Origin: Opitutaceae bacterium
GTDB taxonomy: Bacteria > Verrucomicrobiota > Verrucomicrobiia > Opitutales > Opitutaceae
Direction: 5' to 3'
NCBI GenBank assembly: GCA_016795545.1
Contig: JAEUGX010000066.1
Coordinates: 1-64,000 of the forward strand
DNA length: 64,000 nucleotides
The notes under the pieces were generated by a model that had not been told where the DNA came from, searched no databases, and was given only the letters and a program-made list of their open reading frames with translations. Positions within the stretch are counted from its first letter, which is position 1. The number at the start of each line of letters is the position of its first letter. Shown piece after piece: positions 1 through 64,000 of this stretch. The position numbers and the translations under genes are program-made.

Positions 1-1543
1 CGGCCGGGGCGCCCGCGGCCGCCCGCGCGGCCTGCTTCGCCTTCTCCTGCACCCAGTCGGAGTAGCCGCCCACGTAGTCGCCGATCCGTCCGTCGCCCTC
101 GAAGACCAGCGTGCTCGTCACCACCTCGTCGAGGAACGCCCGGTCGTGGCTGACCAGCAGCAGCGTGCCCTGGAACTCGACCAGCAGGTCCTCGAGCAGG
201 TCGAGCGTCTCGGCGTCCAGGTCGTTGGTCGGCTCGTCGAGCACCAGCACGTTGGCCGGCTGCGTGAACAGCCGCGCCAGCAGGAGCCGGTTGCGCTCGC
301 CGCCGGACAGCACCCGCGCCGGGGTGCGGGCGCGCGCCGGCTCGAACAGGAAGTCCTGCAGGTAGCTGATGACGTTCCGCGTGCGGCCGTCGATCGTCAC
401 CGTCGGGTTGCCGTTCGCGATGTTGTCGGCCACCGTCTTGTGGTCGTCGATCTGCGCCCGCAGCTGGTCGAAGTAGACCACCTCGAGGTTGGTGCCGTGC
501 CGGATGTCGCCCGCCGTCGGCGCCAGCTGGCCGAGCAGGAGCTTGATCAGAGTGGTCTTGCCCGCGCCGTTGGGGCCCAGGATGCCGATCTTCTCGCCGC
601 GCTGGATGACGGCCGAGAAGTCGCGGATGACCGGCGGGCCGCCGTTCCAGGCGTAGGTGACGTTCTCCGCCTCGATGACCTTCACCCCGGTGCGCTCGGC
701 CTCCATCACCTTGAGGTTGGCCGTGCCGACCCGCTCGCGGCGGGCCCGGGCCTCGGCCCGCATGGCCTTGAGCGCGTTGATGCGCGCCGTCGCCCGCGAG
801 CGCTGCGCCTTCACGCCGCGGCGGATCCACTCCTCCTCCTGCGCGAGCTTCTTGTCGAACGCGGCGCGCTGCTTCTCCTCGGCCTCCAGCACCTCCTGCT
901 TGCGCACCAGGTAGGTGTCGTAGTCGCACGCCCAGCCGGCCAGCCGGCCGCGGTCGAGCTCGACGATGCGTGTGGAGATCCGCCGGAGGAAGGCCCGGTC
1001 GTGAGTGACGAAAAAAAGCGTCGGCTTGGTCTCGAGCAGGAACTCCTCGAGCCACAGGATCGATTCCAGGTCGAGATGGTTGGTCGGCTCGTCCAGCAGC
1101 AGCAGGTCTGGCTGGCCCGCCAGGGCCCGCGCCAGCAGCACGCGCCGCTTCAGCCCGCCCGACAGCGCGGCGAACTCCCGGTCCGCCGCCAGCCCGAGGT
1201 GCTGGATGAGGTCCTCCACCCGCACGTCCCGCTCCCAGTCCTCCTCGTGATGGTCGTCGTTCGGCCGCAGGCCGCCCGCCACGAGGTCGTGCACCGAGCC
1301 GGCGAGGTCCGTCGGCACCTCCTGGGTCAGCCGGGTGTAGACCGCGCCCGGCGGCCGGAACACGTCGCCGGTGTCCGGCTGCATCTCGCCGGCGATCACC
1401 TTCATCAGCGTGGACTTGCCCGCGCCGTTGCGCCCGAGCAGGCAGACCCGTTCGCCCGGGTCGATCTGGAAGTTGATCTTTTCCAGGATCGCCGGGCCGC
1501 CGAAGTGGAGGCTGACGTCGAGCAGATTGAGGAGAGCGGCCAT
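1..1543 (-). CDS. uup: ABC-F family ATPase Uup (C-terminus cut by window edge)
   Basis: Translation of the minus strand from ATG 1543 gives two ABC ATPase domains in tandem with no membrane segment, the ABC-F layout. The first has Walker A GRNGAGKST, signature LSGGLKRR and Walker B LLLLDEPTNHLD. A charged linker follows. The second has GPNGAGKTT, LSGGERNR and LVLDEPTNDLD. ABC-F proteins act on ribosomes; Uup has also been linked to branched DNA intermediates. About 514 codons are visible and the frame stays open to base 1, where the Uup coiled-coil tail would begin. A promoter lies just upstream (TTGCAC, 16 nt, TAGGGT), only 11 nt from the ATG. Uup rather than EttA is inferred from the short linker and the position of the truncated tail. 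Confidence 0.9.
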   Translation of the reverse strand, partial: MAALLNLLDVSLHFGGPAILEKINFQIDPGERVCLLGRNGAGKSTLMKVIAGEMQPDTGDVFRPPGAVYTRLTQEVPTDLAGSVHDLVAGGLRPNDDHHEEDWERDVRVEDLIQHLGLAADREFAALSGGLKRRVLLARALAGQPDLLLLDEPTNHLDLESILWLEEFLLETKPTLFFVTHDRAFLRRISTRIVELDRGRLAGWACDYDTYLVRKQEVLEAEEKQRAAFDKKLAQEEEWIRRGVKAQRSRATARINALKAMRAEARARRERVGTANLKVMEAERTGVKVIEAENVTYAWNGGPPVIRDFSAVIQRGEKIGILGPNGAGKTTLIKLLLGQLAPTAGDIRHGTNLEVVYFDQLRAQIDDHKTVADNIANGNPTVTIDGRTRNVISYLQDFLFEPARARTPARVLSGGERNRLLLARLFTQPANVLVLDEPTNDLDAETLDLLEDLLVEFQGTLLLVSHDRAFLDEVVTSTLVFEGDGRIGDYVGGYSDWVQEKAKQAARAAAGAPA

Positions 1544-1554
1544 GGGAGCGGGCG

Positions 1555-1582
1555 ACCCTACGCCCCGGAGCACGCGGTGCAA
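1555..1582 (-). promoter_or_regulatory. Promoter of uup, near-leaderless
   Basis: On the minus strand TTGCAC (1582-1577) is followed by a 16-nt spacer and TAGGGT (1560-1555). The ATG begins 11 nt after the -10 hexamer, so the predicted transcript has a leader of only a few bases. No Shine-Dalgarno sequence is visible. Confidence 0.5.
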
Positions 1583-1626
1583 CCCAGCTTTTTGCGCCGG
1601 GCGGGGGCTCGGAGGCGCCTTCCGTT

Positions 1627-1654
1627 TTGTGTTTCCGGGTCCGCTGGCTAGGCT
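1627..1654 (+). promoter_or_regulatory. Promoter of the VOC gene, leaderless type
   Basis: TTGTGT (1627-1632), a 16-nt spacer and TAGGCT (1649-1654) stand 7 nt before ATG 1662. The predicted start of transcription falls at the start codon. The -10 hexamer follows the same TAGNNT pattern seen before other genes in this window. Confidence 0.4.
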
Positions 1655-1661
1655 CGTCCTC

Positions 1662-2150
1662 ATGCCCGCCGCCCCACCGCCCATTGATCCCGGAGTCCGC
1701 ATCGGCCATGTTCACCTGAAGGTCGCCGACCTCTCGCGCGCCCTCGACTTCTACTGCGGGGTCCTCGGCTTCACGGTGACCCAGCGCTACGGCACCCAGG
1801 CGGCGTTCCTCGCCGCGGGCGGCTACCACCACCACCTGGGCCTGAACACCTGGGAAAGCCTGGGCGGGACGCCGCCGCCGCGCGGCGCCACCGGGTTGTT
1901 TCACACCGCGATCCTCTACCCGACGCGGTCGGCGCTGGCCGACGCCCTGCGGCGCCTGATGCGGGCCGGCATCCCGCTCGACGGCGCCTCCGACCACGGC
2001 GTGAGCGAGGCCCTCTACCTCCGCGATCCCGACCAGAACGGGGTCGAGCTCTGCTGGGACCGTCCCCCGGACCAGTGGCCGCGGGACGCGCAGGGCCGGC
2101 TGGCCATGGGCACCCGCCCCCTCGACCTGGAATCGCTGCTGTCCGCCTGA
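1662..2150 (+). CDS. VOC family protein, glyoxalase/ring-cleavage dioxygenase fold
   Basis: The 162-residue protein carries paired beta-alpha-beta modules of the vicinal oxygen chelate fold. The likely metal ligands are His in RIGHVHLKV near residue 14, His in GLFHTAIL near residue 74 and Glu in NGVELCWD near residue 128. This spacing matches CatE/catechol 2,3-dioxygenase-like and glyoxalase-like proteins, which bind a divalent metal. The substrate cannot be told. ATG 1662 is preferred over upstream in-frame starts because the family homology begins a few residues in and the promoter ends just before it. It sits between divergent uup and a BASS transporter transcribed in the same direction. 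Confidence 0.8.
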   Translation: MPAAPPPIDPGVRIGHVHLKVADLSRALDFYCGVLGFTVTQRYGTQAAFLAAGGYHHHLGLNTWESLGGTPPPRGATGLFHTAILYPTRSALADALRRLMRAGIPLDGASDHGVSEALYLRDPDQNGVELCWDRPPDQWPRDAQGRLAMGTRPLDLESLLSA

Positions 2151-2211
2151 CCCGGGCGCCGGCGTATTCCGGACTCGCCTCGCCGGCGGCCTTGGGACTG
2201 ACTCTCGCGCC

Positions 2212-3150
2212 ATGTCGCGTACCCTGACCTGGCTCACCAACGCCTTTCCCCTGTGGGTGCTGGCCCTGAGCACCCTCGCGCTCTTCCACCCCGCGTGGTT
2301 CACCTGGTTCAGCGGCCCGTGGATCGTCTGGGGCCTGGCGGTCATCATGCTCGGGATGGGGCTGACGCTGACCCTCGACGATTTCCGCGCGGTGCTCCGC
2401 CTGCCCCGGGCCGTGGCGCTGGGCTTCCTGGCGCAATTCACCATCATGCCCTTCCTCGGGTGGGCGATGGGCCGGGTCTTCGCGCTGGAGACGCCGTTCG
2501 CGGTGGGCCTGATCCTCGTCGCCTGCTGCCCCGGCGGCACCGCGTCGAACGTCGTGACCTACCTCGCCCGGGCCAATGTCTGCCTGTCGGTGGTGATGAC
2601 GATGTGCTCGACCTTTGCCGCGGTGATCCTGACCCCGCTGCTGACCTCCTGGCTGGCCGGGGCCCTGGTCGAGGTGGACGGCTGGGGCCTCTTCCTGAGC
2701 ACGTTCCAGGTCGTCGTGCTGCCGGTCGTGCTGGGGTTGTGGGTCAACCGCCTGGCGCCCGGATTCGTGCGGCGCACCCAGCTGGCGCTGCCGCTGGTGT
2801 CGGTGCTCGTCATCGCCCTCATCTGCGCCAGCATCATCGGCGGCAGCGCGGCCGCCGTGCAGGGTGCGGCCTTCCGGCTGCTGGGCGCCGTGTTCGGCCT
2901 CCACGCCGGCGGCTTCGCCCTGGGCTACGTCGTGGCCCGCCTGACCGGCTTCGACCGGGTCGTGGCCCGGACGGTCTCGATCGAGGTCGGCATGCAGAAC
3001 TCCGGCCTCGGGGTCGTGCTGGCGAGCAAACATTTCGCCGACCCCCTGACCGCCGTGCCGTGCGCCATCTCCAGCGTCTTCCACTCCGTGATCGGCAGCA
3101 TCCTGGCCGGCTGGTGGCGCTGGCGCAGCCGCGGCGACCGGCCCGCCTGA
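2212..3150 (+). CDS. BASS family (bile acid:sodium symporter) transporter
   Basis: This 312-residue integral membrane protein has about nine to ten hydrophobic segments. Family signatures are visible: LGMGLTLTLDDF near residue 46, ACCPGGTASNVVTYLA near residue 104 and EVGMQNSGLGVVLA near residue 262. The GTASN and QNSG motifs are the paired crossover elements that bind sodium and substrate. Bacterial relatives import small organic acids; PanS-type members handle ketopantoate and others pyruvate or bile acids. No substrate can be assigned here. It follows the VOC gene by 61 nt and may be cotranscribed. Confidence 0.85.
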   Translation: MSRTLTWLTNAFPLWVLALSTLALFHPAWFTWFSGPWIVWGLAVIMLGMGLTLTLDDFRAVLRLPRAVALGFLAQFTIMPFLGWAMGRVFALETPFAVGLILVACCPGGTASNVVTYLARANVCLSVVMTMCSTFAAVILTPLLTSWLAGALVEVDGWGLFLSTFQVVVLPVVLGLWVNRLAPGFVRRTQLALPLVSVLVIALICASIIGGSAAAVQGAAFRLLGAVFGLHAGGFALGYVVARLTGFDRVVARTVSIEVGMQNSGLGVVLASKHFADPLTAVPCAISSVFHSVIGSILAGWWRWRSRGDRPA

Positions 3151-3244
3151 GCCGCCCCGCCTATCTGTTTAACTTACCGGTGGCTCCGGCTCGCCCCGCC
3201 GCCTTTCCGCCTCCAGCTTCCCTAACCCACCCCCACCTCCTCGC

Positions 3245-4243
3245 ATGAGCAAACCCTCCCATCACATCCTGGTCATCGGCTGCGGCTCCATCGGCGAACG
3301 CCACGTGCGCACCTTCCTCGCCACCGGCCGCTGCACCGTTCTCGCCTGCGACAACCGCCCCATGATCCGCGAGCGCATGACCGCGCAGTACGGCGTCGAG
3401 GCCGTCGCCGACTGGCGCGAGGCCCTGCGGCGCCCGGACCTCACGGGCGCCGTCATCGCGACGCCGGCCCCGCTGCACGTCGAACAGGCCCGCGCGACGC
3501 TCGAGTCGGGCCGGCACGTCCTCATCGAGAAGCCCCTGGCGCTCGCGGTCGCCGGCGCCGACGCGCTGCCGGCCGTCCGCGACCGGTCCGGCCGCTACGC
3601 CGCCATCGGCTACACCCTCCACTCCGTGCCGGCCCTGCGCGCCGCGCGCGAGTTCATCCGGGCCGGCTCCTTCGGCGCGGTGAAGCACGCCGCCATCAAC
3701 ACGGGCCAGCATTTCCCCCTCTTCCGGCCGGCCTACCGCGAGATCTACTACCGCGACCACGCCCAGGGCGGCGGCGCGATCCAGGACGCCCTCACGCACA
3801 TGGCCAACATGGTCGAGTGGATCCTGGGCCCGACGACGCGGCTGACCTGCGACGCCGGCCACCAGGTGCTCGAGGGGGTCGAGGTCGAGGACACCGTCAC
3901 CGTCCTCGCCCGCAACGGCGGGGCCATCGTCTCCTACTCCCTCAACCAGTTCCAGGCGCCGAACGAGACCCGTCTCGACTTCCACGCCGAGACCGGCTCC
4001 GTGCGGGTCGAGATGCACGCGCAGCGCTGGGGCACCCTCGCCCGCGGCGACGCCGACTGGCGCTGGACCCCGGCGCCGGTGGAACATCGCGACAATCTCT
4101 ACATCACGCAGGCGGCGGACTTCCTCGACGGCTGCGAAGGCCGCCCGACCCCGCTCTGCACCCTGGAGGAGGGCATCCAGACCCTGCGCTTCAACGTCGC
4201 CGCGCTCGACTCGTGGCGGAACTCGCGCACGGTCGTGCCCTGA
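3245..4243 (+). CDS. Gfo/Idh/MocA family oxidoreductase
   Basis: The 332-residue protein has an N-terminal Rossmann fold with GCGSIGERH near residue 12 for NAD(P) binding. The EKPLA motif near residue 96 contains the conserved lysine next to the nicotinamide. A C-terminal alpha/beta substrate domain follows. Members oxidise or reduce hydroxyls of sugars, inositols or sugar nucleotides; a histidine in the QDALTHMANMVEW helix is the likely second catalytic group. The substrate is unknown. The gene is followed directly by a Family 2 repeat and then by a Family 1 repeat before convergent ccoI. Confidence 0.85.
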   Translation: MSKPSHHILVIGCGSIGERHVRTFLATGRCTVLACDNRPMIRERMTAQYGVEAVADWREALRRPDLTGAVIATPAPLHVEQARATLESGRHVLIEKPLALAVAGADALPAVRDRSGRYAAIGYTLHSVPALRAAREFIRAGSFGAVKHAAINTGQHFPLFRPAYREIYYRDHAQGGGAIQDALTHMANMVEWILGPTTRLTCDAGHQVLEGVEVEDTVTVLARNGGAIVSYSLNQFQAPNETRLDFHAETGSVRVEMHAQRWGTLARGDADWRWTPAPVEHRDNLYITQAADFLDGCEGRPTPLCTLEEGIQTLRFNVAALDSWRNSRTVVP

Positions 4244-4244
4244 T

Positions 4245-4316
4245 GCGGACGCGGGCCGTGACCGCCCATGATCGAGTCGGACGGCTGACCCCCGTCCTCC
4301 CGGGAAGGGCGCGATG
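4245..4316 (+). repeat. Family 2 structured repeat, copy 1
   Basis: Starts directly after the stop codon of the preceding oxidoreductase. It shares with copies at 15432-15496 and 46103-46174 the blocks GCGGAC, GCCG, GATCNAGTCGG and CGGCTGA, followed by a C-rich/G-rich dyad around CTCCCGGGA. This copy is the most diverged of the three. Confidence 0.5.
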
Positions 4317-4320
4317 GGTT

Positions 4321-4455
4321 TAAGTTTTAAGGGCCGGCTGTAAGTAAAGCTCCTCCGCAGACGCCCGGATAAGCCTTTGGTGTTTTCCAGACTTTCGGCG
4401 CTCCCACTTCATTCGCGCCATTTGCGGGCGCCTCACTCCCTTCCCACTTTCCTGA
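4321..4455 (-). repeat. Family 1 dispersed repeat, copy A
   Basis: Read on the minus strand it runs CTCAGGAAAG, GGGAGTGAGGCGCCCGC, AAATGGCGCGAATG, CGAAAGTCTGGAAAACACC, AAGGCTTATCCGGGCG and then CTTTACTTACAGCCGG. Nearly the same series of blocks occurs at 16846-16962, and related forms at 20831-20957 and near 40871-40990. It supplies the last codons and stop of ccoI. Confidence 0.65.
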
Positions 4456-6961
4456 GTGCCCCCTCCTTTTCCCCGCTCAACTCCATCCCAGCGGAATTGA
4501 GCCCGGGGCCGCCGGGGCGCAGCGCCGGCCGCATGCCGGCTGCAACCAGCGCGAGGGTGGCCAGGGAGCTGGCGGGCATGAGGATGGCCGCCAGCAGCGG
4601 GTTCATCCTCCCGGCCACGGCCAGGCCCACCGCCAGCAGATTGTACGCGATGGAGAAGGCCAGCAGCCACCGATGGGTCCGCCGCCGCACGGCGTCGACC
4701 GCGAACAGCGTCGCGAGCCCGCCGAGCCCGCGTCCCAGGTAATAGAAGTCGGCCTTCCCCTCGAGCACGCCGCGGTGGATCACGGGCGTGCCGCGGGCGA
4801 AAGCGGCGTCGAAGGCGAGGCTGTCATTGGCCCCGTCGCCGAGCATGAGCGTGTCCTGCCGGTCGGTCTCCCGGAGCCACGCCGCCTTTTCCTCCGGCGT
4901 GCATTCCGCCCGCGCCCGCGCGGCCGGGAGTCCGAGGGCCGCGGCCATGCGCTCGACCTTGGCCCGCCGGTCGCCGCTGAGGATCCAGATCGAAAATCCC
5001 CGCGCCCCGAGCCGGGCGATCTCCTCCCGGGCCCCGGTGCGGACGGCGTCCGCGAACCGGAACCGGGCGAGCACCGTGCCCTGGCACGCGAACTCGGCGT
5101 CGCCTTCGCCGCCGGCCGCCGGCGCGGCGGCGTCACCCCCGCGCCAGCCGGGCCGCCCGAGCGACCAGCGGACGCCCCGGTCCGCGAGGACCAGCCCGCA
5201 GCCCGGCACTTCCGTGACCGCGCCCGCGGGCTCCTCCCCACCGGGCGCCCCGCCGGCGGCCAGCAGGCGCTCGGCCAGGCTCTGGCTGACGGGATGCGGG
5301 TTGTCGCGGACCAGCGCCAGCAGCGCGGCGCGCGCCCCGCGGTCCAGGGCCGCGAGCGCGTCGCCGTTCAGGAGCACGGGCGTCTCCAGCGTCAGGGTGC
5401 CGGTCTTGTCGAAGACGATGCGCCGGATGCGCGCGAGGCGCGGCCACAGGTCGGACTCGCGCACGAACACGCCGGCGCGGCGCAGCGCGACGGTGGCCAC
5501 CTCCTCGGCGAGGGGAAAGGCCAGGCCGATCGCGCAGGGGCAGGACACCACCAGCACGGCGGTGACCACCGACCAGGTGCGGACGGCATCGTGGGTGGCG
5601 AGCCACCAGCCGGCGCCGGCGCCGGCCGCCACCAGGAAGATGCCGGCGAGGTAGCCGGTGACGACCCGCTCCAGGAAGCGGTGGCGGTACGCGCCGCGGC
5701 CGGCCGGCTGCAGCAGCTTCGCCAGGAGCGAGTCGGCCCAGCGCTGCGCCGCGCGCAGCCGGATCGGGTCGCGGCCCAGGTTGACCGAGCCCGCCGCCAC
5801 CCGCGCACCCGCGCGGCAGTCGCGGGGGTCCGCCTCGCCCGAGATCCAGGCCGTGCCCAGCGTCGCGGCCGCGGACTCCAGCAGCGCCTCCACCGGCACC
5901 ACCTGCCCGGAGCGCACCGTGAAGCGGTCGCCCGCCCGCAGCTGCGCGACGGCGACGTCGCGGCCGGCGCCCCCGGCCTCCACCAGCCGGACCTTGTCGG
6001 GCCGGGCCCGGACCGTGAGCAGCCGGCGGCGGTTGCCCTCCACCGCGGCCACCTGCGCCCACCGGCCGACGAGCATCAGGAGGATGAACGCGGCCACGAA
6101 GTCGAAGTAGACGAACTCCTCGCGCCCGGCCAGCCAGCCGCCCAGCGAACCGGCGTAGGCGCCGGCGATGCCGACCGCGATGGGCAGGTCGATGTGCATG
6201 ACCCCCTCGCGCAGCGCGCGCAGCGCCCGGCCGAGGAAATAGCTGCCGCCCACCAGCACGCTCAGCGTGGCGAAGACCAGCGCGAGCACGCCGAAGAGCC
6301 GGGCGTAGGCGAACGTGGCCTCCATGCCGAAGTACGCGGGCAGCGTGAACAGCATGACGTTCATCGCGAAGGCCGCGCAGAGGCCGACCCGGCGGACGAG
6401 CAGCCGGCTCTCGGGCACGGCGGGCTCCTCGCCCGGCGGCCCCGCCAGGTAGTTCAGCGACTGCAGGGCCCGTGCGAACGCCGGGGCGGCGAACGCGCCG
6501 CGCCGCCAGCGCAGCCGCATGCGGCCGAGCTGGGCGCTGGTCTCGATGTCCAGCGCCCCGGGCTGCTGGTGAAACACCTTCTCGATGAGCCAGACGCAGC
6601 CGGCGCACGAGATGCCCTGCACCTCCAGCGTCAGCTCGGGCGTGCCGGGCTCCCGCTCGGCCGCGGCCTGCAGCTCCTCCAGCCAGCCGTAGTCGCGGGG
6701 CTGGAAGACGACCGCGTCGGCCGGCGCCACCACCGCGTCGCGCAGCCGGTAGTAGCCCTCGAGCCCGCGCTCGTGGACCAGGCGGTAAACGTACCCGCAG
6801 CCGGCGCAGCAGAAACCCGCGGCCACCGCCGCCTCGCCGGCCAGCGGCGCGCCGCAGTGCCGGCAAAGGTGGGCGGAGACGGCCCGTCCGGCACGCAGTC
6901 CACGCACTCGCGCCTGAGTCCGTCCGCCCCCGCCCACCAAATTGTCCGCCGGGGAAATCAT
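4433..6961 (-). CDS. ccoI: Copper-translocating P-type ATPase CcoI/FixI
   Basis: The 842-residue pump has the CcoI layout: an N-terminal Cys module (CRHC 33-36, CCAGC 51-55) and a heavy-metal domain with CAGC at 119-122. Membrane helices follow, with CPC at 474-476, DKTGT with phosphorylated Asp 518 and a GDGAND hinge. CcoI exports copper to the periplasmic side for the CuB site of cbb3 oxidase. It is the last gene of the oxidase operon, and the upstream TauE-like stop and the ccoI ATG are separated by one base. The final residues (about GEKEGALRKVGRE) and the stop are encoded inside a Family 1 repeat, so the native C-terminus may have been changed by its arrival. Confidence 0.93.
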   Translation of the reverse strand: MISPADNLVGGGGRTQARVRGLRAGRAVSAHLCRHCGAPLAGEAAVAAGFCCAGCGYVYRLVHERGLEGYYRLRDAVVAPADAVVFQPRDYGWLEELQAAAEREPGTPELTLEVQGISCAGCVWLIEKVFHQQPGALDIETSAQLGRMRLRWRRGAFAAPAFARALQSLNYLAGPPGEEPAVPESRLLVRRVGLCAAFAMNVMLFTLPAYFGMEATFAYARLFGVLALVFATLSVLVGGSYFLGRALRALREGVMHIDLPIAVGIAGAYAGSLGGWLAGREEFVYFDFVAAFILLMLVGRWAQVAAVEGNRRRLLTVRARPDKVRLVEAGGAGRDVAVAQLRAGDRFTVRSGQVVPVEALLESAAATLGTAWISGEADPRDCRAGARVAAGSVNLGRDPIRLRAAQRWADSLLAKLLQPAGRGAYRHRFLERVVTGYLAGIFLVAAGAGAGWWLATHDAVRTWSVVTAVLVVSCPCAIGLAFPLAEEVATVALRRAGVFVRESDLWPRLARIRRIVFDKTGTLTLETPVLLNGDALAALDRGARAALLALVRDNPHPVSQSLAERLLAAGGAPGGEEPAGAVTEVPGCGLVLADRGVRWSLGRPGWRGGDAAAPAAGGEGDAEFACQGTVLARFRFADAVRTGAREEIARLGARGFSIWILSGDRRAKVERMAAALGLPAARARAECTPEEKAAWLRETDRQDTLMLGDGANDSLAFDAAFARGTPVIHRGVLEGKADFYYLGRGLGGLATLFAVDAVRRRTHRWLLAFSIAYNLLAVGLAVAGRMNPLLAAILMPASSLATLALVAAGMRPALRPGGPGLNSAGMELSGEKEGALRKVGRE

Positions 6962-6962
6962 G

Positions 6963-7664
6963 TCAGAAGCAGATGAAGCTGTCCGGCCCCGCGCCGCCCA
7001 GGCCGAGCGTGCCGCGCAGCCGCCAGGCGATGACCGTGGCCACCGCCAGCGCCAGCGCCGTCTGCACGCGCCCCAGCCACGCGGGGCCGAGCCGGGTGCG
7101 CAGCCAGTGGAAGTTCGCCTGGGCGAACCAGAGCAGCGGGACCGTGCCCAGCCCGAAGGCCAGCAGCGTCTCGACGCCGCGCGCCGCCGAGCCGGCCAGC
7201 AGCGCCAGCGACACCAGGAAATAGAGCGGCCCGCACGGCAGGAGCGGCGTCGCCAGGCCGAGCACGGCGGCGGCCCGCACCCGGGACCCGCCGCGGAGGC
7301 GGGCCGCCACCGCCGCGTACGCCCGCCCGAGCAGCGGCAGCCGCGGCAGCCGGCGGTCGAACCGCAGCGCCACCGCCAGGAAGAAGGCCACCAGCAGCCA
7401 CGGCAGCCAGCGCAGCGCCGCGGCCCCGAGCAGCTGCAGGGGCAGGCGCCCGAGCCCGCCCGCCAGCGCGCCGAGGACGGCGTAGCCGGCGAGCCGCGTC
7501 AGGTGGTACACCGTCGCGACCACGTGCGGGTCGCCGTCGTCCGCCCGCGCCGGCAGCAGCGCGCACGCCAGCGGGCCGCACATCCCCGCGCAGTGCAGGC
7601 TCGTGACCAGCCCCGCCAGGAAGGCGCTGCCGGGCCCGGTGATGCCGGCGAGCTCCGCGGTCAT
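6963..7664 (-). CDS. TauE/SafE-like membrane protein with GMCG motif, cbb3 locus
   Basis: The 233-residue polytopic protein has about six hydrophobic segments. The first helix carries LHCAGMCGPLAC near residue 24, the Cys motif typical of the sulfite-exporter TauE/SafE-like proteins found in cytochrome oxidase loci. A second conserved motif, PLLPCGPLYF, lies near residue 137; the Cys pair resembles the DsbD/CcdA-type pattern. The role is probably copper handling or redox during oxidase assembly, not sulfite export, but this is inference from context. The ATG (7664) overlaps the stop of the upstream 56-codon gene as ATGA, which implies translational coupling. Confidence 0.8.
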   Translation of the reverse strand: MTAELAGITGPGSAFLAGLVTSLHCAGMCGPLACALLPARADDGDPHVVATVYHLTRLAGYAVLGALAGGLGRLPLQLLGAAALRWLPWLLVAFFLAVALRFDRRLPRLPLLGRAYAAVAARLRGGSRVRAAAVLGLATPLLPCGPLYFLVSLALLAGSAARGVETLLAFGLGTVPLLWFAQANFHWLRTRLGPAWLGRVQTALALAVATVIAWRLRGTLGLGGAGPDSFICF

Positions 7665-7831
7665 GGCCTGGTCCCTCCCCCGGTCGCCAGCGGCACGCTG
7701 TCGATCCGGACCGAGCGCGCCGCCGTGAACAACGCGGCCCACAGCAGGCCGAGGAAGAGGAAGCCCGCGGCCACCCACCACCAGAGGGAGCGGGCGGAGG
7801 CGGCCGGATCAGCGGACGATGCCCTTTTCAC
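7661..7831 (-). CDS. Small single-span membrane protein in FixH position
   Basis: A 56-residue frame with GTG start at 7831. Residues 1-16 are polar, LWWWVAAGFLFLGLLWAALF (about 17-36) forms one membrane helix and a short tail RSVRIDSVPLATG follows. It starts inside the 3' end of ccoG (23-nt overlap) and its TGA overlaps the ATG of the TauE-like gene, so it is tightly packed between two real genes. In classic ccoGHIS clusters the gene after ccoG is ccoH/fixH, which has an N-terminal helix and a longer periplasmic domain. This could be a minimal FixH or an unrelated helper. No homology is recognised beyond position and topology. Confidence 0.6.
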   Translation of the reverse strand: MKRASSADPAASARSLWWWVAAGFLFLGLLWAALFTAARSVRIDSVPLATGGGTRP

Positions 7832-9290
7832 GGTCCTCCTCCTCCAGCATCCGGGGATCGGGCCCCAGGAATTCCACCTCGCGCGCCAGCGTGTACGCCG
7901 CGCTCTGGTCCTGCACCTGCACGTTGAACTTGAACGGCCCCGGGTACGCCTTGCGGTCGGCCAGGAGCACGAGCGGGCTCACCTGCTCGCCCAGCGGCGG
8001 CAGCGTCACGGGCTGCTCGAAGCCCTGCGCCTGCACCCCCGCCGGCACGCCGGCCAGCCGGACGGTGAAGACCGCCGGGGTCGCGCGCTTGTTCACCAGC
8101 CGCACGAGGAACTGGTTGCGCACGTCGCTGCGGTCGACGAAGTAGGCGGCGCCGCTCATCCGGTAGACCAGGAAGCCCGCCGGCTTGACGGTCGAGAACG
8201 CGAAGGTCGCCACGGCCGCGCCGACGAGCATGAGCACGCCGTACAGCACGGTGCGCGGCCGGATCCAGCGGGTGCGCTGACCGCCCAAGCCGGCGAAGGA
8301 GTCGTAGCGGATGAGGCCGGCGGGGCGGTGGACGCGCGCCATGACCTCGTCGCACGCGTCGATGCACGCCGCGCAGCCGACGCACTCGAGCTGCAGGCCG
8401 TGCCGGATGTCGATGCCCGTGGGGCAGACCTGCACGCACCGGTTGCAGGCCACGCAGTCGCCGGCGTCGGGGGTGCCGAGCTTGCCGCGGGGCTCGCCGC
8501 GGCGGGTGTCGTAGCCGATGACCAGGGTGTGGTCGTCGGTCAGCGCCGACTGCAGGCGGCCGTAGGGGCAGATGACGATGCAGAGCTGCTCGCGGAACCA
8601 CGCGAAGTTGAAGTACAGGATGCCGGCGGCGATGAACACGAAGAGGAAGGCCGGCCAGTGCTCGCCGGGGGCCTCGTGCATGTAGGCCCACAGGCGGGGC
8701 ACGCTGACGAAGTAAGCGAGGAAGAGATGCGTGATGGCCAGCGACGCCAGGGCGTAGAGCCCGTGCTTCGCCGCCAGCCGGAGCACGCGGTCGGCGTTGA
8801 GCGGGCCGGCGCGGCGCGCCCGGCGAGCGGGGGCGTCGCCCTCGAGCCAGCGCTCGATGCGCCGGAAGACATGGTCGAGGAACACCGTGTGCGGGCAGGC
8901 CCAGCCACACCAGAGCCGGCCGAAGAGGGCGGTGAGGAAGAACAGCGCGAACCCGAGCCCCGTCACGCCGAAGAACAGCAGCCAGGCGTCCTGCGCGGCC
9001 AGGGTGTAGCCGAAGCAGTGGAACCGGCGGCTGGCGACGTCGAGGAAGACGGCCGGGTAGCCGTTGACCGGGATCCAAGGCAGCAGCAGGTAGACGCCGA
9101 TGAGCAGGTAGGCGCTGAGCCGGCGGCCGGAGGAGAAGCGGCCGTGGACGTCGGCGGGATACAGGAAGTTGCGCGAGCCGTCGGCATTGATGCTCGTCAC
9201 CGAGTCGCGCACCGGCAGCGGCCGCGGCGCGCCGGGCCGCCGGAGCGGCGGGCCGGGCGGAAGTGCGGGCGGATTGGTTTCGGCGCTCAT
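7809..9290 (-). CDS. ccoG: Cytochrome c oxidase accessory protein CcoG/FixG
   Basis: The 493-residue membrane ferredoxin has an N-terminal helix bundle, the motif LWCGWACPHTVF at 127-138 and two 4Fe-4S motifs: Cys 279/282/285/289 in CVACNRCVQVCP and Cys 303/306/309/313 in CVGCAACIDAC. A helix and a C-terminal Ig-like domain follow. CcoG is needed for copper loading of cbb3 oxidase, probably by reducing Cu(II) for CcoI. The gene lies 39 nt downstream of ccoP and overlaps the next small gene. Length and motif order match the family. Confidence 0.95.
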   Translation of the reverse strand: MSAETNPPALPPGPPLRRPGAPRPLPVRDSVTSINADGSRNFLYPADVHGRFSSGRRLSAYLLIGVYLLLPWIPVNGYPAVFLDVASRRFHCFGYTLAAQDAWLLFFGVTGLGFALFFLTALFGRLWCGWACPHTVFLDHVFRRIERWLEGDAPARRARRAGPLNADRVLRLAAKHGLYALASLAITHLFLAYFVSVPRLWAYMHEAPGEHWPAFLFVFIAAGILYFNFAWFREQLCIVICPYGRLQSALTDDHTLVIGYDTRRGEPRGKLGTPDAGDCVACNRCVQVCPTGIDIRHGLQLECVGCAACIDACDEVMARVHRPAGLIRYDSFAGLGGQRTRWIRPRTVLYGVLMLVGAAVATFAFSTVKPAGFLVYRMSGAAYFVDRSDVRNQFLVRLVNKRATPAVFTVRLAGVPAGVQAQGFEQPVTLPPLGEQVSPLVLLADRKAYPGPFKFNVQVQDQSAAYTLAREVEFLGPDPRMLEEEDREKGIVR

Positions 9291-9329
9291 GGCGTGGAGG
9301 GTGAGCGGGGCCGGACGGCCCGGGGAGGC

Positions 9330-9917
9330 TTACTTGGGGGTCTCGGCCGTGGCAGCCTCGTCGGGCCGGTGGTGGGACAGAATAAAGGCGACGACCTCGG
9401 CGGTCTTCTTCTGGCCGAGCACAGGCTCCCAGGCGGGCATACCCTTGACCAGCACTCCCTTGGCGGCGGTCGCGTAGACCTCGGCCGGCAGGCCGCCGTG
9501 GATCCACGCGGTGTCGGTCAGGTCGGGCCCGACCGCGGCGGGATTCTCGGACTTGCCCCGCAGGCTGGCCAGGTGGCAGGCGCTGCAGAGCGAGCTGTAA
9601 GTCTTGGCGCCGGCGTCGACAAACACCGGGTTGCGGCTCATCTCCCAGAACTTCGTATTGTCGGTGACGTCGATCGATCCGGCCATCTTGGCCGCGGCGA
9701 CGCGGGCCAGGGCGGCGTCGACGCTCTCGCCGTCGCTCGGGATAATGCGGGCGATCTGCCAGGCGAACCAGTAGATGACGGCGAAAGCGATCGTGCCGTA
9801 CAGCGTGTACAGCCACCAGTTCGGCAGGCGCTGGTCGTATTCCTGGATGCCGTCGTAGGTGTGCGGCCGGACCTTGATGCCGGGATCTTCGGGGGGAGAG
9901 GGCGGGACGGGATTCAT
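9330..9917 (-). CDS. ccoP: cbb3 oxidase subunit III CcoP, single-haem form
   Basis: The 195-residue protein has the typical CcoP start, including HTYDGIQEYDQRLPNWW (19-35), and one membrane helix (about 36-57). A single cytochrome c domain follows, with CSACH at 111-115 and a likely axial Met 160 in VKGMPAW. Canonical CcoP has two class I haem domains and about 290-300 residues; here one is missing. It would pass electrons to CcoO. It lies between the CcoQ-like gene and ccoG in the oxidase operon. Confidence 0.93.
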   Translation of the reverse strand: MNPVPPSPPEDPGIKVRPHTYDGIQEYDQRLPNWWLYTLYGTIAFAVIYWFAWQIARIIPSDGESVDAALARVAAAKMAGSIDVTDNTKFWEMSRNPVFVDAGAKTYSSLCSACHLASLRGKSENPAAVGPDLTDTAWIHGGLPAEVYATAAKGVLVKGMPAWEPVLGQKKTAEVVAFILSHHRPDEAATAETPK

Positions 9918-9950
9918 GGTGCGAAGCGGTCGGGAGACCGGGCGGGCGGC

Positions 9951-10109
9951 CTAGTCGTGTTCCAGGGGGAGGCGGGCGAGACGCTGGGCATCGCCCGGCT
10001 TCATGCGCGTGGCGGCCCAGGCGGCCACCAGGTAGACGCACGAGGCGGCGGCGAGCGCGATGACGGGGAAGATGAGCTGCCAGTCTTCGTAGATGATGCG
10101 GCGGAGCAT
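9951..10109 (-). CDS. ccoQ: CcoQ-like small cbb3 oxidase subunit
   Basis: A 52-residue protein: MLRRIIYEDWQLIFPV, then one membrane helix (about 12-33) and a short cytosolic tail. Its size, single span and place between ccoO and ccoP match CcoQ, which stabilises the CcoP-oxidase contact. Sequence identity to proteobacterial CcoQ is not obvious by eye, so the name rests on topology and position. The ATG at 10109 is 47 nt downstream of the ccoNO stop. Confidence 0.75.
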   Translation of the reverse strand: MLRRIIYEDWQLIFPVIALAAASCVYLVAAWAATRMKPGDAQRLARLPLEHD

Positions 10110-10156
10110 GGGCGGAGGGGGGTTGAGGGGGAATGGACGCCGGAGGCGCCCCGCGG

Positions 10157-12454
10157 CTAGCGCGGGGTGGCCTCCCATTTCTTGCCGAGGGACTGCAGGT
10201 AGGCGGTCAGGGCCACGACCTCGCGGTCGGGGTCGGTGTAGCGGCCCTGCTCGCGGAGCTCGCGGGCGATCTGCTTCGCCTGGTCGCGGGCGAGGGTGTC
10301 GATCATCGCGGGCGACCACGACGGGAACGGCACGCCGAGCATCCGCTGCACGCGGATCTTGGCGGGCAGCGCCGCGTAGTCGGTCGCGTGCTCGAGCAGC
10401 CAGGTGTAGGCGGGCATGTTCGAGCCGGTGGAAATCGAGCGGGGATCGCGCAGGTGGTCGTAGTGCCAGGCGTGGTTGTACTTGCCGCCGATCCGCGCCA
10501 GGTCGGGGCCGCTGCGCTTGGAGCCCCACTGGTAGGGATGGTCCCAGAGCGACTCGCCGAGACGGGAGTAGTCGCCGTAGCGCATGACGTCGGGCACCAG
10601 CGTGCGGATCATCTGCGAGTGGCAGTTGTAGCAGCCCTCGCGCACGTAGATGTCGCGGCCCGCCAGCTCCAGCGGCGTGTAGACGGCGGCCAGGCGGTCC
10701 TCGGTCTGGATCCGCCGGTCGATCGTCAGCATCGGGATGATCTGGATCAGGCCGCCGACGACCACGGACAGGAAGGTCAGGAGGGTGAACGGCAGCGCGT
10801 TGATCAGCAGACGGTCGTACCATTCGCCCCACCGCGTGCCGCGGGACTCGAAGTGGCCGATGGCCAGCAGAACCGTGAGAATCGTGGCCACGAGCCCGAG
10901 GAGGTTCAGCCAGCCGCTGGTGAAGAGCCACACGCAGGCGGCCGCCAGGCCGAGCGTGCTGAAGACCACGGGGGCGTTGAGGAAGGTGCCGCCGAGGCCC
11001 AGCCGGTCGGCCGGGGCCGGCGGCTCGACGTAAACCTCCATCGTGCCGTTGACCGCCCGGGCGCCGGCGATGCTGCGCCAGATGTTCCAGGCCATGAGCA
11101 GGAAGCCGCCGAGATACAGGGTGCCGCCGACCACGCGCAGGAGCATCAGGGGGCGGATGGCGTTGAGCGTCTCGATGAAGTTCGGGTACTTGAGGATCGT
11201 GCCGTTCTCGGCCGTGGCGTTCAGCATCAGGCCCTGGGTGATGCCCGAGGCCCACATCGCCGCGACGTAGAGGAGGATGCCGACCAGCCCGAGCCAGAAA
11301 TGCAGGTTGGCCAGGCCCGTCGAGTGCAGGGGCCGGTTCCAGAGCCGCGGCACCAGCCAGTAGAACATGCCCGCGGCCATGAAGCCGTTCCAGCCGAGCG
11401 CGCCGGCGTGGACGTGGCCGATGATCCAGTCAGTGTAATGGCCCAGGGCGTTGACCGCCTTGATCGAGAGCAGCGGCCCCTCGAAGGTGGCCATGCCGTA
11501 GAAGGTGACGCCCGCGGCGAAGAACTTGATGACCGGGTCGGTGCGGAGCTTGCCCCACGCGCCGCGGAGCGTGAGCAGGCCGTTGAGCATGCCGCCCCAC
11601 GACGGCGCCCAGAGCATCAGCGAGAACGTCATGCCCAGCAGCTGCAGCCAGTTCGGCAGCGCCGTGTTCAACAGGTGGTGCGGCCCGGCCCAGATGTAGA
11701 GGAAGACCAGGGACCAGAAGTGGATCACCGACAGCCGGTACGAGTACACCGGCCGCTCCGCCGCCTTCGGCAGGAAGTAATACATGATGCCGAGGATCGG
11801 CGTGGTCAGGAAGAACGCCACGGCGTTGTGCCCGTACCACCACTGCACCAGGCCGTCCTGCACGCCGCCGAAGACCGGGTAGCTGTGCAGCAGCGAGGTG
11901 GGGATCGACAGGTGGTTGACGATGTAGAGCATCGCCACCGTGACGATCGTCGCGATGTAGAACCAGACCGCGACGTAGAGGGACTTCTCGTGGCGGCGGG
12001 CCAGCGTCCAGAAGAAGTTGGCGCCGAAGACCACCCAGATGACCGCGACCGCGATGTTGATGGGCCAGATCAGCTCGGCGTACTCCTTGCCGCGGGTCAG
12101 CCCGAGCGGGAGCGTGATGGCGGCGGCGACGATGATCAGCTGCCAGCCCCAGAAGTGCAGCGCCGAGAGGAAGTCGCTCGCCAGCCGCGCCTTCACCAGC
12201 CGCTGCGTCGAGTAGTAGATGCCCGCAAACATCATGTTGCCGACGAAGGCGAAGATGACCGCGTTGGTGTGCAGCGGCCGCAGCCGGCCGAAGCTCAGCC
12301 AGGACTGGCCGAGGTTGGCCTGCCAGAAGTTCAGCTGCGTGGCGATGAGGACGCCGACCAGCATGCCGACGGCGCCCCAGAGGACGGCGGCGAGCATGAA
12401 CTGCCGGACAACGTGGTCGTTGAATTCGATGGTGGTTTTTTGACCGGAGGTCAT
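10157..12454 (-). CDS. ccoNO: Fused cbb3 oxidase subunits I and II, CcoNO
   Basis: A 765-residue fusion. Residues 1 to about 475 are the CcoN haem-copper oxidase core with about twelve helices and conserved histidines (LHTNAVIF, WYGHNAVAF, AGPHHLL, HVHAGALGWNG, NLHFW). After a short linker, two hydrophobic spans lead into the CcoO domain with its cytochrome c site CYNCH at 608-612 and likely axial Met 680 in TGSNMPAY. The complex reduces oxygen with high affinity and pumps protons at the inner membrane. Fused ccoNO genes are known in Bacteroidota and some other groups. Its start is 14 nt downstream of the ccoS-like stop. Confidence 0.95.
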   Translation of the reverse strand: MTSGQKTTIEFNDHVVRQFMLAAVLWGAVGMLVGVLIATQLNFWQANLGQSWLSFGRLRPLHTNAVIFAFVGNMMFAGIYYSTQRLVKARLASDFLSALHFWGWQLIIVAAAITLPLGLTRGKEYAELIWPINIAVAVIWVVFGANFFWTLARRHEKSLYVAVWFYIATIVTVAMLYIVNHLSIPTSLLHSYPVFGGVQDGLVQWWYGHNAVAFFLTTPILGIMYYFLPKAAERPVYSYRLSVIHFWSLVFLYIWAGPHHLLNTALPNWLQLLGMTFSLMLWAPSWGGMLNGLLTLRGAWGKLRTDPVIKFFAAGVTFYGMATFEGPLLSIKAVNALGHYTDWIIGHVHAGALGWNGFMAAGMFYWLVPRLWNRPLHSTGLANLHFWLGLVGILLYVAAMWASGITQGLMLNATAENGTILKYPNFIETLNAIRPLMLLRVVGGTLYLGGFLLMAWNIWRSIAGARAVNGTMEVYVEPPAPADRLGLGGTFLNAPVVFSTLGLAAACVWLFTSGWLNLLGLVATILTVLLAIGHFESRGTRWGEWYDRLLINALPFTLLTFLSVVVGGLIQIIPMLTIDRRIQTEDRLAAVYTPLELAGRDIYVREGCYNCHSQMIRTLVPDVMRYGDYSRLGESLWDHPYQWGSKRSGPDLARIGGKYNHAWHYDHLRDPRSISTGSNMPAYTWLLEHATDYAALPAKIRVQRMLGVPFPSWSPAMIDTLARDQAKQIARELREQGRYTDPDREVVALTAYLQSLGKKWEATPR

Positions 12455-12468
12455 GGGAGGAAACAGGG

Positions 12469-12777
12469 TCAGCGGCCGGCGGCGGGGTCGCGCTTCAGGC
12501 AGCCCGCGCAGGGCGGACGCGTGCCGTCGCGGCAGCCGCAGGGAGTGCCGCGGGCATGAGCGTGGGCACGGTCGTGGGCACGGTCGTGGGCATGATCATG
12601 ATCGTGGTCGTCCGGCTCACCGCCGTCGGCGAGCCGGGCCCGCTCGTCGGCCAGGGGCAGGAGCGAGTCGCGTTCGGCGCCCGCGAGGCGCCGCGTCCGC
12701 TGCTCCCGCAGGAACAGCACCACGAACACGGCCACCAGCAGGAGGCTGAAAAAGACGGTGATGGGGATGACGGACAT
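12469..12777 (-). CDS. ccoS: CcoS-like oxidase assembly protein with His/Cys-rich tail
   Basis: The 102-residue protein begins with a single helix (about 3-24) and a short cytosolic segment ending ERDSLLPLADE, the CcoS pattern. CcoS is needed to insert cofactors into CcoN. Usual CcoS proteins are about 50-70 residues. This one has an added tail with seven His (58, 60, 62, 64, 68, 72, 74) alternating with Asp or Ala and four Cys (80, 82, 90, 93), which could bind copper or zinc. The coding DNA of the tail is an imperfect tandem repeat. It lies between DUF2934 and ccoNO. Confidence 0.75.
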   Translation of the reverse strand: MSVIPITVFFSLLLVAVFVVLFLREQRTRRLAGAERDSLLPLADERARLADGGEPDDHDHDHAHDRAHDRAHAHARGTPCGCRDGTRPPCAGCLKRDPAAGR

Positions 12778-12801
12778 GGCGTGGAGGGGTCGGTCATCCG
12801 C

Positions 12802-13041
12802 TCAGGAGGCCCGCTTGCGCCGTGCCTGGGGCGGGGCGGCCGGCCGGCGACCCTCGTCGTCGGGAGGCGGATGCGCCGGGAAGTGGCGCACGAGCTCCTT
12901 CGCGGCCAGCCAGATCTCGAGATCGCGGCCGGACGGGCAGCCCTCTTCCTGCCAAAGGAAGTAGGCGCGCTTCTGGATGTCGGACTCGGCCGGCTCGAAG
13001 GGCACGGGTCCACCGGTGCGTGGCTTCATGGGCGTGGTCAT
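12802..13041 (-). CDS. DUF2934 domain protein, first gene of the cbb3 operon
   Basis: A 79-residue soluble protein with the DUF2934 pattern at residues 20-50: IQKRAYFLWQEEGCPSGRD followed by LEIWLAAKE. The tail is basic and proline-rich. The family has no known function; members occur next to stress and metabolic genes in many soil bacteria. It opens the leftward oxidase operon, with 24 nt to the next gene. The upstream 72 nt hold a block shared with the universal stress protein promoter. Its role in oxidase assembly or regulation is unproven. Confidence 0.8.
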   Translation of the reverse strand: MTTPMKPRTGGPVPFEPAESDIQKRAYFLWQEEGCPSGRDLEIWLAAKELVRHFPAHPPPDDEGRRPAAPPQARRKRAS

Positions 13042-13050
13042 GAGGCCGTC

Positions 13051-13113
13051 AGTCTACGCGAGAACGCCGCCGGGCGCTCCGCGGCATTTGTCGACTACCG
13101 CGCATATCTTGCC
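13051..13113 (-). promoter_or_regulatory. Shared upstream module and promoter of the cbb3 operon
   Basis: On the minus strand a 43-nt block (13113-13071) begins GGCAAGAT, has AGTC and CAA in the middle and ends GCGGAGCGCCCG. After 14 nt comes TAGACT (13056-13051), 9 nt before the ATG of the DUF2934 gene. The block aligns without gaps to 14246-14204, 32 of 43 identical. No TTG-type -35 hexamer stands at 16-18 nt, so an activator is likely. No FNR-type TTGAT-N4-ATCAA site is present. Confidence 0.55.
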
Positions 13114-13128
13114 CCGTCGCCGCCCGGC

Positions 13129-13710
13129 TTACACAGCCTTTGCGCCCAGCTCCCGCAGGCGCCCGAGCCAGGCGGCGCGGGCGGCGGCCCGCGACTCGAC
13201 CAGGCCGATGAAGCTGGCGCGCACCGGCCGGATGCCGCAAAAATGCAGGATGTTGCGCTCGAGGCCGCGCACGCCGTGCGCCAGGAAGAACCAGCGGTAG
13301 AGCAGCGCGGGCATGCCCATGGTCACCACCAGCCGGGCCGACCGGCCGCCAAGCGCCTGGCGCCAGCGTCCGCCCGCTTCCAGGTGGAAGGCGAAACCGG
13401 GCCGCAGCACCTGCTCGAGGAACGCCTTCAGCAGCGCCGGCATCGTGCCGAGCCAGAGCGGGAAGACCAGCACCAGGTGGTCCGCCCACCCGATCGCGGC
13501 CTGCGCCTCCTGCAGCCCCGGGGGCAGCGGCCCCTGGTTCCATTCCGCCGGGCGGCGCAGGCAGCCGAAATCCAGCCGCGCCACCTCCACGCGCCGCACC
13601 TCGTGACCCGCCGCGGCGGCGCCGGCCGCATACGCGTCGGCCAGCGCGTGACCGAAATGGCCGCCCGCGGGATCAGGATGTCCCTGGACGATGGCGATGC
13701 GCCGGCCCAT
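13129..13710 (-). CDS. NAD(P)H-dependent flavodoxin-fold oxidoreductase (quinone reductase type)
   Basis: A 193-residue flavodoxin-like protein. IVQGHPDPAGGHFGHAL at residues 7-23 is the FMN/FAD phosphate-binding region typical of KefF/NQO1/MdaB relatives. VLVFPLWLGTMPALLKAF near residue 80 is the second flavin motif. Such enzymes use NAD(P)H to reduce quinones or electrophiles by two electrons in the cytosol. It lies 12 nt downstream of the universal stress protein gene and shares its promoter, which suggests a redox-stress role. Confidence 0.85.
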   Translation of the reverse strand: MGRRIAIVQGHPDPAGGHFGHALADAYAAGAAAAGHEVRRVEVARLDFGCLRRPAEWNQGPLPPGLQEAQAAIGWADHLVLVFPLWLGTMPALLKAFLEQVLRPGFAFHLEAGGRWRQALGGRSARLVVTMGMPALLYRWFFLAHGVRGLERNILHFCGIRPVRASFIGLVESRAAARAAWLGRLRELGAKAV

Positions 13711-13722
13711 GGCGGGAGCGGC

Positions 13723-14175
13723 TTATTTGACCTTCGCCCCCGTCGGGATCACCAGCACCGGGCAAGGCGCCTTGCGCAGCACCCCGTTCGTCGTGCTGCC
13801 GACGATGAGGTCGTACATCGAGCCGTGCCCGTGCGAGCCGATCACGATGTAGTCGGCCTTCAGCGCCGCGGCCTGCTCGAGGATCAGGCGCACCGGGTGG
13901 CCCGTGAGCAGCCGGGTGCGGACCTCCGGGCCGCGCCCGCCGCCGCGCTGCCCCAGCTTCTGGAGCGTGCGCGCCGCGGCCTGCTCGTTCGCCTCCGTCC
14001 AGTCGAGCAGCTGCGACTGCGTGGCGGAATCAAAGTCGCTCATCACCGGCGGCAGCGGCTGCACCACGTGCAGCAGCACGAGCCGCGCCTTGACCGTCGC
14101 CGCCAGCTGCCGCGCGGCGGCGCACACGCGGTCCGTGACCGTGGAAAGATCGACCGGGACCAGGATGGTTTTCAT
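13723..14175 (-). CDS. Universal stress protein (UspA family)
   Basis: A 150-residue single-domain Usp. MKTILVPVDLSTVTDRV begins the fold with the Asp 9 loop, and GSHGHGSMYDLIVGST (113-128) matches the G-2x-G-9x-G-S/T ATP-binding motif. It ends in PCPVLVIP, as usual for the family. It is the first gene of a two-gene operon with the flavodoxin-fold oxidoreductase. A longer minus-strand frame running upstream of it is not coding. The promoter module is shared with the nearby cbb3 operon, as anaerobic or microaerobic Usp proteins often are in other bacteria. Confidence 0.93.
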   Translation of the reverse strand: MKTILVPVDLSTVTDRVCAAARQLAATVKARLVLLHVVQPLPPVMSDFDSATQSQLLDWTEANEQAAARTLQKLGQRGGGRGPEVRTRLLTGHPVRLILEQAAALKADYIVIGSHGHGSMYDLIVGSTTNGVLRKAPCPVLVIPTGAKVK

Positions 14176-14182
14176 GATGCCC

Positions 14183-14246
14183 AGTCTAGCCCGCGCCCGG
14201 CCACGGGCGCTCCGCAACCCTTGCGGACTGCTGGGCGGATCTTGCC
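14183..14246 (-). promoter_or_regulatory. Shared upstream module and promoter of the usp operon
   Basis: The 43-nt block at 14246-14204 matches 13113-13071 at 32 of 43 positions, including GGCAAGAT and GCGGAGCGCCCG in full. After 15 nt comes TAGACT (14188-14183) and 7 nt later the usp ATG. Conservation far upstream of the -10 in two neighbouring, divergently functioning operons supports a common activator site. Confidence 0.55.
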
Positions 14247-14388
14247 TTGCGGGCCGCCCTCCCTCCCGGGCCGGGCCCGGGGCGGAGCAGGAAGTGCGCG
14301 GCAAATGGCAAGTAACGCCGCGCCGGCCTCCGGAAATGAGAGTAAGGATGGGGCAAATCACCGCCTCCTCCAACCCGGATCGCCCGCC

Positions 14389-15426
14389 ATGAACGCCCTC
14401 GTCTACCACGGCCCCGGACGCCGCTCCTGGGAACAGAAGCCCGCCCCCACCCTCCAGCAACCGACCGACGCCATCATCCAGATCACCCGCACGACCATCT
14501 GCGGCACCGACCTCCACATCCTGAAGGGCGACGTGCCCGAGGTGCCGGCCGGACTCACCCTCGGCCACGAAGGCGTCGGCGTCGTCACGGCGGCCGGCAG
14601 CGGCGTCGCCCGCTTCAAGGTCGGCGACCGCGTGCTGATCTCCTGCATCACCTCCTGCGGCAAATGCGACGCCTGCAAGCGCGGCATGTACTCGCACTGC
14701 GCCGACGGCGGGTGGGTGCTCGGCCACCTCATCGACGGCACGCAGGCGGAGTACGTCCGGATCCCGCACGCCGACACCAGCCTGCATCCCATTCCCGCGG
14801 GCACCGACGACGAGGAGCCCCTCGTCATGCTCAGCGACATCCTGCCGACGGGCTTCGAGTGCGGCGTGCTCAACGGCGAGGTCAAGCCCGGCGACACCGT
14901 GGCGATCGTGGGCGCGGGCCCCATCGGGCTCTCCGCCCTGCTGACCGCGCAGTTCTACTCGCCCGCGACGATCATCATGATCGATCCCGATCCCAACCGC
15001 CTCGAGGTCGCGGCGACCTTCGGGGCCAATCACGGCTTCACCCCGGGCGAGGCGGCGGCGCGGATCCGGGCGCTGACCGGCGGGCGCGGCGTCGACGTCG
15101 CGATCGAAGCCGTCGGCATCCCGGCCACCTTCGAGCTCTGCACGGACCTCGTCGCCGCGGGCGGACACATCGCCAACATCGGCGTGCACGGCCGCAGCGC
15201 CACGCTGCACCTGGAGAAGCTCTGGGCCCACAACGTCACGATCCGCACCCGCCTCGTCGACACCGTCACCACGCCCATGCTGCTCAAGACCGTCGGCTCC
15301 GGCAAGCTGCGGCCGCGCCAGCTCATCACCCACCGCTTCCCGCTGCACGACATCATGCACGCCTACGACGTGTTCGCCAACGCCGCCCGCGAGAAGGCGC
15401 TGAAGGTCATCCTGACCAACCCCTGA
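14389..15426 (+). CDS. Zinc-dependent alcohol dehydrogenase family protein
   Basis: A 345-residue medium-chain dehydrogenase. Catalytic zinc ligands are Cys in TICGTDLH (residue 38) and His in GHEGVGVV (residue 60). The structural zinc site is formed by Cys residues in SCGKCDACKRGMYSHC (about 89-104). The coenzyme site is VGAGPIGLSALL near residue 172, with an Asp (IMIDPD) selecting NAD. Members oxidise simple alcohols or diols or reduce aldehydes. It faces the usp operon across 213 nt. No clear TAGNNT promoter is seen, and a Family 2 repeat follows the stop codon. Confidence 0.9.
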   Translation: MNALVYHGPGRRSWEQKPAPTLQQPTDAIIQITRTTICGTDLHILKGDVPEVPAGLTLGHEGVGVVTAAGSGVARFKVGDRVLISCITSCGKCDACKRGMYSHCADGGWVLGHLIDGTQAEYVRIPHADTSLHPIPAGTDDEEPLVMLSDILPTGFECGVLNGEVKPGDTVAIVGAGPIGLSALLTAQFYSPATIIMIDPDPNRLEVAATFGANHGFTPGEAAARIRALTGGRGVDVAIEAVGIPATFELCTDLVAAGGHIANIGVHGRSATLHLEKLWAHNVTIRTRLVDTVTTPMLLKTVGSGKLRPRQLITHRFPLHDIMHAYDVFANAAREKALKVILTNP

Positions 15427-15431
15427 GCGGG

Positions 15432-15496
15432 TACGGACTCGAGCCGCTGCAGCGATGATCAAGTCGGCGGCTGATCCCTGCCCCCGGGCAGGGCCG
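15432..15496 (+). repeat. Family 2 structured repeat, copy 2
   Basis: Begins 5 nt after the dehydrogenase stop. CGGACTCGAGCCGCTG and AGCGATGATCAAGTCGG are followed by CGGCTGA and the hairpin CCCTGCCCCCGGGCAGGG. AGCCG can pair with CGGCT, so the RNA would form two stacked hairpins. Closest copy is 46103-46174 in reverse orientation. It may end transcription, but there is no U tract. Confidence 0.6.
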
Positions 15497-15519
15497 CGGG
15501 GGGCCCGGCGGTTCCGCCG

Positions 15520-15549
15520 TTGCCACGGCGGCGGCCGCCGCCTTAGTCT
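15520..15549 (+). promoter_or_regulatory. Promoter of the GNAT gene, leaderless type
   Basis: TTGCCA (15520-15525), an 18-nt GC-only spacer except its last base, and TAGTCT (15544-15549), ending 6 nt before ATG 15556. Predicted transcription starts at or next to the start codon. Confidence 0.5.
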
Positions 15550-15555
15550 GCGACC

Positions 15556-16380
15556 ATGTCCGGCACCCCGCCAAGCGCGCTGCCGCGGCCGCGACTGCTG
15601 CGGCTGAAGGACGGCCGCGACTACGCGCTGCGTCCGCTGCATGCCGGCGACACGGCGGCGGTGGTCGCCTTTTTTCACAGCCTGTCGCCGGAGACCATCC
15701 GTTCCCGCTACGGCTACCTGATCCACGACATGACCCCGGATCGCGCGCACCGGCTGGCCGACTGCGACCCGGCCCGCGAGCTGCCGCTCGGGATCTTCGA
15801 GCGCGACGCCGGCGGGGGTGAGCGGCTCCGGGCCATGGGCCGGCTGGTGCACGGACCCGACGGGCGGTCGGCGGAATGCGCCTTCGTGGTCCACGACGAC
15901 TGGCGCCGCCTGGGCATGGCCTCGCGCCTCCTGCTCCACCTCCGGGCCGCCGGCCGCCGCCGCGGGCTGGAGCGGCTGTTCGCGCAGGTCCGGCGCGATA
16001 ACCGCGCGATGCTCGGGGTTTTCCGCCACCACGGCGCCCGGCTGCACTTCCGGCCGGACGCGGATTACGTCGAGGTGGACATCCCCCTGCTGAAGCCCAA
16101 GATTCTGTTCGACAAACCCCTGCCGGCTCCTTCTTTTTCCGTCATGGCTACGTCCGGCAAGAAGCCCTTTTCCGTTGTCACGCTGATCATCGATCTGGCG
16201 CTCACCGCCATCGCTTTCGGCATCTTTTATTGGCTCGTCAATTCGCACGTGCCGTCGAACGACCCCGCGATGGTCAAGCTGTGGGGCGGCCTGGCCGCCG
16301 GCTGCATGGCCGGTGTCTTCTGGCTCGCCTGGCAAATGCTGAAGGTGGTCTTCCAGTTCCAGCGCGAATCGCGCAAATAG
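15556..16380 (+). CDS. GNAT acetyltransferase fused to a two-span membrane tail
   Basis: A continuous 274-residue frame. Residues 15-180 form a GNAT domain of the type found in Pat-like protein acetyltransferases. LKDGRDYALRPLHAGD starts it, and the acetyl-CoA loop is DWRRLGMASRLL near residue 117. Residues 197-274 are different: a basic stretch, two membrane helices (IIDLALTAIAFGIFYWLV and LWGGLAAGCMAGVFWLAW) and a charged end. An in-frame ATG at 16144 opens exactly this 78-residue part, so the locus could encode a fusion, a separate small protein, or both. Known Pat proteins carry the GNAT domain on other partners. The function is not known. Confidence 0.7.
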   Translation: MSGTPPSALPRPRLLRLKDGRDYALRPLHAGDTAAVVAFFHSLSPETIRSRYGYLIHDMTPDRAHRLADCDPARELPLGIFERDAGGGERLRAMGRLVHGPDGRSAECAFVVHDDWRRLGMASRLLLHLRAAGRRRGLERLFAQVRRDNRAMLGVFRHHGARLHFRPDADYVEVDIPLLKPKILFDKPLPAPSFSVMATSGKKPFSVVTLIIDLALTAIAFGIFYWLVNSHVPSNDPAMVKLWGGLAAGCMAGVFWLAWQMLKVVFQFQRESRK

Positions 16381-16407
16381 CGGCCTGGCGGCCGACTTCC
16401 GCCTCCC

Positions 16408-16842
16408 GTGGCCGCTAGCTCCAGCCCCTCCCGCGCCCGCACCACCGTTGCGGTCGAGGACTACCTCGAAAAGATCGAGCAACTCATCCAGCGCAAGGGC
16501 TACGCCCGCGTGGTCGACATCGCCGCGGGCCTCAAGATATCGCAGGCCAGCGTCACGGCCATGGTGCAGCGCCTCGATGCCGAGGGTTTCATCAAATACG
16601 AGAAATACCGCGGCATGGTCCTGACCAGCACCGGGCTCGAGGTTGCCCGGCGCATCGCCCACCGGCACCAGCTGCTGACGGATTTCCTGCGCGCCATCGG
16701 CGTTTCCGACGAAAAAGTCATCTATGATGACGTCGAGGGCATGGAGCACCATATCAGCCCCGAAACCTTCAAAGCCATCGAGACCCTGACCCGCTACCTG
16801 GAGAAAACCCCCTCCCTCATGCTCAAGCTGAAGGGAGGTTAG
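16408..16842 (+). CDS. mntR: MntR-type manganese-responsive transcriptional regulator
   Basis: A 144-residue DtxR/MntR protein with a GTG start. The winged helix is at residues 15-75 (VEDYLEKIEQL, then KISQASVTAMVQRLDAEGFI) and the C-terminal dimer domain has no SH3 extension, as in MntR. Candidate metal ligands are the Asp/Glu pair in VEDYLEKIE, His in HRHQLL and the Glu-Glu-His group in DDVEGMEHH. It would repress manganese uptake genes in the cytosol. No manganese transporter is in this window. It follows the GNAT gene by 27 nt and probably shares its transcript. Confidence 0.88.
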   Translation: MAASSSPSRARTTVAVEDYLEKIEQLIQRKGYARVVDIAAGLKISQASVTAMVQRLDAEGFIKYEKYRGMVLTSTGLEVARRIAHRHQLLTDFLRAIGVSDEKVIYDDVEGMEHHISPETFKAIETLTRYLEKTPSLMLKLKGG

Positions 16843-16845
16843 TTT

Positions 16846-16962
16846 TACGGGGCGAGTTGTAAGTTAAGCGCCCTCCGAGGGCGCCCGGACAAGCCTTCGG
16901 TGTTTTCCAGGCTTCCTGCGTTCCGTCCCTCTCGTTCGCGCCATTCGCGGGCGCTTCACTCA
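16846..16962 (-). repeat. Family 1 dispersed repeat, copy B
   Basis: Fills the gap between the convergent ends of mntR and tatC. On the minus strand it starts at the tatC stop with GAGTGAAGCGCCCGCGAATG, continues GGCGCGAACGAG, CCTGGAAAACACC, AAGGCTTGTCCGGGCG and ends CTTAACTTACAACTCG and GTAAAAC. It aligns along its length to copy A at 4321-4455. Confidence 0.7.
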
Positions 16963-17781
16963 GCGCTGCACGCGGCGGCGTCCGATATAGGCGGAGACCC
17001 AGATCGACAGCTCATAGAGCAGGATCAGCGGCAGGGCGAACATCGACTGCGTGAAGGGATCGGGCGTGGGCGTGACGATCGCGGCGATGATGAACATGAC
17101 GACCACGGCGTGGCGCCGGTACTTCCGCAGGGTCGCCACCTCCACGAGCCCGAGGTAGTTGGCCAGCACGATCAGCAGCGGGAATTCGAACGCCGCGCCG
17201 ACGCCGAGCACCAGCCACATCAGCAGCCCGTAATATTTGTCGGCCGTCCACAGCACCTGGTAGCCGAGCATCTCGTTCAGCTCGAAAGCCACGCGGATCG
17301 TGCTGGGGACGAGGAAAAAATAACTGAACGCCGCTCCGCCCAGGAAGAGCGCGCAGGCCGACAGCGCCGTGGGCAGCAGCACCTTCAGTTCGCGCTGCGA
17401 GAGCGCCGGCGCGATGAACTGGCCCGCGAAGAAAAGGAAGAACGGCAGCGACAGGGTCAGACCTCCCGTCAGGCAGATGTTGATCACCACGGAAAACACC
17501 GCCATCGGGCTGTTCGTCACCAGGTCCGTCTTCAGCTGCGGGTACTCGGACCGCACGTGGTCCAGCGGCCAATTCAGGATCACCGCGAAATCCTGCATGA
17601 AATAAGCGATCACCGTCACGATCAGACCGAACACGATCGCACACTTGATCAACGTCCAGCGCAGCTCCTCGAGGTGATCGAGAAACCCCATGGGCTTGCC
17701 CCCCGTCACCGCCGGCTCGGCCGAGCCGCGCCGGCTGGTCTCATCGTATTCATTCCCTGGAGGTTGCTCGCTCAAAGTCAC
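16960..17781 (-). CDS. tatC: Sec-independent translocase subunit TatC
   Basis: A 273-residue protein with six membrane helices. The family hallmark is MGFLDHLEELRWTLIKC at residues 31-47, after a longer polar N-terminus, followed by the conserved FFLFFAGQFIAPAL region and the late PTPDPFTQSMFALPL segment. TatC is the receptor for twin-arginine signal peptides. A likely client, the SRRDMLRRTGLG signal of the 52861 hydrolase, lies in this window. The start used is GTG 17781; a start at the internal ATG (17691) would still keep the whole core. No tatA/B gene is adjacent. Confidence 0.95.
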   Translation of the reverse strand: MTLSEQPPGNEYDETSRRGSAEPAVTGGKPMGFLDHLEELRWTLIKCAIVFGLIVTVIAYFMQDFAVILNWPLDHVRSEYPQLKTDLVTNSPMAVFSVVINICLTGGLTLSLPFFLFFAGQFIAPALSQRELKVLLPTALSACALFLGGAAFSYFFLVPSTIRVAFELNEMLGYQVLWTADKYYGLLMWLVLGVGAAFEFPLLIVLANYLGLVEVATLRKYRRHAVVVMFIIAAIVTPTPDPFTQSMFALPLILLYELSIWVSAYIGRRRVQR

Positions 17782-17936
17782 GACCTAGAAACAAGTTTCC
17801 GCCAGTCCCGCAATCCTCGTCTTTCCGGAAAGCCGACCCGGGACCGCTCCCGAGCTCGGCCACCACGGCCGACAACCCGGGCGAGCTGCCGGAAGTCACA
17901 ATTTCGCGCCGCTTGTACGCCTGACGGCCTGTGTGA

Positions 17937-17963
17937 TTGACACCCCTGCGGCGGGCCTATGCC
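17937..17963 (+). promoter_or_regulatory. Candidate ppdK promoter
   Basis: TTGACA (17937-17942) and TATGCC (17958-17963) with a short 15-nt spacer. Transcription from here would start near 17970, which favours ATG 17994 over the in-frame ATG 17964 as the ppdK start. The spacer is shorter than optimal. Confidence 0.35.
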
Positions 17964-17993
17964 ATGCCCTTCCCTTTCGTTCCTTTTCTACCC

Positions 17994-20774
<2,781 letters not shown>

Positions 20775-20801
20775 CGCCCGCGCATCCCCCTCGCTCACCC
20801 G

Positions 20802-20829
20802 CCCCGGCCCGACGGCCGGGGCTTTTTTT
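20802..20829 (+). terminator. Intrinsic terminator after ppdK
   Basis: The dyad CCCCGGCC-CGAC-GGCCGGGG is followed by C and seven T residues. It lies 28 nt after the ppdK stop and just before the Family 1 palindromic element. Confidence 0.85.
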
Positions 20830-20830
20830 C

Positions 20831-20957
20831 GCCCGCGAATGACGCAAATAGACACGCATGGGGTGGGAGCGCGGAAAGTCTGAAAAACGCCCAAGGCTTG
20901 ACCAAGCTTTTCGCGTTCCGCACTTCCCCTTCGTGCCCGTCCGCGCCATTCGCGGGC
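20831..20957. repeat. Family 1 palindromic element, copy C
   Basis: A 127-bp element with inverted ends GCCCGCGAATGACGC (left) and GCGCCATTCGCGGGC (right), 14 of 15 complementary. The two halves resemble each other along most of their length, so the RNA or single-stranded DNA could fold into one long hairpin. The left half contains GGAAAGTCTGAAAAACGCCC and AAGGCTTG, matching copies A and B. It ends 4 nt before the stop of the convergent MFS gene. Confidence 0.7.
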
Positions 20958-20975
20958 AACCTCAAGCCCTACCCC
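20958..20975 (+). repeat. Left flank repeat of the MFS gene
   Basis: AACCTCAAGCCCTACCCC overlaps the MFS stop codon. The same two 9-nt halves recur at 22371-22394, separated there by CTTAAA. Direct orientation, one copy on each side of the gene. Confidence 0.4.
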
Positions 20976-22203
20976 GTCCTTTCTCCACCTCCGGCAGGAA
21001 CGCCGTCAGGAGTCCGAGCAGCGGGAAGAACGCGCTGACTTCAAAAACCGTGCGGATGCCGGCGTGGTCGGCCAGCCGGCCCAGCATGGCGGAGCCGACG
21101 CCGGCGGCACCGAAAGCAAGGCCGAAGAAAAGTCCGGCGATCAACCCCACGTTGCCGGGCACCAGCTCCTGCGCGTACACGAGGATGGCCGAGAACGCCG
21201 AGGCCAGGATCACTCCGATGATCACGGTCAGCACCGCGGCGCCCGCCAGGCCGACGTGCGGCAGGGTGAGCGAGAACGGCGCCACGCCGAGAATCGAGAT
21301 CCAGATCACGCGCTTGCGGCCGATGCGGTCGCCCACCGGACCGCCGATGATCGTGCCCGCCGCCACGGCGAAGAGGAAGAGAAACAGGTAGATCTGGGCG
21401 CCCTGCACTGTCAGGTGGAATCTCTCGATGAGATAGAACGTGTAGTAGTTGGTCAGGCTGACCAGGTAGAAGTATTTGGAAAAGACGAGGGCGACGAGGA
21501 CCGCGATCGCCCAGACGACCTTGTTCCGGGGCAGCCGCGTCGCCACGTGAGCGCCGGCATGCGCCGCCTTTGGCCGAAGCCGCCCGAGGTTTGCCTGATA
21601 CCAGCCGCCCACGCGCGACAGCACGACGATCCCGACAAAGGCCAGCAGCGCAAACCACAGGATGTGCGCCTGCCCGCGCGGAATGATGATCGCCGCCGCC
21701 AGCAGCGGCCCCAGGGACGTGCCGAAGTTTCCGCCGACCTGGAAAAGCGATTGGGCGAATCCGTGGCGGCCGCCCGACGCCATGCGCGCCACCCGCGAGG
21801 CCTCGGGATGAAAAATCGAGGAGCCCACCCCCACCATCCCCGACGCGATCAGAATCGTCGGATAGTTTGCCGCCTGCGACAGGAGCACGAGCCCGCTGAG
21901 CGTCACCCCCATGCCCACCGCCAGCGAATACGGCTTCGGCCGCCGATCCGTGTAAAACCCCACCACCGGCTGCAGCAGCGAACCCGTCATCTGGTACGTC
22001 AGCGTGATCAGCCCGATCTGGGTGTAGCTCAGCCGGTAGGACTCCTTCAGCAGCGGATAGATCGCCGGCAGCATCGCCTGCAGGATATCGTTGAGCATGT
22101 GCGAAAAGCTCAACGCCAGGAGCACGTTCATCACGGCGGCGTTGCCCGGCGCGGCCGCCGGGGTCTCGACGGCCAAAGCTCCGGAGTGGCTGTTCTGACT
22201 CAT
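20962..22203 (-). CDS. MFS transporter, fosmidomycin-resistance (Fsr) type
   Basis: A 413-residue protein with twelve predicted membrane helices. The motifs LSFSHMLNDILQAMLPAIYP (about 30-49), GFYTDRRPKP and GSSIFHPEASRVARMASG are typical of the Fsr subgroup, whose members confer fosmidomycin resistance in E. coli when abundant. Native substrates are unknown. The gene is convergent to ppdK. The 9-base blocks AACCTCAAG and CCCTACCCC occur as a pair on both sides of it (see the repeat entries). Confidence 0.85.
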   Translation of the reverse strand: MSQNSHSGALAVETPAAAPGNAAVMNVLLALSFSHMLNDILQAMLPAIYPLLKESYRLSYTQIGLITLTYQMTGSLLQPVVGFYTDRRPKPYSLAVGMGVTLSGLVLLSQAANYPTILIASGMVGVGSSIFHPEASRVARMASGGRHGFAQSLFQVGGNFGTSLGPLLAAAIIIPRGQAHILWFALLAFVGIVVLSRVGGWYQANLGRLRPKAAHAGAHVATRLPRNKVVWAIAVLVALVFSKYFYLVSLTNYYTFYLIERFHLTVQGAQIYLFLFLFAVAAGTIIGGPVGDRIGRKRVIWISILGVAPFSLTLPHVGLAGAAVLTVIIGVILASAFSAILVYAQELVPGNVGLIAGLFFGLAFGAAGVGSAMLGRLADHAGIRTVFEVSAFFPLLGLLTAFLPEVEKGRGRA

Positions 22204-22370
22204 GACCGCCCGACACTCTACACCCGCCGAAACGAGTCAAATACCCATGCGGCAATCCCTTTAATCTAGAAGCACCCCTGCCGAGCACTGTAAGCCCACC
22301 CGCAGTGACCCGCGACGCACGACCGGCGCGGATAAGGTGGCAGGAGAGCTCGGCACGCCCGAGACCTGGG

Positions 22371-22394
22371 AAACCTCAAGCTTAAACCCTACCC
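22371..22394 (+). repeat. Right flank repeat of the MFS gene
   Basis: AACCTCAAG, then CTTAAA, then CCCTACCCC. It matches the uninterrupted 18-nt sequence at 20958-20975 apart from the six-base insert. It lies in the leader of the downstream aldolase gene. Confidence 0.4.
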
Positions 22395-22480
22395 CTTAAA
22401 TTTCTCCAGCGCCTTGGACAGTAGACCGGACCAGAATAACGGGATTGTGGGTGCAGCGTACGCCTTCAGTGTGCTGGTCG

Positions 22481-22500
22481 CCCGGCAACCGCCGGGTTTT
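22481..22500 (+). terminator. Terminator-like hairpin in the aldolase leader
   Basis: CCCGGC-AACC-GCCGGG followed by TTTT, 15 nt before the aldolase ATG. The stem is all G-C. It could be an attenuator or the end of a short leader RNA. The T run is short. Confidence 0.4.
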
Positions 22501-22515
22501 CACCCCTTCGTTTCC

Positions 22516-23376
22516 ATGAGAAAAAGTCGTATCAAAGCTAAACTGCGTGCCAACCAGCCCGCCATTCTTACCTGCGCTCACTTGACTGACCCGTCGGTGC
22601 ACGAACTGATGTCCCTGATGGGATTTGACGGCGTGTGGATCGATATGGAGCACCATTTTCACACGATGGAGACCGCCGCGAATCTGATGCGCGCGATCCG
22701 GGCCGGCACCGCGGACGGCGTCCTGCGGCCGGCCAAGGGCGAGTTCATGCGCATGGGGCGCATGCTCGAGACCGGCGCGCTCTGCATCTTCTATCCCCGC
22801 TGCGAAAGCGCCAAGGAGGCGGCCGACGTCGTGCGCTACGCGAAATTCCATCCCCTGGGCGAGCGGGGCGTCGACGGCGGCGGGCCCGACATGCCGTTCT
22901 GCTCGATGAAGTACGTCGACTACCTGCAGATGGCCAACGACGAGACCACCGTCGTCGTGCAGCTCGAGGACCCGAAGTCGATGAAGGAGGCGGAGCGCAT
23001 GGCGGCCGTTCCCGGGGTCGACGGCCTTTTCTTCGGTCCGGGCGACATGTCCGTGGCCTGCGGCCTGCCCGACCAGTTCAACCATCCCCGCCTGCAGAAG
23101 ATGATCGAGCAGATGGCCCGCGCCGCGCGCAACACCGGCAAGCACTGGGGCATGCCGTGCGGCAGCCCGGAGCACGTGAAGCAGATCATCGCGATGGGCG
23201 GACGCATCATCCTCCACGGCGTCGACCTGATCATGATCAAGAACGGCCTCGAGGCGATCCAGCGCGCGCTCGGCGAGCAGGGCATCACCTTCGAACGCAA
23301 CCAGCTCGGCAAGGGCCAGAGCTACACCGAGAAATCCGGCGCCCAGCCGGCCGCGGCCCAGAAATCCCGTCGCTGA
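22516..23376 (+). CDS. HpcH/HpaI family aldolase (first copy)
   Basis: A 286-residue class II aldolase of the HpcH/HpaI family, a TIM barrel that splits 4-hydroxy-2-oxo acids to pyruvate and an aldehyde. WIDMEHHFHT near residue 37 contains the general-base His region. VVVQLEDPKSM near residue 149 and FFGPGDMSVACGLP near residue 175 carry the Glu and Asp metal ligands. It differs clearly from the second aldolase at 61286. ATG 22516 is chosen because upstream in-frame codons run through the leader hairpin. The gene has a structured leader and is followed by an unrecognised gene 86 nt on. Confidence 0.9.
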   Translation: MRKSRIKAKLRANQPAILTCAHLTDPSVHELMSLMGFDGVWIDMEHHFHTMETAANLMRAIRAGTADGVLRPAKGEFMRMGRMLETGALCIFYPRCESAKEAADVVRYAKFHPLGERGVDGGGPDMPFCSMKYVDYLQMANDETTVVVQLEDPKSMKEAERMAAVPGVDGLFFGPGDMSVACGLPDQFNHPRLQKMIEQMARAARNTGKHWGMPCGSPEHVKQIIAMGGRIILHGVDLIMIKNGLEAIQRALGEQGITFERNQLGKGQSYTEKSGAQPAAAQKSRR

Positions 23377-23462
23377 CCTGGACTCGCTCCGGCCGCCGCG
23401 CCCGTGCGACGGCCGGCAGCGGGTCTCCGTCAGGGCCGCCGCACCGCGCGCCGGCACCGCCC

Positions 23463-24260
23463 ATGAGCCGCCTCCTTCCCGTCTGCGACTTCAACCGGTC
23501 CTTCGTGCGCTGGGGCGTCGACACCCGCCTCAAGCAGCCCAAGACCGTCTCCCACCCGCCGCCGTTCACCCTGAATTATTTCCGCATGCGGGCGGAATGC
23601 CTCGCGGAGGTGACCGACCGGCAAACCGGACAAACGGCGCTCTACGTGCTGAGCGCCTCCTGCAAGACCGAGCAGGTGAACGTCGAGCGCGACATCTGGA
23701 CCCAGCCCAACGCGGATTTCTGCATGGTCGCCGGACCCGACCGCTGCCTCAACCTCAAGCGCTGGGACCGCACGAACAAGGGCGTCATGCTCCACCCGCC
23801 GTCGCTCGGCCCCCAGCCGGAACGCCAGCTCATGAACCCGGCGGACAGCTTCACCTTTTACGCCCGTGACATCCGGCGCGTGGACGGGCGCCTCATGACC
23901 GAGGTCGACGACATCGCCGCCGTGACCGCGTCAGACCTGCCCATGGTCTCGCGCACCCGCATCGAGGCCAAACACTACTCCCTGCTCCTCGAATATCCGG
24001 TGGTGAACGCCAACTTCAGCCCCCGCGAGAAATACTACCAGCTCGACACCGGCCCGGTGATCCTGCCCGACCTGCACGCGCCCGCCGCCGACGTGCTCGC
24101 CACCTTTCACCTCGCCTACGTCGCGCACGCCCGGCCCGGCTGGGCGGAGTTTCTGGTGTCGCAGCCGACGCCGCTGACTCCCGAGATCTCAGTCCATCAT
24201 TACTCCCACCCCGTCCGCGTGGAGTGCCACAACGAGATGTTCGCGGTCGTCCCCGGCTGA
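23463..24260 (+). CDS. Uncharacterised protein next to the aldolase
   Basis: A 265-residue soluble protein with no signal peptide or membrane helix. I do not recognise the family. It is rich in beta-type sequence and has conserved-looking segments YVLSASCKTEQVN, DFCMVAGPDRCLNLKRWD and a C-terminal pattern of HYSHPVRVECHNEMFAV. It follows the aldolase in the same direction and converges on tRNA-Leu. Codon use is like its neighbours. A link to the aldolase substrate is only inferred from position. Confidence 0.7.
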   Translation: MSRLLPVCDFNRSFVRWGVDTRLKQPKTVSHPPPFTLNYFRMRAECLAEVTDRQTGQTALYVLSASCKTEQVNVERDIWTQPNADFCMVAGPDRCLNLKRWDRTNKGVMLHPPSLGPQPERQLMNPADSFTFYARDIRRVDGRLMTEVDDIAAVTASDLPMVSRTRIEAKHYSLLLEYPVVNANFSPREKYYQLDTGPVILPDLHAPAADVLATFHLAYVAHARPGWAEFLVSQPTPLTPEISVHHYSHPVRVECHNEMFAVVPG

Positions 24261-24269
24261 CCCGTCAAG

Positions 24270-24353
24270 TGGTGCCCGGGGCCGGACTTGAACCGACACG
24301 CCTTGCGGCAACGGCTTCTAAGACCGTCGTGTCTGCCATTTCACCACCCGGGC
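24270..24353 (-). tRNA. tRNA-Leu (anticodon UAG)
   Basis: Minus-strand cloverleaf of 84 nt: acceptor GCCCGGG pairs with CCCGGGC, followed by encoded ACCA. The anticodon loop CTTAGAA gives UAG, reading CUA. The T arm contains GGTTCAAGTCC. A long variable arm, as in class II tRNAs, is formed by TTGCCGCAAGGCG. Confidence 0.95.
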
Positions 24354-24506
24354 GGGAGGATTTCGGCATGGAGATTTCGGATTTTGACCGGGATGACGCA
24401 AGGTCTAAACCCGGCCGCGCCCGCGGGCGCTTCGACCGGCTTCATGCAACGTTTTCATGGTTACATTTCCGCGGAACCCCTCCAGCTTGGCCTGGCTCCT
24501 CACCGC

Positions 24507-25700
24507 ATGACGGACGCCTTCGCCTTCTTCCGCCGCTTCTCCCGCTCCTTGGGCCAGGGCATTGATGGCCTGGCCGCCGCCCAGCCAAGGACTTGGTTCG
24601 TGTTCGTGGTGCTCGTGGCGGTGATGCTGAGCCTGTTCTCCCGCTTCCCGGTCTACGCGGATAGGCACGCCAAGTTTCCGGGCAGCTTTCTCAAGTTTCC
24701 GGGCACGCCGTATGGCCAGGCGATCACGTGGTGGCTCGACCATCCGTTCCAGCAGGTCCCGGTCGAAACCTTTTTTCCCAACGCGGCGGCGGCGCAGGGC
24801 ATCCTGGCCGGCTCGATCTCGCATTGCGACAAGCTCTCCGTCCGCCCCTTCCTCCCGCTGCTCAATCAGCTGGCGGGCGGCGGCTACTGGACCTTGGTGG
24901 GCGCCAGCCACCTGTCCGCCATCCTCCTGTTCGCGCTGATCTATTTTCTTTGCCGCCGGATCACCGGCGACACGACCTTTGCCACCCTGATAACCTGGGG
25001 ATTCGCGACGACCTGGGCCGGCGCCTGGGGGTTCAACGACCGCGTGTGCGGCGATGTCGTCGCCATCGCCCTCTTGCTCTCGGCCGTCGCCGCGCGGCCC
25101 CCCTGGCTCGCGGCCCTGCTGGTTTACCTCGCCGGCTTCACGGACGAGCGCGCCATTGCGGCCGCCCCGCTCGCCGCCTTGCTCCGCCACTGGATCGCCG
25201 GCCTCCCGGGAGACACCAAGGCCGGACCGGCAAAGCTCACCGCCACCGTGCTGCCCCTACTCGCAGCCATGGGCGCTTACCTGGCTAGCCGGGTCGTCCT
25301 GCATTTCTGGGGCAACGTGCAGGGCGGCACGACGATGATGGTGCCGACGGAAGTCCTGCTGTACCATTTCTACGTCTCTTATCCGAAAAACCTCTTCACG
25401 GTCTTTGAGTTCCTCTGGCTGTTTCCCCTGGTTTTCGTCGGCCACCTGATCTTCGCCCGCGACCCCCGGATCACCGGCGGCGTCCCCTACCTCATCGCCC
25501 TGGCCCTGGCCGCGGGACCGGCTTTCGTGGTCTGGGACATCGACCGCAGCCTGTGCTACCTCCTGCCCGGCCTCCTGACGGCAATCTGCTTCTTCCCGGC
25601 TGAACGCGACCTCCGGCGCGGCTGCGCGCTGGCCGCCGCTCTCGCCAGCCTGGCCTGGATGGAGCCGAACACCTCGATCCTTCGCTTCCTGTTCCTGTGA
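24507..25700 (+). CDS. Uncharacterised multi-pass membrane protein
   Basis: A 397-residue protein with about nine hydrophobic segments, starting with TWFVFVVLVAVMLSLF near residue 30. Polar loops include RHAKFPGSFLKFPGTPYG and a long periplasmic-type segment before GGGYWTLVGASHLSAIL. No catalytic motif is recognised; the layout recalls GT-C-like or DUF membrane proteins but no acidic DxD loop is clear. An in-frame ATG at 24444 would add 21 residues. It is divergent from tRNA-Leu and convergent with psd. Confidence 0.7.
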   Translation: MTDAFAFFRRFSRSLGQGIDGLAAAQPRTWFVFVVLVAVMLSLFSRFPVYADRHAKFPGSFLKFPGTPYGQAITWWLDHPFQQVPVETFFPNAAAAQGILAGSISHCDKLSVRPFLPLLNQLAGGGYWTLVGASHLSAILLFALIYFLCRRITGDTTFATLITWGFATTWAGAWGFNDRVCGDVVAIALLLSAVAARPPWLAALLVYLAGFTDERAIAAAPLAALLRHWIAGLPGDTKAGPAKLTATVLPLLAAMGAYLASRVVLHFWGNVQGGTTMMVPTEVLLYHFYVSYPKNLFTVFEFLWLFPLVFVGHLIFARDPRITGGVPYLIALALAAGPAFVVWDIDRSLCYLLPGLLTAICFFPAERDLRRGCALAAALASLAWMEPNTSILRFLFL

Positions 25701-25724
25701 GTCCGCCCTGAACGGCGGCGCGGT

Positions 25725-26636
25725 TCAAACCGCCTCTCCCAGCCGGTCCCCCATCCTTGCGTAGACTTCCCGGTTTTCCGCGCTGTGACGCACCAGGTCG
25801 TCATCGAGCCGGATCCGCCCGCGCTGGAACAGGGTCACCACGCAGGATCCGCCGAACTTGAACAGGCCCTTCTCCGCGCCCTGGGCCACCGGCTTGCCGG
25901 GCGTAAAGGTCTGGAAGATCGAGCCGACCATCGTGGCCCCGATCTCGGCGATCACGACCTCGCCGAAGACCGGGGACTCCAGCCGCGTGACCATCCGCTT
26001 GTTCTCCCACAGGTAGGCCAGGTTGCGGCGCAGGGCGATCGGGGACACCGAATACAGCCAGCCATTGATCAGCCGCGCCTCACCCGGAGTGCCCGCAACC
26101 GGGAAATGAAACCGGTGATAATCCACCGGACACAGCCGCGAGATCAGCATCGCGCCGCCGGCGAACTTCGCCGCCAGCGCGGCGTCGCCAAGGAACGAGG
26201 ACCGCGAAAACCGCTGGCCCTTCGCGTAAAACCCGTCCGCCGCGTCGACGTCCGGGAACGCCAGGTGCCGGCCGTCCGCCGGCAGCACCGCCACCCGCTC
26301 GCCGCCGGGCCCGGCCCCGGCGATCGGCCGCGCGCTCTCCTTCAGGGCGCGGTAGAAGAACTCGTTGAACGTCTTGAACGCGTAGGGCTTCTTGGCGAAC
26401 TCGTCGACGTCGAGATCGTAGTCGACGATGAAGGGCAGGATCCGGTGCGCGCTCGCCCGCTGGGACATCTTCCACCCGTAGTAGCGCGAAACCAACGCCC
26501 GCTTCACGAGCAGTTCCAGCGACAACCGGCCCAGCGCGCTGCCGTAGGTCCAGCGCAGCCAGTCCCCGCCGTAGACCTGCTCGGTCTCGACGACCCGCTT
26601 GGCGCGGTGAAAATAGCGGATGGGCTCGGCAGACAT
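25725..26636 (-). CDS. psd: Phosphatidylserine decarboxylase (proenzyme)
   Basis: A 303-residue Psd of the large type. The motif FKFGGSCVVTLF near residue 263 holds the G-S self-cleavage site whose serine becomes the pyruvoyl group. The conserved histidine motifs are PVDYHRFHFPVAG near residue 177 and an earlier PADGRHLAF near residue 120. It makes phosphatidylethanolamine at the inner membrane. Cys after the cleavage serine replaces the more common Ser or Thr. The gene stands alone, divergent from the iron alcohol dehydrogenase. Confidence 0.93.
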   Translation of the reverse strand: MSAEPIRYFHRAKRVVETEQVYGGDWLRWTYGSALGRLSLELLVKRALVSRYYGWKMSQRASAHRILPFIVDYDLDVDEFAKKPYAFKTFNEFFYRALKESARPIAGAGPGGERVAVLPADGRHLAFPDVDAADGFYAKGQRFSRSSFLGDAALAAKFAGGAMLISRLCPVDYHRFHFPVAGTPGEARLINGWLYSVSPIALRRNLAYLWENKRMVTRLESPVFGEVVIAEIGATMVGSIFQTFTPGKPVAQGAEKGLFKFGGSCVVTLFQRGRIRLDDDLVRHSAENREVYARMGDRLGEAV

Positions 26637-26794
26637 CCGCGCCAGCAAGCACACTCGTCCCGCCGGAGGCAAAGCAGAATGCCAGCCGGGCCGTCCCCGG
26701 CCGGCGGCTCCGGGGTCTTCCCCCCCCGGCCGCCCGCGCCCCCTCCCTCCTCTCGCCTGCTCGCGTGACAATTCGCGCATTGCGCGCGTCAAGG

Positions 26795-26823
26795 TTGCCA
26801 TTCCCCTCGATTCAGCGTAGTTT
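26795..26823 (+). promoter_or_regulatory. Promoter of the iron alcohol dehydrogenase, leaderless type
   Basis: TTGCCA (26795-26800), a 17-nt spacer and TAGTTT (26818-26823). The ATG at 26832 starts 9 nt after the -10, so transcription should begin at or within a base or two of the start codon. Confidence 0.6.
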
Positions 26824-26831
26824 GCGCGCCC

Positions 26832-27989
26832 ATGGAGAATTTCACGTTCCACAATCCCACCCGCATCCACTTCGGACGCGGCCAGATTGCCAGCCTTCGC
26901 CAGGAACTGCCGGCCGACGCCCGCATCCTGCTGCTCGCCGGCGGCGGCAGCATCCGGCAAAACGGAGTTTACGACCAGGTGGTGAAGGCCCTCGGCGCCC
27001 GCACGGTCTTCGAGTTTTTCGGCGTCGAGGCCAACCCGGATTTCGACACGCTGATGCGGGCGGTCGAAATCTGCCGCCGCGAGCAGGTCAGCTGGATCCT
27101 GCCCGTCGGCGGCGGCTCGGTCCTCGACGGGGCGAAATTCGTCGCCGCGGCCGTGCATTTCCCGGGCGATCCCTGGAACATCCTCGCCAAGCGCGTGCGG
27201 CAGCTGGCCCATGCCCTGCCCATCGGCGCCGTCCTGACCCTGCCGGCCACCGGCTCGGAGTCCAACGGCGCCGCGGTCATCTCCCGGCGCCGGACCCGGG
27301 AGAAGCTCGCGTTCATCAGCCCCGACGTCTACCCGCGGTTCTCCATCCTCGACCCCGAGACCACCTTCTCGCTCCCGCCCCGCCAGATCGCCAACGGGAT
27401 CGGCGACGCCTTCACGCACGTCATCGAGCAGTACCTCACCTACCCCGCCGACGCCGCCATCCAGGACCGCTTCGCGGAAGGCGTGATGCTCACGCTCATG
27501 GAGGTCGGCCCGAAGACGCTGGCGAACCCAGCCGACTACGACGCGCGCGCCAATCTGGTGTGGGCCGCCACCTGCGCCCTCAACGGCTGGATCGGCGTCG
27601 GCGTGCCGCAGGACTGGGCCACGCACATGATCGGCCACGAGCTGACCGCCCTGCACGAGATCGACCACGCCCGCACGCTCGCCATCGTCCTGCCCAGCCT
27701 GCTCCAGGTCCAGCGGGATGCCAAGCGGGGCAAGCTCCTGCAGTACGCCGAACGCGTCTGGGGCCTACGCGAGGGCCCGCCCGCCACGCGGATCGACGCC
27801 GCCATCGCCAAGACCCGCGCGTTCTACGAATCCCTCGGGCTCAAGACCCGCCTCTCCGACTACAACGTCGGCCCCGACACCGCCGCCGAGGTGGCCCGCC
27901 GGCTGAAGGCCCGGGGCATGGTGAAGCTGGGCGAGCGCGGCGACATCACGCCCGAGAAGGTGGAGGAGATCCTCCGCGCCGCCGCCTGA
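26832..27989 (+). CDS. Iron-containing alcohol dehydrogenase (YqhD/BDH type)
   Basis: A 385-residue group III dehydrogenase. GGGSIRQNGVYDQV near residue 38 and PVGGGSVLDGAKF near residue 95 bind the nicotinamide cofactor. Metal ligands are Asp and His in GDAFTHVIEQY near residue 195 and two His in MIGHELTALHEIDHARTLAIV near residue 265. YqhD-type enzymes reduce aldehydes with NADPH in the cytosol and use zinc or iron. It has its own promoter and stands between psd and the thioredoxin-like gene. Confidence 0.92.
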   Translation: MENFTFHNPTRIHFGRGQIASLRQELPADARILLLAGGGSIRQNGVYDQVVKALGARTVFEFFGVEANPDFDTLMRAVEICRREQVSWILPVGGGSVLDGAKFVAAAVHFPGDPWNILAKRVRQLAHALPIGAVLTLPATGSESNGAAVISRRRTREKLAFISPDVYPRFSILDPETTFSLPPRQIANGIGDAFTHVIEQYLTYPADAAIQDRFAEGVMLTLMEVGPKTLANPADYDARANLVWAATCALNGWIGVGVPQDWATHMIGHELTALHEIDHARTLAIVLPSLLQVQRDAKRGKLLQYAERVWGLREGPPATRIDAAIAKTRAFYESLGLKTRLSDYNVGPDTAAEVARRLKARGMVKLGERGDITPEKVEEILRAAA

Positions 27990-28010
27990 GGGCGCGGCGC
28001 CGCGGACGGC

Positions 28011-29321
28011 TCACTCCGTCTTCCCGCCCAGCTCGCGCAACTCATCCCCGGCGCGCAAGGGAGCCAACCCGAGCTCCCGCCGCACCACCTCTTCCAGGTT
28101 GCGCAACCCTCCGCTGCCCTCCGTGTGCACCACCAGCAGGCCCCGCCGGTCGAGGAGGAGGTACTGCGGGATGGCGAGGAAGCCAAACTGGCTCGCAAAC
28201 CGGTTCTTCATCCCGCGGCCATCGAAGAACTGCGGCCACGTGATCTGGTCCTGCGCGAGCGTGTCGAGCAGCCGGGAACGATCTTCCGGCTTCATCTCAC
28301 AGGCGATGCCGATCACCTCGAAGCCCTGCGCCTGATATCGGTCATACACCGCCTTGAGCAGGGGCTTTTGCACCTTGCAGGCGCTGCACCAGGTGGCCGC
28401 CCAGAAATCGATCAGCACCACCTTGCCTCGCAGGCGGCGGAGGTCCACCTCGCGGCCGTCCACCGCCGTGAACCGCATCTCCAGCGGCGTTCGCCGCGCC
28501 TCATCCAAGGCCAGGTGCGCCGCGGCCAACGCCCGCAACGCGGCATGCGGACTGTCGGCCAGCAACCGCTGGGCCACGCGCACGCTCTCCGGAGCGTAGC
28601 GGCGCGCCCGGCGGAAGAAGGTATGCGCCGCCGCCGTCACGAGGTCGTCCGGCGCCGCGGGGAACTCCCGGCCCAGATCGGCCAGGCGCCCCGCCCAGGC
28701 ATCCCAATCGACCGTGGCCGCGAAATCGACCGGCACCTGGCGGGCGGCGGCCTCGATGAACCGCTGATCCGGGGCGTTCACCTCCTGGATCCGCAGTTTC
28801 ACGCGCAGCTCCAAGGGGGCCCGCGGGTCCGCCGCGCCCGTGGAACGGATCCCGGGGTAGAGCTCGCGCCAGCGGGCCACGGCGGCCTCGTCGATCTCGG
28901 GCGGCGACGCGCCGGGCTCGCCGGCCCGCCACAGCGTCGACAAGCGCAGGTAGCGCGGATGCCTCCTCAGCGTGGCCTCGAGCCAGACCCAGCAGCGCGG
29001 GTCGTCCGGGTAACGCTGGAAGAACTGCACCCCCAGGTCCCGGAGCACTCGGTTGGAGCTCTCTTGCCAGGCCGGATACCCCCGGTAATCCGGCGGGGCC
29101 AGCCCCGGCAGCGGCGAGGACACCGAGAGCGGCGGGATCGCCGTGATCAGCGTCTGGATTTCCGCCCATTCCGCTTCGCGGTCCGGGGCCGCGGCGGCGG
29201 GCAGAGGCAGGAGGCTCGTCTCCACGACCCCGCGGATTTTCTCCACCTGTCCGGGCGCGGGCGTCAGGAGCCCGCAACCGCAGGCGATGCACCCCAGCCG
29301 TAGTTTCAGTCCTGCCCGCAT
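28011..29321 (-). CDS. Secreted TlpA-like thioredoxin-domain protein
   Basis: A 436-residue protein with a short N-terminal signal-like segment (LRLGCIACGCGLL) that may be a lipoprotein signal. A helical region (about 50-285) of unknown type precedes a TlpA/AhpC-like thioredoxin domain (about 290-425) with active site WAATWCSACKVQ and cis-proline region FLAIPQYLLLD. The CSAC pair suggests thiol-disulfide exchange in the cell envelope. It follows the TonB receptor by 7 nt and is the last gene of the sigma/FecR/receptor operon, a place where TlpA-like proteins also occur in Bacteroidota. Confidence 0.85.
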   Translation of the reverse strand: MRAGLKLRLGCIACGCGLLTPAPGQVEKIRGVVETSLLPLPAAAAPDREAEWAEIQTLITAIPPLSVSSPLPGLAPPDYRGYPAWQESSNRVLRDLGVQFFQRYPDDPRCWVWLEATLRRHPRYLRLSTLWRAGEPGASPPEIDEAAVARWRELYPGIRSTGAADPRAPLELRVKLRIQEVNAPDQRFIEAAARQVPVDFAATVDWDAWAGRLADLGREFPAAPDDLVTAAAHTFFRRARRYAPESVRVAQRLLADSPHAALRALAAAHLALDEARRTPLEMRFTAVDGREVDLRRLRGKVVLIDFWAATWCSACKVQKPLLKAVYDRYQAQGFEVIGIACEMKPEDRSRLLDTLAQDQITWPQFFDGRGMKNRFASQFGFLAIPQYLLLDRRGLLVVHTEGSGGLRNLEEVVRRELGLAPLRAGDELRELGGKTE

Positions 29322-29328
29322 GCCCGCC

Positions 29329-32300
29329 TCAGAAGCGCTTCGTCACCCGCAGGCTATAGGTGCGCTGCCGCAGGTCGCCGTAGGGGCTGAGGTAGTAGTT
29401 CGCCGCGTAGAAAACATCCACCGGCGGCAGCTCGGCAAAAACATTGGTCACCACCAGCTGCACGCTCAGCCCCGCCAACAGGGAGGCCACGAGTCCGTCG
29501 CGCGCCGCGCCCCCGCGGTCCTCGCCGCGCGGCCATTCGTAGGACAGGAAGGCGTCGTGATAGAGCTGCGAGGGGATCGTGTCGCTCCCCTGCGCCGTGA
29601 TGTATGCGGGGGAAAGATAGACCCCGCCGTTGGCGAATTGGACCGAGTTCGGGCCGCCGGCCGCGCCGGACTGCCGGTAGTGGCCGAAGAAGCGGACCGA
29701 CCAGCCCAGGCTCCATGCACGCCGATCCCAGCGCAGCCCGACCACGGCCTTGCGGCTGGCCGCGCCACCTTCCGCAGGAAAATCGACCGCGTCGTAGACC
29801 GGCAGGGTGGGCGAATACTGGTTCAAGAGATGGCGAATGAGGGATCCGGATGCCTGCAGGCTGAAGTCACCCCACGCCGTCGGCCGGCTGTAGCTGAGGT
29901 TGAGATCCCAGCCGGAGGTCTCGCGGCGGTAGAGGTTGATCGCGCTGACATCGACCAGGGTCACGAGGTTGGCGGAATTGCGCACAATCCTGTCCGGATG
30001 CATCGCCTCCAGCTCCACGAGCACGTTGGCGCCGAGCTGTCCCACCGCATTCGACTGCCGGATGGAATAGTACTCGAGATTCGCGCGCAGTCCCTTGATC
30101 CGCGGTTGCTGCGGCTCCCACACCAGGCCCGCGTTCCAGCTCTCGGAGCTTTGGGGCTTCAGCTCCGGGTTGCCTCCCGAAATGGTGTTCACCTCATAGA
30201 AACGAATCCCGCTGCCGAAGTCCGTGCCCACCGTGGGGTTCTTCGGGTCGCTGATGAACGAGGTATTCGGGTCGATCTCGGGATTCTTCACCAACTGCTC
30301 GGGCGCCGGTGGGAGGAAGGCGGTGGCCCGCGAGGCGCGCAGGATGACGTCCCGCACCGGCTGGAGCTTGAGCCCGACGGTGTAATTGGTGGACGCATAG
30401 CGGTCCCGGCTGAAATAGGGCTGACCGCCCCGCGTCGGCCCGGCGTAGGTCGTGGTCGGATTCGCGAGGCGGTAGAAGGTGGTCGACGAGATCGTGCCGC
30501 TGTCCACCGCGTAATGCTCGCTGCGGCCCGCCACCTGCAGGTCGACGGCCTGCATCCAGGAATACCTCCCGCGGGCCAGCAGGGGGACCGTCACCTCCCC
30601 ATAGGCGCTGCCCGTCTCCTGATCGCGGGCGTAGAAGCGCGTGAGATTGCTGCCGGCGGTGGTGAGCGGAAGGATGCGGTCCACCTGGCTGTCGGCCGTC
30701 GTGGCCAGCCGGTAACCCAGCCCGACCGCCAGCGACGGCGAGCCCCATGGCAGGGCCGGCAGCGGTCCGGTGCCGCGCAGGGAGAAATCCCGCAGCTGCG
30801 ACGCGCCGCGCGTCACCACGGGCGCGAAATATTTGTCGATGGCCAGCGGGGCGACGCGGGGATCGACGAACGGGTTCAAGGCGCCGCTGAGGAGGTCCGC
30901 GTTGCGCGCCGCGTCGTCGATGTTGTAAAACACCGAATCAAACTCGTTCCGGGAAACCGTGCAGTCGGCCTCCCCCATCCAGCCCGCCGGGAGCTGCGCC
31001 ACCGCCCCCAGGGTCAGGGTCGTGGTATCCGAAGCCGCCGTGATCGCCAGGTCCGCGGGAGTCGCGGGGCGGATGCGCACCGCCGCCGTGAACGGGTTGG
31101 TCGGAGCGGCGGCCGGGACCGTGTAGGCGAAAGATTGCGGGTTGAAGGTCGAGGCCGACCGGTTCTCGTGGCGTCCGAAGTCGGCGAACAGCTCCACCGT
31201 CGCTCCCAGCTGCCGCCGCAGCGCCACGGCGAATGACTTGGTCTCCGGGGACACCCCCAGGGGACGGCGCAGCCCGGTGGGCCCCTGATTGGTGTCGGGC
31301 AGGTCGAAATTCCATGCCCCCGCATTGGCCAGCAGTCCGGCCGCCAGTTGCGTCGGCGACCCGCCCGGCATCGTGCCGGCCGGCACGTAAGTGTTCCGCG
31401 ATCCCAGCGACCCGCCGGCCTTGAGCGTCAGGTTCGTCGCGGTTGAACTGCTGGGCGCGATGTTCGGCAGGGCCCCGAGAAAAGGATTGGTGCTGGTGAA
31501 CAGCAGGGACGGCGCGTTCTGCCGGATCTGCTGCAGCGCCCGCTCGAAGGCCCCGCGCCGATCCCGGAACAGCAGCGCGGAGGCATCGGCCCAGTGCGCG
31601 TTCAGCAGCACATGCGTCCGGCCGCCCTCCAGCGCCATGCCGTAACTCGCGGCGACCATCCGCTGGGGAGCGTCCGCGTCCCACGGGCCCCCGTAGCTGA
31701 CGCTGAGCTCGCCGCCCCGATAATCGCGCCGCAGGATCACGTTCACGACGCCGCCGATGGCGCTGCCCCCGTAGATGCCGGAGGCGGAGGAAGGCAGCAC
31801 CTCGATGCGCTCGATCGCGCTCACGGGGATCGCGTTCAGGTCCGGCTGGCCGTCCCAGGCTCCGCTGGCCACGACGGTGGAAACGCCCGCGCTCCGGCGG
31901 CCGTTGATCAGCACCAAGGTCTTGTCCGCGCCGAGCCCGCGCAGGTTGATCGCACTGGTGTTGCCGAACGTGGCGGAGCCGCTGGAGTCGAGCCCGGCGT
32001 TCTGGCTGTTGGTCAGCGCCACGGAATTCATCGTCAGCCGCTGCTTCAGGAAATCCTCGACGTTGGCGGCCCCGGACTGCGCGATGGCCTTCAGGTCGTA
32101 GATCACATAGGGCTGCGCGTCGTTGATCGTGCGGGGAATGTCCATATTCCCCGAGACGAAGGGCCGTTCCTTCCGGCCGGCGACTTCGAAGGGGTCCAGC
32201 TCGACCACTCCGTCATTTTTTTTTGCGCTGACCGTGTACGGTTCCAGTTGCATCGGTCCCTCCTGCTTGGCGGGAACCGCGATCGCACTGAGCTCCAGCC

Positions 32301-32841
32301 GGTGCCCGGCGGCCACCTCGACCTCGGTCACCCTGGTGTCCTGCCGCCCCTCCGCCTGGATGAGGACCCGGTGCTCGCCCGGGGGAACCTCCTCGAGCCT
32401 GAATCTTCCGCGCCGGTCGGTGACGACCGACTTGTCGGTGCCGACGACGGCGACCCGGGCGCCCACCAGCGGACGGCGGCTCTTCTCCTCGATCACGCTG
32501 CCCTCGATGGCGCCGAACCCCGGGACGGCGGAACGGGAGAGCGCAAAGTTGCCGTTCGCCGTGGGCTCGATCACCAACCCGCTGCCGGCCAGCATCTGCC
32601 GCAAGGCTTCCGCGGGCAGCAGCTCGCCCTTGACCGCGCGGGCGACGGCTTGTCGCAGGTCCTCGTGCAGGTAGACAACCTGGGCGCCGGACTGCTTGGT
32701 GAACAACCGGAGGGCCGCGGGGGCGGGCTGCGCCGGGATATCAAAGCTGACCGGGACGGCGGCATGCGCGAAGATGCTCGTGAACACGAACCAGGCGCAG
32801 GCCGGAGCCCAGCGTAAAAACACAGTGCGAGAAGCGGTCAT
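29329..32841 (-). CDS. TonB-dependent transducer with STN and carboxypeptidase-like domains
   Basis: About 1170 residues from ATG 32841, with signal peptide (FVFTSIFAHAA). The STN domain (about 30-105) takes part in cell-surface signalling. A carboxypeptidase-regulatory-like domain (110-195) follows, then two TonB-box-like strings, LEPYTVSA and LDPFEVAG, a plug domain with INLRGLGADKTLVLINGRR, and a 22-strand barrel ending in Phe. It would import an unknown ligand and signal to FecR. GTG 32859 is an alternative start. A run of nine A (32216-32224, T on the plus strand) lies between the TonB boxes and could slip. Confidence 0.93.
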   Translation of the reverse strand: MTASRTVFLRWAPACAWFVFTSIFAHAAVPVSFDIPAQPAPAALRLFTKQSGAQVVYLHEDLRQAVARAVKGELLPAEALRQMLAGSGLVIEPTANGNFALSRSAVPGFGAIEGSVIEEKSRRPLVGARVAVVGTDKSVVTDRRGRFRLEEVPPGEHRVLIQAEGRQDTRVTEVEVAAGHRLELSAIAVPAKQEGPMQLEPYTVSAKKNDGVVELDPFEVAGRKERPFVSGNMDIPRTINDAQPYVIYDLKAIAQSGAANVEDFLKQRLTMNSVALTNSQNAGLDSSGSATFGNTSAINLRGLGADKTLVLINGRRSAGVSTVVASGAWDGQPDLNAIPVSAIERIEVLPSSASGIYGGSAIGGVVNVILRRDYRGGELSVSYGGPWDADAPQRMVAASYGMALEGGRTHVLLNAHWADASALLFRDRRGAFERALQQIRQNAPSLLFTSTNPFLGALPNIAPSSSTATNLTLKAGGSLGSRNTYVPAGTMPGGSPTQLAAGLLANAGAWNFDLPDTNQGPTGLRRPLGVSPETKSFAVALRRQLGATVELFADFGRHENRSASTFNPQSFAYTVPAAAPTNPFTAAVRIRPATPADLAITAASDTTTLTLGAVAQLPAGWMGEADCTVSRNEFDSVFYNIDDAARNADLLSGALNPFVDPRVAPLAIDKYFAPVVTRGASQLRDFSLRGTGPLPALPWGSPSLAVGLGYRLATTADSQVDRILPLTTAGSNLTRFYARDQETGSAYGEVTVPLLARGRYSWMQAVDLQVAGRSEHYAVDSGTISSTTFYRLANPTTTYAGPTRGGQPYFSRDRYASTNYTVGLKLQPVRDVILRASRATAFLPPAPEQLVKNPEIDPNTSFISDPKNPTVGTDFGSGIRFYEVNTISGGNPELKPQSSESWNAGLVWEPQQPRIKGLRANLEYYSIRQSNAVGQLGANVLVELEAMHPDRIVRNSANLVTLVDVSAINLYRRETSGWDLNLSYSRPTAWGDFSLQASGSLIRHLLNQYSPTLPVYDAVDFPAEGGAASRKAVVGLRWDRRAWSLGWSVRFFGHYRQSGAAGGPNSVQFANGGVYLSPAYITAQGSDTIPSQLYHDAFLSYEWPRGEDRGGAARDGLVASLLAGLSVQLVVTNVFAELPPVDVFYAANYYLSPYGDLRQRTYSLRVTKRF

Positions 32842-32882
32842 GCCTGGTGCGACGAACACCCCGCCCGAACTACGCTGAAAAT

Positions 32883-33755
32883 TTACGGGGGGCCCGGCGG
32901 CGTCTGGCGGCGCACCCGGTATGAACCGTCGCGGTTGTCGATGATCTCAATCACCCGCGTGGCCCGCAACGACAGCAGGAACGCAGGCAAATCGTCGAGC
33001 GAGCAGCTGCCACCCAGGCGGACCGAGGCGACCTCGGGCGCGACCTCGAATCTCTTGCCGTGGTAGCGGGCGATGCGGCCCACCGCATCGCCCACCGTCA
33101 TCTCATCGAGCATCAGCCGGCCCTCGCGCCACGCCGTGACGCGCTCGAGATCGGCGGCGTTCAAGGCGTGGACGCTCGCATCCCCGGAACGGAACTGCTG
33201 CCCGGGAGCCAGCGGGACCTCCGCCCGCCCCCTGCCGGCAGCCGACGTCTCCATCGCCACGGCGCCGTCCAGGAGCGTCACCTCCACCTGCCGGTCGGCC
33301 AGCAGGCGCACGTTGAAGCGCGTGCCTGTGACGCGCACGGTGCCGGCCGGCGTCTCCACCAGGAACGGATGCTCGGTGTCCTTCGCGACCGTGAAGAAGG
33401 CCTCTCCCGCCGTGAGCCGGACCATCCGGCGCCCGTAGCGGAAATCCGTGCGCAGCTGGGTCTGCGCGTTCAGATCGGCATGGGAGCCATCCCGCAAGGC
33501 GACGGTTTGGCGGTTGGCCACCTGGGTGAGAATCTCGTCGGTGGAGCGGAAATAAGGGACCGCCCACACCCCCAGCCCGATCAGCAGCCCAGCGACGCCC
33601 AGGCCGCGGCGGACCTTCCGCCGGCGCTTTTCCTGCTGCCTGACCGCGACCGCCACGCGCTCCGCCAGCGCCTGCGCCAGGCCCTGGCTCCTCGCGCGAT
33701 CGAACAGGGTTCCGCGCGTGGCGGCATCGGGGGGCAATGGAAGGGATGCGCACAT
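32883..33755 (-). CDS. FecR-type anti-sigma factor
   Basis: A 290-residue protein: a cytosolic basic segment, one membrane helix near residue 60 (GLLIGLGVWAVPYF), then a periplasmic FecR domain (TVALRDGSHADLNAQTQL, VETPAGTVRVTGTRFNVRL). The C-terminal STN-like segment ends DGSYRVRR. FecR proteins hold the ECF sigma factor until the TonB receptor signals ligand. ATG 33755 begins 1 nt after the sigma stop. The receptor follows after 23-41 nt, so all three are in one transcript. Confidence 0.92.
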   Translation of the reverse strand: MCASLPLPPDAATRGTLFDRARSQGLAQALAERVAVAVRQQEKRRRKVRRGLGVAGLLIGLGVWAVPYFRSTDEILTQVANRQTVALRDGSHADLNAQTQLRTDFRYGRRMVRLTAGEAFFTVAKDTEHPFLVETPAGTVRVTGTRFNVRLLADRQVEVTLLDGAVAMETSAAGRGRAEVPLAPGQQFRSGDASVHALNAADLERVTAWREGRLMLDEMTVGDAVGRIARYHGKRFEVAPEVASVRLGGSCSLDDLPAFLLSLRATRVIEIIDNRDGSYRVRRQTPPGPP

Positions 33756-33756
33756 G

Positions 33757-34323
33757 TCAGTCGAATAGGTGCGCGATCCCGCGCTTGGCGAGGTAAGCTT
33801 GGCAGTGGCGGAGACCTTGGAGCGTGTATTTTTCAACGGTCCGGACGGGGAGATTCAGCGCGGCAGCGGTTTCCTTCTGGGAAAGTCCGTTCACCTTGTG
33901 CAGCAGAATGACCGCCCGCTCCTTGGCCGGGAGCTGGGCGATGGACTGGGCCAGCAGCTGGAGCAGCTCATCGGTAAGCAGGGTTTCGACCGCAGTGGGC
34001 CTACTCTCTGGGACGAGGATATCCTCCGAACTACGCCGGGAATCGATGGGGCTGCGCCGTTCGCGGCGCACGATGTCGAGGGCGAGGTGACGGGCGATCT
34101 TGAACAGGAAGGCCTTGGCGCTGGCGATCGGCCGGACCGTCCGCGCCTTCCAGATCTTTAGGTAAGACTCCTGCACGACGTCGTCGACGTCACGCACCGA
34201 GGGGAACTGTCCGCGCAAATACGACTTCAACTGGGAGCCGTGCGCATGCACCTCCCGCTCGAACCATTCATTGGCCGATGGTGCGGCAACGCGCTCAGTG
34301 GATCCGGAAGGCGTGGTGCTCAC
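33757..34323 (-). CDS. ECF RNA polymerase sigma factor (FecI-like)
   Basis: A 188-residue ECF sigma factor from GTG 34323. Region 2 includes VDDVVQESYLKIW (about 48-60) and FLFKIARHLALDIVRR (about 71-86). Region 4 includes LPAKERAVILLHKVNGLSQKE and TVEKYTLQGLRHC. It should direct RNA polymerase to the receptor operon and perhaps to other targets. A longer in-frame extension up to 34512 overlaps the divergent TPR gene promoter and is not family-like. The start is uncertain. Confidence 0.88.
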   Translation of the reverse strand: MSTTPSGSTERVAAPSANEWFEREVHAHGSQLKSYLRGQFPSVRDVDDVVQESYLKIWKARTVRPIASAKAFLFKIARHLALDIVRRERRSPIDSRRSSEDILVPESRPTAVETLLTDELLQLLAQSIAQLPAKERAVILLHKVNGLSQKETAAALNLPVRTVEKYTLQGLRHCQAYLAKRGIAHLFD

Positions 34324-34476
34324 GTGGATGCGGGGACGGGGCGGAGCAGCGTGTGCGCCAAAGTCCGCGCAAAAGCGAGCCCTTTTGCCACCGTCACGGC
34401 GTCCGGCCCTCGCGCCCGCGGCAGCATGGCCGCGGCGGCCGCGAATTCCGCGCATCTCCTCCGGGTTGATTTCGCT

Positions 34477-34504
34477 TTGCGCCCACCTTCCCGCCCGGTA
34501 GTCA
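34477..34504 (+). promoter_or_regulatory. Promoter of the TPR gene
   Basis: TTGCGC (34477-34482), a 16-nt spacer and TAGTCA (34499-34504), 13 nt before ATG 34518. Same TAGNNN pattern and short leader as at other genes here, although the last base of the -10 is A. Confidence 0.4.
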
Positions 34505-34517
34505 TCCGTCACCTTCT

Positions 34518-36479
34518 ATGTTCGGCCCCGCACGATTTTTTCTCGGCGTCCTCACCCTGGTCACCGTCCTGCCGCCCTCCCGCGGCCTGGCTCAGGGCCT
34601 CGGCTCCGGCAGCGGCTCCACCCCGGCCCGCACCGCCGCCCCGGCGGCGGGTTTCGGCCCCGGCCCGGCAGCCTCCGTCGCGCCCAAGCTCGACCCCGAG
34701 GCGCGCAAACTCGCCGAGGAGATCCACCGCACCCTCGCCCCCACCCATTCGCCCGCGGAGATCGGCAACACCGCCGTCGGCCTCTGGATGGTCGGGCGCC
34801 TGCAGGTCGCGCTCCACCTCATGGGCAAAGCCGTCGCCGCGGATCCGGCCAACCCCGACAACCAGTGCAACTACGCCGCCATGCTCACCATGAGCGGCGG
34901 CGCCGAGCTGGCGATCCCCCTCCTGGAAAAGCTCGCGCAGCGCTATCCGCAAAACAGCACCGTGCTGAACAACCTCGGCCAGGCCTATTACCAAGCGGGG
35001 CAGGAAGACGAGGCCGAGCCGCAACTCGCCCGCGCCCTCGCCGTCGCTCCCGCCCACCCGCAGGCTGCCGCCACCGCGGCCCAGATCGCCCGGGCCAAGG
35101 GGAACACCGACCAGGCCGCCGCGCTCGCCAAACAGGCCGTCCAGCGCAGCCTCTCCCGCGACAAACTGAACGATCTCCGCAAGCTCCGCGCCAAGCTCAC
35201 CCTCGACGACCTCAAGGCCTACCGTCCGGCCGACCCCGATCCGCTCGGGCTGAAGGCTTTCACCCATCCCGAATTTCCCCGCACCGCCGCCGAGGAAGCC
35301 CGCACGCGCCGCGAGTGGAAAGCCTTCTACGCGGACCTCGCCTCGCGCACCGAGGCCGTGATGAAGCAGCGCCATGCCCTCGCCGCCCCCCGGCAGGCCG
35401 CCGCCGCCGCGCAAGCCCAGGCGGCGCTGGCACAACTGCAGTCCGGCCAGATGCCCACCGCGCAGGGCCCATCAGCCGCAAACACCACCCGCACCTCGGC
35501 GTTCTCCCTATCGACCGGAACACCGGATGCGGACTCCGCCAAATCCGCCGAGAAAACCATCCGTCCGCGGGCGCGGCGCGCCGAGCTCATGCTGAAACTG
35601 CTGCGCGAGGACAACGGAGCGAAATTCCGCCTGCAGCAAGCCAAGCAAGCCCTCGACGCCCGCACCGCGCAAGTCCGTCAGCTGATCCGCACCGAATACG
35701 GCCCCGCCTACGACAAGATCGAAAAAAGGCAGGCCCACCAGGTGGGCGAAGGGCTCGCCAACCAGAGCTTCTGCGATGAATTCACCAGCCTGGCCGACCG
35801 GTATCTCGCGCAATGGAGCGATCAACGCGCCGAACTCTTCGACGCCTACCTCCACCAGCTCCGCCTGAAGCTGAGCGAGGAGGTCTACTGGAAGCAGTTC
35901 GTCCAGTCGAAGGACGATTTCCGCCTGACCGTGCTCGACGCCCAGATCGAGTGGCTCGCAGCCTACCACGCCACCGGCGTCAGCACCGACGGCACCATCC
36001 GCGATGACCGCGGCATGATCCCGCTCCAGGTCGACGAGGAATGCCTTCGCCAGAAAAGCGCCCCACGCAACCTGCGTCTCGCCCATTTCAACGACGTCCA
36101 TTGCCAGTATCACTCCGAGCTCAATCTCGGCATCGGCAGCATTGTCACCGACTGCGACAAGATGGTCTCCACGCTCGGCGTCGGGCCCGTGCAGCTCGGC
36201 CTGAGCCAGGACATGGCGCAGGGCACGGATTTCGTCGACAGCTTCGTCAGCTGCAACGTCGAGATCAGCGCCGGCAAAAGCGCCGGCGTCGACGTCGGCC
36301 CCATCAGTGTCGAGGTCGGAGCCGAAGGCGGCCTCGGCGTCGAGATCGGCCGAGACGGCATCCAGGACATCTACGTCACGGGCAAGGTCGAAGCCACGGT
36401 GGCCGACGCGGTCGGCAGCGGCGTCGAAGGCCGGATGAGCCTCATGAGCGGCTCCTCCAGCGCGAACATCCTGCGCTGA
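34518..36479 (+). CDS. Secreted TPR protein of unknown function
   Basis: A 653-residue protein with a signal peptide (FFLGVLTLVTVLPPSRGLA). Residues about 60-215 form TPR helices, such as NSTVLNNLGQAYYQAGQ and ALAVAPAHPQAAATA. An Ala/Gln-rich low-complexity linker is near residue 290, followed by a charged helical region (330-480). The C-terminal part (about 530-640) is Gly/Val-rich and beta-like, with cysteines in NDVHCQY, VTDCDKM and FVSCNVE. I do not recognise the C-terminal part. It is divergent from the ECF sigma operon, so a link to that signalling system is possible but unproven. Confidence 0.75.
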   Translation: MFGPARFFLGVLTLVTVLPPSRGLAQGLGSGSGSTPARTAAPAAGFGPGPAASVAPKLDPEARKLAEEIHRTLAPTHSPAEIGNTAVGLWMVGRLQVALHLMGKAVAADPANPDNQCNYAAMLTMSGGAELAIPLLEKLAQRYPQNSTVLNNLGQAYYQAGQEDEAEPQLARALAVAPAHPQAAATAAQIARAKGNTDQAAALAKQAVQRSLSRDKLNDLRKLRAKLTLDDLKAYRPADPDPLGLKAFTHPEFPRTAAEEARTRREWKAFYADLASRTEAVMKQRHALAAPRQAAAAAQAQAALAQLQSGQMPTAQGPSAANTTRTSAFSLSTGTPDADSAKSAEKTIRPRARRAELMLKLLREDNGAKFRLQQAKQALDARTAQVRQLIRTEYGPAYDKIEKRQAHQVGEGLANQSFCDEFTSLADRYLAQWSDQRAELFDAYLHQLRLKLSEEVYWKQFVQSKDDFRLTVLDAQIEWLAAYHATGVSTDGTIRDDRGMIPLQVDEECLRQKSAPRNLRLAHFNDVHCQYHSELNLGIGSIVTDCDKMVSTLGVGPVQLGLSQDMAQGTDFVDSFVSCNVEISAGKSAGVDVGPISVEVGAEGGLGVEIGRDGIQDIYVTGKVEATVADAVGSGVEGRMSLMSGSSSANILR

Positions 36480-36554
36480 AGCCGGCCCGGGGCCGCCGCC
36501 TGTGCAAGCAAAAGCCGCGGCCTTGCTCCCGGCAGGGCGCCCGCTGGCCGCACC

Positions 36555-39140
<2,586 letters not shown>

Positions 39141-39427
39141 GATTTTCGCCCTGATGCTGCAGCTCCCATACCCGTCCGGCCGGCGTTATTTCCCCCTCTG
39201 GGCCCGCGGCTTACCGCGGCGGCCGCCGCACCCTCCGGTGCGGGTTGTCACACCCGCGGCGCCATTCTGTCCGCGCCGTCCCAGCCTTTGTCCCGGCCCG
39301 CGGACCGCCGCCGTCCCACCGCGTTCCGGTGTCCCGGCTTCCCGCGCCCTCTCTCCGCCCGCGCGCGCGGCGCCGGCGCACCTTACCACTTGCGCCGTTG
39401 CCGCGCCCCGGTAGTGAGGAACTTTCC

Positions 39428-40735
39428 ATGGCCGATTTCCTGACCGAAGAGAAGCCCGTGACGCGCGCCCTGCTCGTGGGCGTCCAGACGCCCGAGATGG
39501 CCCCGGGCGAGGGGGCGGAGCTGCTGCTGGAGCTCAAGGAACTGGTCGAGAACCTGGCCCTCGCCGTCACCCGGACCACCCTCGTCAGCCTGCGGGACCG
39601 CCAACAGCCGAAATTCCTCATCGGCAGCGGCAAGGCCGCCGAGCTGATCGCCCAGGCCAAGGCCGACGGCGCCGACCTGATCGTCATCGACGAGGAGCTT
39701 TCGCCGGCCCAGCAGCGCAACTGGGAGGAGGAGTCGGGTCTGGCCGTGATCGACCGGCAGGAGGTGATCCTGGAGATCTTCGCCGACCGCGCCCAGACGC
39801 GCGAGGCCGTGCTGCAGGTGGCGCTGGCCCGGATGGAATACTCGCTGCCGCGGCTGACCCGCGCCTGGTCGCACCTTTCCCGCCAGCGCGGCAAGGGCCG
39901 CCTCGGCGGCGAGGGCGAAACCCAGCTGGAGCAGGACCGGCGGCTGGTGCGCGACCGGATCACCCACCTCAAGTCGGAGCTGGCCCGGGTCATCTCCCAG
40001 CGCGCCACCCAGCGCCGCCGCCGCCAGCGCACGCCGGTGCCCGGCGCCGCCATCGTCGGCTACACCAACGCCGGCAAGTCCTCCCTGCTCAACCGCCTGA
40101 CCGGCGCCGGCGTCCTGGCGGCGGACAAGCTCTTCGCCACGCTTGATCCGACCACCCGCCAGCTCGTGCTGCCGGACGGACGCAAGCTCCTGCTCACCGA
40201 CACGGTCGGCTTCATCCGCCGCCTGCCGCACCGGCTGGTCGAGGCCTTCAAGGCCACGCTCGAGGAGGTGGTCGTGTCCGATTTCCTCATCCACCTCCTC
40301 GACGCCGCCAACCCCAACGTCGAACAGCACCAGGCCACCACCCTCGCGGTCCTCGGCGAGATCGGGGCGTCCGGCCGGCCGGTCGTGACCGTCTTCAACA
40401 AGATCGACGCCGTCGACCCCCGCGTGCTGGCCCGGCTGCGAGCCCAGCACCCCGCGGCTCTGTTCATCAGCGTGCACACCGGCGAGGGCCTCGACCCGCT
40501 GCAGCGTCGGCTGCAGGAACTGGCCGTCGACAACCAGGAATCGGTGAACCTGCTCATCCCGCACGCCCGCTACGACGTCGTCGCCCGGCTGCACGAGGCC
40601 GGACAGGTTCAGTCGCAGGAATCGGTGGACGAGGGCGTCCGCCTCTCCGGCCGCTTCCCGCAGAAGGTCGCCGCGCTCTACCGGCCTTTCGTCGTCGCCC
40701 CGGCCAAACCCCGGCGGCGCCGGTCGGCACGCTGA
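39428..40735 (+). CDS. hflX: GTPase HflX
   Basis: A 435-residue ribosome-associated GTPase that splits stalled 70S or 100S ribosomes under stress. The N-terminal HflX domain includes PKFLIGSGKAAELI and LSPAQQRNWEE. The Gly-rich linker is GRLGGEGETQLEQDRR. The G domain has G1 GYTNAGKSS near residue 212, G3 DTVGFIRRLP, G4 NKID and a C-terminal domain with a basic end. TGAGGA 8-13 nt upstream may act as Shine-Dalgarno. ATG 39428 is chosen because upstream codons are not family-like. Confidence 0.96.
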   Translation: MADFLTEEKPVTRALLVGVQTPEMAPGEGAELLLELKELVENLALAVTRTTLVSLRDRQQPKFLIGSGKAAELIAQAKADGADLIVIDEELSPAQQRNWEEESGLAVIDRQEVILEIFADRAQTREAVLQVALARMEYSLPRLTRAWSHLSRQRGKGRLGGEGETQLEQDRRLVRDRITHLKSELARVISQRATQRRRRQRTPVPGAAIVGYTNAGKSSLLNRLTGAGVLAADKLFATLDPTTRQLVLPDGRKLLLTDTVGFIRRLPHRLVEAFKATLEEVVVSDFLIHLLDAANPNVEQHQATTLAVLGEIGASGRPVVTVFNKIDAVDPRVLARLRAQHPAALFISVHTGEGLDPLQRRLQELAVDNQESVNLLIPHARYDVVARLHEAGQVQSQESVDEGVRLSGRFPQKVAALYRPFVVAPAKPRRRRSAR

Positions 40736-40859
40736 AAACCGGAACGCCGGAGGCCCGGGAAAACCCCAACTCGCCCTCCGATACCCCAGCGGTGAGGCGC
40801 TGGCAGCTTACCCCTAGAACTTAAAACCAATCATCGGCCCACGGAATGGGAGGAGGAAT

Positions 40860-40990
40860 TTAAAGGGAGCTCAGGAATGCTGAAAGGGAGTGCGATGCCC
40901 GCGAACGACGTGAATGGGCACGACTGCGGGAATTGGAGGAAGCTCAGGAAGCCTAGGCTCAGAGGGGCTACTTACCCTTATATCTTACCA
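40860..40990 (+). repeat. Family 1 dispersed repeat, copy D (degenerate)
   Basis: Contains GCTCAGGAATGCTGAAAGGG, GGGAGTGCGATGCCCGC and GAACGACGTGAATGGG, then a second CTCAGGAAGCCTAGG and CTACTTACCC. Order and sequence match copy A read on its minus strand. A tail-like fragment (CTTACCCCTAGAACTTAAAACC in two pieces) lies before it at about 40807-40828. It overlaps the stop of the convergent YdcF-like gene. Confidence 0.5.
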
Positions 40991-41752
40991 CGCTCCCCCT
41001 TTCACCCGCCGGGCCGCCCAATAAAAGGCCCACCCGTACGCCTCGCGCAGCGCGGTCTCCGTGTTGGCCAGGGCGTCGGCCTTGGGTACGAAATCGAGCG
41101 CGGTGAGCGGGCGGCTCCGGTCGCGCCGGAAATCGACGGGGAACGGCACCACCTCCGCCCCGGTCCGGCCGAACAGCAGCCGGGCGCGGGGCATGTGCCA
41201 GCCGGTGGTGACAAGGATCACGCGCTTCCAGCCGCGCTCCCGGACCAGGGCCGCCACGGCCCGGGCCTCGTCCGCGGTGTTGCCGACCTCGGCGGTGACG
41301 AGCATGGCCGCCGCCGGCACGCCCCGGCGGCCGGCCTCCTCGCGGCACAGCTCGCCCTCGACCACTTCGCGCCCGTTCCCGGGGATCCGGCCGCCGGTGA
41401 AAACCAGCAGCGGCGCGCGGCCGGCGGCCCAGAGCCGGATGCCCGCCTCGAGCCGCTCGCCGGGCTCGGCGACGTTGCCGGCGAATCCCGGTGGCGCCGG
41501 CGGACCGAAGATCCCCCCGAGCACCACCACCGCATCGGCCGCGGGCGCGTCGGCCCACGCCACCGCCGCGTGGCGCGACTCCAACCCGCCGATCAGGCGG
41601 TCGCCCGTGAACGGGATGCTCGCGGCGTAGAGCAATCCCAGCGCCGCCGCGACCGGCCAGCGCCGGCCGCGCCAGAGCGCGATCGCCAGCAGCAGCAGCA
41701 CGAGGCCGAGCGGCAGGACGAACACGGGCAGCAGCTTGTGGAGGAAAAGCAT
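40985..41752 (-). CDS. YdcF/ElyC-type DUF218 protein
   Basis: A 255-residue protein with two N-terminal membrane helices (about 5-25 and 31-48) and a DUF218 domain. The motifs ADAVVVLGG (near residue 72), GRAPLLVFTGG, NTADEARAVAALV and VILVTTGWHMPRA are typical of the SanA/YdcF/ElyC superfamily. E. coli ElyC affects peptidoglycan and undecaprenyl-phosphate metabolism. The precise role is unknown. The stop lies at the edge of a Family 1 repeat, and it follows the GIY-YIG gene by 10 nt. Confidence 0.87.
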   Translation of the reverse strand: MLFLHKLLPVFVLPLGLVLLLLAIALWRGRRWPVAAALGLLYAASIPFTGDRLIGGLESRHAAVAWADAPAADAVVVLGGIFGPPAPPGFAGNVAEPGERLEAGIRLWAAGRAPLLVFTGGRIPGNGREVVEGELCREEAGRRGVPAAAMLVTAEVGNTADEARAVAALVRERGWKRVILVTTGWHMPRARLLFGRTGAEVVPFPVDFRRDRSRPLTALDFVPKADALANTETALREAYGWAFYWAARRVKGGAW

Positions 41753-41762
41753 CGTCGGACGC

Positions 41763-42038
41763 CTACCGCGGCGGCACCACCAGCCGGCCCTGGATCAGCG
41801 CCTGCTTCTCCCGGCGGGTGAGCTGCTTCAGCTGGTATTCCCGCCGCAGCGCCCGGGTGAGGGTGAGCGGACCCTCGTCGTACACCAGCCGGACGGGCCG
41901 GCGCGAGCGCGTGTACTTCGCGCCGCGGCCGGCGTTGTGGACCCGCACCCGCGCCGCGACCTCCCGCGCGGTGCCGGTGTAGAAGGTTCCGTCCGCGCAG
42001 CGGACGATATAGACAAACGCCTGGCGGACCCGCGCCAC
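41763..42038 (-). CDS. GIY-YIG family nuclease (UPF0213-like)
   Basis: A 91-residue single-domain protein with a GTG start. FVYIVRCADGTFYTGTA (8-24) contains the GIY-YIG signature, and Arg in RVRVHNAGRGAKYTRSRRP and Glu in RREYQLK fit the active-site pattern. Small stand-alone members are common in bacteria, and their physiological role is unknown; some bind DNA only. It overlaps no neighbour and is 19 nt from the acyltransferase stop. Confidence 0.9.
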   Translation of the reverse strand: MARVRQAFVYIVRCADGTFYTGTAREVAARVRVHNAGRGAKYTRSRRPVRLVYDEGPLTLTRALRREYQLKQLTRREKQALIQGRLVVPPR

Positions 42039-42057
42039 CGGTCGTGCTCCGGGCGCC

Positions 42058-42738
42058 TCAGCGACCCTGCAGCTCGTGCGCGAACTCCTGCCGCCACGTG
42101 CCGTCGTCGGGCCGGTTGTCCCACAGATCCGTGCCGCCGAACACCTGCTGCGGGTCGTTGCCGCGACCGAACTTCTCGGGCAGCGGCTGCGCCCGCGCCG
42201 GGTTGCCGTACGCGAGCGAGTTGGCCGGGATGTCCTTCACCACCACGGCGCCCGCGCCGACAAAGACGTTGTCGCCGATCGTCACGCCGGGACAGATGGT
42301 GACCCCGCCGCCGATCATGACGTGGTTGCCGATCGTCGCGCCCTTCACCACCGGCTCGCGCATCGGGAGGCGCGCGTTGAGGAAGGTCGTGCCCGGGCCG
42401 ATGAACACCATGTTGCCGATCACCGTGCGGCTTGGCACGTACACGTGGGCCATGATCTTCACGCCGTAACCGATCTTCAGCCGGCCCTCGAGCGTGCTGC
42501 CGTGCAGCACCACCACGCGGTCGCCGATCTCGCACTCGGCGCGGATGAGGACGTTGTGCCCGCAGGTGAAGCGCCGGCCGATCACCGTGTCGGCATAGAT
42601 GACCGTCCCGCTGTGGATCTTGGCCCGCTCGCCGATGCGGACGGGCTGCCGGCAGCCGGGGTAGCGGTAACCGAGCATGACATTGGGCGCGATCTCGGAA
42701 CCGGGGCCGACCTCGCTGTAATCTTCGTGCTTGTTCAT
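42058..42738 (-). CDS. Hexapeptide-repeat acyltransferase
   Basis: A 226-residue left-handed beta-helix protein with repeated hexads such as IGERAKIHSGTVIYADTVIG, IGDRVVVL and IGNHVMIGGGVTICPGVTIG. The short loop NARLPMRE interrupts the helix. Such proteins acetylate or succinylate sugars, often nucleotide-linked ones, as trimers. The donor and acceptor are unknown. The ATG (42738) overlaps the stop of the ceramidase-like gene as ATGA, so translation is coupled. Confidence 0.88.
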   Translation of the reverse strand: MNKHEDYSEVGPGSEIAPNVMLGYRYPGCRQPVRIGERAKIHSGTVIYADTVIGRRFTCGHNVLIRAECEIGDRVVVLHGSTLEGRLKIGYGVKIMAHVYVPSRTVIGNMVFIGPGTTFLNARLPMREPVVKGATIGNHVMIGGGVTICPGVTIGDNVFVGAGAVVVKDIPANSLAYGNPARAQPLPEKFGRGNDPQQVFGGTDLWDNRPDDGTWRQEFAHELQGR

Positions 42739-44195
42739 AATAGAATCTCCTCCAGCGCCCGCACCCCGGCCGTCGCGGCCGCATCCCCGGCCGGCGCCTG
42801 GTACGGGGGGATGTTGCGGGTGTAGCGGAAAAAGCCTCCCATGTACTCGCGGTCGTCGGCCGCGGACGCGTCCGGGATGTAGGCGCACTTCGAGCCGCCG
42901 CTGAATCCGCCGCTGTAGCCGCAGGGCAGGATGCACGGCAGCGGCGCCTCCCGCTTGAGCTTCAGGCCGGTGCGCACGAAGGGCTCGAAGGGCAGCGCGA
43001 CCAGCCCGACGTCGCCGATCCGCACCACCTCGACCGCGACGGGCAGCGACTTCAGCACGCTGTCCCCGCGGCCCTCCGCCTGCACGCGCAGGGCCCACTC
43101 GTACCAGGGCTGGACCATCTCGACCAGCCGGGCCCTGTAGGGCGGCGTCAGCGCCCGGGGAAAATTCATGCCCACGCACTCCCGCGTGTCCTCGTCACCC
43201 GCCCGCCCCCGGGCCACGAACCGCCGGATGTCGTCTAGGTCGCGCTGCAGCTCCGCCACGGGCGGCAGCGGCGCCAGGGGGATCTGCGCCAGCACGCCGT
43301 GCCGCCGCAGCCCGGAGCGGGCCGAGGGCCGGCGCCCCTCGACCGCCTTCAAGAAAGACTCCGCCAGCCATTCGCCGAACTGGCGCGCCTGCGCCACGGT
43401 GCCCGTCAGCAGGTGCTTGGCGTTGATGTCGCCGGCGCAGCCCTGCAGGAACGCGACCGGCGCGCCCAGCCGCTCCGCCAGGATCTCGCCGGCCACCTGC
43501 GGGTACTCGCCGAACACGATCATGCGCTCGGGACGGTAGGCCGTCACCGGGTGACCCGTGAAATGGGCCAGCGCCGCCACCACCCCGCGCGCGCCGCGGA
43601 ACAGGACGACCGAGGCGTCGGGATCGATCTCCCCCCGGTAATCCTCCCCCAGCAGCAGCCGGTCCTCCTCCCGGATGAAGTACGCGCGGCCGTCCGGCCG
43701 CCGGCCCCGCCGGTTGTAGGTAAAACGGGTCTCCGGGCTCACCCCCCACTCCACCGTCACCGGCTCCAGCCGGCCCGGCAGCGGCGCCAGCGCGGCGCGG
43801 AGCAGCCCGATGAACTCGCGGCCCAGCGCGTTGAGCCGCCCGAGCGGGGCGAAACCCGGCGCGGGCGCGGGTGCGACCGGCTCGATGAAGGCGGGCACGC
43901 AATGGTTGTGCGACGAGACGAAGATGACCTGCTCCGGTTGGAGCCCGGCCGACTCCGCCACCGCGCCGTAGATGGCCTGGCGCATCTCCGTGGTCTGCAC
44001 CGGCACCGAGGACGTGATGAGGCAGAGGTGGGTGAGACCGTCGCTCAGCAGCACGACCGTGGTCTTGAGGTCGCCATGGACCTCCGCGATCGCGGACCCG
44101 GTGACGGCGTGGGCCGCGCCGGCCGCGCCCACCGTCGGCTGGATGGCAAACGTGACGGCGGAGGCCTTCAGGGCGAGGGTGTCGGCGGCACTCAT
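42735..44195 (-). CDS. Neutral/alkaline ceramidase-like protein
   Basis: A 486-residue protein without a clear signal peptide. The N-terminal half has the ceramidase-like pattern of a nucleotide-free metal site: VIFVSSHNHCVPAF near residue 95 (usual motif S-H-T-H) and ALAHFTGHPV near residue 210, with FLQGCAGDINAKH near residue 250. These match the domain of neutral ceramidase-like proteins common in Planctomycetes and Verrucomicrobia. The true substrate is probably not ceramide. It is coupled to the acyltransferase and lies downstream of the GntR gene in opposite orientation to TSUP. Confidence 0.8.
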   Translation of the reverse strand: MSAADTLALKASAVTFAIQPTVGAAGAAHAVTGSAIAEVHGDLKTTVVLLSDGLTHLCLITSSVPVQTTEMRQAIYGAVAESAGLQPEQVIFVSSHNHCVPAFIEPVAPAPAPGFAPLGRLNALGREFIGLLRAALAPLPGRLEPVTVEWGVSPETRFTYNRRGRRPDGRAYFIREEDRLLLGEDYRGEIDPDASVVLFRGARGVVAALAHFTGHPVTAYRPERMIVFGEYPQVAGEILAERLGAPVAFLQGCAGDINAKHLLTGTVAQARQFGEWLAESFLKAVEGRRPSARSGLRRHGVLAQIPLAPLPPVAELQRDLDDIRRFVARGRAGDEDTRECVGMNFPRALTPPYRARLVEMVQPWYEWALRVQAEGRGDSVLKSLPVAVEVVRIGDVGLVALPFEPFVRTGLKLKREAPLPCILPCGYSGGFSGGSKCAYIPDASAADDREYMGGFFRYTRNIPPYQAPAGDAAATAGVRALEEILL

Positions 44196-44296
44196 GCGCC
44201 GGAATCCCGGAGGCGCACACCGGCCGCGCGGCCGGACGCCGGGTCACCAACGACAACACAGGGTGAAGCCATCATCATGGATGCGGGCCGCGAGGC

Positions 44297-45049
44297 TCAG
44301 ATCTTGTAGCTCAGCTCTTCCTCGGTGAAGCGCGCCGCGAGGTAATGGTGCGAGGCGCGCGTCATGCCCTGGATCGTGCGATCGACGATGTCCTGGATGT
44401 GGAAACCCATCACCGTGCGGGCCGCCTCGGCGTCCCCCCGCTCGATCGCCTGGAAGATCCGCTCGTGCATGTCCAGGACCTCCGCGCAATGCGCGTCCCG
44501 GTCGGCCCGCCGGACCTCGGGCGCCGCACGGTCCTCCCGGTCGGCGCCGGACATCACCCGGTTGATCAGGTGCAGGCGCAGGATCTCGCGCTTGATAAGG
44601 TCGTTCTTGGCCGCGCCGATGACCGCGAGGTGGAAGCGGATGTCCTCGCTGCGCAGCTGCGCCATCAGCGCCTCGCCGTCCTCGAGCCCGCGCACCTGGT
44701 TCGTCAGGTCCCGCAGGTATTTCAGCGTGAACCCGATCTCCTCCAGGTCCGCCAGCGTCCGGTTCCGGGCCGCCAGGGCCGCCGCGTGGCTCTCGAGCGC
44801 CAGCCGCAGCTCGCACAGCTCCCGGAACTCCCGCAGGTCCATCGTCTTCACGCGCGCGCCGGCGTGGGGCCGGATCACCACCAGGCCGTCGGCCTCGAGC
44901 TGGCGCAGCGCGTCGCGCACCGGCGTGCGGCTGATCTTGATCCGGGCCGAAAGCGCCTCCGTCATGAGCGCGTATCCGGGGGGAAACTCCCCGCTCAGGA
45001 TTCGCTTGCGGATGTAGTCGTAGGCCACATCGGAATTCACGCCTCTCAT
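44297..45049 (-). CDS. GntR/FadR-family (FCD) transcriptional regulator
   Basis: A 250-residue regulator with a GntR winged helix (about 8-72: RISRTPVRDALRQLEADGLV) and an all-helical FCD effector domain (80-240). Metal-binding His residues lie in RFHLAVIG and near HIQDIVDR. FCD regulators sense organic acids such as hexuronates or oxo acids. The palindrome CTGTATACAG stands 19 nt upstream of the ATG, likely its own operator. The divergent gene encodes a TSUP permease. The ceramidase-like gene follows 101 nt downstream. Confidence 0.9.
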   Translation of the reverse strand: MRGVNSDVAYDYIRKRILSGEFPPGYALMTEALSARIKISRTPVRDALRQLEADGLVVIRPHAGARVKTMDLREFRELCELRLALESHAAALAARNRTLADLEEIGFTLKYLRDLTNQVRGLEDGEALMAQLRSEDIRFHLAVIGAAKNDLIKREILRLHLINRVMSGADREDRAAPEVRRADRDAHCAEVLDMHERIFQAIERGDAEAARTVMGFHIQDIVDRTIQGMTRASHHYLAARFTEEELSYKI

Positions 45050-45067
45050 CGTCGCCGAGCGTGGGTT

Positions 45068-45077
45068 CTGTATACAG
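45068..45077. promoter_or_regulatory. Palindromic operator CTGTATACAG
   Basis: A perfect 10-bp palindrome between the divergent GntR and TSUP genes. Related FCD regulators (ExuR, UxuR type) bind T-GGTATACC-A sites with the same GTATAC core. This suggests autoregulation and control of the permease. Confidence 0.5.
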
Positions 45078-45209
45078 GCACGGCAAGCCCCAATCCCGCT
45101 CTGCATCCGCGGTCGCCGGACCGCGACCAGTTTGCCATTGAACCCGCCGGCGGTTGACGTGACATGGACGCCCCATGCCCCGCTCCGTTCCCGTCCGGCC
45201 GCCCCGTCC

Positions 45210-45950
45210 ATGACCCCGACCGAGATCGCCGTCTTCGTGCTGGTGGTGGCCGTCGGCTCCGCCACCCAGGCCATCACCGGGTTCGGCTTCGGCTTGGTGG
45301 CCCTCGGGCTGCTCGGCTGGTGGATGGAGCTGCGCGAGGCCTCCGTGCTGCTGGCGCCGGCCGGACTGGCCATGAACGCCCTGATCTTCCTCCGGCTCCG
45401 GCGCCACTTCACCTGGACGGGCCTCGGGCCGCTGGCCGTCGCGGGGCTGGTGGCCGTGCCCCTCGGCGGGCTGGTGCTGCTGCACGTCAGCCTGCGCTGG
45501 CTGGAGCTGGCGCTGGCCGCCGTCATGTTCGCCAGCGCCGCCCAGGGCCTGCGCCGCCGCCGTGACGACGCCCCCCGGACCTGGCATCCCGTGACCGCGG
45601 GGGTGCCGTGCGGGTTCGTCGGCGGACTGCTGACCGGCGCCTACGGCATCGGGGGCCCGCCCGTCGTCAGCTACCTGCTGAACCGGCCCCTCGACCGCTT
45701 CCAGTTCATCGCCGCCACGCAGGCGCTCTTCGGCGTCGCCGCGGTGGTGCGCGTGACCCAATTCGTGTGGCTCGGGCAGATCGGTCGGGAGCACCTGCCG
45801 CTCGTGCTCCCGGCCGTCGCCGGCGCCGCCGCCGGGGTCACCGTCGGCGTGCATCTCCTGCACCGGATGTCGGACCGGCGCGTCCGGCAGATCGTGCTCT
45901 GGTTCGTGGTGGCGTGCGGCGCGCGCTACCTGTGGGCCGCGCTGGCCTGA
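45210..45950 (+). CDS. TSUP family (sulfite exporter TauE/SafE) permease
   Basis: A 246-residue membrane protein with about eight helices and TSUP motifs: AITGFGFGLVALGLL near residue 22 and TGAYGIGGPPVVSYLL near residue 145. TSUP proteins export or import small anions such as sulfite, sulfonates or organic acids. Position beside an FCD-type GntR gene suggests a carboxylate or sulfonate substrate. ATG 45210 is chosen as the first codon of the hydrophobic core. The gene ends before a Family 1/2 repeat region. Confidence 0.85.
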   Translation: MTPTEIAVFVLVVAVGSATQAITGFGFGLVALGLLGWWMELREASVLLAPAGLAMNALIFLRLRRHFTWTGLGPLAVAGLVAVPLGGLVLLHVSLRWLELALAAVMFASAAQGLRRRRDDAPRTWHPVTAGVPCGFVGGLLTGAYGIGGPPVVSYLLNRPLDRFQFIAATQALFGVAAVVRVTQFVWLGQIGREHLPLVLPAVAGAAAGVTVGVHLLHRMSDRRVRQIVLWFVVACGARYLWAALA

Positions 45951-46102
45951 TCCGGGATCAGGCGGTTGAGAGAGCCGACTTTTCGGCTTTCGCTACGACT
46001 TCCCCGAGCCCAATCCCGCCGGGAGGGCCGGGCGAGAGGCAAGGATGCGGAGCTCAGGAAAGCAGGAAAGGCCTCGTCGGGGCGCGGTGGCGGTAGCGCC
46101 CA

Positions 46103-46174
46103 CTCCGCAGCCCTGCCCGGGAGGGCAGGGCTCAGCCGTCCGACTTGGCCATCGCTTCAACGGCTTGAGTCCGC
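46103..46174 (-). repeat. Family 2 structured repeat, copy 3
   Basis: Read on the minus strand: TGCGGACTCAAGCCGTTG, AAGCGATGGCCAAGTCGG, ACGGCTGAG, then CCCTGCCCTCCCGGGCAGGG. Covariation with copy 2 is visible in the hairpin loops. A Family 1-like string GGAGCTCAGGAAAGCAGG lies upstream at about 46050. It fills the gap between convergent TSUP and MFS genes. Confidence 0.6.
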
Positions 46175-46198
46175 AGCGATGGCGGCGGCCGGGGAGGC

Positions 46199-47476
46199 TC
46201 AGCCCCCGGCCGGCTTCTCACCCGCGTTCTGGGCCTCGTGCGCCAGCGCCCGGGCGATGTCGCGGTCGCCGAAGAACAAGTAGCCGGCATACAGCGCCAG
46301 GCCCGCGACCAGGAACACCACGGTGAGCAGGCTGAAGACGCCGCCCAGCCCCATCGTGCCCTTGAGCAGGCCGGCCACCAGCACGGCGAAGCCGCCGAGC
46401 GCGGAGGAGATGGTGTTCATCAGGCCGATGGCCGTCGACCGGTACCGCGCGGGCACCACGTCGCACACGATCGGCTGCTCGCTGGCGTTGCCGACGCCGC
46501 GGAAGAGCGAGAACCCGGCCACCGCCGCGACCGCCATCGTCAGGCTGGGCTCGAGGAGGAAGATGAGCAGGAACGGCGCCGCCAGGCAGTAGCCGTGGCC
46601 GTGCATCAGGAGGCGCCGGCGCGTGTCGTGCACGGCCGCCCGGTCGGAGACCCAGCCGCCCAGCATCGTGCCGAGCACGGCCGTCAGCTGCAGCATGACC
46701 GTGCCCATGAACCCCGCCATGCCCAGGCTGAGGTTGAACGTCTCCTTGAAGTACAGCGGCAGCCAGTTGAGGAAGATCCACACCGCGATCGAGGCGAGCC
46801 CGGCCTTGGCCATCATCACGTAATAGGTGGGCGTGCGCACGAGGTAGCCCAGGACCTCCCCGAGCCGGGGCTTGGCGGCCACCGGCTTGTCGGCCGCCAC
46901 CGGCCCGTCGCTCAGCAGGGGCTGGAAGATGATGCCGAACGCAATACCGCCGAGGCCCAGCACCCAGAAGCCCGACCGCCAGCCGAAATGGTCCGCGAGG
47001 TAGCCCGCGCCGAATCCGCCCAGCACGACGCCCACGTTCATGCCCGTCAGCACCATGCTGATCGCCTTGCCGCGCGTCGCCGTCCCGTGATGGTCGGCCG
47101 CCAGCGCGATCGCCGCGGGGATGTAGAGGCTTTCCGTGAAGCCGAGCGCCACGCGCAGGAGGAGCAGCGACACCAGCCCGCCGACCGCGCCGGTGAACGC
47201 CGTGACCAGGCTCCACAGGATGAGGCTCACGAAGACCAGCCGGCGCCGCGAGAAGCGATCGGCCAGGGCGCCCGCGATCGGCGATGCCAGCGCGTAGCTC
47301 CAAAGGAAGACCGAGCCCATCAGGCCGAGCTGCGCGTCGGTCAGATCCAGGTCGACCTTGATCGCCGGCAGGACGGAGGAGAGGGCGGCGCGGTCCGCGT
47401 AGTTGAGCGCGGCCGCGACGGTGAGAAAGCTGACCACGCGCCAGCGCGGGGCCATCTGGGAAAAAGGAGGAATCAT
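46199..47476 (-). CDS. MFS transporter, anion:cation symporter family (first copy)
   Basis: A 425-residue twelve-helix MFS protein. NYADRAALSSVLPAIK near residue 24 and FLWSYALASPIAGALADRFS near residue 57 are hallmarks of the ACS family that imports glucarate, hexuronates or phosphorylated sugars. It is the last gene of a leftward operon after LamG, VCBS and esterase genes, so it probably imports the products of the secreted enzymes. It is about half identical by eye in its first third to the paralogue at 54959. Confidence 0.88.
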   Translation of the reverse strand: MIPPFSQMAPRWRVVSFLTVAAALNYADRAALSSVLPAIKVDLDLTDAQLGLMGSVFLWSYALASPIAGALADRFSRRRLVFVSLILWSLVTAFTGAVGGLVSLLLLRVALGFTESLYIPAAIALAADHHGTATRGKAISMVLTGMNVGVVLGGFGAGYLADHFGWRSGFWVLGLGGIAFGIIFQPLLSDGPVAADKPVAAKPRLGEVLGYLVRTPTYYVMMAKAGLASIAVWIFLNWLPLYFKETFNLSLGMAGFMGTVMLQLTAVLGTMLGGWVSDRAAVHDTRRRLLMHGHGYCLAAPFLLIFLLEPSLTMAVAAVAGFSLFRGVGNASEQPIVCDVVPARYRSTAIGLMNTISSALGGFAVLVAGLLKGTMGLGGVFSLLTVVFLVAGLALYAGYLFFGDRDIARALAHEAQNAGEKPAGG

Positions 47477-47504
47477 GCTCGGTGGGTTCGGAGGGTTGGA
47501 GGGT

Positions 47505-48851
47505 TCAGCGGCTCGCCACTTGGCTCACCAGCCAGTCGTTGATCGCGTTCTCGTGCTCGGGCGACAACCGGACGTGGCCCATCTCGAGCGCGAGCACGAG
47601 GCGTTTCGGCGCCCGGATGCCGTTGTAGGCGGCGTACATGGTGGTCGGCGGGCAGGTCTCGTCGTTGTAGCCCCAGAGGTACAACCCGGGGGCCTTGACC
47701 CGCTTCGCGAAGTTCACGACGTCGTAATAGCCGGTGGTCTTCACCTTCGCCGGGGTCCGGTGCCCGGCGGACTCGTCGCGCATCATGTGCGGCCAGCCCC
47801 CGGCCCGGCCGTGCAGGTAGCCCGTCACGTCGCAGTAGGCGGGGTAGACCGGCGCCAGCCCCGTCACCCGGGGATCGAGCCCCGCCGTGACGATCGTCAG
47901 CTGGCCGCCCTGGCTGCGCCCGGTGACCAGCAGGTTCCGGCCGTCCCAGTTCTCGCGCGACACCAGGAAGTCGTTGGCCCGGACGCAGGCGAGGTAGACC
48001 CGCCGGAAATAATACAGGTCGCGGTTGTCGAGGAACATCATCGGATAAGCCGTGAGCGCACCCTGCCCCAGCGCCTGGTAGAACTCGGGCGGCTGGTTGA
48101 CCGGGATGCCATGGACGCCGATCTGGAAGGTGATGAATCCCCTCTCCGCCAGCTCGATCTGGCCCGGATACGGCTGCACGCCCGCGCCGGGCACGTGCAG
48201 CGTGGCGGGATAGCGCCCGGGGGCGCGGGGCTCGCACAGGATGCCGTAGACCCGGGGCTTGGAGGTCGGGATCACGCCGAGCGTGCGCAGGCTGACGTGA
48301 TAGACGTTCACCTTCGACGTGCAGGACTCGGGCATCAGCGTCAGCGTCGCCTCCATCGGCACCTTCGCCAGCGCCTCCTTCCCCGCGCGCCAGAACGCGT
48401 CGAAGTCGTCCGGCTCGACCTGCGTCGCCACGATCTTCTCCGGCGCGAAGCCCGCCGTCGCCACCCCGCGGGTGGTCACGCCGTTGATCTCGGTCGTCGC
48501 CACGCACCGGATGAAGCCGGGCTCGCGCAGCGTCCCGCCGTCGATCACCAGCCCCTCCGCCGGCACCGCGTAGACCTTCTCCTCGGCCGGCATCAGCTCG
48601 GGCCCGACCTGGACCTTGACCTTCGCCCCGGGCAGCGGGTGCTGGTCCCAGACGACGCTGATCCGGAAGGTCACGCGCTCGCCCGGCGCGTAGGTCCAAT
48701 CCGGCCGGTCCGGGACGACGCGGACCTGCGTCACGGCGATGCGCGCCGCGGCGGGCGCCGGCAACAGGGCGCCTTCTTGCGCGCGGGACGGGAGGACGCC
48801 GGCGAACACGCTGAGCGCCGCCAGGGCAAGGGGGACTAATCTTGTCTTCAT
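47505..48851 (-). CDS. Secreted acetyl xylan esterase/cephalosporin-C deacetylase-like enzyme
   Basis: A 448-residue protein with a signal peptide (LVPLALAALSVFAGVLPSRA). An N-terminal beta domain (about 30-150) precedes an alpha/beta hydrolase of the AXE1/CAH family, with nucleophile motif TGRSQGGQL near residue 312 and the catalytic His in EMGHVRLSPEHE near residue 430. The family removes acetyl groups from xylo-oligosaccharides or pectin. It is in a leftward operon with LamG, VCBS and MFS genes. Confidence 0.87.
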   Translation of the reverse strand: MKTRLVPLALAALSVFAGVLPSRAQEGALLPAPAAARIAVTQVRVVPDRPDWTYAPGERVTFRISVVWDQHPLPGAKVKVQVGPELMPAEEKVYAVPAEGLVIDGGTLREPGFIRCVATTEINGVTTRGVATAGFAPEKIVATQVEPDDFDAFWRAGKEALAKVPMEATLTLMPESCTSKVNVYHVSLRTLGVIPTSKPRVYGILCEPRAPGRYPATLHVPGAGVQPYPGQIELAERGFITFQIGVHGIPVNQPPEFYQALGQGALTAYPMMFLDNRDLYYFRRVYLACVRANDFLVSRENWDGRNLLVTGRSQGGQLTIVTAGLDPRVTGLAPVYPAYCDVTGYLHGRAGGWPHMMRDESAGHRTPAKVKTTGYYDVVNFAKRVKAPGLYLWGYNDETCPPTTMYAAYNGIRAPKRLVLALEMGHVRLSPEHENAINDWLVSQVASR

Positions 48852-48938
48852 GGTATCATCCTGGGTTGGTGGGAGGGGAGATCGTCGGGAGGCGCCGGAT
48901 GGATGGGCGGGCGGCGGGCGCCGGAACGCCGCCCGCGG

Positions 48939-50159
48939 CTAGGGCGCCCCCGGGGCGGGGCCGTCGTTCCGCCACCAGCGCAGCTCGCGCGTGGCGCCCT
49001 CGGCGCAGGCCACCAGGTCGGGGCGGCCGTCGCCGTTGAGATCCGCCGCGATCACCTGGCAGGCCCGGAGCCAGTCCTGGCGGATGACGTGCGGCGTCCA
49101 GCCGGACGCCGTCCGCTCGAACCACGCCAGGGCCGCTCCCGGCGTCTCGTGCCAGGCGGTGGCCGCGATGTCGCGGTCCCCGTCGCCGTCGAGATCGACG
49201 GCGATCGCCTCGAACGCCTGCGGGAAGGGCTGCTGCACGACGTGCTTCCGCCACTCCCCGCCGCGGCCGAGGTTCTCGTACCAGACGACCTCGGGCACGA
49301 TGGGGTTGCGCTCCGAGGGCACCAGGTCCGCGCCGAAGCCGGACGCCAGCACGAGGTCGGGATCGCCGTCGCCGTCGAAATCCACGGCCTCGCCGTGGCA
49401 GGCGCGCGCGGCCTTGTCGATGTAGTGCTGCGTCCACGGCAGGTCGGTCGGCCGGCCCGGGTTCTCCAGCCACAGCACGAGCCCCGCCCGGGCCGCCGTC
49501 CCCAGCACGTCGAGGTCGCCGTCGCCGTCCACGTCGGCCAGCCGCACCGTCCGGGTCTCGAGCAGGTTCTCGGCGATGTTCGCCTGCACCCACTTCGCCG
49601 GCGGCGGGTCCGAGGGACCGGGATTCCGGTGCCAGCTGAACATGTTGCCCTTGCGCCAGCTCGACGCGGCCACGTCGGGCCGGCCGTCGCCGTCGAGGTC
49701 GCCCACCTCCACGTCGTAAGCGCCCATGACGTCGCCCGCGCGCGTGATGAACCGCACCGGCCACTCGCCGCGCACGGCGGCGGGGCCCGGGTTCTCGAGC
49801 CAGCGGAGGTCGCCGCTCGAGTTCTCGACGATGACCACGTCCGGCCGGCCGTCGGCATTGAGGTCGGCGATCCGGTGCCGCTCCAGCAGGAAGCCGGGCG
49901 GCGGCTGGTAGTGCAGCAGGTGCCGCGTGAAGCGGCCCGTGCCGTCGTTCTCGAACCAGTGGAGCGAGTTGCGGCCGCGCGCGTCCGACGCCGTCAGGTC
50001 GAGGTCGCCGTCGCCGTCGAGGTCGGCCGCCGCCACGCCGTAGGGATAGGTGAGGTCGGCGGTGACCAGGATCTCCGTGAACCGCACCGGCGCCGCGCCC
50101 GCGGTCGCGCCGAGCAGCAGCAGCCCCGCGGTGATCAGCGGAACGGACGGCCGCCTCAT
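48939..50159 (-). CDS. Secreted FG-GAP/VCBS repeat protein
   Basis: A 406-residue protein with a signal peptide and about seven blades carrying calcium-binding loops such as AADLDGDGDLDLTASD, ADLNADGRPDVVIV and DLDGDGRPDVAAS. It has a beta-propeller fold of integrin type. Such proteins are frequent beside polysaccharide genes in Planctomycetes and Verrucomicrobia and probably mediate binding. No enzyme motif is seen. Its ATG overlaps the stop of the LamG gene as ATGA, and the operon continues to the esterase. Confidence 0.87.
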   Translation of the reverse strand: MRRPSVPLITAGLLLLGATAGAAPVRFTEILVTADLTYPYGVAAADLDGDGDLDLTASDARGRNSLHWFENDGTGRFTRHLLHYQPPPGFLLERHRIADLNADGRPDVVIVENSSGDLRWLENPGPAAVRGEWPVRFITRAGDVMGAYDVEVGDLDGDGRPDVAASSWRKGNMFSWHRNPGPSDPPPAKWVQANIAENLLETRTVRLADVDGDGDLDVLGTAARAGLVLWLENPGRPTDLPWTQHYIDKAARACHGEAVDFDGDGDPDLVLASGFGADLVPSERNPIVPEVVWYENLGRGGEWRKHVVQQPFPQAFEAIAVDLDGDGDRDIAATAWHETPGAALAWFERTASGWTPHVIRQDWLRACQVIAADLNGDGRPDLVACAEGATRELRWWRNDGPAPGAP

Positions 50160-51052
50160 GGGGCCAGCCCGTATTTCGCGCGCAGGTAGGCGTCGAGCCC
50201 GTTCAGCTCGTCGACCGTGAGCGCCTTGTCATAGCAGATCATCTCCGCGAGCTGGAACGTGAGCCAGTCGCCCAGCGTGGTGCTGCCGATGGCGGTGATC
50301 GCGCTCGGCATGTCCTCGAACGCGTCCGCGCTCTCCGGCGGGAGCGCGCGCTCCAGCACCTTGCCGTCCATGAAGATCCGGGCGAGCTTCGCCTTGTAGT
50401 CGAGCGTCACCATCAGCCGGTGCCAGGCGTCGCCGGCCAGCGCATGCTGCTCGCCCCGGTCGAAGGACGAGTTCTGCGTGACGCGCTTCTGCTCGGGCAC
50501 GGGGCGGGAGAAAAGCTTCACCTCGCCGCTGCCCTCGACGATCTGGACGGACATGCGCGAGTTGAGGTTGCTGACGTGCGTCAGGAACAGGTACCGGTTC
50601 TTGGTCCAGGCCGCGCCGGGGAACGGCGGGGGCCCGTAGACGAGCGAGGGCTTCACCAGGAAGACCGCGGTGAACCCGCTGGCCTTCTGGTTCAGCGCGT
50701 GTCCGGCCCGGTTGAGGATCAGGGTCTGCTGGTCCGCGGCGTCGAACGCCACGGCCGGCCGGCCGTGCAGGGCGCCGGCCTTGAAGGTGGGCGGACGCAG
50801 CTGCCCCATCACCAGATTCGGCAGCGGGATGCGGTCCTCGAAGATGGCGTCGAACCGTTTACCCGACTTGTCGGGCCAGTGCAGCACCCGGGCGCCGTCC
50901 TGGAGCGTGGCGGCGAGGTCGCCGGCTTCGAGCCAGAGGCCGAGCGCGTCGATCTGGCCGGGCTGGATCGCCGGCAGACGCGCCGGGAGCGTCAGGAGCG
51001 CGAACCCCGCCAGGAGCGCGCCGATTTTGCGGAATGAGACTGGAGACGTCAT
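50156..51052 (-). CDS. Secreted LamG-like concanavalin-fold protein
   Basis: A 298-residue protein with signal peptide (ALLAGFALLTLPARLPA). A jelly-roll domain of LamG/concanavalin type covers most of it: LGLWLEAGDLAATLQDG, LHWPDKSGKRFDA, MVTLDYKAKLARIFMDGK and a C-terminal AEMICYDKALTVDELNGLDAYL. It is probably a carbohydrate-binding or surface protein. The family resembles domains found in planctomycete and verrucomicrobial secreted proteins. First gene of the operon with VCBS, esterase and MFS, divergent from GH28. Confidence 0.82.
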   Translation of the reverse strand: MTSPVSFRKIGALLAGFALLTLPARLPAIQPGQIDALGLWLEAGDLAATLQDGARVLHWPDKSGKRFDAIFEDRIPLPNLVMGQLRPPTFKAGALHGRPAVAFDAADQQTLILNRAGHALNQKASGFTAVFLVKPSLVYGPPPFPGAAWTKNRYLFLTHVSNLNSRMSVQIVEGSGEVKLFSRPVPEQKRVTQNSSFDRGEQHALAGDAWHRLMVTLDYKAKLARIFMDGKVLERALPPESADAFEDMPSAITAIGSTTLGDWLTFQLAEMICYDKALTVDELNGLDAYLRAKYGLAP

Positions 51053-51179
51053 TGCTGTATCGGTTGAGGTTGAGTAATGCCTTCGCAGGCGACGTCGGCG
51101 GGGAGGCGGGCAGAAGCGTCAGCCTTGCCAATACAGAGCAGGAGCCGCGCCGCAATGGCGAACTTACACCGAAATCCGC

Positions 51180-51196
51180 GTTTCATCTTGCGAAAC
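51180..51196. promoter_or_regulatory. Dyad GTTTC-N7-GAAAC between LamG and GH28 genes
   Basis: A 5-bp inverted repeat with a 7-nt spacer lies 56 nt before the GH28 start and 128 nt before the LamG start. It is a candidate operator for the divergent pair. Short dyads occur by chance, so support is weak. Confidence 0.25.
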
Positions 51197-51251
51197 TAAA
51201 ACTTGCCCGCGCGGCGGCGGCCCGTGAATGTGCCCGCCGGCGCCTTTCCGC

Positions 51252-52850
51252 ATGACCATCGCTCCGCCTCTCCGCTCCGCGCTCCGCCGCTCCGCCCGCG
51301 CCGCCGGATTCCGGGTCGCCCTGCTCCTCCTGGCGCCCCTCGCCGCGGCCGCCGCGGTCACGCCCGACGCCCCGCACCCGCGCGCGGTGGCCAGCCCGGC
51401 CTACCGGGTCGCCGCCGACGGCCTCCCCGTCTTCACCGAACAGTTCAAGGACGTCCACTACGCCGCCTTCACCTTCACCGGCCGCGTGGAGGTGACGGTG
51501 CGGGCGTCGGCCCCGATCCGCCGCTCCGCGGTCAGCCCGCGCGCGGCCGGCGTCGCCGCCGCCGTGGAGGGCGACACCCTGCGCCTCTCCCTCGACCGGC
51601 CGCGGCGCCTCGTCGTCACCCTCAACGACGGCGAACGCCTGTTCCTGTTCGCCGACGCGCCCGACCCCGCGGCGCCCGCGCCCGGGCAGCCGGGCGTGAC
51701 GAGCGTCACCGACCTCGGCGTCGACGCCACCGGCGCCCGCCTCGAGACCGCGCGCCTCCAGGCCGCCATCGACCGGGTGGCCGCCGCGCACGGCGTGCTC
51801 TACTTCCCGCCCGGCGTCTACCTGACCGGCACGCTGAGCCTGAAGAGCCACCTCACCCTCTACCTCGCGGCCGGCGCCCTGCTCCTCGGCTCCGACCGGC
51901 CGGCCGACTACCCCGTCGATCCCGGCCACCGCGAGCCGGAGACGCTCGCCGACGCCCGCACCTGGTCCAACCTGGGCTCCGACATGACCTTCAGCCGGCT
52001 CCTCCTCGTCGACCAGGCCACGCACGTCCGCGTCGCCGGCCGGGGCGTGATCGACGGCCAGGGCCGGATCATCCGCGGCCTGGGCCGGCCGCCCAACCTC
52101 GTCCGCATCCGCTCCTCGTCGCACGTGACGTTCGCGGACGTCATCCTCCGCGACCCCGCCGCCTGGAACAGCCACCTGCTGGCCTCCGACCACGTCACCT
52201 ACCGGGGCGTGCGCATCCTCAACGACCGCAGCGTGCCCAACACCGACGGCATCGACCCGGATTCCTCCCGCGACGTGCTGATCGAGAGCTGCTTCATCTA
52301 CAGCGGCGACGACCCGATCGCCATCAAGACCAGCGGCAACGCCGGGCTCCTCCGCCCCGTCGAGCGCGTCACCGTGCGCGGCAACATCTTCCTCACGCAC
52401 ACCTCGGCGATGAAGCTGGGCAGCGAGTCGCGGGCGGACATCCGCGACGTGCTCTTCGCGGACAACGACGTGCTCGAGGCCGACCGCGCGATCACCCTCT
52501 CGTGCATGGACGGCGCCCGCTACGAGCGCATCCGCTTCGTCGACAACCGCGTCGAGCGCCTCCTCTTCAAGACCCAGCAGCGGCCCCTGCTCATCCACGT
52601 CCGGCGGCGCCAGCCGGCGGCACCGGTGGGGCTCATCCGCGACGTGCTGATCCGCGACCTGACGGTCGACGACCCCGGCCCGAATCCCAGCCGGATCGCG
52701 GGCTTCGCGGCGGACCACGCGGCCGCCGGCATCCGCTTCGAGCGCCTGACCATCGCCGGCCGCGTGCGCACCAGCGCCGCCGACGCCGGCATCGAACTCG
52801 GTCCGTACACGCAGGACGTGACTTTCCATCCTTCCTCCCCGGCACCCTGA
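51252..52850 (+). CDS. Secreted GH28-like right-handed beta-helix enzyme
   Basis: A 532-residue protein with a signal peptide (ALLLLAPLAAAAA). A beta-sandwich N-terminal domain (about 40-145) precedes a GH28 beta-helix. The catalytic acidic residues are in NTDGIDPDSS (330-339) and SGDDPIAIKTSG (351-362). The usual G-H-G motif before the next strand is absent; the aligned region is LTHTSAMKLGSES, as seen in divergent GH28 relatives. It probably acts on galacturonan-like or other acidic polymers outside the cytosol. ATG 51252 is preferred over 51228 because it starts the signal. The next gene is 10 nt downstream. Confidence 0.83.
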   Translation: MTIAPPLRSALRRSARAAGFRVALLLLAPLAAAAAVTPDAPHPRAVASPAYRVAADGLPVFTEQFKDVHYAAFTFTGRVEVTVRASAPIRRSAVSPRAAGVAAAVEGDTLRLSLDRPRRLVVTLNDGERLFLFADAPDPAAPAPGQPGVTSVTDLGVDATGARLETARLQAAIDRVAAAHGVLYFPPGVYLTGTLSLKSHLTLYLAAGALLLGSDRPADYPVDPGHREPETLADARTWSNLGSDMTFSRLLLVDQATHVRVAGRGVIDGQGRIIRGLGRPPNLVRIRSSSHVTFADVILRDPAAWNSHLLASDHVTYRGVRILNDRSVPNTDGIDPDSSRDVLIESCFIYSGDDPIAIKTSGNAGLLRPVERVTVRGNIFLTHTSAMKLGSESRADIRDVLFADNDVLEADRAITLSCMDGARYERIRFVDNRVERLLFKTQQRPLLIHVRRRQPAAPVGLIRDVLIRDLTVDDPGPNPSRIAGFAADHAAAGIRFERLTIAGRVRTSAADAGIELGPYTQDVTFHPSSPAP

Positions 52851-52860
52851 TCCCACCCTC

Positions 52861-54951
52861 ATGACCTCCGAACCCACCCGCCCCGGACTCAGCCGCCGGG
52901 ACATGCTCCGCCGGACCGGCCTGGGCCTGCTCGGCGCCTCGCTCGCCGGCCAGGTCGGCGCCGCCCCGGCCGCGCCGGCGCCGGCCGCCGCTCCCGCTCC
53001 CGTCCCCGCCCCCTCGCACAACCGCTTTCCGCGGATCGTGCAGGAATATTACGTCGCCCGCATCCGCGAGACCGAGCGGCAGGCCGACCTCCGCCGGGCC
53101 GCCGTCGGCACCCGGGCCGAGGCCGAGGCCTACGTGCAGGAGGTCCGGCGCAAGATCGGGCAATGCTTCGGGCCCCCGCCGGAGAAAACGCCGCTGCAAG
53201 CCCGGATCACCGGCGTGCTCGAGCGCGACGCCTACCGGATCGAGAAGGTGATCTTCGAGAGCCGTCCCGGCTTTCTCGTGACCGCCAACCTCTATGTGCC
53301 GAAGGGCCGGAGCGCGCCGATGCCGGGCGTGGTCGCCGCCTGCGGGCACTACCCCGAGGCCAAGGCCGCCGCCGCCTACCAGAGCTTCGCCCAGGCCCTG
53401 GCGCGGTTCGGCTACGTCACCCTCATCTTCGACCCGGCCGGACAGGGCGAGCGCCTGCAGTACCCCGACGAATCCCTCCGCTCCCGCAAGGGCGACAACG
53501 GCGTGCGCGAGCACCTCTTCGCCGGCAACCAGCAGCTGCTCGTGGGCGAGTCGCTCCCGGCCTGGCGCGCCTGGGACGGCATCCGGGCCCTCGACTACCT
53601 TCTCAGCCGGCCCGAGGTCGACCCGGCCCACGTCGGGATCACCGGCAACTCCGGCGGCGGCACCGACACCACCTGGCTGTGCGGCTGGGAGTCCCGCTGG
53701 ACCATGGCGGCGCCCCAGTGCTTCGTGACCACCTTCCGCCGCAACCTCGAGAACGAGCTGCCGGCCGACTCCGAGCAGTGTCCGCCGCGCGCGCTGGCGC
53801 TCGGCCTCGACCACTCCGACTTCATCGCGGCCATGGCCCCCAAGCCCGTCGTGCTGCTCGGCCAGGAAAAGGACTTCTTCGACGCGCGCGGCCTCGAGGA
53901 GGCCTACGCGCGCCTCCGCCGCCTCTACGCCCTTCTGGGCGCCGAGCAGAACATCCGGCTGGTCATCGACTCCGACTACCACGCCTTCTCGCAGCCCAGC
54001 CGCGAGGCGATGTACGGCTGGTTCAACCGGGTCACGGGCCTCGCCCCGGACGGCCGCGAGCCCGCGCTGACGCTCGAGACCGAGGCCGACCTGCGCTGCA
54101 CGCCGCGCGGGCAGGTCAGCACGCTCGGCAGCCGGACGATCTTCTCGTTCACCCGGGAGCACTCGCTCGCCCTGCGGCGCGCCCGGCCGGTCCTCGCCGG
54201 CGGCGCCCTGCGCGCCGCGGTGGCGGCGGCCCTGCGCCTCCCGCCCGTGCCCGCCGCCCCCGAGTACCGCATCCTCCGCCCCGCCCGCGGTCCGGCCTAC
54301 GCCGGCCGCCACGCCGCCGTCTACGCGGTCGAGACCGAGCCCCACATCTGCGCGCTCGTCTACCGCCTCAGCGCCCAGCCGCTGATCTCCCGGCCGCCGC
54401 GCCGCGGCGGGCGCGCCCTGCTCTACGTCTGCCACCGCTCGTCCGACGAGGAGCTCCAGCACGACCCCTGGCTGGCCGCCCTGGCCCAGTCCGAGGAGGC
54501 CGTCTTCACGTGCGACCCGCGCGGCATCGGCGAATCGCGCCCCAACACCTGCGGCCGGGCCTACGACGAGCCGTACAGCAGCGACTACTTCTACGCCGCC
54601 CACGGCGTCATGTTCGACCACCCCTATGTCGGGCAGAAGACCTTCGATGTGCTGGCCGTCCTCGCGTTCCTGGCGAACTGCGGCCACACCGAGGTGCACC
54701 TCGCGGCCGCCGGCTGGGGCACGATCCCGGCCACGTTCGCCGCGGTGCTATCGGACCAGGTCACGCAGGTGTCGCTGCTCCACGCCCCGACCTCGTTCGG
54801 CGACATCGCCGAGTCCGAGGAATACAACTGGCCGCTCTCCACGTTCGTGCCCGGCGTGCTGCGCACCTTCGACCTGCCCGACTGCTACGCCGCGCTCGCC
54901 GGCAAAAATCTGCGCCGCGACGAGCCCTGGGGGCCGGGGGCGGACGCGTAG
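52861..54951 (+). CDS. Tat-exported tandem alpha/beta hydrolase, second domain likely inactive
   Basis: A 696-residue protein with a twin-arginine signal (SRRDMLRRTGLGLLG, 11-25) and an Ala/Pro-rich linker. The first hydrolase domain (about 110-420) is of acetyl esterase/dienelactone type, with nucleophile Ser 264 in TGNSGGGTD and a likely His in SDYHAFSQP near residue 377. A second hydrolase-like domain (about 440-690) keeps the fold pattern (FTCDPRGIGES) but has AAAGWGTIPA where the nucleophile should be. It follows GH28 by 10 nt, so it is probably an esterase for the same polymer. Confidence 0.82.
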   Translation: MTSEPTRPGLSRRDMLRRTGLGLLGASLAGQVGAAPAAPAPAAAPAPVPAPSHNRFPRIVQEYYVARIRETERQADLRRAAVGTRAEAEAYVQEVRRKIGQCFGPPPEKTPLQARITGVLERDAYRIEKVIFESRPGFLVTANLYVPKGRSAPMPGVVAACGHYPEAKAAAAYQSFAQALARFGYVTLIFDPAGQGERLQYPDESLRSRKGDNGVREHLFAGNQQLLVGESLPAWRAWDGIRALDYLLSRPEVDPAHVGITGNSGGGTDTTWLCGWESRWTMAAPQCFVTTFRRNLENELPADSEQCPPRALALGLDHSDFIAAMAPKPVVLLGQEKDFFDARGLEEAYARLRRLYALLGAEQNIRLVIDSDYHAFSQPSREAMYGWFNRVTGLAPDGREPALTLETEADLRCTPRGQVSTLGSRTIFSFTREHSLALRRARPVLAGGALRAAVAAALRLPPVPAAPEYRILRPARGPAYAGRHAAVYAVETEPHICALVYRLSAQPLISRPPRRGGRALLYVCHRSSDEELQHDPWLAALAQSEEAVFTCDPRGIGESRPNTCGRAYDEPYSSDYFYAAHGVMFDHPYVGQKTFDVLAVLAFLANCGHTEVHLAAAGWGTIPATFAAVLSDQVTQVSLLHAPTSFGDIAESEEYNWPLSTFVPGVLRTFDLPDCYAALAGKNLRRDEPWGPGADA

Positions 54952-54958
54952 GCCCCGC

Positions 54959-56218
54959 CTACCGCGCGGCGGGCTCCGCGCCGTGCGCCTCCGCGCGGGC
55001 GATGTCGCGCCGGGCGAAGAACCAGTAGCTGCAGAGGTGCCCGAGGCCGGGGATCACGAGCACGATGGTCAGCAGCGCGAACACCAGGTTCAGGCCCATC
55101 GTGCTCTTGAAGACGCCGGTCAGGAACACCCCGATGCCGCCCGCCAGGCTGGCGGAGGTGTTCATGATGCCGACCGCCGTCGAGCGGAACCGCTCCGGCA
55201 CCACCTCGCAGAGGATGGGGTGCTCGTTGGGCGTGGCCAGCCCGATGACGACCGAGAACAGCCCGACCGCCGCGACGGCCAGCCCGTAGCCGGGCTGGAG
55301 GAGGAAAAGGAGCAGGAACGGGGCCGATCCCAGGAAACACAAGCCGATGAGCAGCATGCGGCGCCGGCGCTCGCGCACCGCCATGACGTCGGAGAGCCAG
55401 CCGCCGGCCAGGTTGCCGATCACGGTCGTGCCCTGCAGCATCACCGTGCCCACCAGCCCGGACTCGGCCAGGCTCAGGTTGAAGCTCTCGCGGAAATACA
55501 GCGGCAGCCAGCTGAGGAAGACCCAGGAGGAGATGCTGACCAGCATGGCGCCCCCGAGCAGGAGGCAGTAGGACGGCGTGCGGAAGAGGTAGCCGAGGGC
55601 CTCGCCGAGTCCGGCGCCCGACCGTTTCGCCGCCCGCGCCGCCAGGGCGTTGGGGCCATCCGTCAGCAGCGGCTGGCCCGCCAGCGCGAACACCATGCCA
55701 AACAGCCCCAGCACCCAGAAACCCGCGCGCCAGCCGAAATGGTCCGCCAGGAAGCCCACGCCGACGCCGCCGATGACCACGCCGAGGTTCATGCCGATCG
55801 GCAGCAGGCTGATGGCCCGGGCGCGCGTCGCCACGCCGTGGTGATCGGCCGACAGCGCGACCGCCGACGGGATGAACGGGCTCTCGGTCAGGCCGAGCGC
55901 CATCCGCAGCACGAGCAGCGTGGTCAGCCCGCCCGCCAGCCCGGTCAGGCCGGTCACCGCGCTCCACAGCAGCAGGCTGACCAGCACCAGCCCACGCCGC
56001 GAGTACCGGTCGGCCAGGCTGCCGGAGAAGGGCGACGCCAGGGCGTAGCTCCACAGGAACACCGAGCCGATCAGCCCCAGCTGCGTGTCGGTCAGGTCGA
56101 ACTCGGACCGCACGACCGGCAGCACCGTCGAGAACGCGGCGCGGTCGGCGTAGTTGAGCGCCGACGCGATTACCAGGAAGGCCGTGACTCGCCAGCGGGG
56201 CTGCAGCCAGGTGGGCAT
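54959..56218 (-). CDS. MFS transporter, anion:cation symporter family (second copy)
   Basis: A 419-residue twelve-helix MFS protein, paralogous to 46199-47476. NYADRAAFSTVLPVVRSE and FLWSYALASPFSGSLADRYS match the ACS family. It is the last gene of an operon after SDR, mutarotase-like and threonine-synthase-like genes and so probably imports their substrate. The stop is 8 nt from the stop of the convergent hydrolase. Confidence 0.88.
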   Translation of the reverse strand: MPTWLQPRWRVTAFLVIASALNYADRAAFSTVLPVVRSEFDLTDTQLGLIGSVFLWSYALASPFSGSLADRYSRRGLVLVSLLLWSAVTGLTGLAGGLTTLLVLRMALGLTESPFIPSAVALSADHHGVATRARAISLLPIGMNLGVVIGGVGVGFLADHFGWRAGFWVLGLFGMVFALAGQPLLTDGPNALAARAAKRSGAGLGEALGYLFRTPSYCLLLGGAMLVSISSWVFLSWLPLYFRESFNLSLAESGLVGTVMLQGTTVIGNLAGGWLSDVMAVRERRRRMLLIGLCFLGSAPFLLLFLLQPGYGLAVAAVGLFSVVIGLATPNEHPILCEVVPERFRSTAVGIMNTSASLAGGIGVFLTGVFKSTMGLNLVFALLTIVLVIPGLGHLCSYWFFARRDIARAEAHGAEPAAR

Positions 56219-56225
56219 GACGCGG

Positions 56226-57296
56226 TCAGTTCCGGGGCGCGCCCCGCACGCCGGCCTTGACCGCCTCGCGGAACGCCTGGAAATCGTCGAGCAAGGGCGT
56301 CGCGCCGCCGCCCGTCATGCGGATGAGCGAGCGCTCGTCCTTGAAGCCGCTGCCCGTGACCAGGCACACCACCGGCTCGTCCGCCGGCAGCTCGCCGCGC
56401 GCGACCGCCTGGGCCGCGCCGGCCAGCGCCACGGCGCCCGCCGGCTCGCAGAAGATGCCCTCCTCGGTCGCCATGCGGGCCTGCCAGGACCAGGCGGCCT
56501 CGTCCTCGACGACGTGGCCCAGCCCGCCCGAGAGTCGGCAGGCCGCGATGACGGCGTCCCCGTCCAGGATGCTGCCGACCTGCAGGCCGCTGATGGCGGT
56601 CTTCGACTCGACGGGCGCCGCCCGGTCGCGGCCGGCGCGGAGCGCGGAGGCGATCGTGTCGTTGCCCGCCGGCTGCACGCAGTGCACCCGGGCCGACGAG
56701 CCCGCGGCCGCCAGGCCGCGCGCCACGGCCAGCGTCAGGCCGCCGGCCCCCGCCGGGCTGAAGACGTGTGGCGCCGCCCCGCCGAACGCGGCGGCGATCT
56801 CGGTGCCGATCGACTGCACGCCGGCCATGCCGACCGGGGAGTAGACGAACGCGCTGATCTCGACCGCGGCCCCGAGCTCGGCCGCCAGGCCGCCGAGGCC
56901 GTCCATCACCGCCTTGCTCATGACCGGCGACGTGCCGAAATTCCGGATGCGGTAGAGCTTCGCGCCATAGGCGAGCATCTGCCGGAGCTTGCCTTCCGGC
57001 GCGCCCTCGACGATCGCGAGGTAGCACGGGATGCCGGCCCGCGCGCAGTACGCGGCCAGCGCCGCGCCGGTGTTGCCGCTCGAGGTGCCGAGGCACGCCG
57101 GCCGCCCTTCGCGCCGCAGGCGCGTCACCGCCGCCGCCGCGAACCGGTCCTTGTAGGAGCCGGTCGGGTTGGCGCCCTCGTACTTGAACCAGAGCTGCCG
57201 CAGCCCGAGGGCCGGGCCGATTCGCTCGGAGCGGATCAGCGGCGTGTTGCCTTCGCCGAGCGTGACGGCCTCCGCGGCCGGGGATGGGGTCTTCAT
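56226..57296 (-). CDS. Threonine-synthase-like PLP enzyme (fold type II)
   Basis: A 356-residue PLP protein with lysine 49 in NPTGSYKDR as Schiff-base residue. TSSGNTGAALAAY binds the phosphate and LVTGSGFKD ends the core. The pattern is that of the threonine synthase/dehydratase group. True ThrC converts phosphohomoserine to threonine. Here the gene sits in a sugar-type operon, translationally coupled (ATGA) to a mutarotase-like gene and followed 7 nt later by an MFS carrier, so another beta-elimination or replacement reaction is likely. The substrate is unknown. Confidence 0.8.
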   Translation of the reverse strand: MKTPSPAAEAVTLGEGNTPLIRSERIGPALGLRQLWFKYEGANPTGSYKDRFAAAAVTRLRREGRPACLGTSSGNTGAALAAYCARAGIPCYLAIVEGAPEGKLRQMLAYGAKLYRIRNFGTSPVMSKAVMDGLGGLAAELGAAVEISAFVYSPVGMAGVQSIGTEIAAAFGGAAPHVFSPAGAGGLTLAVARGLAAAGSSARVHCVQPAGNDTIASALRAGRDRAAPVESKTAISGLQVGSILDGDAVIAACRLSGGLGHVVEDEAAWSWQARMATEEGIFCEPAGAVALAGAAQAVARGELPADEPVVCLVTGSGFKDERSLIRMTGGGATPLLDDFQAFREAVKAGVRGAPRN

Positions 57297-58411
57297 GAAG
57301 CCGGTTTTCCGCCCGCCCACGGGCCCGCGGACTTGGTCACGAAGCCGGTGACCATCGCGGCGGTCACAGACCCGCGTCCCGGGATCTGCCGCACCTCGCC
57401 GGCGCGCACGAGGTCGGCGAACTGGCCGGCCGGCGACGTGCTCGGCTGCAGGGTGACGAGGTGGCCCTCGCCCCACAGCGGATAGTGCGCGATGCCGCCC
57501 GCGCTGGCCCACGACCAGGCGTAGGGGAAGACCTCGAGGTCCCACTCCATCGCGAAGCCCAGCCCCCGGGCCTCGTTCCAGATGCAGCCCCAGCCGGCGC
57601 TAAGGTCGGTCAGCTGCACGGAGTGATCCAGCCCGCTGCCGGCCGGCGGCACCACGCTGCAGTCGCGCATCCGGCCCGACTCGCGCTCGGGCACGAGCGG
57701 CCACTCGCCCCGGTAGCCGGCCCGCAGCTGCAGGGCCTCCGGGTGGTCGGTGTCGAAGATCCGCACCCCGCGGGCCGGCGCCACCAGCCGGGCGCCCTCG
57801 ATCAGCGGGCCGCCGAACGTCGGGTGCTGCAGCCAGGCCACCGGCAGCGCGCCGGCGGAGCGGTTCTCCACGGTCTCGCGCCAGTAAAGCAGCCGGTCGT
57901 CGGGCCGCATCGTGAGCTCGCGGCGGTAGACCAGCGGGGTGCGCACGGAACGGCCGACCAGCGTGACCACCAGCGCCCCGCCGGCGGTCTTCACCTCCGG
58001 CACCCACGGCACCGCGCGGATCTCGCCGTGCGAGCCGATGGGCGCGCCGAAATAGCTCGTCGGGAAGAAGCCCGTCGGCAGCGACACGTACCAGCTGCCG
58101 TCCATGACGTCGAAGAGGTCGCTGCCGCCCGTCATGGGCTGGTCGAGCACCCGCGGGCGCGCGGGCTGGACCCAGGGATTGCGCCAGATGATATCGAGGC
58201 CGGTCTCCCGGTCGACGTAGCTGGTGATGGCCCCGCCCATCTCGGGCCAGAGCACCACCCGCGTCCGCCGGTTCTCCATCACCAGGAGCCGGCGCCCCTC
58301 CTCCGTCACCCAGCGTGCCGCCGGGCGGTCCGCCCGCCGGGTCCGCCGGGCCGGCGCCGCCTTGGCCGCCGTCCGGGATCGTTTGGTCTTCGCCTTGGAT
58401 TGTTTGGCCAT
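57293..58411 (-). CDS. Galactose-mutarotase-like sugar-binding protein
   Basis: A 372-residue protein with a Lys/Arg/Ala-rich N-terminal segment of about 35 residues and then a beta-sandwich of aldose 1-epimerase type: RTRVVLWPEMGGAITSYVD, TGGSDLFDVMDG and a late WSWASAGGIAHYPLWGEG. The DUF4432/aldose epimerase-like group binds sugars or sugar acids. Canonical catalytic His/Glu positions are not evident. It is coupled to the next gene by ATGA overlap and lies 17 nt downstream of the SDR gene. Confidence 0.72.
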   Translation of the reverse strand: MAKQSKAKTKRSRTAAKAAPARRTRRADRPAARWVTEEGRRLLVMENRRTRVVLWPEMGGAITSYVDRETGLDIIWRNPWVQPARPRVLDQPMTGGSDLFDVMDGSWYVSLPTGFFPTSYFGAPIGSHGEIRAVPWVPEVKTAGGALVVTLVGRSVRTPLVYRRELTMRPDDRLLYWRETVENRSAGALPVAWLQHPTFGGPLIEGARLVAPARGVRIFDTDHPEALQLRAGYRGEWPLVPERESGRMRDCSVVPPAGSGLDHSVQLTDLSAGWGCIWNEARGLGFAMEWDLEVFPYAWSWASAGGIAHYPLWGEGHLVTLQPSTSPAGQFADLVRAGEVRQIPGRGSVTAAMVTGFVTKSAGPWAGGKPAS

Positions 58412-58428
58412 AAATCGGATGCCGGCGC

Positions 58429-59175
58429 CTAGGACAGCAGCCCGCCGTCGACCACCCAGGTCGTGCCGGTCACGAACCGGGCCGCGTCCGACGCGAGGAA
58501 GGCCACGACCTCCGCCACGTCGGCCGGCTTGCCCTGGCCCAGCGGCGTCTGGTTGATGGTGTCGCCGCCCATGCCCCGGGCGCGCATCTGGCGCTCGAGC
58601 TCCTCCGAGGCGTCGGTGCGGATGTCGCCCGGCGCCACCGCGATCACGCGGATGCGGTCGGGCGCCAGCTCGCGGCCCATCGACTGCGTGAGGGAGCCCA
58701 CCGCCGCCTTGCCCGCGGCGTAGACCAGCGCGCCCTTCTGCGGGCGCAGGGCGTTGATCGAGGTGATGTTGACGATGGTCCCGCCGCCCGCGGCGCGAAG
58801 GTGCGGCACCGCGGACTGCGAGCAGAAGATGATGCCGCCGACGTTGACCGCCAGCATGCGCTGCACGTGCTCGGGCGTGGCCGTGGCCAGAGTCGACGAG
58901 GCGCCCATGCCGGAGAGCGCCGCGTTGTTGACGAGCGTGTCCACGCCGCCGAGCGCCTTCGCCGCCTCGTCCACGAAGCGCCGGCACTGCGCCGCGTCGC
59001 CGATGTCCACCGCCAGCGGGACCACCCGGTCGCCGTACTGCCGCACCAGGGGAGCGGCGACGGCCGGGTCCGGCTGTCCGACCGCGACCCGCGCGCCGCG
59101 GGCCAGGAAGGCCTCGGTGATGGCGCGCCCGATGTTGGTGGCTCCGCCGGTGACGATGATCCGGGTGGGTTGCAT
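58429..59175 (-). CDS. Short-chain dehydrogenase/reductase
   Basis: A 248-residue SDR. TGGATNIGRAITEAF near residue 10 is the NAD(P) loop, NNAALSGMG is the structural motif, Ser in NITSIN is catalytic and Tyr/Lys lie in VYAAGKAAVG near residue 150. A Gly-rich end DGGLLS closes the fold. Members oxidise sugar acids or secondary alcohols. First gene of the leftward operon with mutarotase-like, threonine-synthase-like and MFS genes. ATG 59175 fits the family start. The region upstream holds a dyad facing the divergent operon. Confidence 0.92.
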   Translation of the reverse strand: MQPTRIIVTGGATNIGRAITEAFLARGARVAVGQPDPAVAAPLVRQYGDRVVPLAVDIGDAAQCRRFVDEAAKALGGVDTLVNNAALSGMGASSTLATATPEHVQRMLAVNVGGIIFCSQSAVPHLRAAGGGTIVNITSINALRPQKGALVYAAGKAAVGSLTQSMGRELAPDRIRVIAVAPGDIRTDASEELERQMRARGMGGDTINQTPLGQGKPADVAEVVAFLASDAARFVTGTTWVVDGGLLS

Positions 59176-59260
59176 GATAGGTGGGTCAGGTGGCTGCGGC
59201 GGTCCCGGCCTGGGACCCCGCACGCTGGCATGGGTCCTGAGCCGGATTCAAACCCGATCA

Positions 59261-59283
59261 GCTGGTTTCATGATTTGACCAGC
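59261..59283. promoter_or_regulatory. Dyad GCTGGT-N11-ACCAGC between divergent operons
   Basis: A perfect 6-bp inverted repeat around an 11-nt spacer, located between the SDR operon and the rightward operon that includes a GntR-type regulator. It is a plausible operator for that regulator, which would then control both directions. Confidence 0.45.
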
Positions 59284-59304
59284 GCCGGGCCGGCGTCAAC
59301 AGGC

Positions 59305-59332
59305 TTGCGGTAGCCCGGCCGCAGGCTATCCA
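59305..59332 (+). promoter_or_regulatory. Promoter of the rightward regulator operon
   Basis: TTGCGG (59305-59310), a 16-nt spacer and TATCCA (59327-59332), 21 nt before ATG 59354. The candidate dyad operator lies 22 nt upstream of the -35. Confidence 0.45.
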
Positions 59333-59353
59333 TGCCCCGTTCCGTTCCCGCCC

Positions 59354-60082
59354 ATGCATTCCTCGCCCGTCCTGTTCGCGCCCGAGTTCCGAGCCAGCCG
59401 TCGCCGCCCCGGCGGAGACGAGTCCGCGCCGCTGGACTTGGCCGAGGTTTTTCCCGACTACCACGCGCAGGACCGGGTCGCGATCGTGGCCCCCACCTGG
59501 GAGGACAGCTTCCTCGCGAACGCGGCGGGGGTCTGCGCCCTGACCGCCCTTTTTTATGACGCGCAGCGCGCCACCAGGCGCCCGTTCTACACCTACCCGT
59601 CGCACTACCTGCTGCTCTGCCACGGCGCCGAGGGCCTGCCGACCCGGCAGGGCGTCCGCCCGCTGTCGCCGGAGAAGGCCGGCTACCCCTGGGGCAGCCT
59701 CGACGTGTGGCCCGAGACCCAGTGGCTCGCGGTGCCGCGCGACACCTCCGCGCTGCTGCGGACGATCTTCGCCCAGCACATCCACCGGCTCCTCTGGCCG
59801 GAGTCGCTGCCGATCGAATTTTCCGGCCCGCCGCTGCCCGGCTACATGCGCCTGATCATCGGCAGCCGGCTCAAGTCCGTGCACTACTACGACGCGGCGG
59901 AGCCCGACCTCCGGATCGAGGCCTCGGCGCGCGCCCACGCCATCCTCGACCACGCCCCGCGGCTGTTCGCCGGGGACTTCGCGCCGCCGCGCGAGAGCCG
60001 CTACCGGACGGTCGCGCCTGCCGACTTCATGGCGCGCGTGGCGGCGGGCTTCGGCCCGGCGCCGGCAGCGGCCGAGGACTGA
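59354..60082 (+). CDS. Uncharacterised protein before the regulator gene
   Basis: A 242-residue soluble protein. I do not recognise the family. PTWEDSFLANAAGVCALTALFYDAQ (in two parts) suggests a helix, and PFYTYPSHYLLLCHGAEG and MRLIIGSRLKSVHYYDAAEP are further ordered segments. It has no signal peptide. It is the first gene of a short operon, 14 nt before the GntR-type regulator gene and followed by HpaI aldolase, so it may act in the same sugar-acid pathway. Confidence 0.7.
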   Translation: MHSSPVLFAPEFRASRRRPGGDESAPLDLAEVFPDYHAQDRVAIVAPTWEDSFLANAAGVCALTALFYDAQRATRRPFYTYPSHYLLLCHGAEGLPTRQGVRPLSPEKAGYPWGSLDVWPETQWLAVPRDTSALLRTIFAQHIHRLLWPESLPIEFSGPPLPGYMRLIIGSRLKSVHYYDAAEPDLRIEASARAHAILDHAPRLFAGDFAPPRESRYRTVAPADFMARVAAGFGPAPAAAED

Positions 60083-60096
60083 TCCGCCGCGCCGCC

Positions 60097-61188
60097 ATGT
60101 CCGGCATCCCGCAGCGCCAGTATCTCTCGACCCAAGCCGCCGCGTACCTGCGCGAGGGTATCCTCCAGCGCACGTGGCGCGAGCACCTGCCGAGCGAGCG
60201 GCGGCTCTGCGAGCTGCTCCGCGTCAGCCGCCCGACCGTCCGCGCGGCGCTGCACCTCATCGCCAAGGAGGGCCTGATCGAGGTCAGCCAGGGGCGGCGC
60301 AACCGCATCATCACCGCCGGCGCCCGCCGGCAGCCCGCGGCGCCCCGGCGGCTGGTCGTCATCATCACCCACCTGCCGCTGACGGGATTGCGCACCGACA
60401 CGTACCACTCGGTCAGCGAGCTCCGCGCGCACCTGGCGACGCACGGCTTCGCCACCGAGTACCTCGTCTGCCAGGGGCGATCCGTCACCGAGCAGCGGCG
60501 CCAGCTCTCGACCTTCCTGCGCCAGAACCCGGTCTTCTGCTGCGTGCTGCTGTCCCTCCGCCGCGAGCTGCAGCAGTGGTTCGCCACCCAGTCCATCCCC
60601 GCCCTGGTCCTCGGCTCCTGCCCGCCGGAGATCCCGCTGCCCTCGCTCGACACGGACTACCGGGCCGCCGGGCGCCACGCCGCCGGCATCCTGCTGGGCA
60701 AGGGGCACCGCCGGCTCGCCGCGATCACCACCGACGTCAACGCCGGCGGCGACCTGACCAGCGAGGAGGGCTTCGTCGCGGGCGTCACCGAGGGCCCGCA
60801 CGCCCGCGAGGCCCGCGTCACCGTCCTGCGCCACGGCGGCCCCACCGCCCGCCTGTACAAGCAGCTCGACCAGCTCTTCGTGCCGGCCGACGCGCCCACC
60901 GCGGTGTTCGTGGTGCGCGAGGACCTGGCCTTCATCGTGCTCAACTACCTGCTGCAGCGGGGGCTGTCCGTGCCGGACAAGGTCTCGTTCATCTCGCGCG
61001 ATCCCAACCCGGTGTTCGCGCAGCTGCTTCCTCCCCTCGCCCACTACACGTTCGAGGCCGGCGCCTACAACCACCGCCTCAGCCGGCTCATGCTGCAGCT
61101 CGTCACCCACGGCTCCCTGCCCCCCGAGCCGAACCTCATCTTTCCCGACTTCTACCCCGGCGGCTCCGTGGCGAAGCGTGACGCCTGA
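60097..61188 (+). CDS. GntR-type regulator with LacI-like effector domain
   Basis: A 363-residue chimera: a GntR winged helix at residues 8-70 (LPSERRLCELLRVSRPTVRAAL in two blocks) followed by a LacI/periplasmic-binding-like sensor domain (about 85-355: RLVVIITHLPL, ALVLGSCPPEIPLPSLDTD, GRHAAGILLGKGHRRLAAITTD). The AraR type has the same arrangement. It probably senses a sugar ligand and controls both divergent operons. It overlaps no neighbour and the HpaI aldolase gene starts 97 nt downstream. Confidence 0.87.
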   Translation: MSGIPQRQYLSTQAAAYLREGILQRTWREHLPSERRLCELLRVSRPTVRAALHLIAKEGLIEVSQGRRNRIITAGARRQPAAPRRLVVIITHLPLTGLRTDTYHSVSELRAHLATHGFATEYLVCQGRSVTEQRRQLSTFLRQNPVFCCVLLSLRRELQQWFATQSIPALVLGSCPPEIPLPSLDTDYRAAGRHAAGILLGKGHRRLAAITTDVNAGGDLTSEEGFVAGVTEGPHAREARVTVLRHGGPTARLYKQLDQLFVPADAPTAVFVVREDLAFIVLNYLLQRGLSVPDKVSFISRDPNPVFAQLLPPLAHYTFEAGAYNHRLSRLMLQLVTHGSLPPEPNLIFPDFYPGGSVAKRDA

Positions 61189-61285
61189 GCCCGCCCCGCT
61201 TTGGCCAGCCGACCTTACCACCGCTCCGGTTTTGACTTCACCCCGGGCCGCCCCTGACTCCGCGTTCATCGCACCCTCAACCGCC

Positions 61286-62077
61286 ATGCTCGCCTCCTCT
61301 CTCAAAACCCGCCTCCGGAACAAGCTTTACACCGTCGGTCCGACGCTCACCTCCCACGCCTGGGCCGGCCAGATCGAGATCTTCCAAAAGGCCGGCATGC
61401 ATTTCGCCCTGCTCGACTTCGAGCACGGCTCGCACAGCCTGCCCATGGCGGAGGAATACTGCCGCATCGGGCGCCTGCTCGACTTTCCGATCATCATCCG
61501 CCCCGAGACGTCGCAGTATCACGTCATCCGCAAGTACATCGACATGGGGCCGGCCGGCCTGATGATCCCCTGGACCGAGCGGCCCGAGCAGCTCGAGGCG
61601 CTGCGCGACGGCGTCTTCACCCCGCCGCGGGGCCGCCGCGGCCCGGGCGGCCCGTCGATCGGGCACAACCGCTCCATCGACCGCGCGGGCTGGGACGAGA
61701 TCGAGAAGAATCTCTGCCTCATCGCCCAGATCGAGTCGCCCGCGGGCATCGCGGCGCTGCCAGGCCTCATCGACCACGACTGGCTCGATGCCACCATGCT
61801 CGGGCCCTACGACCTCGCGCTGAACATGGACCTCTGCTGGCAGCCGAACCACCCCGACCTGCTCGCCGCCATCCAGCGGGTCCACACGCAGTCGGCCAAG
61901 GTCGGCAAACCCTGCGGCACGGTCACGTACGACCGCGCCACCACCGAATACTGGGTCAAGCGCGGTTTCCACTTCTTCATCTACGGCGACCCCGCGGGCA
62001 TGATCGCCGCCGAATGCCGCCGGATGGTGCAGGAAGTGAAGGAGCTGAGCGAACTCCACGCCGCCGCGCTGAAGTGA
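61286..62077 (+). CDS. HpcH/HpaI family aldolase (second copy)
   Basis: A 263-residue class II aldolase. LLDFEHGSHSLPM near residue 33, AQIESPAGIAAL (metal Glu) near residue 152 and LGPYDLALNMDL (metal Asp) near residue 174 mark the active site. It probably cleaves a 2-oxo-3-deoxy sugar acid to pyruvate and an aldehyde, the usual end of bacterial hexuronate or rhamnose-type pathways. ATG 61286 is preferred because upstream in-frame codons overlap the regulator gene. The 3' end converges with the sialidase-like gene, 25 nt apart. Confidence 0.9.
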   Translation: MLASSLKTRLRNKLYTVGPTLTSHAWAGQIEIFQKAGMHFALLDFEHGSHSLPMAEEYCRIGRLLDFPIIIRPETSQYHVIRKYIDMGPAGLMIPWTERPEQLEALRDGVFTPPRGRRGPGGPSIGHNRSIDRAGWDEIEKNLCLIAQIESPAGIAALPGLIDHDWLDATMLGPYDLALNMDLCWQPNHPDLLAAIQRVHTQSAKVGKPCGTVTYDRATTEYWVKRGFHFFIYGDPAGMIAAECRRMVQEVKELSELHAAALK

Positions 62078-62102
62078 TCCCGGGCGCCGGGCGCGTCCCC
62101 GC

Positions 62103-64000
62103 CTACTTCACGTCCGCCAGGCCGTCGCGGAACTCGACCTCGCTGACCAGCCGGCCCGCCGGATCCCACCGGCGCGCGGTCCCGTGCGCGTGGAGCCGCC
62201 GCCAGGACGACTGCGCCTTCGGCTTCCCGTCGGGCCAGTACTGGGTCCAGGTGCTGACGCCGCCGGGCTGGTGGTCGCGTTCCCAGACCTTCCCGCCGCC
62301 GGGGGCGTAGAGGACCTCGCGGCCCGTCTTTTCCCCGCGCGTGAAGCTGGCCTCGTACTGGAGCATGCCGTCGGGGTAGTACCACCGCTCGGGGCCGTGC
62401 TGCAGGTAGCGGCCGTCGTCGCCCACGCCCGCGGACCAGCGCAGGCGCACCTGGCCGCCCGGGTGGCGCTCCGTGTGCTCCTCGACCGCGTCGACCCGGT
62501 GCGCGGAGTTGGCCATCAGCGCGGCATCGTCTTCCGGCCACTGCCCGTCCGACAGCAGCCAGGCCTCGTTGAACGTCAGGTGCAGGCACGGCCGGTTCAT
62601 GGTGGTGACGAGATGGATCAGGTCGTCGGCGCCCTGGCGCAGCACGGAGTAGCCGACCGTGAACATGTCGCGGGTCTCGTGCTTCTGCACCCCGATGAGC
62701 GGCTTCAGCCGCCAAGTGCGGCCGTCGTCCTCGGAGATGCCCACCGTGCAGCCCGGCCGGTCGCGCCACTCCGCCGGACTCGGCTCGACGGAGTTGCGGT
62801 TGTCCGTCACGAAGATCAGCCGGCCGCTGCGCAGGCGCAGCAGGCTGCTGCGCTGGTTGCTGCCGCCCCAGCTGAACGGGGTCTTCTCCCGGGTGAAGCT
62901 GCGCGCGCCGTCGCGCGAGATCGAGGCGGTCATGTAGTGGTCGATCTGGTCCTTGCGGCCGTTCAGGCCGATAATCGACCGGCCGTCGGAGAGGAGCGCG
63001 AAGGTCGTGTGGCCGCCGTGTGCGCGCCCGCGCCGGTCCTGCCACGTCCGCAGGTCGTCCGCACTGGTCCAGAGGATCGAGTCGGAGTTCGCGCCGTCGA
63101 CCGCGACGTAGACGACGCCGTCGCGGTCGCGGAACGCCGTGTTGATCGGCTGCGCGTCGCTGGCGCCGAACGGGGTCGTGAACCGCGGGTACCGCACCGG
63201 CCCCCAAGTGGCGCCGCTGTCCTCGGTCGTCACCCACTGGAAGGGCGGGCGACCGGGCAACTTCGGAAGGCCCCAGAACAGGTGCGTCCGCCCGCCGTCG
63301 GTCCAGAGCAGCGGCGCATGGTCGTTGGCGCCGGGCACGTCGAAGCCGAAATCGGGCATCTCCCACTCCTCGCGGCCCAGCCGCAGCCGGGTGGCCAGCA
63401 GGCCGACCTCGGGGTTGTACTCCGTCCAGCAGGTGTAGGCGACGAACAGCAGGTCGCCGTTCGGCAGCACCTCGAGCGCTCCGCTGTGCTGGTGTCCGCC
63501 CAGGCCGGGGTGCAGCCCGAGCGCCGTCATGCGCCGCTGGTGCGAGGCATCCTCGTACACGTTGCCCTCCCAGGATTCCGGCGGCGTGGGCACGAGGTGG
63601 CGCTTGCGGAAGTACGGCCGCGCCGGATCCGGCCGGTAGCGGGCCGCCGCCGCCGTCGTCGACTGCCGCACGCCGGTCGCAAAATACCTCGTCTCCGCCG
63701 GATACGGCGGCGTCGGCACCGGCGGTGCCTGCACCACACGGAAGCTTAGGTTCGCCTCGACCAGGGGCAGCCCGTAGGCGGGCGGCAGTCCGGCGCGGTT
63801 CGCGGGCCGGTTGTAGCCGATCGGCAGGATCACCCGGTCGTCCACGTCCAGCTTGTCGCCGCGCAGCACGCGCACGAGGCCCCGGTCCGGGCCCGTGGGA
63901 TCCGTCTGGTCCTCCGGGCGGTATTCCCCGTACCAATCCTGGCACCATTCCACCACGTCGTCGAGCATGCCCGCCAGCCGGCCGCCGTCGGCCGCGCCCT
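62103..64000 (-). CDS. FGE-like/sialidase/MORN three-part protein (N-terminus beyond window)
   Basis: The frame is open to base 64000, so the N-terminus is missing. The visible start, DVVEWCQDWYGEY, then DPTGPDRG, RVLRGD and NLSFRVVQAP, is the C-terminal part of a formylglycine-generating-enzyme (FGE)-sulfatase-type domain. A sialidase-like six-bladed propeller follows with Asp boxes TEDSGATW, SRDGARSF and SEDDGRTW. The last 120 residues are MORN-like repeats (WYYPDGMLQYEA, YWPDGKPKAQ, WDPAGRLVSE). No similar architecture is recalled. It probably acts outside the cell on glycans, but which part is active is unknown. Confidence 0.8.
   Translation of the reverse strand, partial: GAADGGRLAGMLDDVVEWCQDWYGEYRPEDQTDPTGPDRGLVRVLRGDKLDVDDRVILPIGYNRPANRAGLPPAYGLPLVEANLSFRVVQAPPVPTPPYPAETRYFATGVRQSTTAAAARYRPDPARPYFRKRHLVPTPPESWEGNVYEDASHQRRMTALGLHPGLGGHQHSGALEVLPNGDLLFVAYTCWTEYNPEVGLLATRLRLGREEWEMPDFGFDVPGANDHAPLLWTDGGRTHLFWGLPKLPGRPPFQWVTTEDSGATWGPVRYPRFTTPFGASDAQPINTAFRDRDGVVYVAVDGANSDSILWTSADDLRTWQDRRGRAHGGHTTFALLSDGRSIIGLNGRKDQIDHYMTASISRDGARSFTREKTPFSWGGSNQRSSLLRLRSGRLIFVTDNRNSVEPSPAEWRDRPGCTVGISEDDGRTWRLKPLIGVQKHETRDMFTVGYSVLRQGADDLIHLVTTMNRPCLHLTFNEAWLLSDGQWPEDDAALMANSAHRVDAVEEHTERHPGGQVRLRWSAGVGDDGRYLQHGPERWYYPDGMLQYEASFTRGEKTGREVLYAPGGGKVWERDHQPGGVSTWTQYWPDGKPKAQSSWRRLHAHGTARRWDPAGRLVSEVEFRDGLADVK

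Follow-up and report, generated by a model that had tools for sequence, protein, structure and literature searches.

A bacterial protein family joining a catalytically dead FGE-like domain, a sialidase-fold propeller and a MORN-like tail, with a possible role in keto-deoxy acid release

Gene and domain organization

The analysed window, which spans positions 1 to 64,000 of the 82-kb contig C25 in a 3.55-Mb draft genome, ends within a minus-strand gene that encodes an FGE-like domain, a propeller and a MORN-like tail (Table 1). As the sequence-only reading had noted, the upstream end of the gene lies outside the window: the frame continues without a stop to contig position 64382 (ATG start) or 64427 (GTG start). 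The full protein has 759 residues from the ATG and 774 residues from the GTG, a possible further-upstream start. The N-terminus of the ATG form, MTSCSWRLLVAAIGLGGAAVGGAA, resembles a signal peptide. The window holds the C-terminal part of the FGE-like domain, the complete propeller and the tail, and no more of the gene; the N-terminal half of the FGE-like domain and the signal peptide lie beyond its edge.

In the full protein, Pfam matches follow the order FGE-sulfatase (PF03781; 92.5 bits, 4.6e-26), BNR_2 (40.1 bits, 3.6e-10) and MORN_2 (PF07661; 38.4 bits versus a cut-off of 29.6, 7e-10), and the first two also exceed their curated cut-offs. FGE-superfamily equivalogs of NCBIfam matched the family protein weakly, far below their cut-offs. 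The motifs from which an FGE-type domain had been read (EWCQDWYGEY, RVLRGD and FRVV) are all present, and the extended upstream part is FGE-like. Neither a stop nor an assembly error lies between the domains, which confirms the direct fusion that had been claimed. The propeller is likewise borne out by the BNR_2 match and by a GH33-type fold in the AlphaFold2 model. Three Asp boxes had been counted in it; two are good, while two others (SADDLRTW and SISRDGARSF) are degenerate. The MORN-like repeats hold in part, as MORN_2 exceeds its threshold in a single stretch and the remaining tail is a weaker beta-hairpin repeat. The AlphaFold2 model of the full protein, obtained from a 57-sequence alignment, has a pLDDT of 91.8 and a pTM of 0.92, and the FGE-like domain, propeller and tail are therefore predicted to form one rigid unit.

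A TonB receptor, an Amidohydro_2 protein and an SGNH/GDSL esterase are encoded upstream on the same strand, and apparently form one operon. GntR/LacI-type regulators with sugar-binding domains and a DUF4432 protein also map near the window copy. A 242-residue open reading frame with no Pfam match (window 59354-60082, plus strand) adjoins the GntR-type regulator.

Table 1 Features of the window gene and its neighbours (window coordinates)
Feature	Position	Strand	Basis or remark
In-window part of the FGE-propeller-MORN gene	62103..64000	-	Full gene C25:62103-64382 (ATG) or 62103-64427 (GTG)
C-terminal part of FGE-like (pseudo-FGE) domain, residues to ~234	63726..64000	-	PF03781; fold Z 20-22
Six-bladed GH33-type sialidase-fold propeller, residues ~268-629	62541..63626	-	BNR_2; structure match to 1eur
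His314, invariant 83/83	63486..63488	-	Aligns to sialidase triad Arg68 (profile-to-1eur)
Glu336, invariant 83/83	63420..63422	-	Near sialidase acid/base Asp92, within two residues; placement inferred
Asp box TTEDSGATW	63204..63230	-	Sequence
His473, invariant 83/83	63009..63011	-	At sialidase Glu260 (nucleophile partner) position
Asp box ISEDDGRTW	62712..62738	-	Sequence
Tyr593 (GYS), invariant 83/83	62649..62651	-	Candidate counterpart of nucleophile Tyr370, by motif
MORN_2-like beta-hairpin tail	62118..62495	-	Pfam MORN_2; ~10 predicted strands, high pLDDT
HpcH/HpaI-type aldolase, convergent neighbour, 2-keto-3-deoxy-acid aldolase class	61178..62077	+	Pfam HpcH_HpaI, 2.8e-20
GntR/Peripla_BP_3 sugar-responsive regulator	60124..61188	+	Pfam
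SDR dehydrogenase, same catabolic island	58429..59181	-	Pfam

Family distribution and architecture

The same genome encodes two further full-length copies, P0002 (contig C1) and P0003 (contig C71), with 62% and 46% identity, respectively. Searches with the propeller and tail alone, leaving out the FGE part, identified relatives in 80 loci, mostly from metagenome-assembled genomes. They represent at least 10 phyla, and are found in Verrucomicrobiota, Planctomycetota, Acidobacteriota, Armatimonadota, Hydrogenedentota, Lentisphaerota, KSB1, Sumerlaeota, Ignavibacteriota, Bacteroidota and Bacillota.

Nearly all complete relatives among the 80 have the same architecture. Among 57 long relatives, picked by length and hence biased towards FGE carriers, Pfam detected FGE in 57, BNR_2 in 54, MORN_2 in 44 and PA14 in 14. 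The FGE core is present in about 70 of all 83 aligned rows. Among the others, four (L035, L085, L087 and L102) are cut by contig ends and one (L083) starts short. Eight rows (L099, L103, L106-L109, L111 and L112) are FGE-less and constitute a single clade (support 100/100), in which propeller and tail are kept and an unrelated N-terminus of about 75 residues replaces the FGE domain. The PA14 domain interrupts the FGE domain between its core and its last strand, as seen in the alignment of L048, L037, L043 and others. One member of 1125 residues (L050:6141-9515) carries an extra 300 residues or so, N-terminal to FGE, that read like a second sialidase-like propeller. The window copy forms a long branch in the family tree, the bootstrap of which had not settled.

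An assembly or frame artefact, or chance, is excluded by the three independent genome copies and the 57 long relatives, and the proteins are confirmed as a real, widespread bacterial family. The sequence-only reading knew of no such arrangement. The arrangement is in fact conserved across phyla, although a search of open-licence papers found no description of the fusion or of the pathway considered below.

The FGE-like domain

When modelled alone (pLDDT 91.5), the FGE part matches PvdO and TvpA equally well (Z 22.1), human FGE with a Z of 20.4 (181 residues, 2.8 A) and phage Mtd with a Z of 10.6. The catalytic cysteine pair of FGE (C336 and C341 in the human enzyme; CHxSYC) is missing from the family, as C(4x)C follows RG(G) in none of the 83 rows. 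In the alignment with P0004, a canonical FGE of the source genome, the true-FGE cysteine region reads GGSYLCHASYCNRYR, and the family features RG(G/D).LD... and no cysteines at this place. The P0004 gene, which encodes the CHASYC pair, maps about 20 kb from P0003 on C71 (L119:195-1211, minus strand), and its product is likely the genuine sulfatase activator of the genome.

The absence of the cysteine pair in all members and the true FGE elsewhere in the genome rule out a working FGE. As the catalytic residues are gone and the fold is common to the non-catalytic binders TvpA and Mtd, the domain is best read as a catalytically dead accessory module with a C-type-lectin fold, for binding or scaffolding. 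It is not strictly needed for the role of the propeller, since the FGE-less clade keeps both this propeller and the invariant residues in it. If the proteins were named automatically after their N-terminal FGE domain, the label would be wrong.

The propeller and its rewired sialidase site

The propeller (model residues 253-614) matches 1eur with a Z of 32.5 and an rmsd of 2.7 over 314 residues (VIA-align, AlphaFold2 model), and Z values of about 30-32 were obtained for GH33 sialidases and KDNases (1eur, NanI, Neu2 and the A. fumigatus KDNase). We take the sialidase site to consist of the carboxylate-binding triad Arg68, Arg276 and Arg342, the acid/base Asp92, the nucleophile Tyr370 and its partner Glu260. 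In the profile-to-1eur alignment, the Arg68 equivalent, the residue preceding IP in the RIP motif, falls on His314. Arg276 is replaced by Lys/Arg491 and the Arg342 region is variable and not conserved among the 83 sequences; the triad is not retained in the family. The Tyr/Glu nucleophile pair of GH33 is not retained either, as the Glu260 position is taken by His473, within one residue in the 1eur alignment and exactly in the 4j9t alignment. Tyr593 is probably the counterpart of Tyr370, the match being one of GYS motif only, as no profile alignment, including that of a C-terminal-half profile, reached this residue. A canonical sialidase is ruled out by the changes in the triad and the replacement of Glu260.

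Eleven polar residues are invariant in all 83 sequences (H314, E336, R347, Q426, D444, H473, Q525, Y593, Q598, H616 and E621). Invariance of more than 10 polar residues across phyla speaks for an enzyme with altered substrate or chemistry, not a plain binder. A hydrophobic N-terminal stretch, scored by hydropathy and not by a signal-peptide predictor, is absent in every Bacillota member checked and present in nearly all others. This pattern would fit a protein that is exported in Gram-negatives but, in Gram-positives, acts in the cytosol on oligosaccharide taken up by the cell.

Genomic context of the family

Gene neighbourhoods were surveyed in the 80 loci (about 1.1 Mb), in which genes were called by longest open reading frame and phmmer at 1e-8, uncurated. 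Many loci are cut by contig ends, and all counts are lower bounds; many Bacillota loci, moreover, are close relatives and not independent. At least 19 loci contain an Fe-ADH, 17 a DUF1537 kinase, 15 a PdxA, 15 an SSF-type Na+ symporter, 14 a DHDPS-type aldolase, 17 a sulfatase and 12 a BT_1020-like propeller. Two or more of Fe-ADH, DUF1537, PdxA and DHDPS occur in 18 of the 80. The number of loci with DUF1537 is far above expectation, because in a sample of 79 genomes of the phylum only 2 carry this family (4 genes in total). The DUF1537/PdxA context, in which Fe-ADH, DUF1537 kinase and PdxA are found with the DHDPS-type aldolase and/or the SSF symporter, recurs in well separated branches, namely Bacillota, L037/L039, L063, L090 and the FGE-less clade.

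Around P0003 on C71 of the source genome, a single strand encodes an SSF symporter, a sulfatase, Fe-ADH, DHDPS, PdxA, a LamG protein and DUF1537. The only PdxA gene found in the assembly and one of its two DUF1537 genes are located about 9-14 kb from P0003. The LamG-domain protein, of 822 residues (L119:8780-11248, minus strand), is encoded inside this cluster. In 12 loci, a sulfatase gene follows directly on the same strand; 10 of them belong to the P0003 clade, the other two being L063 and L074. Sulfatases with CxPxR-type motifs are encoded next to the family gene in both the P0003 and P0002 regions, and BT_1020-like propellers also flank P0002. The DUF1537/PdxA gene set is absent from the neighbours of the window copy itself, whose substrate may differ from that of its relatives. 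Given the long branch and the different neighbour set, the substrate is least certain for this copy.

Discussion

Architecture, predicted folds, loss of the FGE catalytic residues, the rewired sialidase site and gene context were all computed. They lead us to favour, tentatively, a carbohydrate-active enzyme that belongs to the GH33 sialidase clan and is exported, with the active site in the propeller, the dead FGE-like domain as accessory and the MORN-like tail as a structural part. Such an enzyme, probably forming a new glycosidase subfamily within the clan, would most likely release a 2-keto-3-deoxy (ulosonic or ulosaric) acid, the best candidate being Dha (3-deoxy-lyxo-heptulosaric acid). 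The suggestion of a surface glycan enzyme, made from the sequence alone, is favoured by the export-type N-terminus, the GH33 fold and the glycan-catabolic neighbourhood.

The substrate proposal comes from the neighbouring genes. Aldolases of the DHDPS class cleave 2-keto-3-deoxy acids to give pyruvate plus an aldehyde. C4 aldonates are the substrates of DUF1537 kinases and PdxA-type dehydrogenases in four-carbon acid sugar metabolism (PMC10580937), in which a route from threonate to DHAP has been described (PMC12540250). If an aldolase and a reductase are to feed a C4 aldonate, a C7 keto-deoxy aldaric acid is the expected parent compound. Dha, the C7 keto-deoxy aldaric acid of chain D of rhamnogalacturonan II (RG-II), where it is capped by beta-Araf (PMC12282258, PMC12168206), fits the required form exactly, which on stoichiometric grounds suggests it as the substrate.

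Hydrolase activity, a nucleophilic role of Tyr593, the substrate and the sequence of the pathway steps are inferred, as follows. The propeller would cleave Dha from RG-II-like glycans, with the FGE-like domain binding or scaffolding and the MORN-like tail playing a structural part. The released acid would be taken up by the SSF symporter and split by the DHDPS-type aldolase into pyruvate and a C4 aldehyde acid, which the Fe-ADH would reduce to the C4 aldonate. The DUF1537 kinase would act next, and the PdxA-type dehydrogenase would, in the last step, yield DHAP and CO2. Taken in its most specific form, as a new, His-rewired, dead-FGE family of sialidase-clan glycosidases for Dha-like C7 keto-deoxy aldaric acids, combined with a complete and so far undescribed SSF/aldolase/Fe-ADH/DUF1537/PdxA route to DHAP, spread from gut Lachnospiraceae to Verrucomicrobiota, the proposal is unlikely to hold in all its parts.

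Several findings count against this reading: the sulfatase gene that directly follows in the P0003 clade, the loss of most of the arginine triad that grips the carboxylate in sialidases, and the long branch and other neighbours of the window copy. RG-II is not, to our knowledge, known to be sulfated. It is quite possible that the propeller is a polysaccharide-degrading enzyme for another substrate, such as a sulfated or uronic sugar, working as a lyase, lactonase or hydrolase via the conserved His, Glu and Tyr, and that the C4-acid genes serve another product of the same glycan. Non-conservation of both the triad and Glu260 would agree with this, as would the co-directional sulfatases and, at the window copy, the HpcH/HpaI aldolase, SGNH esterase and TonB receptor. 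Profile searches also returned a weak, non-significant echo of L-rhamnose-alpha-1,4-D-glucuronate lyase (E ~0.4). What speaks against another substrate is that the C4-acid gene set recurs in unrelated clades and comes with an aldolase of the DHDPS class, which acts on ulosonic acids.

That the whole protein merely binds or senses glycans, with a dead FGE, an inactive propeller and a MORN scaffold, is improbable. The lost FGE cysteine, the best fold match shared with the variable binder TvpA and the changed catalytic residues of the sialidase site would suit such a role, but the polar residues that are strictly invariant across at least 10 phyla, and the co-occurrence with soluble catabolic enzymes, cytosolic in Bacillota, favour catalysis. 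A sulfatase-activating enzyme fused to its client-binding domain, an idea prompted by the CxPxR-type sulfatases next to P0003 and P0002, is very unlikely and contradicted by the sequence; the cysteine motif is found in 0 of 83 rows, a canonical CHASYC FGE is encoded elsewhere in the genome and a sulfatase is a neighbour in only 17 of the 80 loci.

If release of a keto-deoxy acid, and of Dha in particular, is true of the family, an architecture common to at least 10 phyla gains its first function, the sialidase fold works without the arginine triad, and the missing fate of Dha, among the rarest of plant cell-wall sugars, is accounted for in gut and environmental bacteria.

Comparison with known systems

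With the FGE/PvdO/EgtB/SenA superfamily (PF03781), the family shares the fold and the motifs RLPTEAEWEYA and EWC.DWY...DP.GP...RG. It differs in lacking the catalytic cysteine pair, in the loops deleted in the window clade and in the PA14 domains inserted in other members. Treponema TvpA and phage Mtd likewise use an FGE-fold domain for binding without catalysis; in the family, this domain is joined to a propeller.

GH33 sialidases and KDNases have in common with the family the six-bladed propeller, the Asp boxes, the fold and an invariant GYS tyrosine at that end of the domain where it is expected. In contrast, the family features His, Lys/Arg and His in place of Arg68, Arg276 and Glu260, respectively, does not conserve Arg342, and adds an FGE domain in front of the propeller and a MORN-like tail behind it.

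The N-terminal propellers of BT_1020-like proteins (PF24067, which we take to be the GH143 Dha hydrolase) are also sialidase-like and co-occur with the family, as counted above, yet they constitute a separate Pfam family without FGE or MORN parts; PF24067 did not match any of the three members of the source genome at E<=1. BT_1020 itself is part of the RG-II apparatus, a further point in favour of Dha, and its N-terminal propeller was reportedly identified as a Dha hydrolase by Ndeh et al. in 2017. BT_1020 is a beta-L-arabinofuranosidase of GH142 (PMC7263609), and GH142 and GH143 co-occur with other RG-II families (PMC7922503).

Four-carbon acid sugar catabolism employs the same kinase (DUF1537) and dehydrogenase (PdxA) families that are encoded beside the family gene. 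Here, in contrast, they are joined to an aldolase, an Fe-ADH, a symporter and the propeller protein, additions which point to a longer keto-deoxy acid as the source of the C4 acid.
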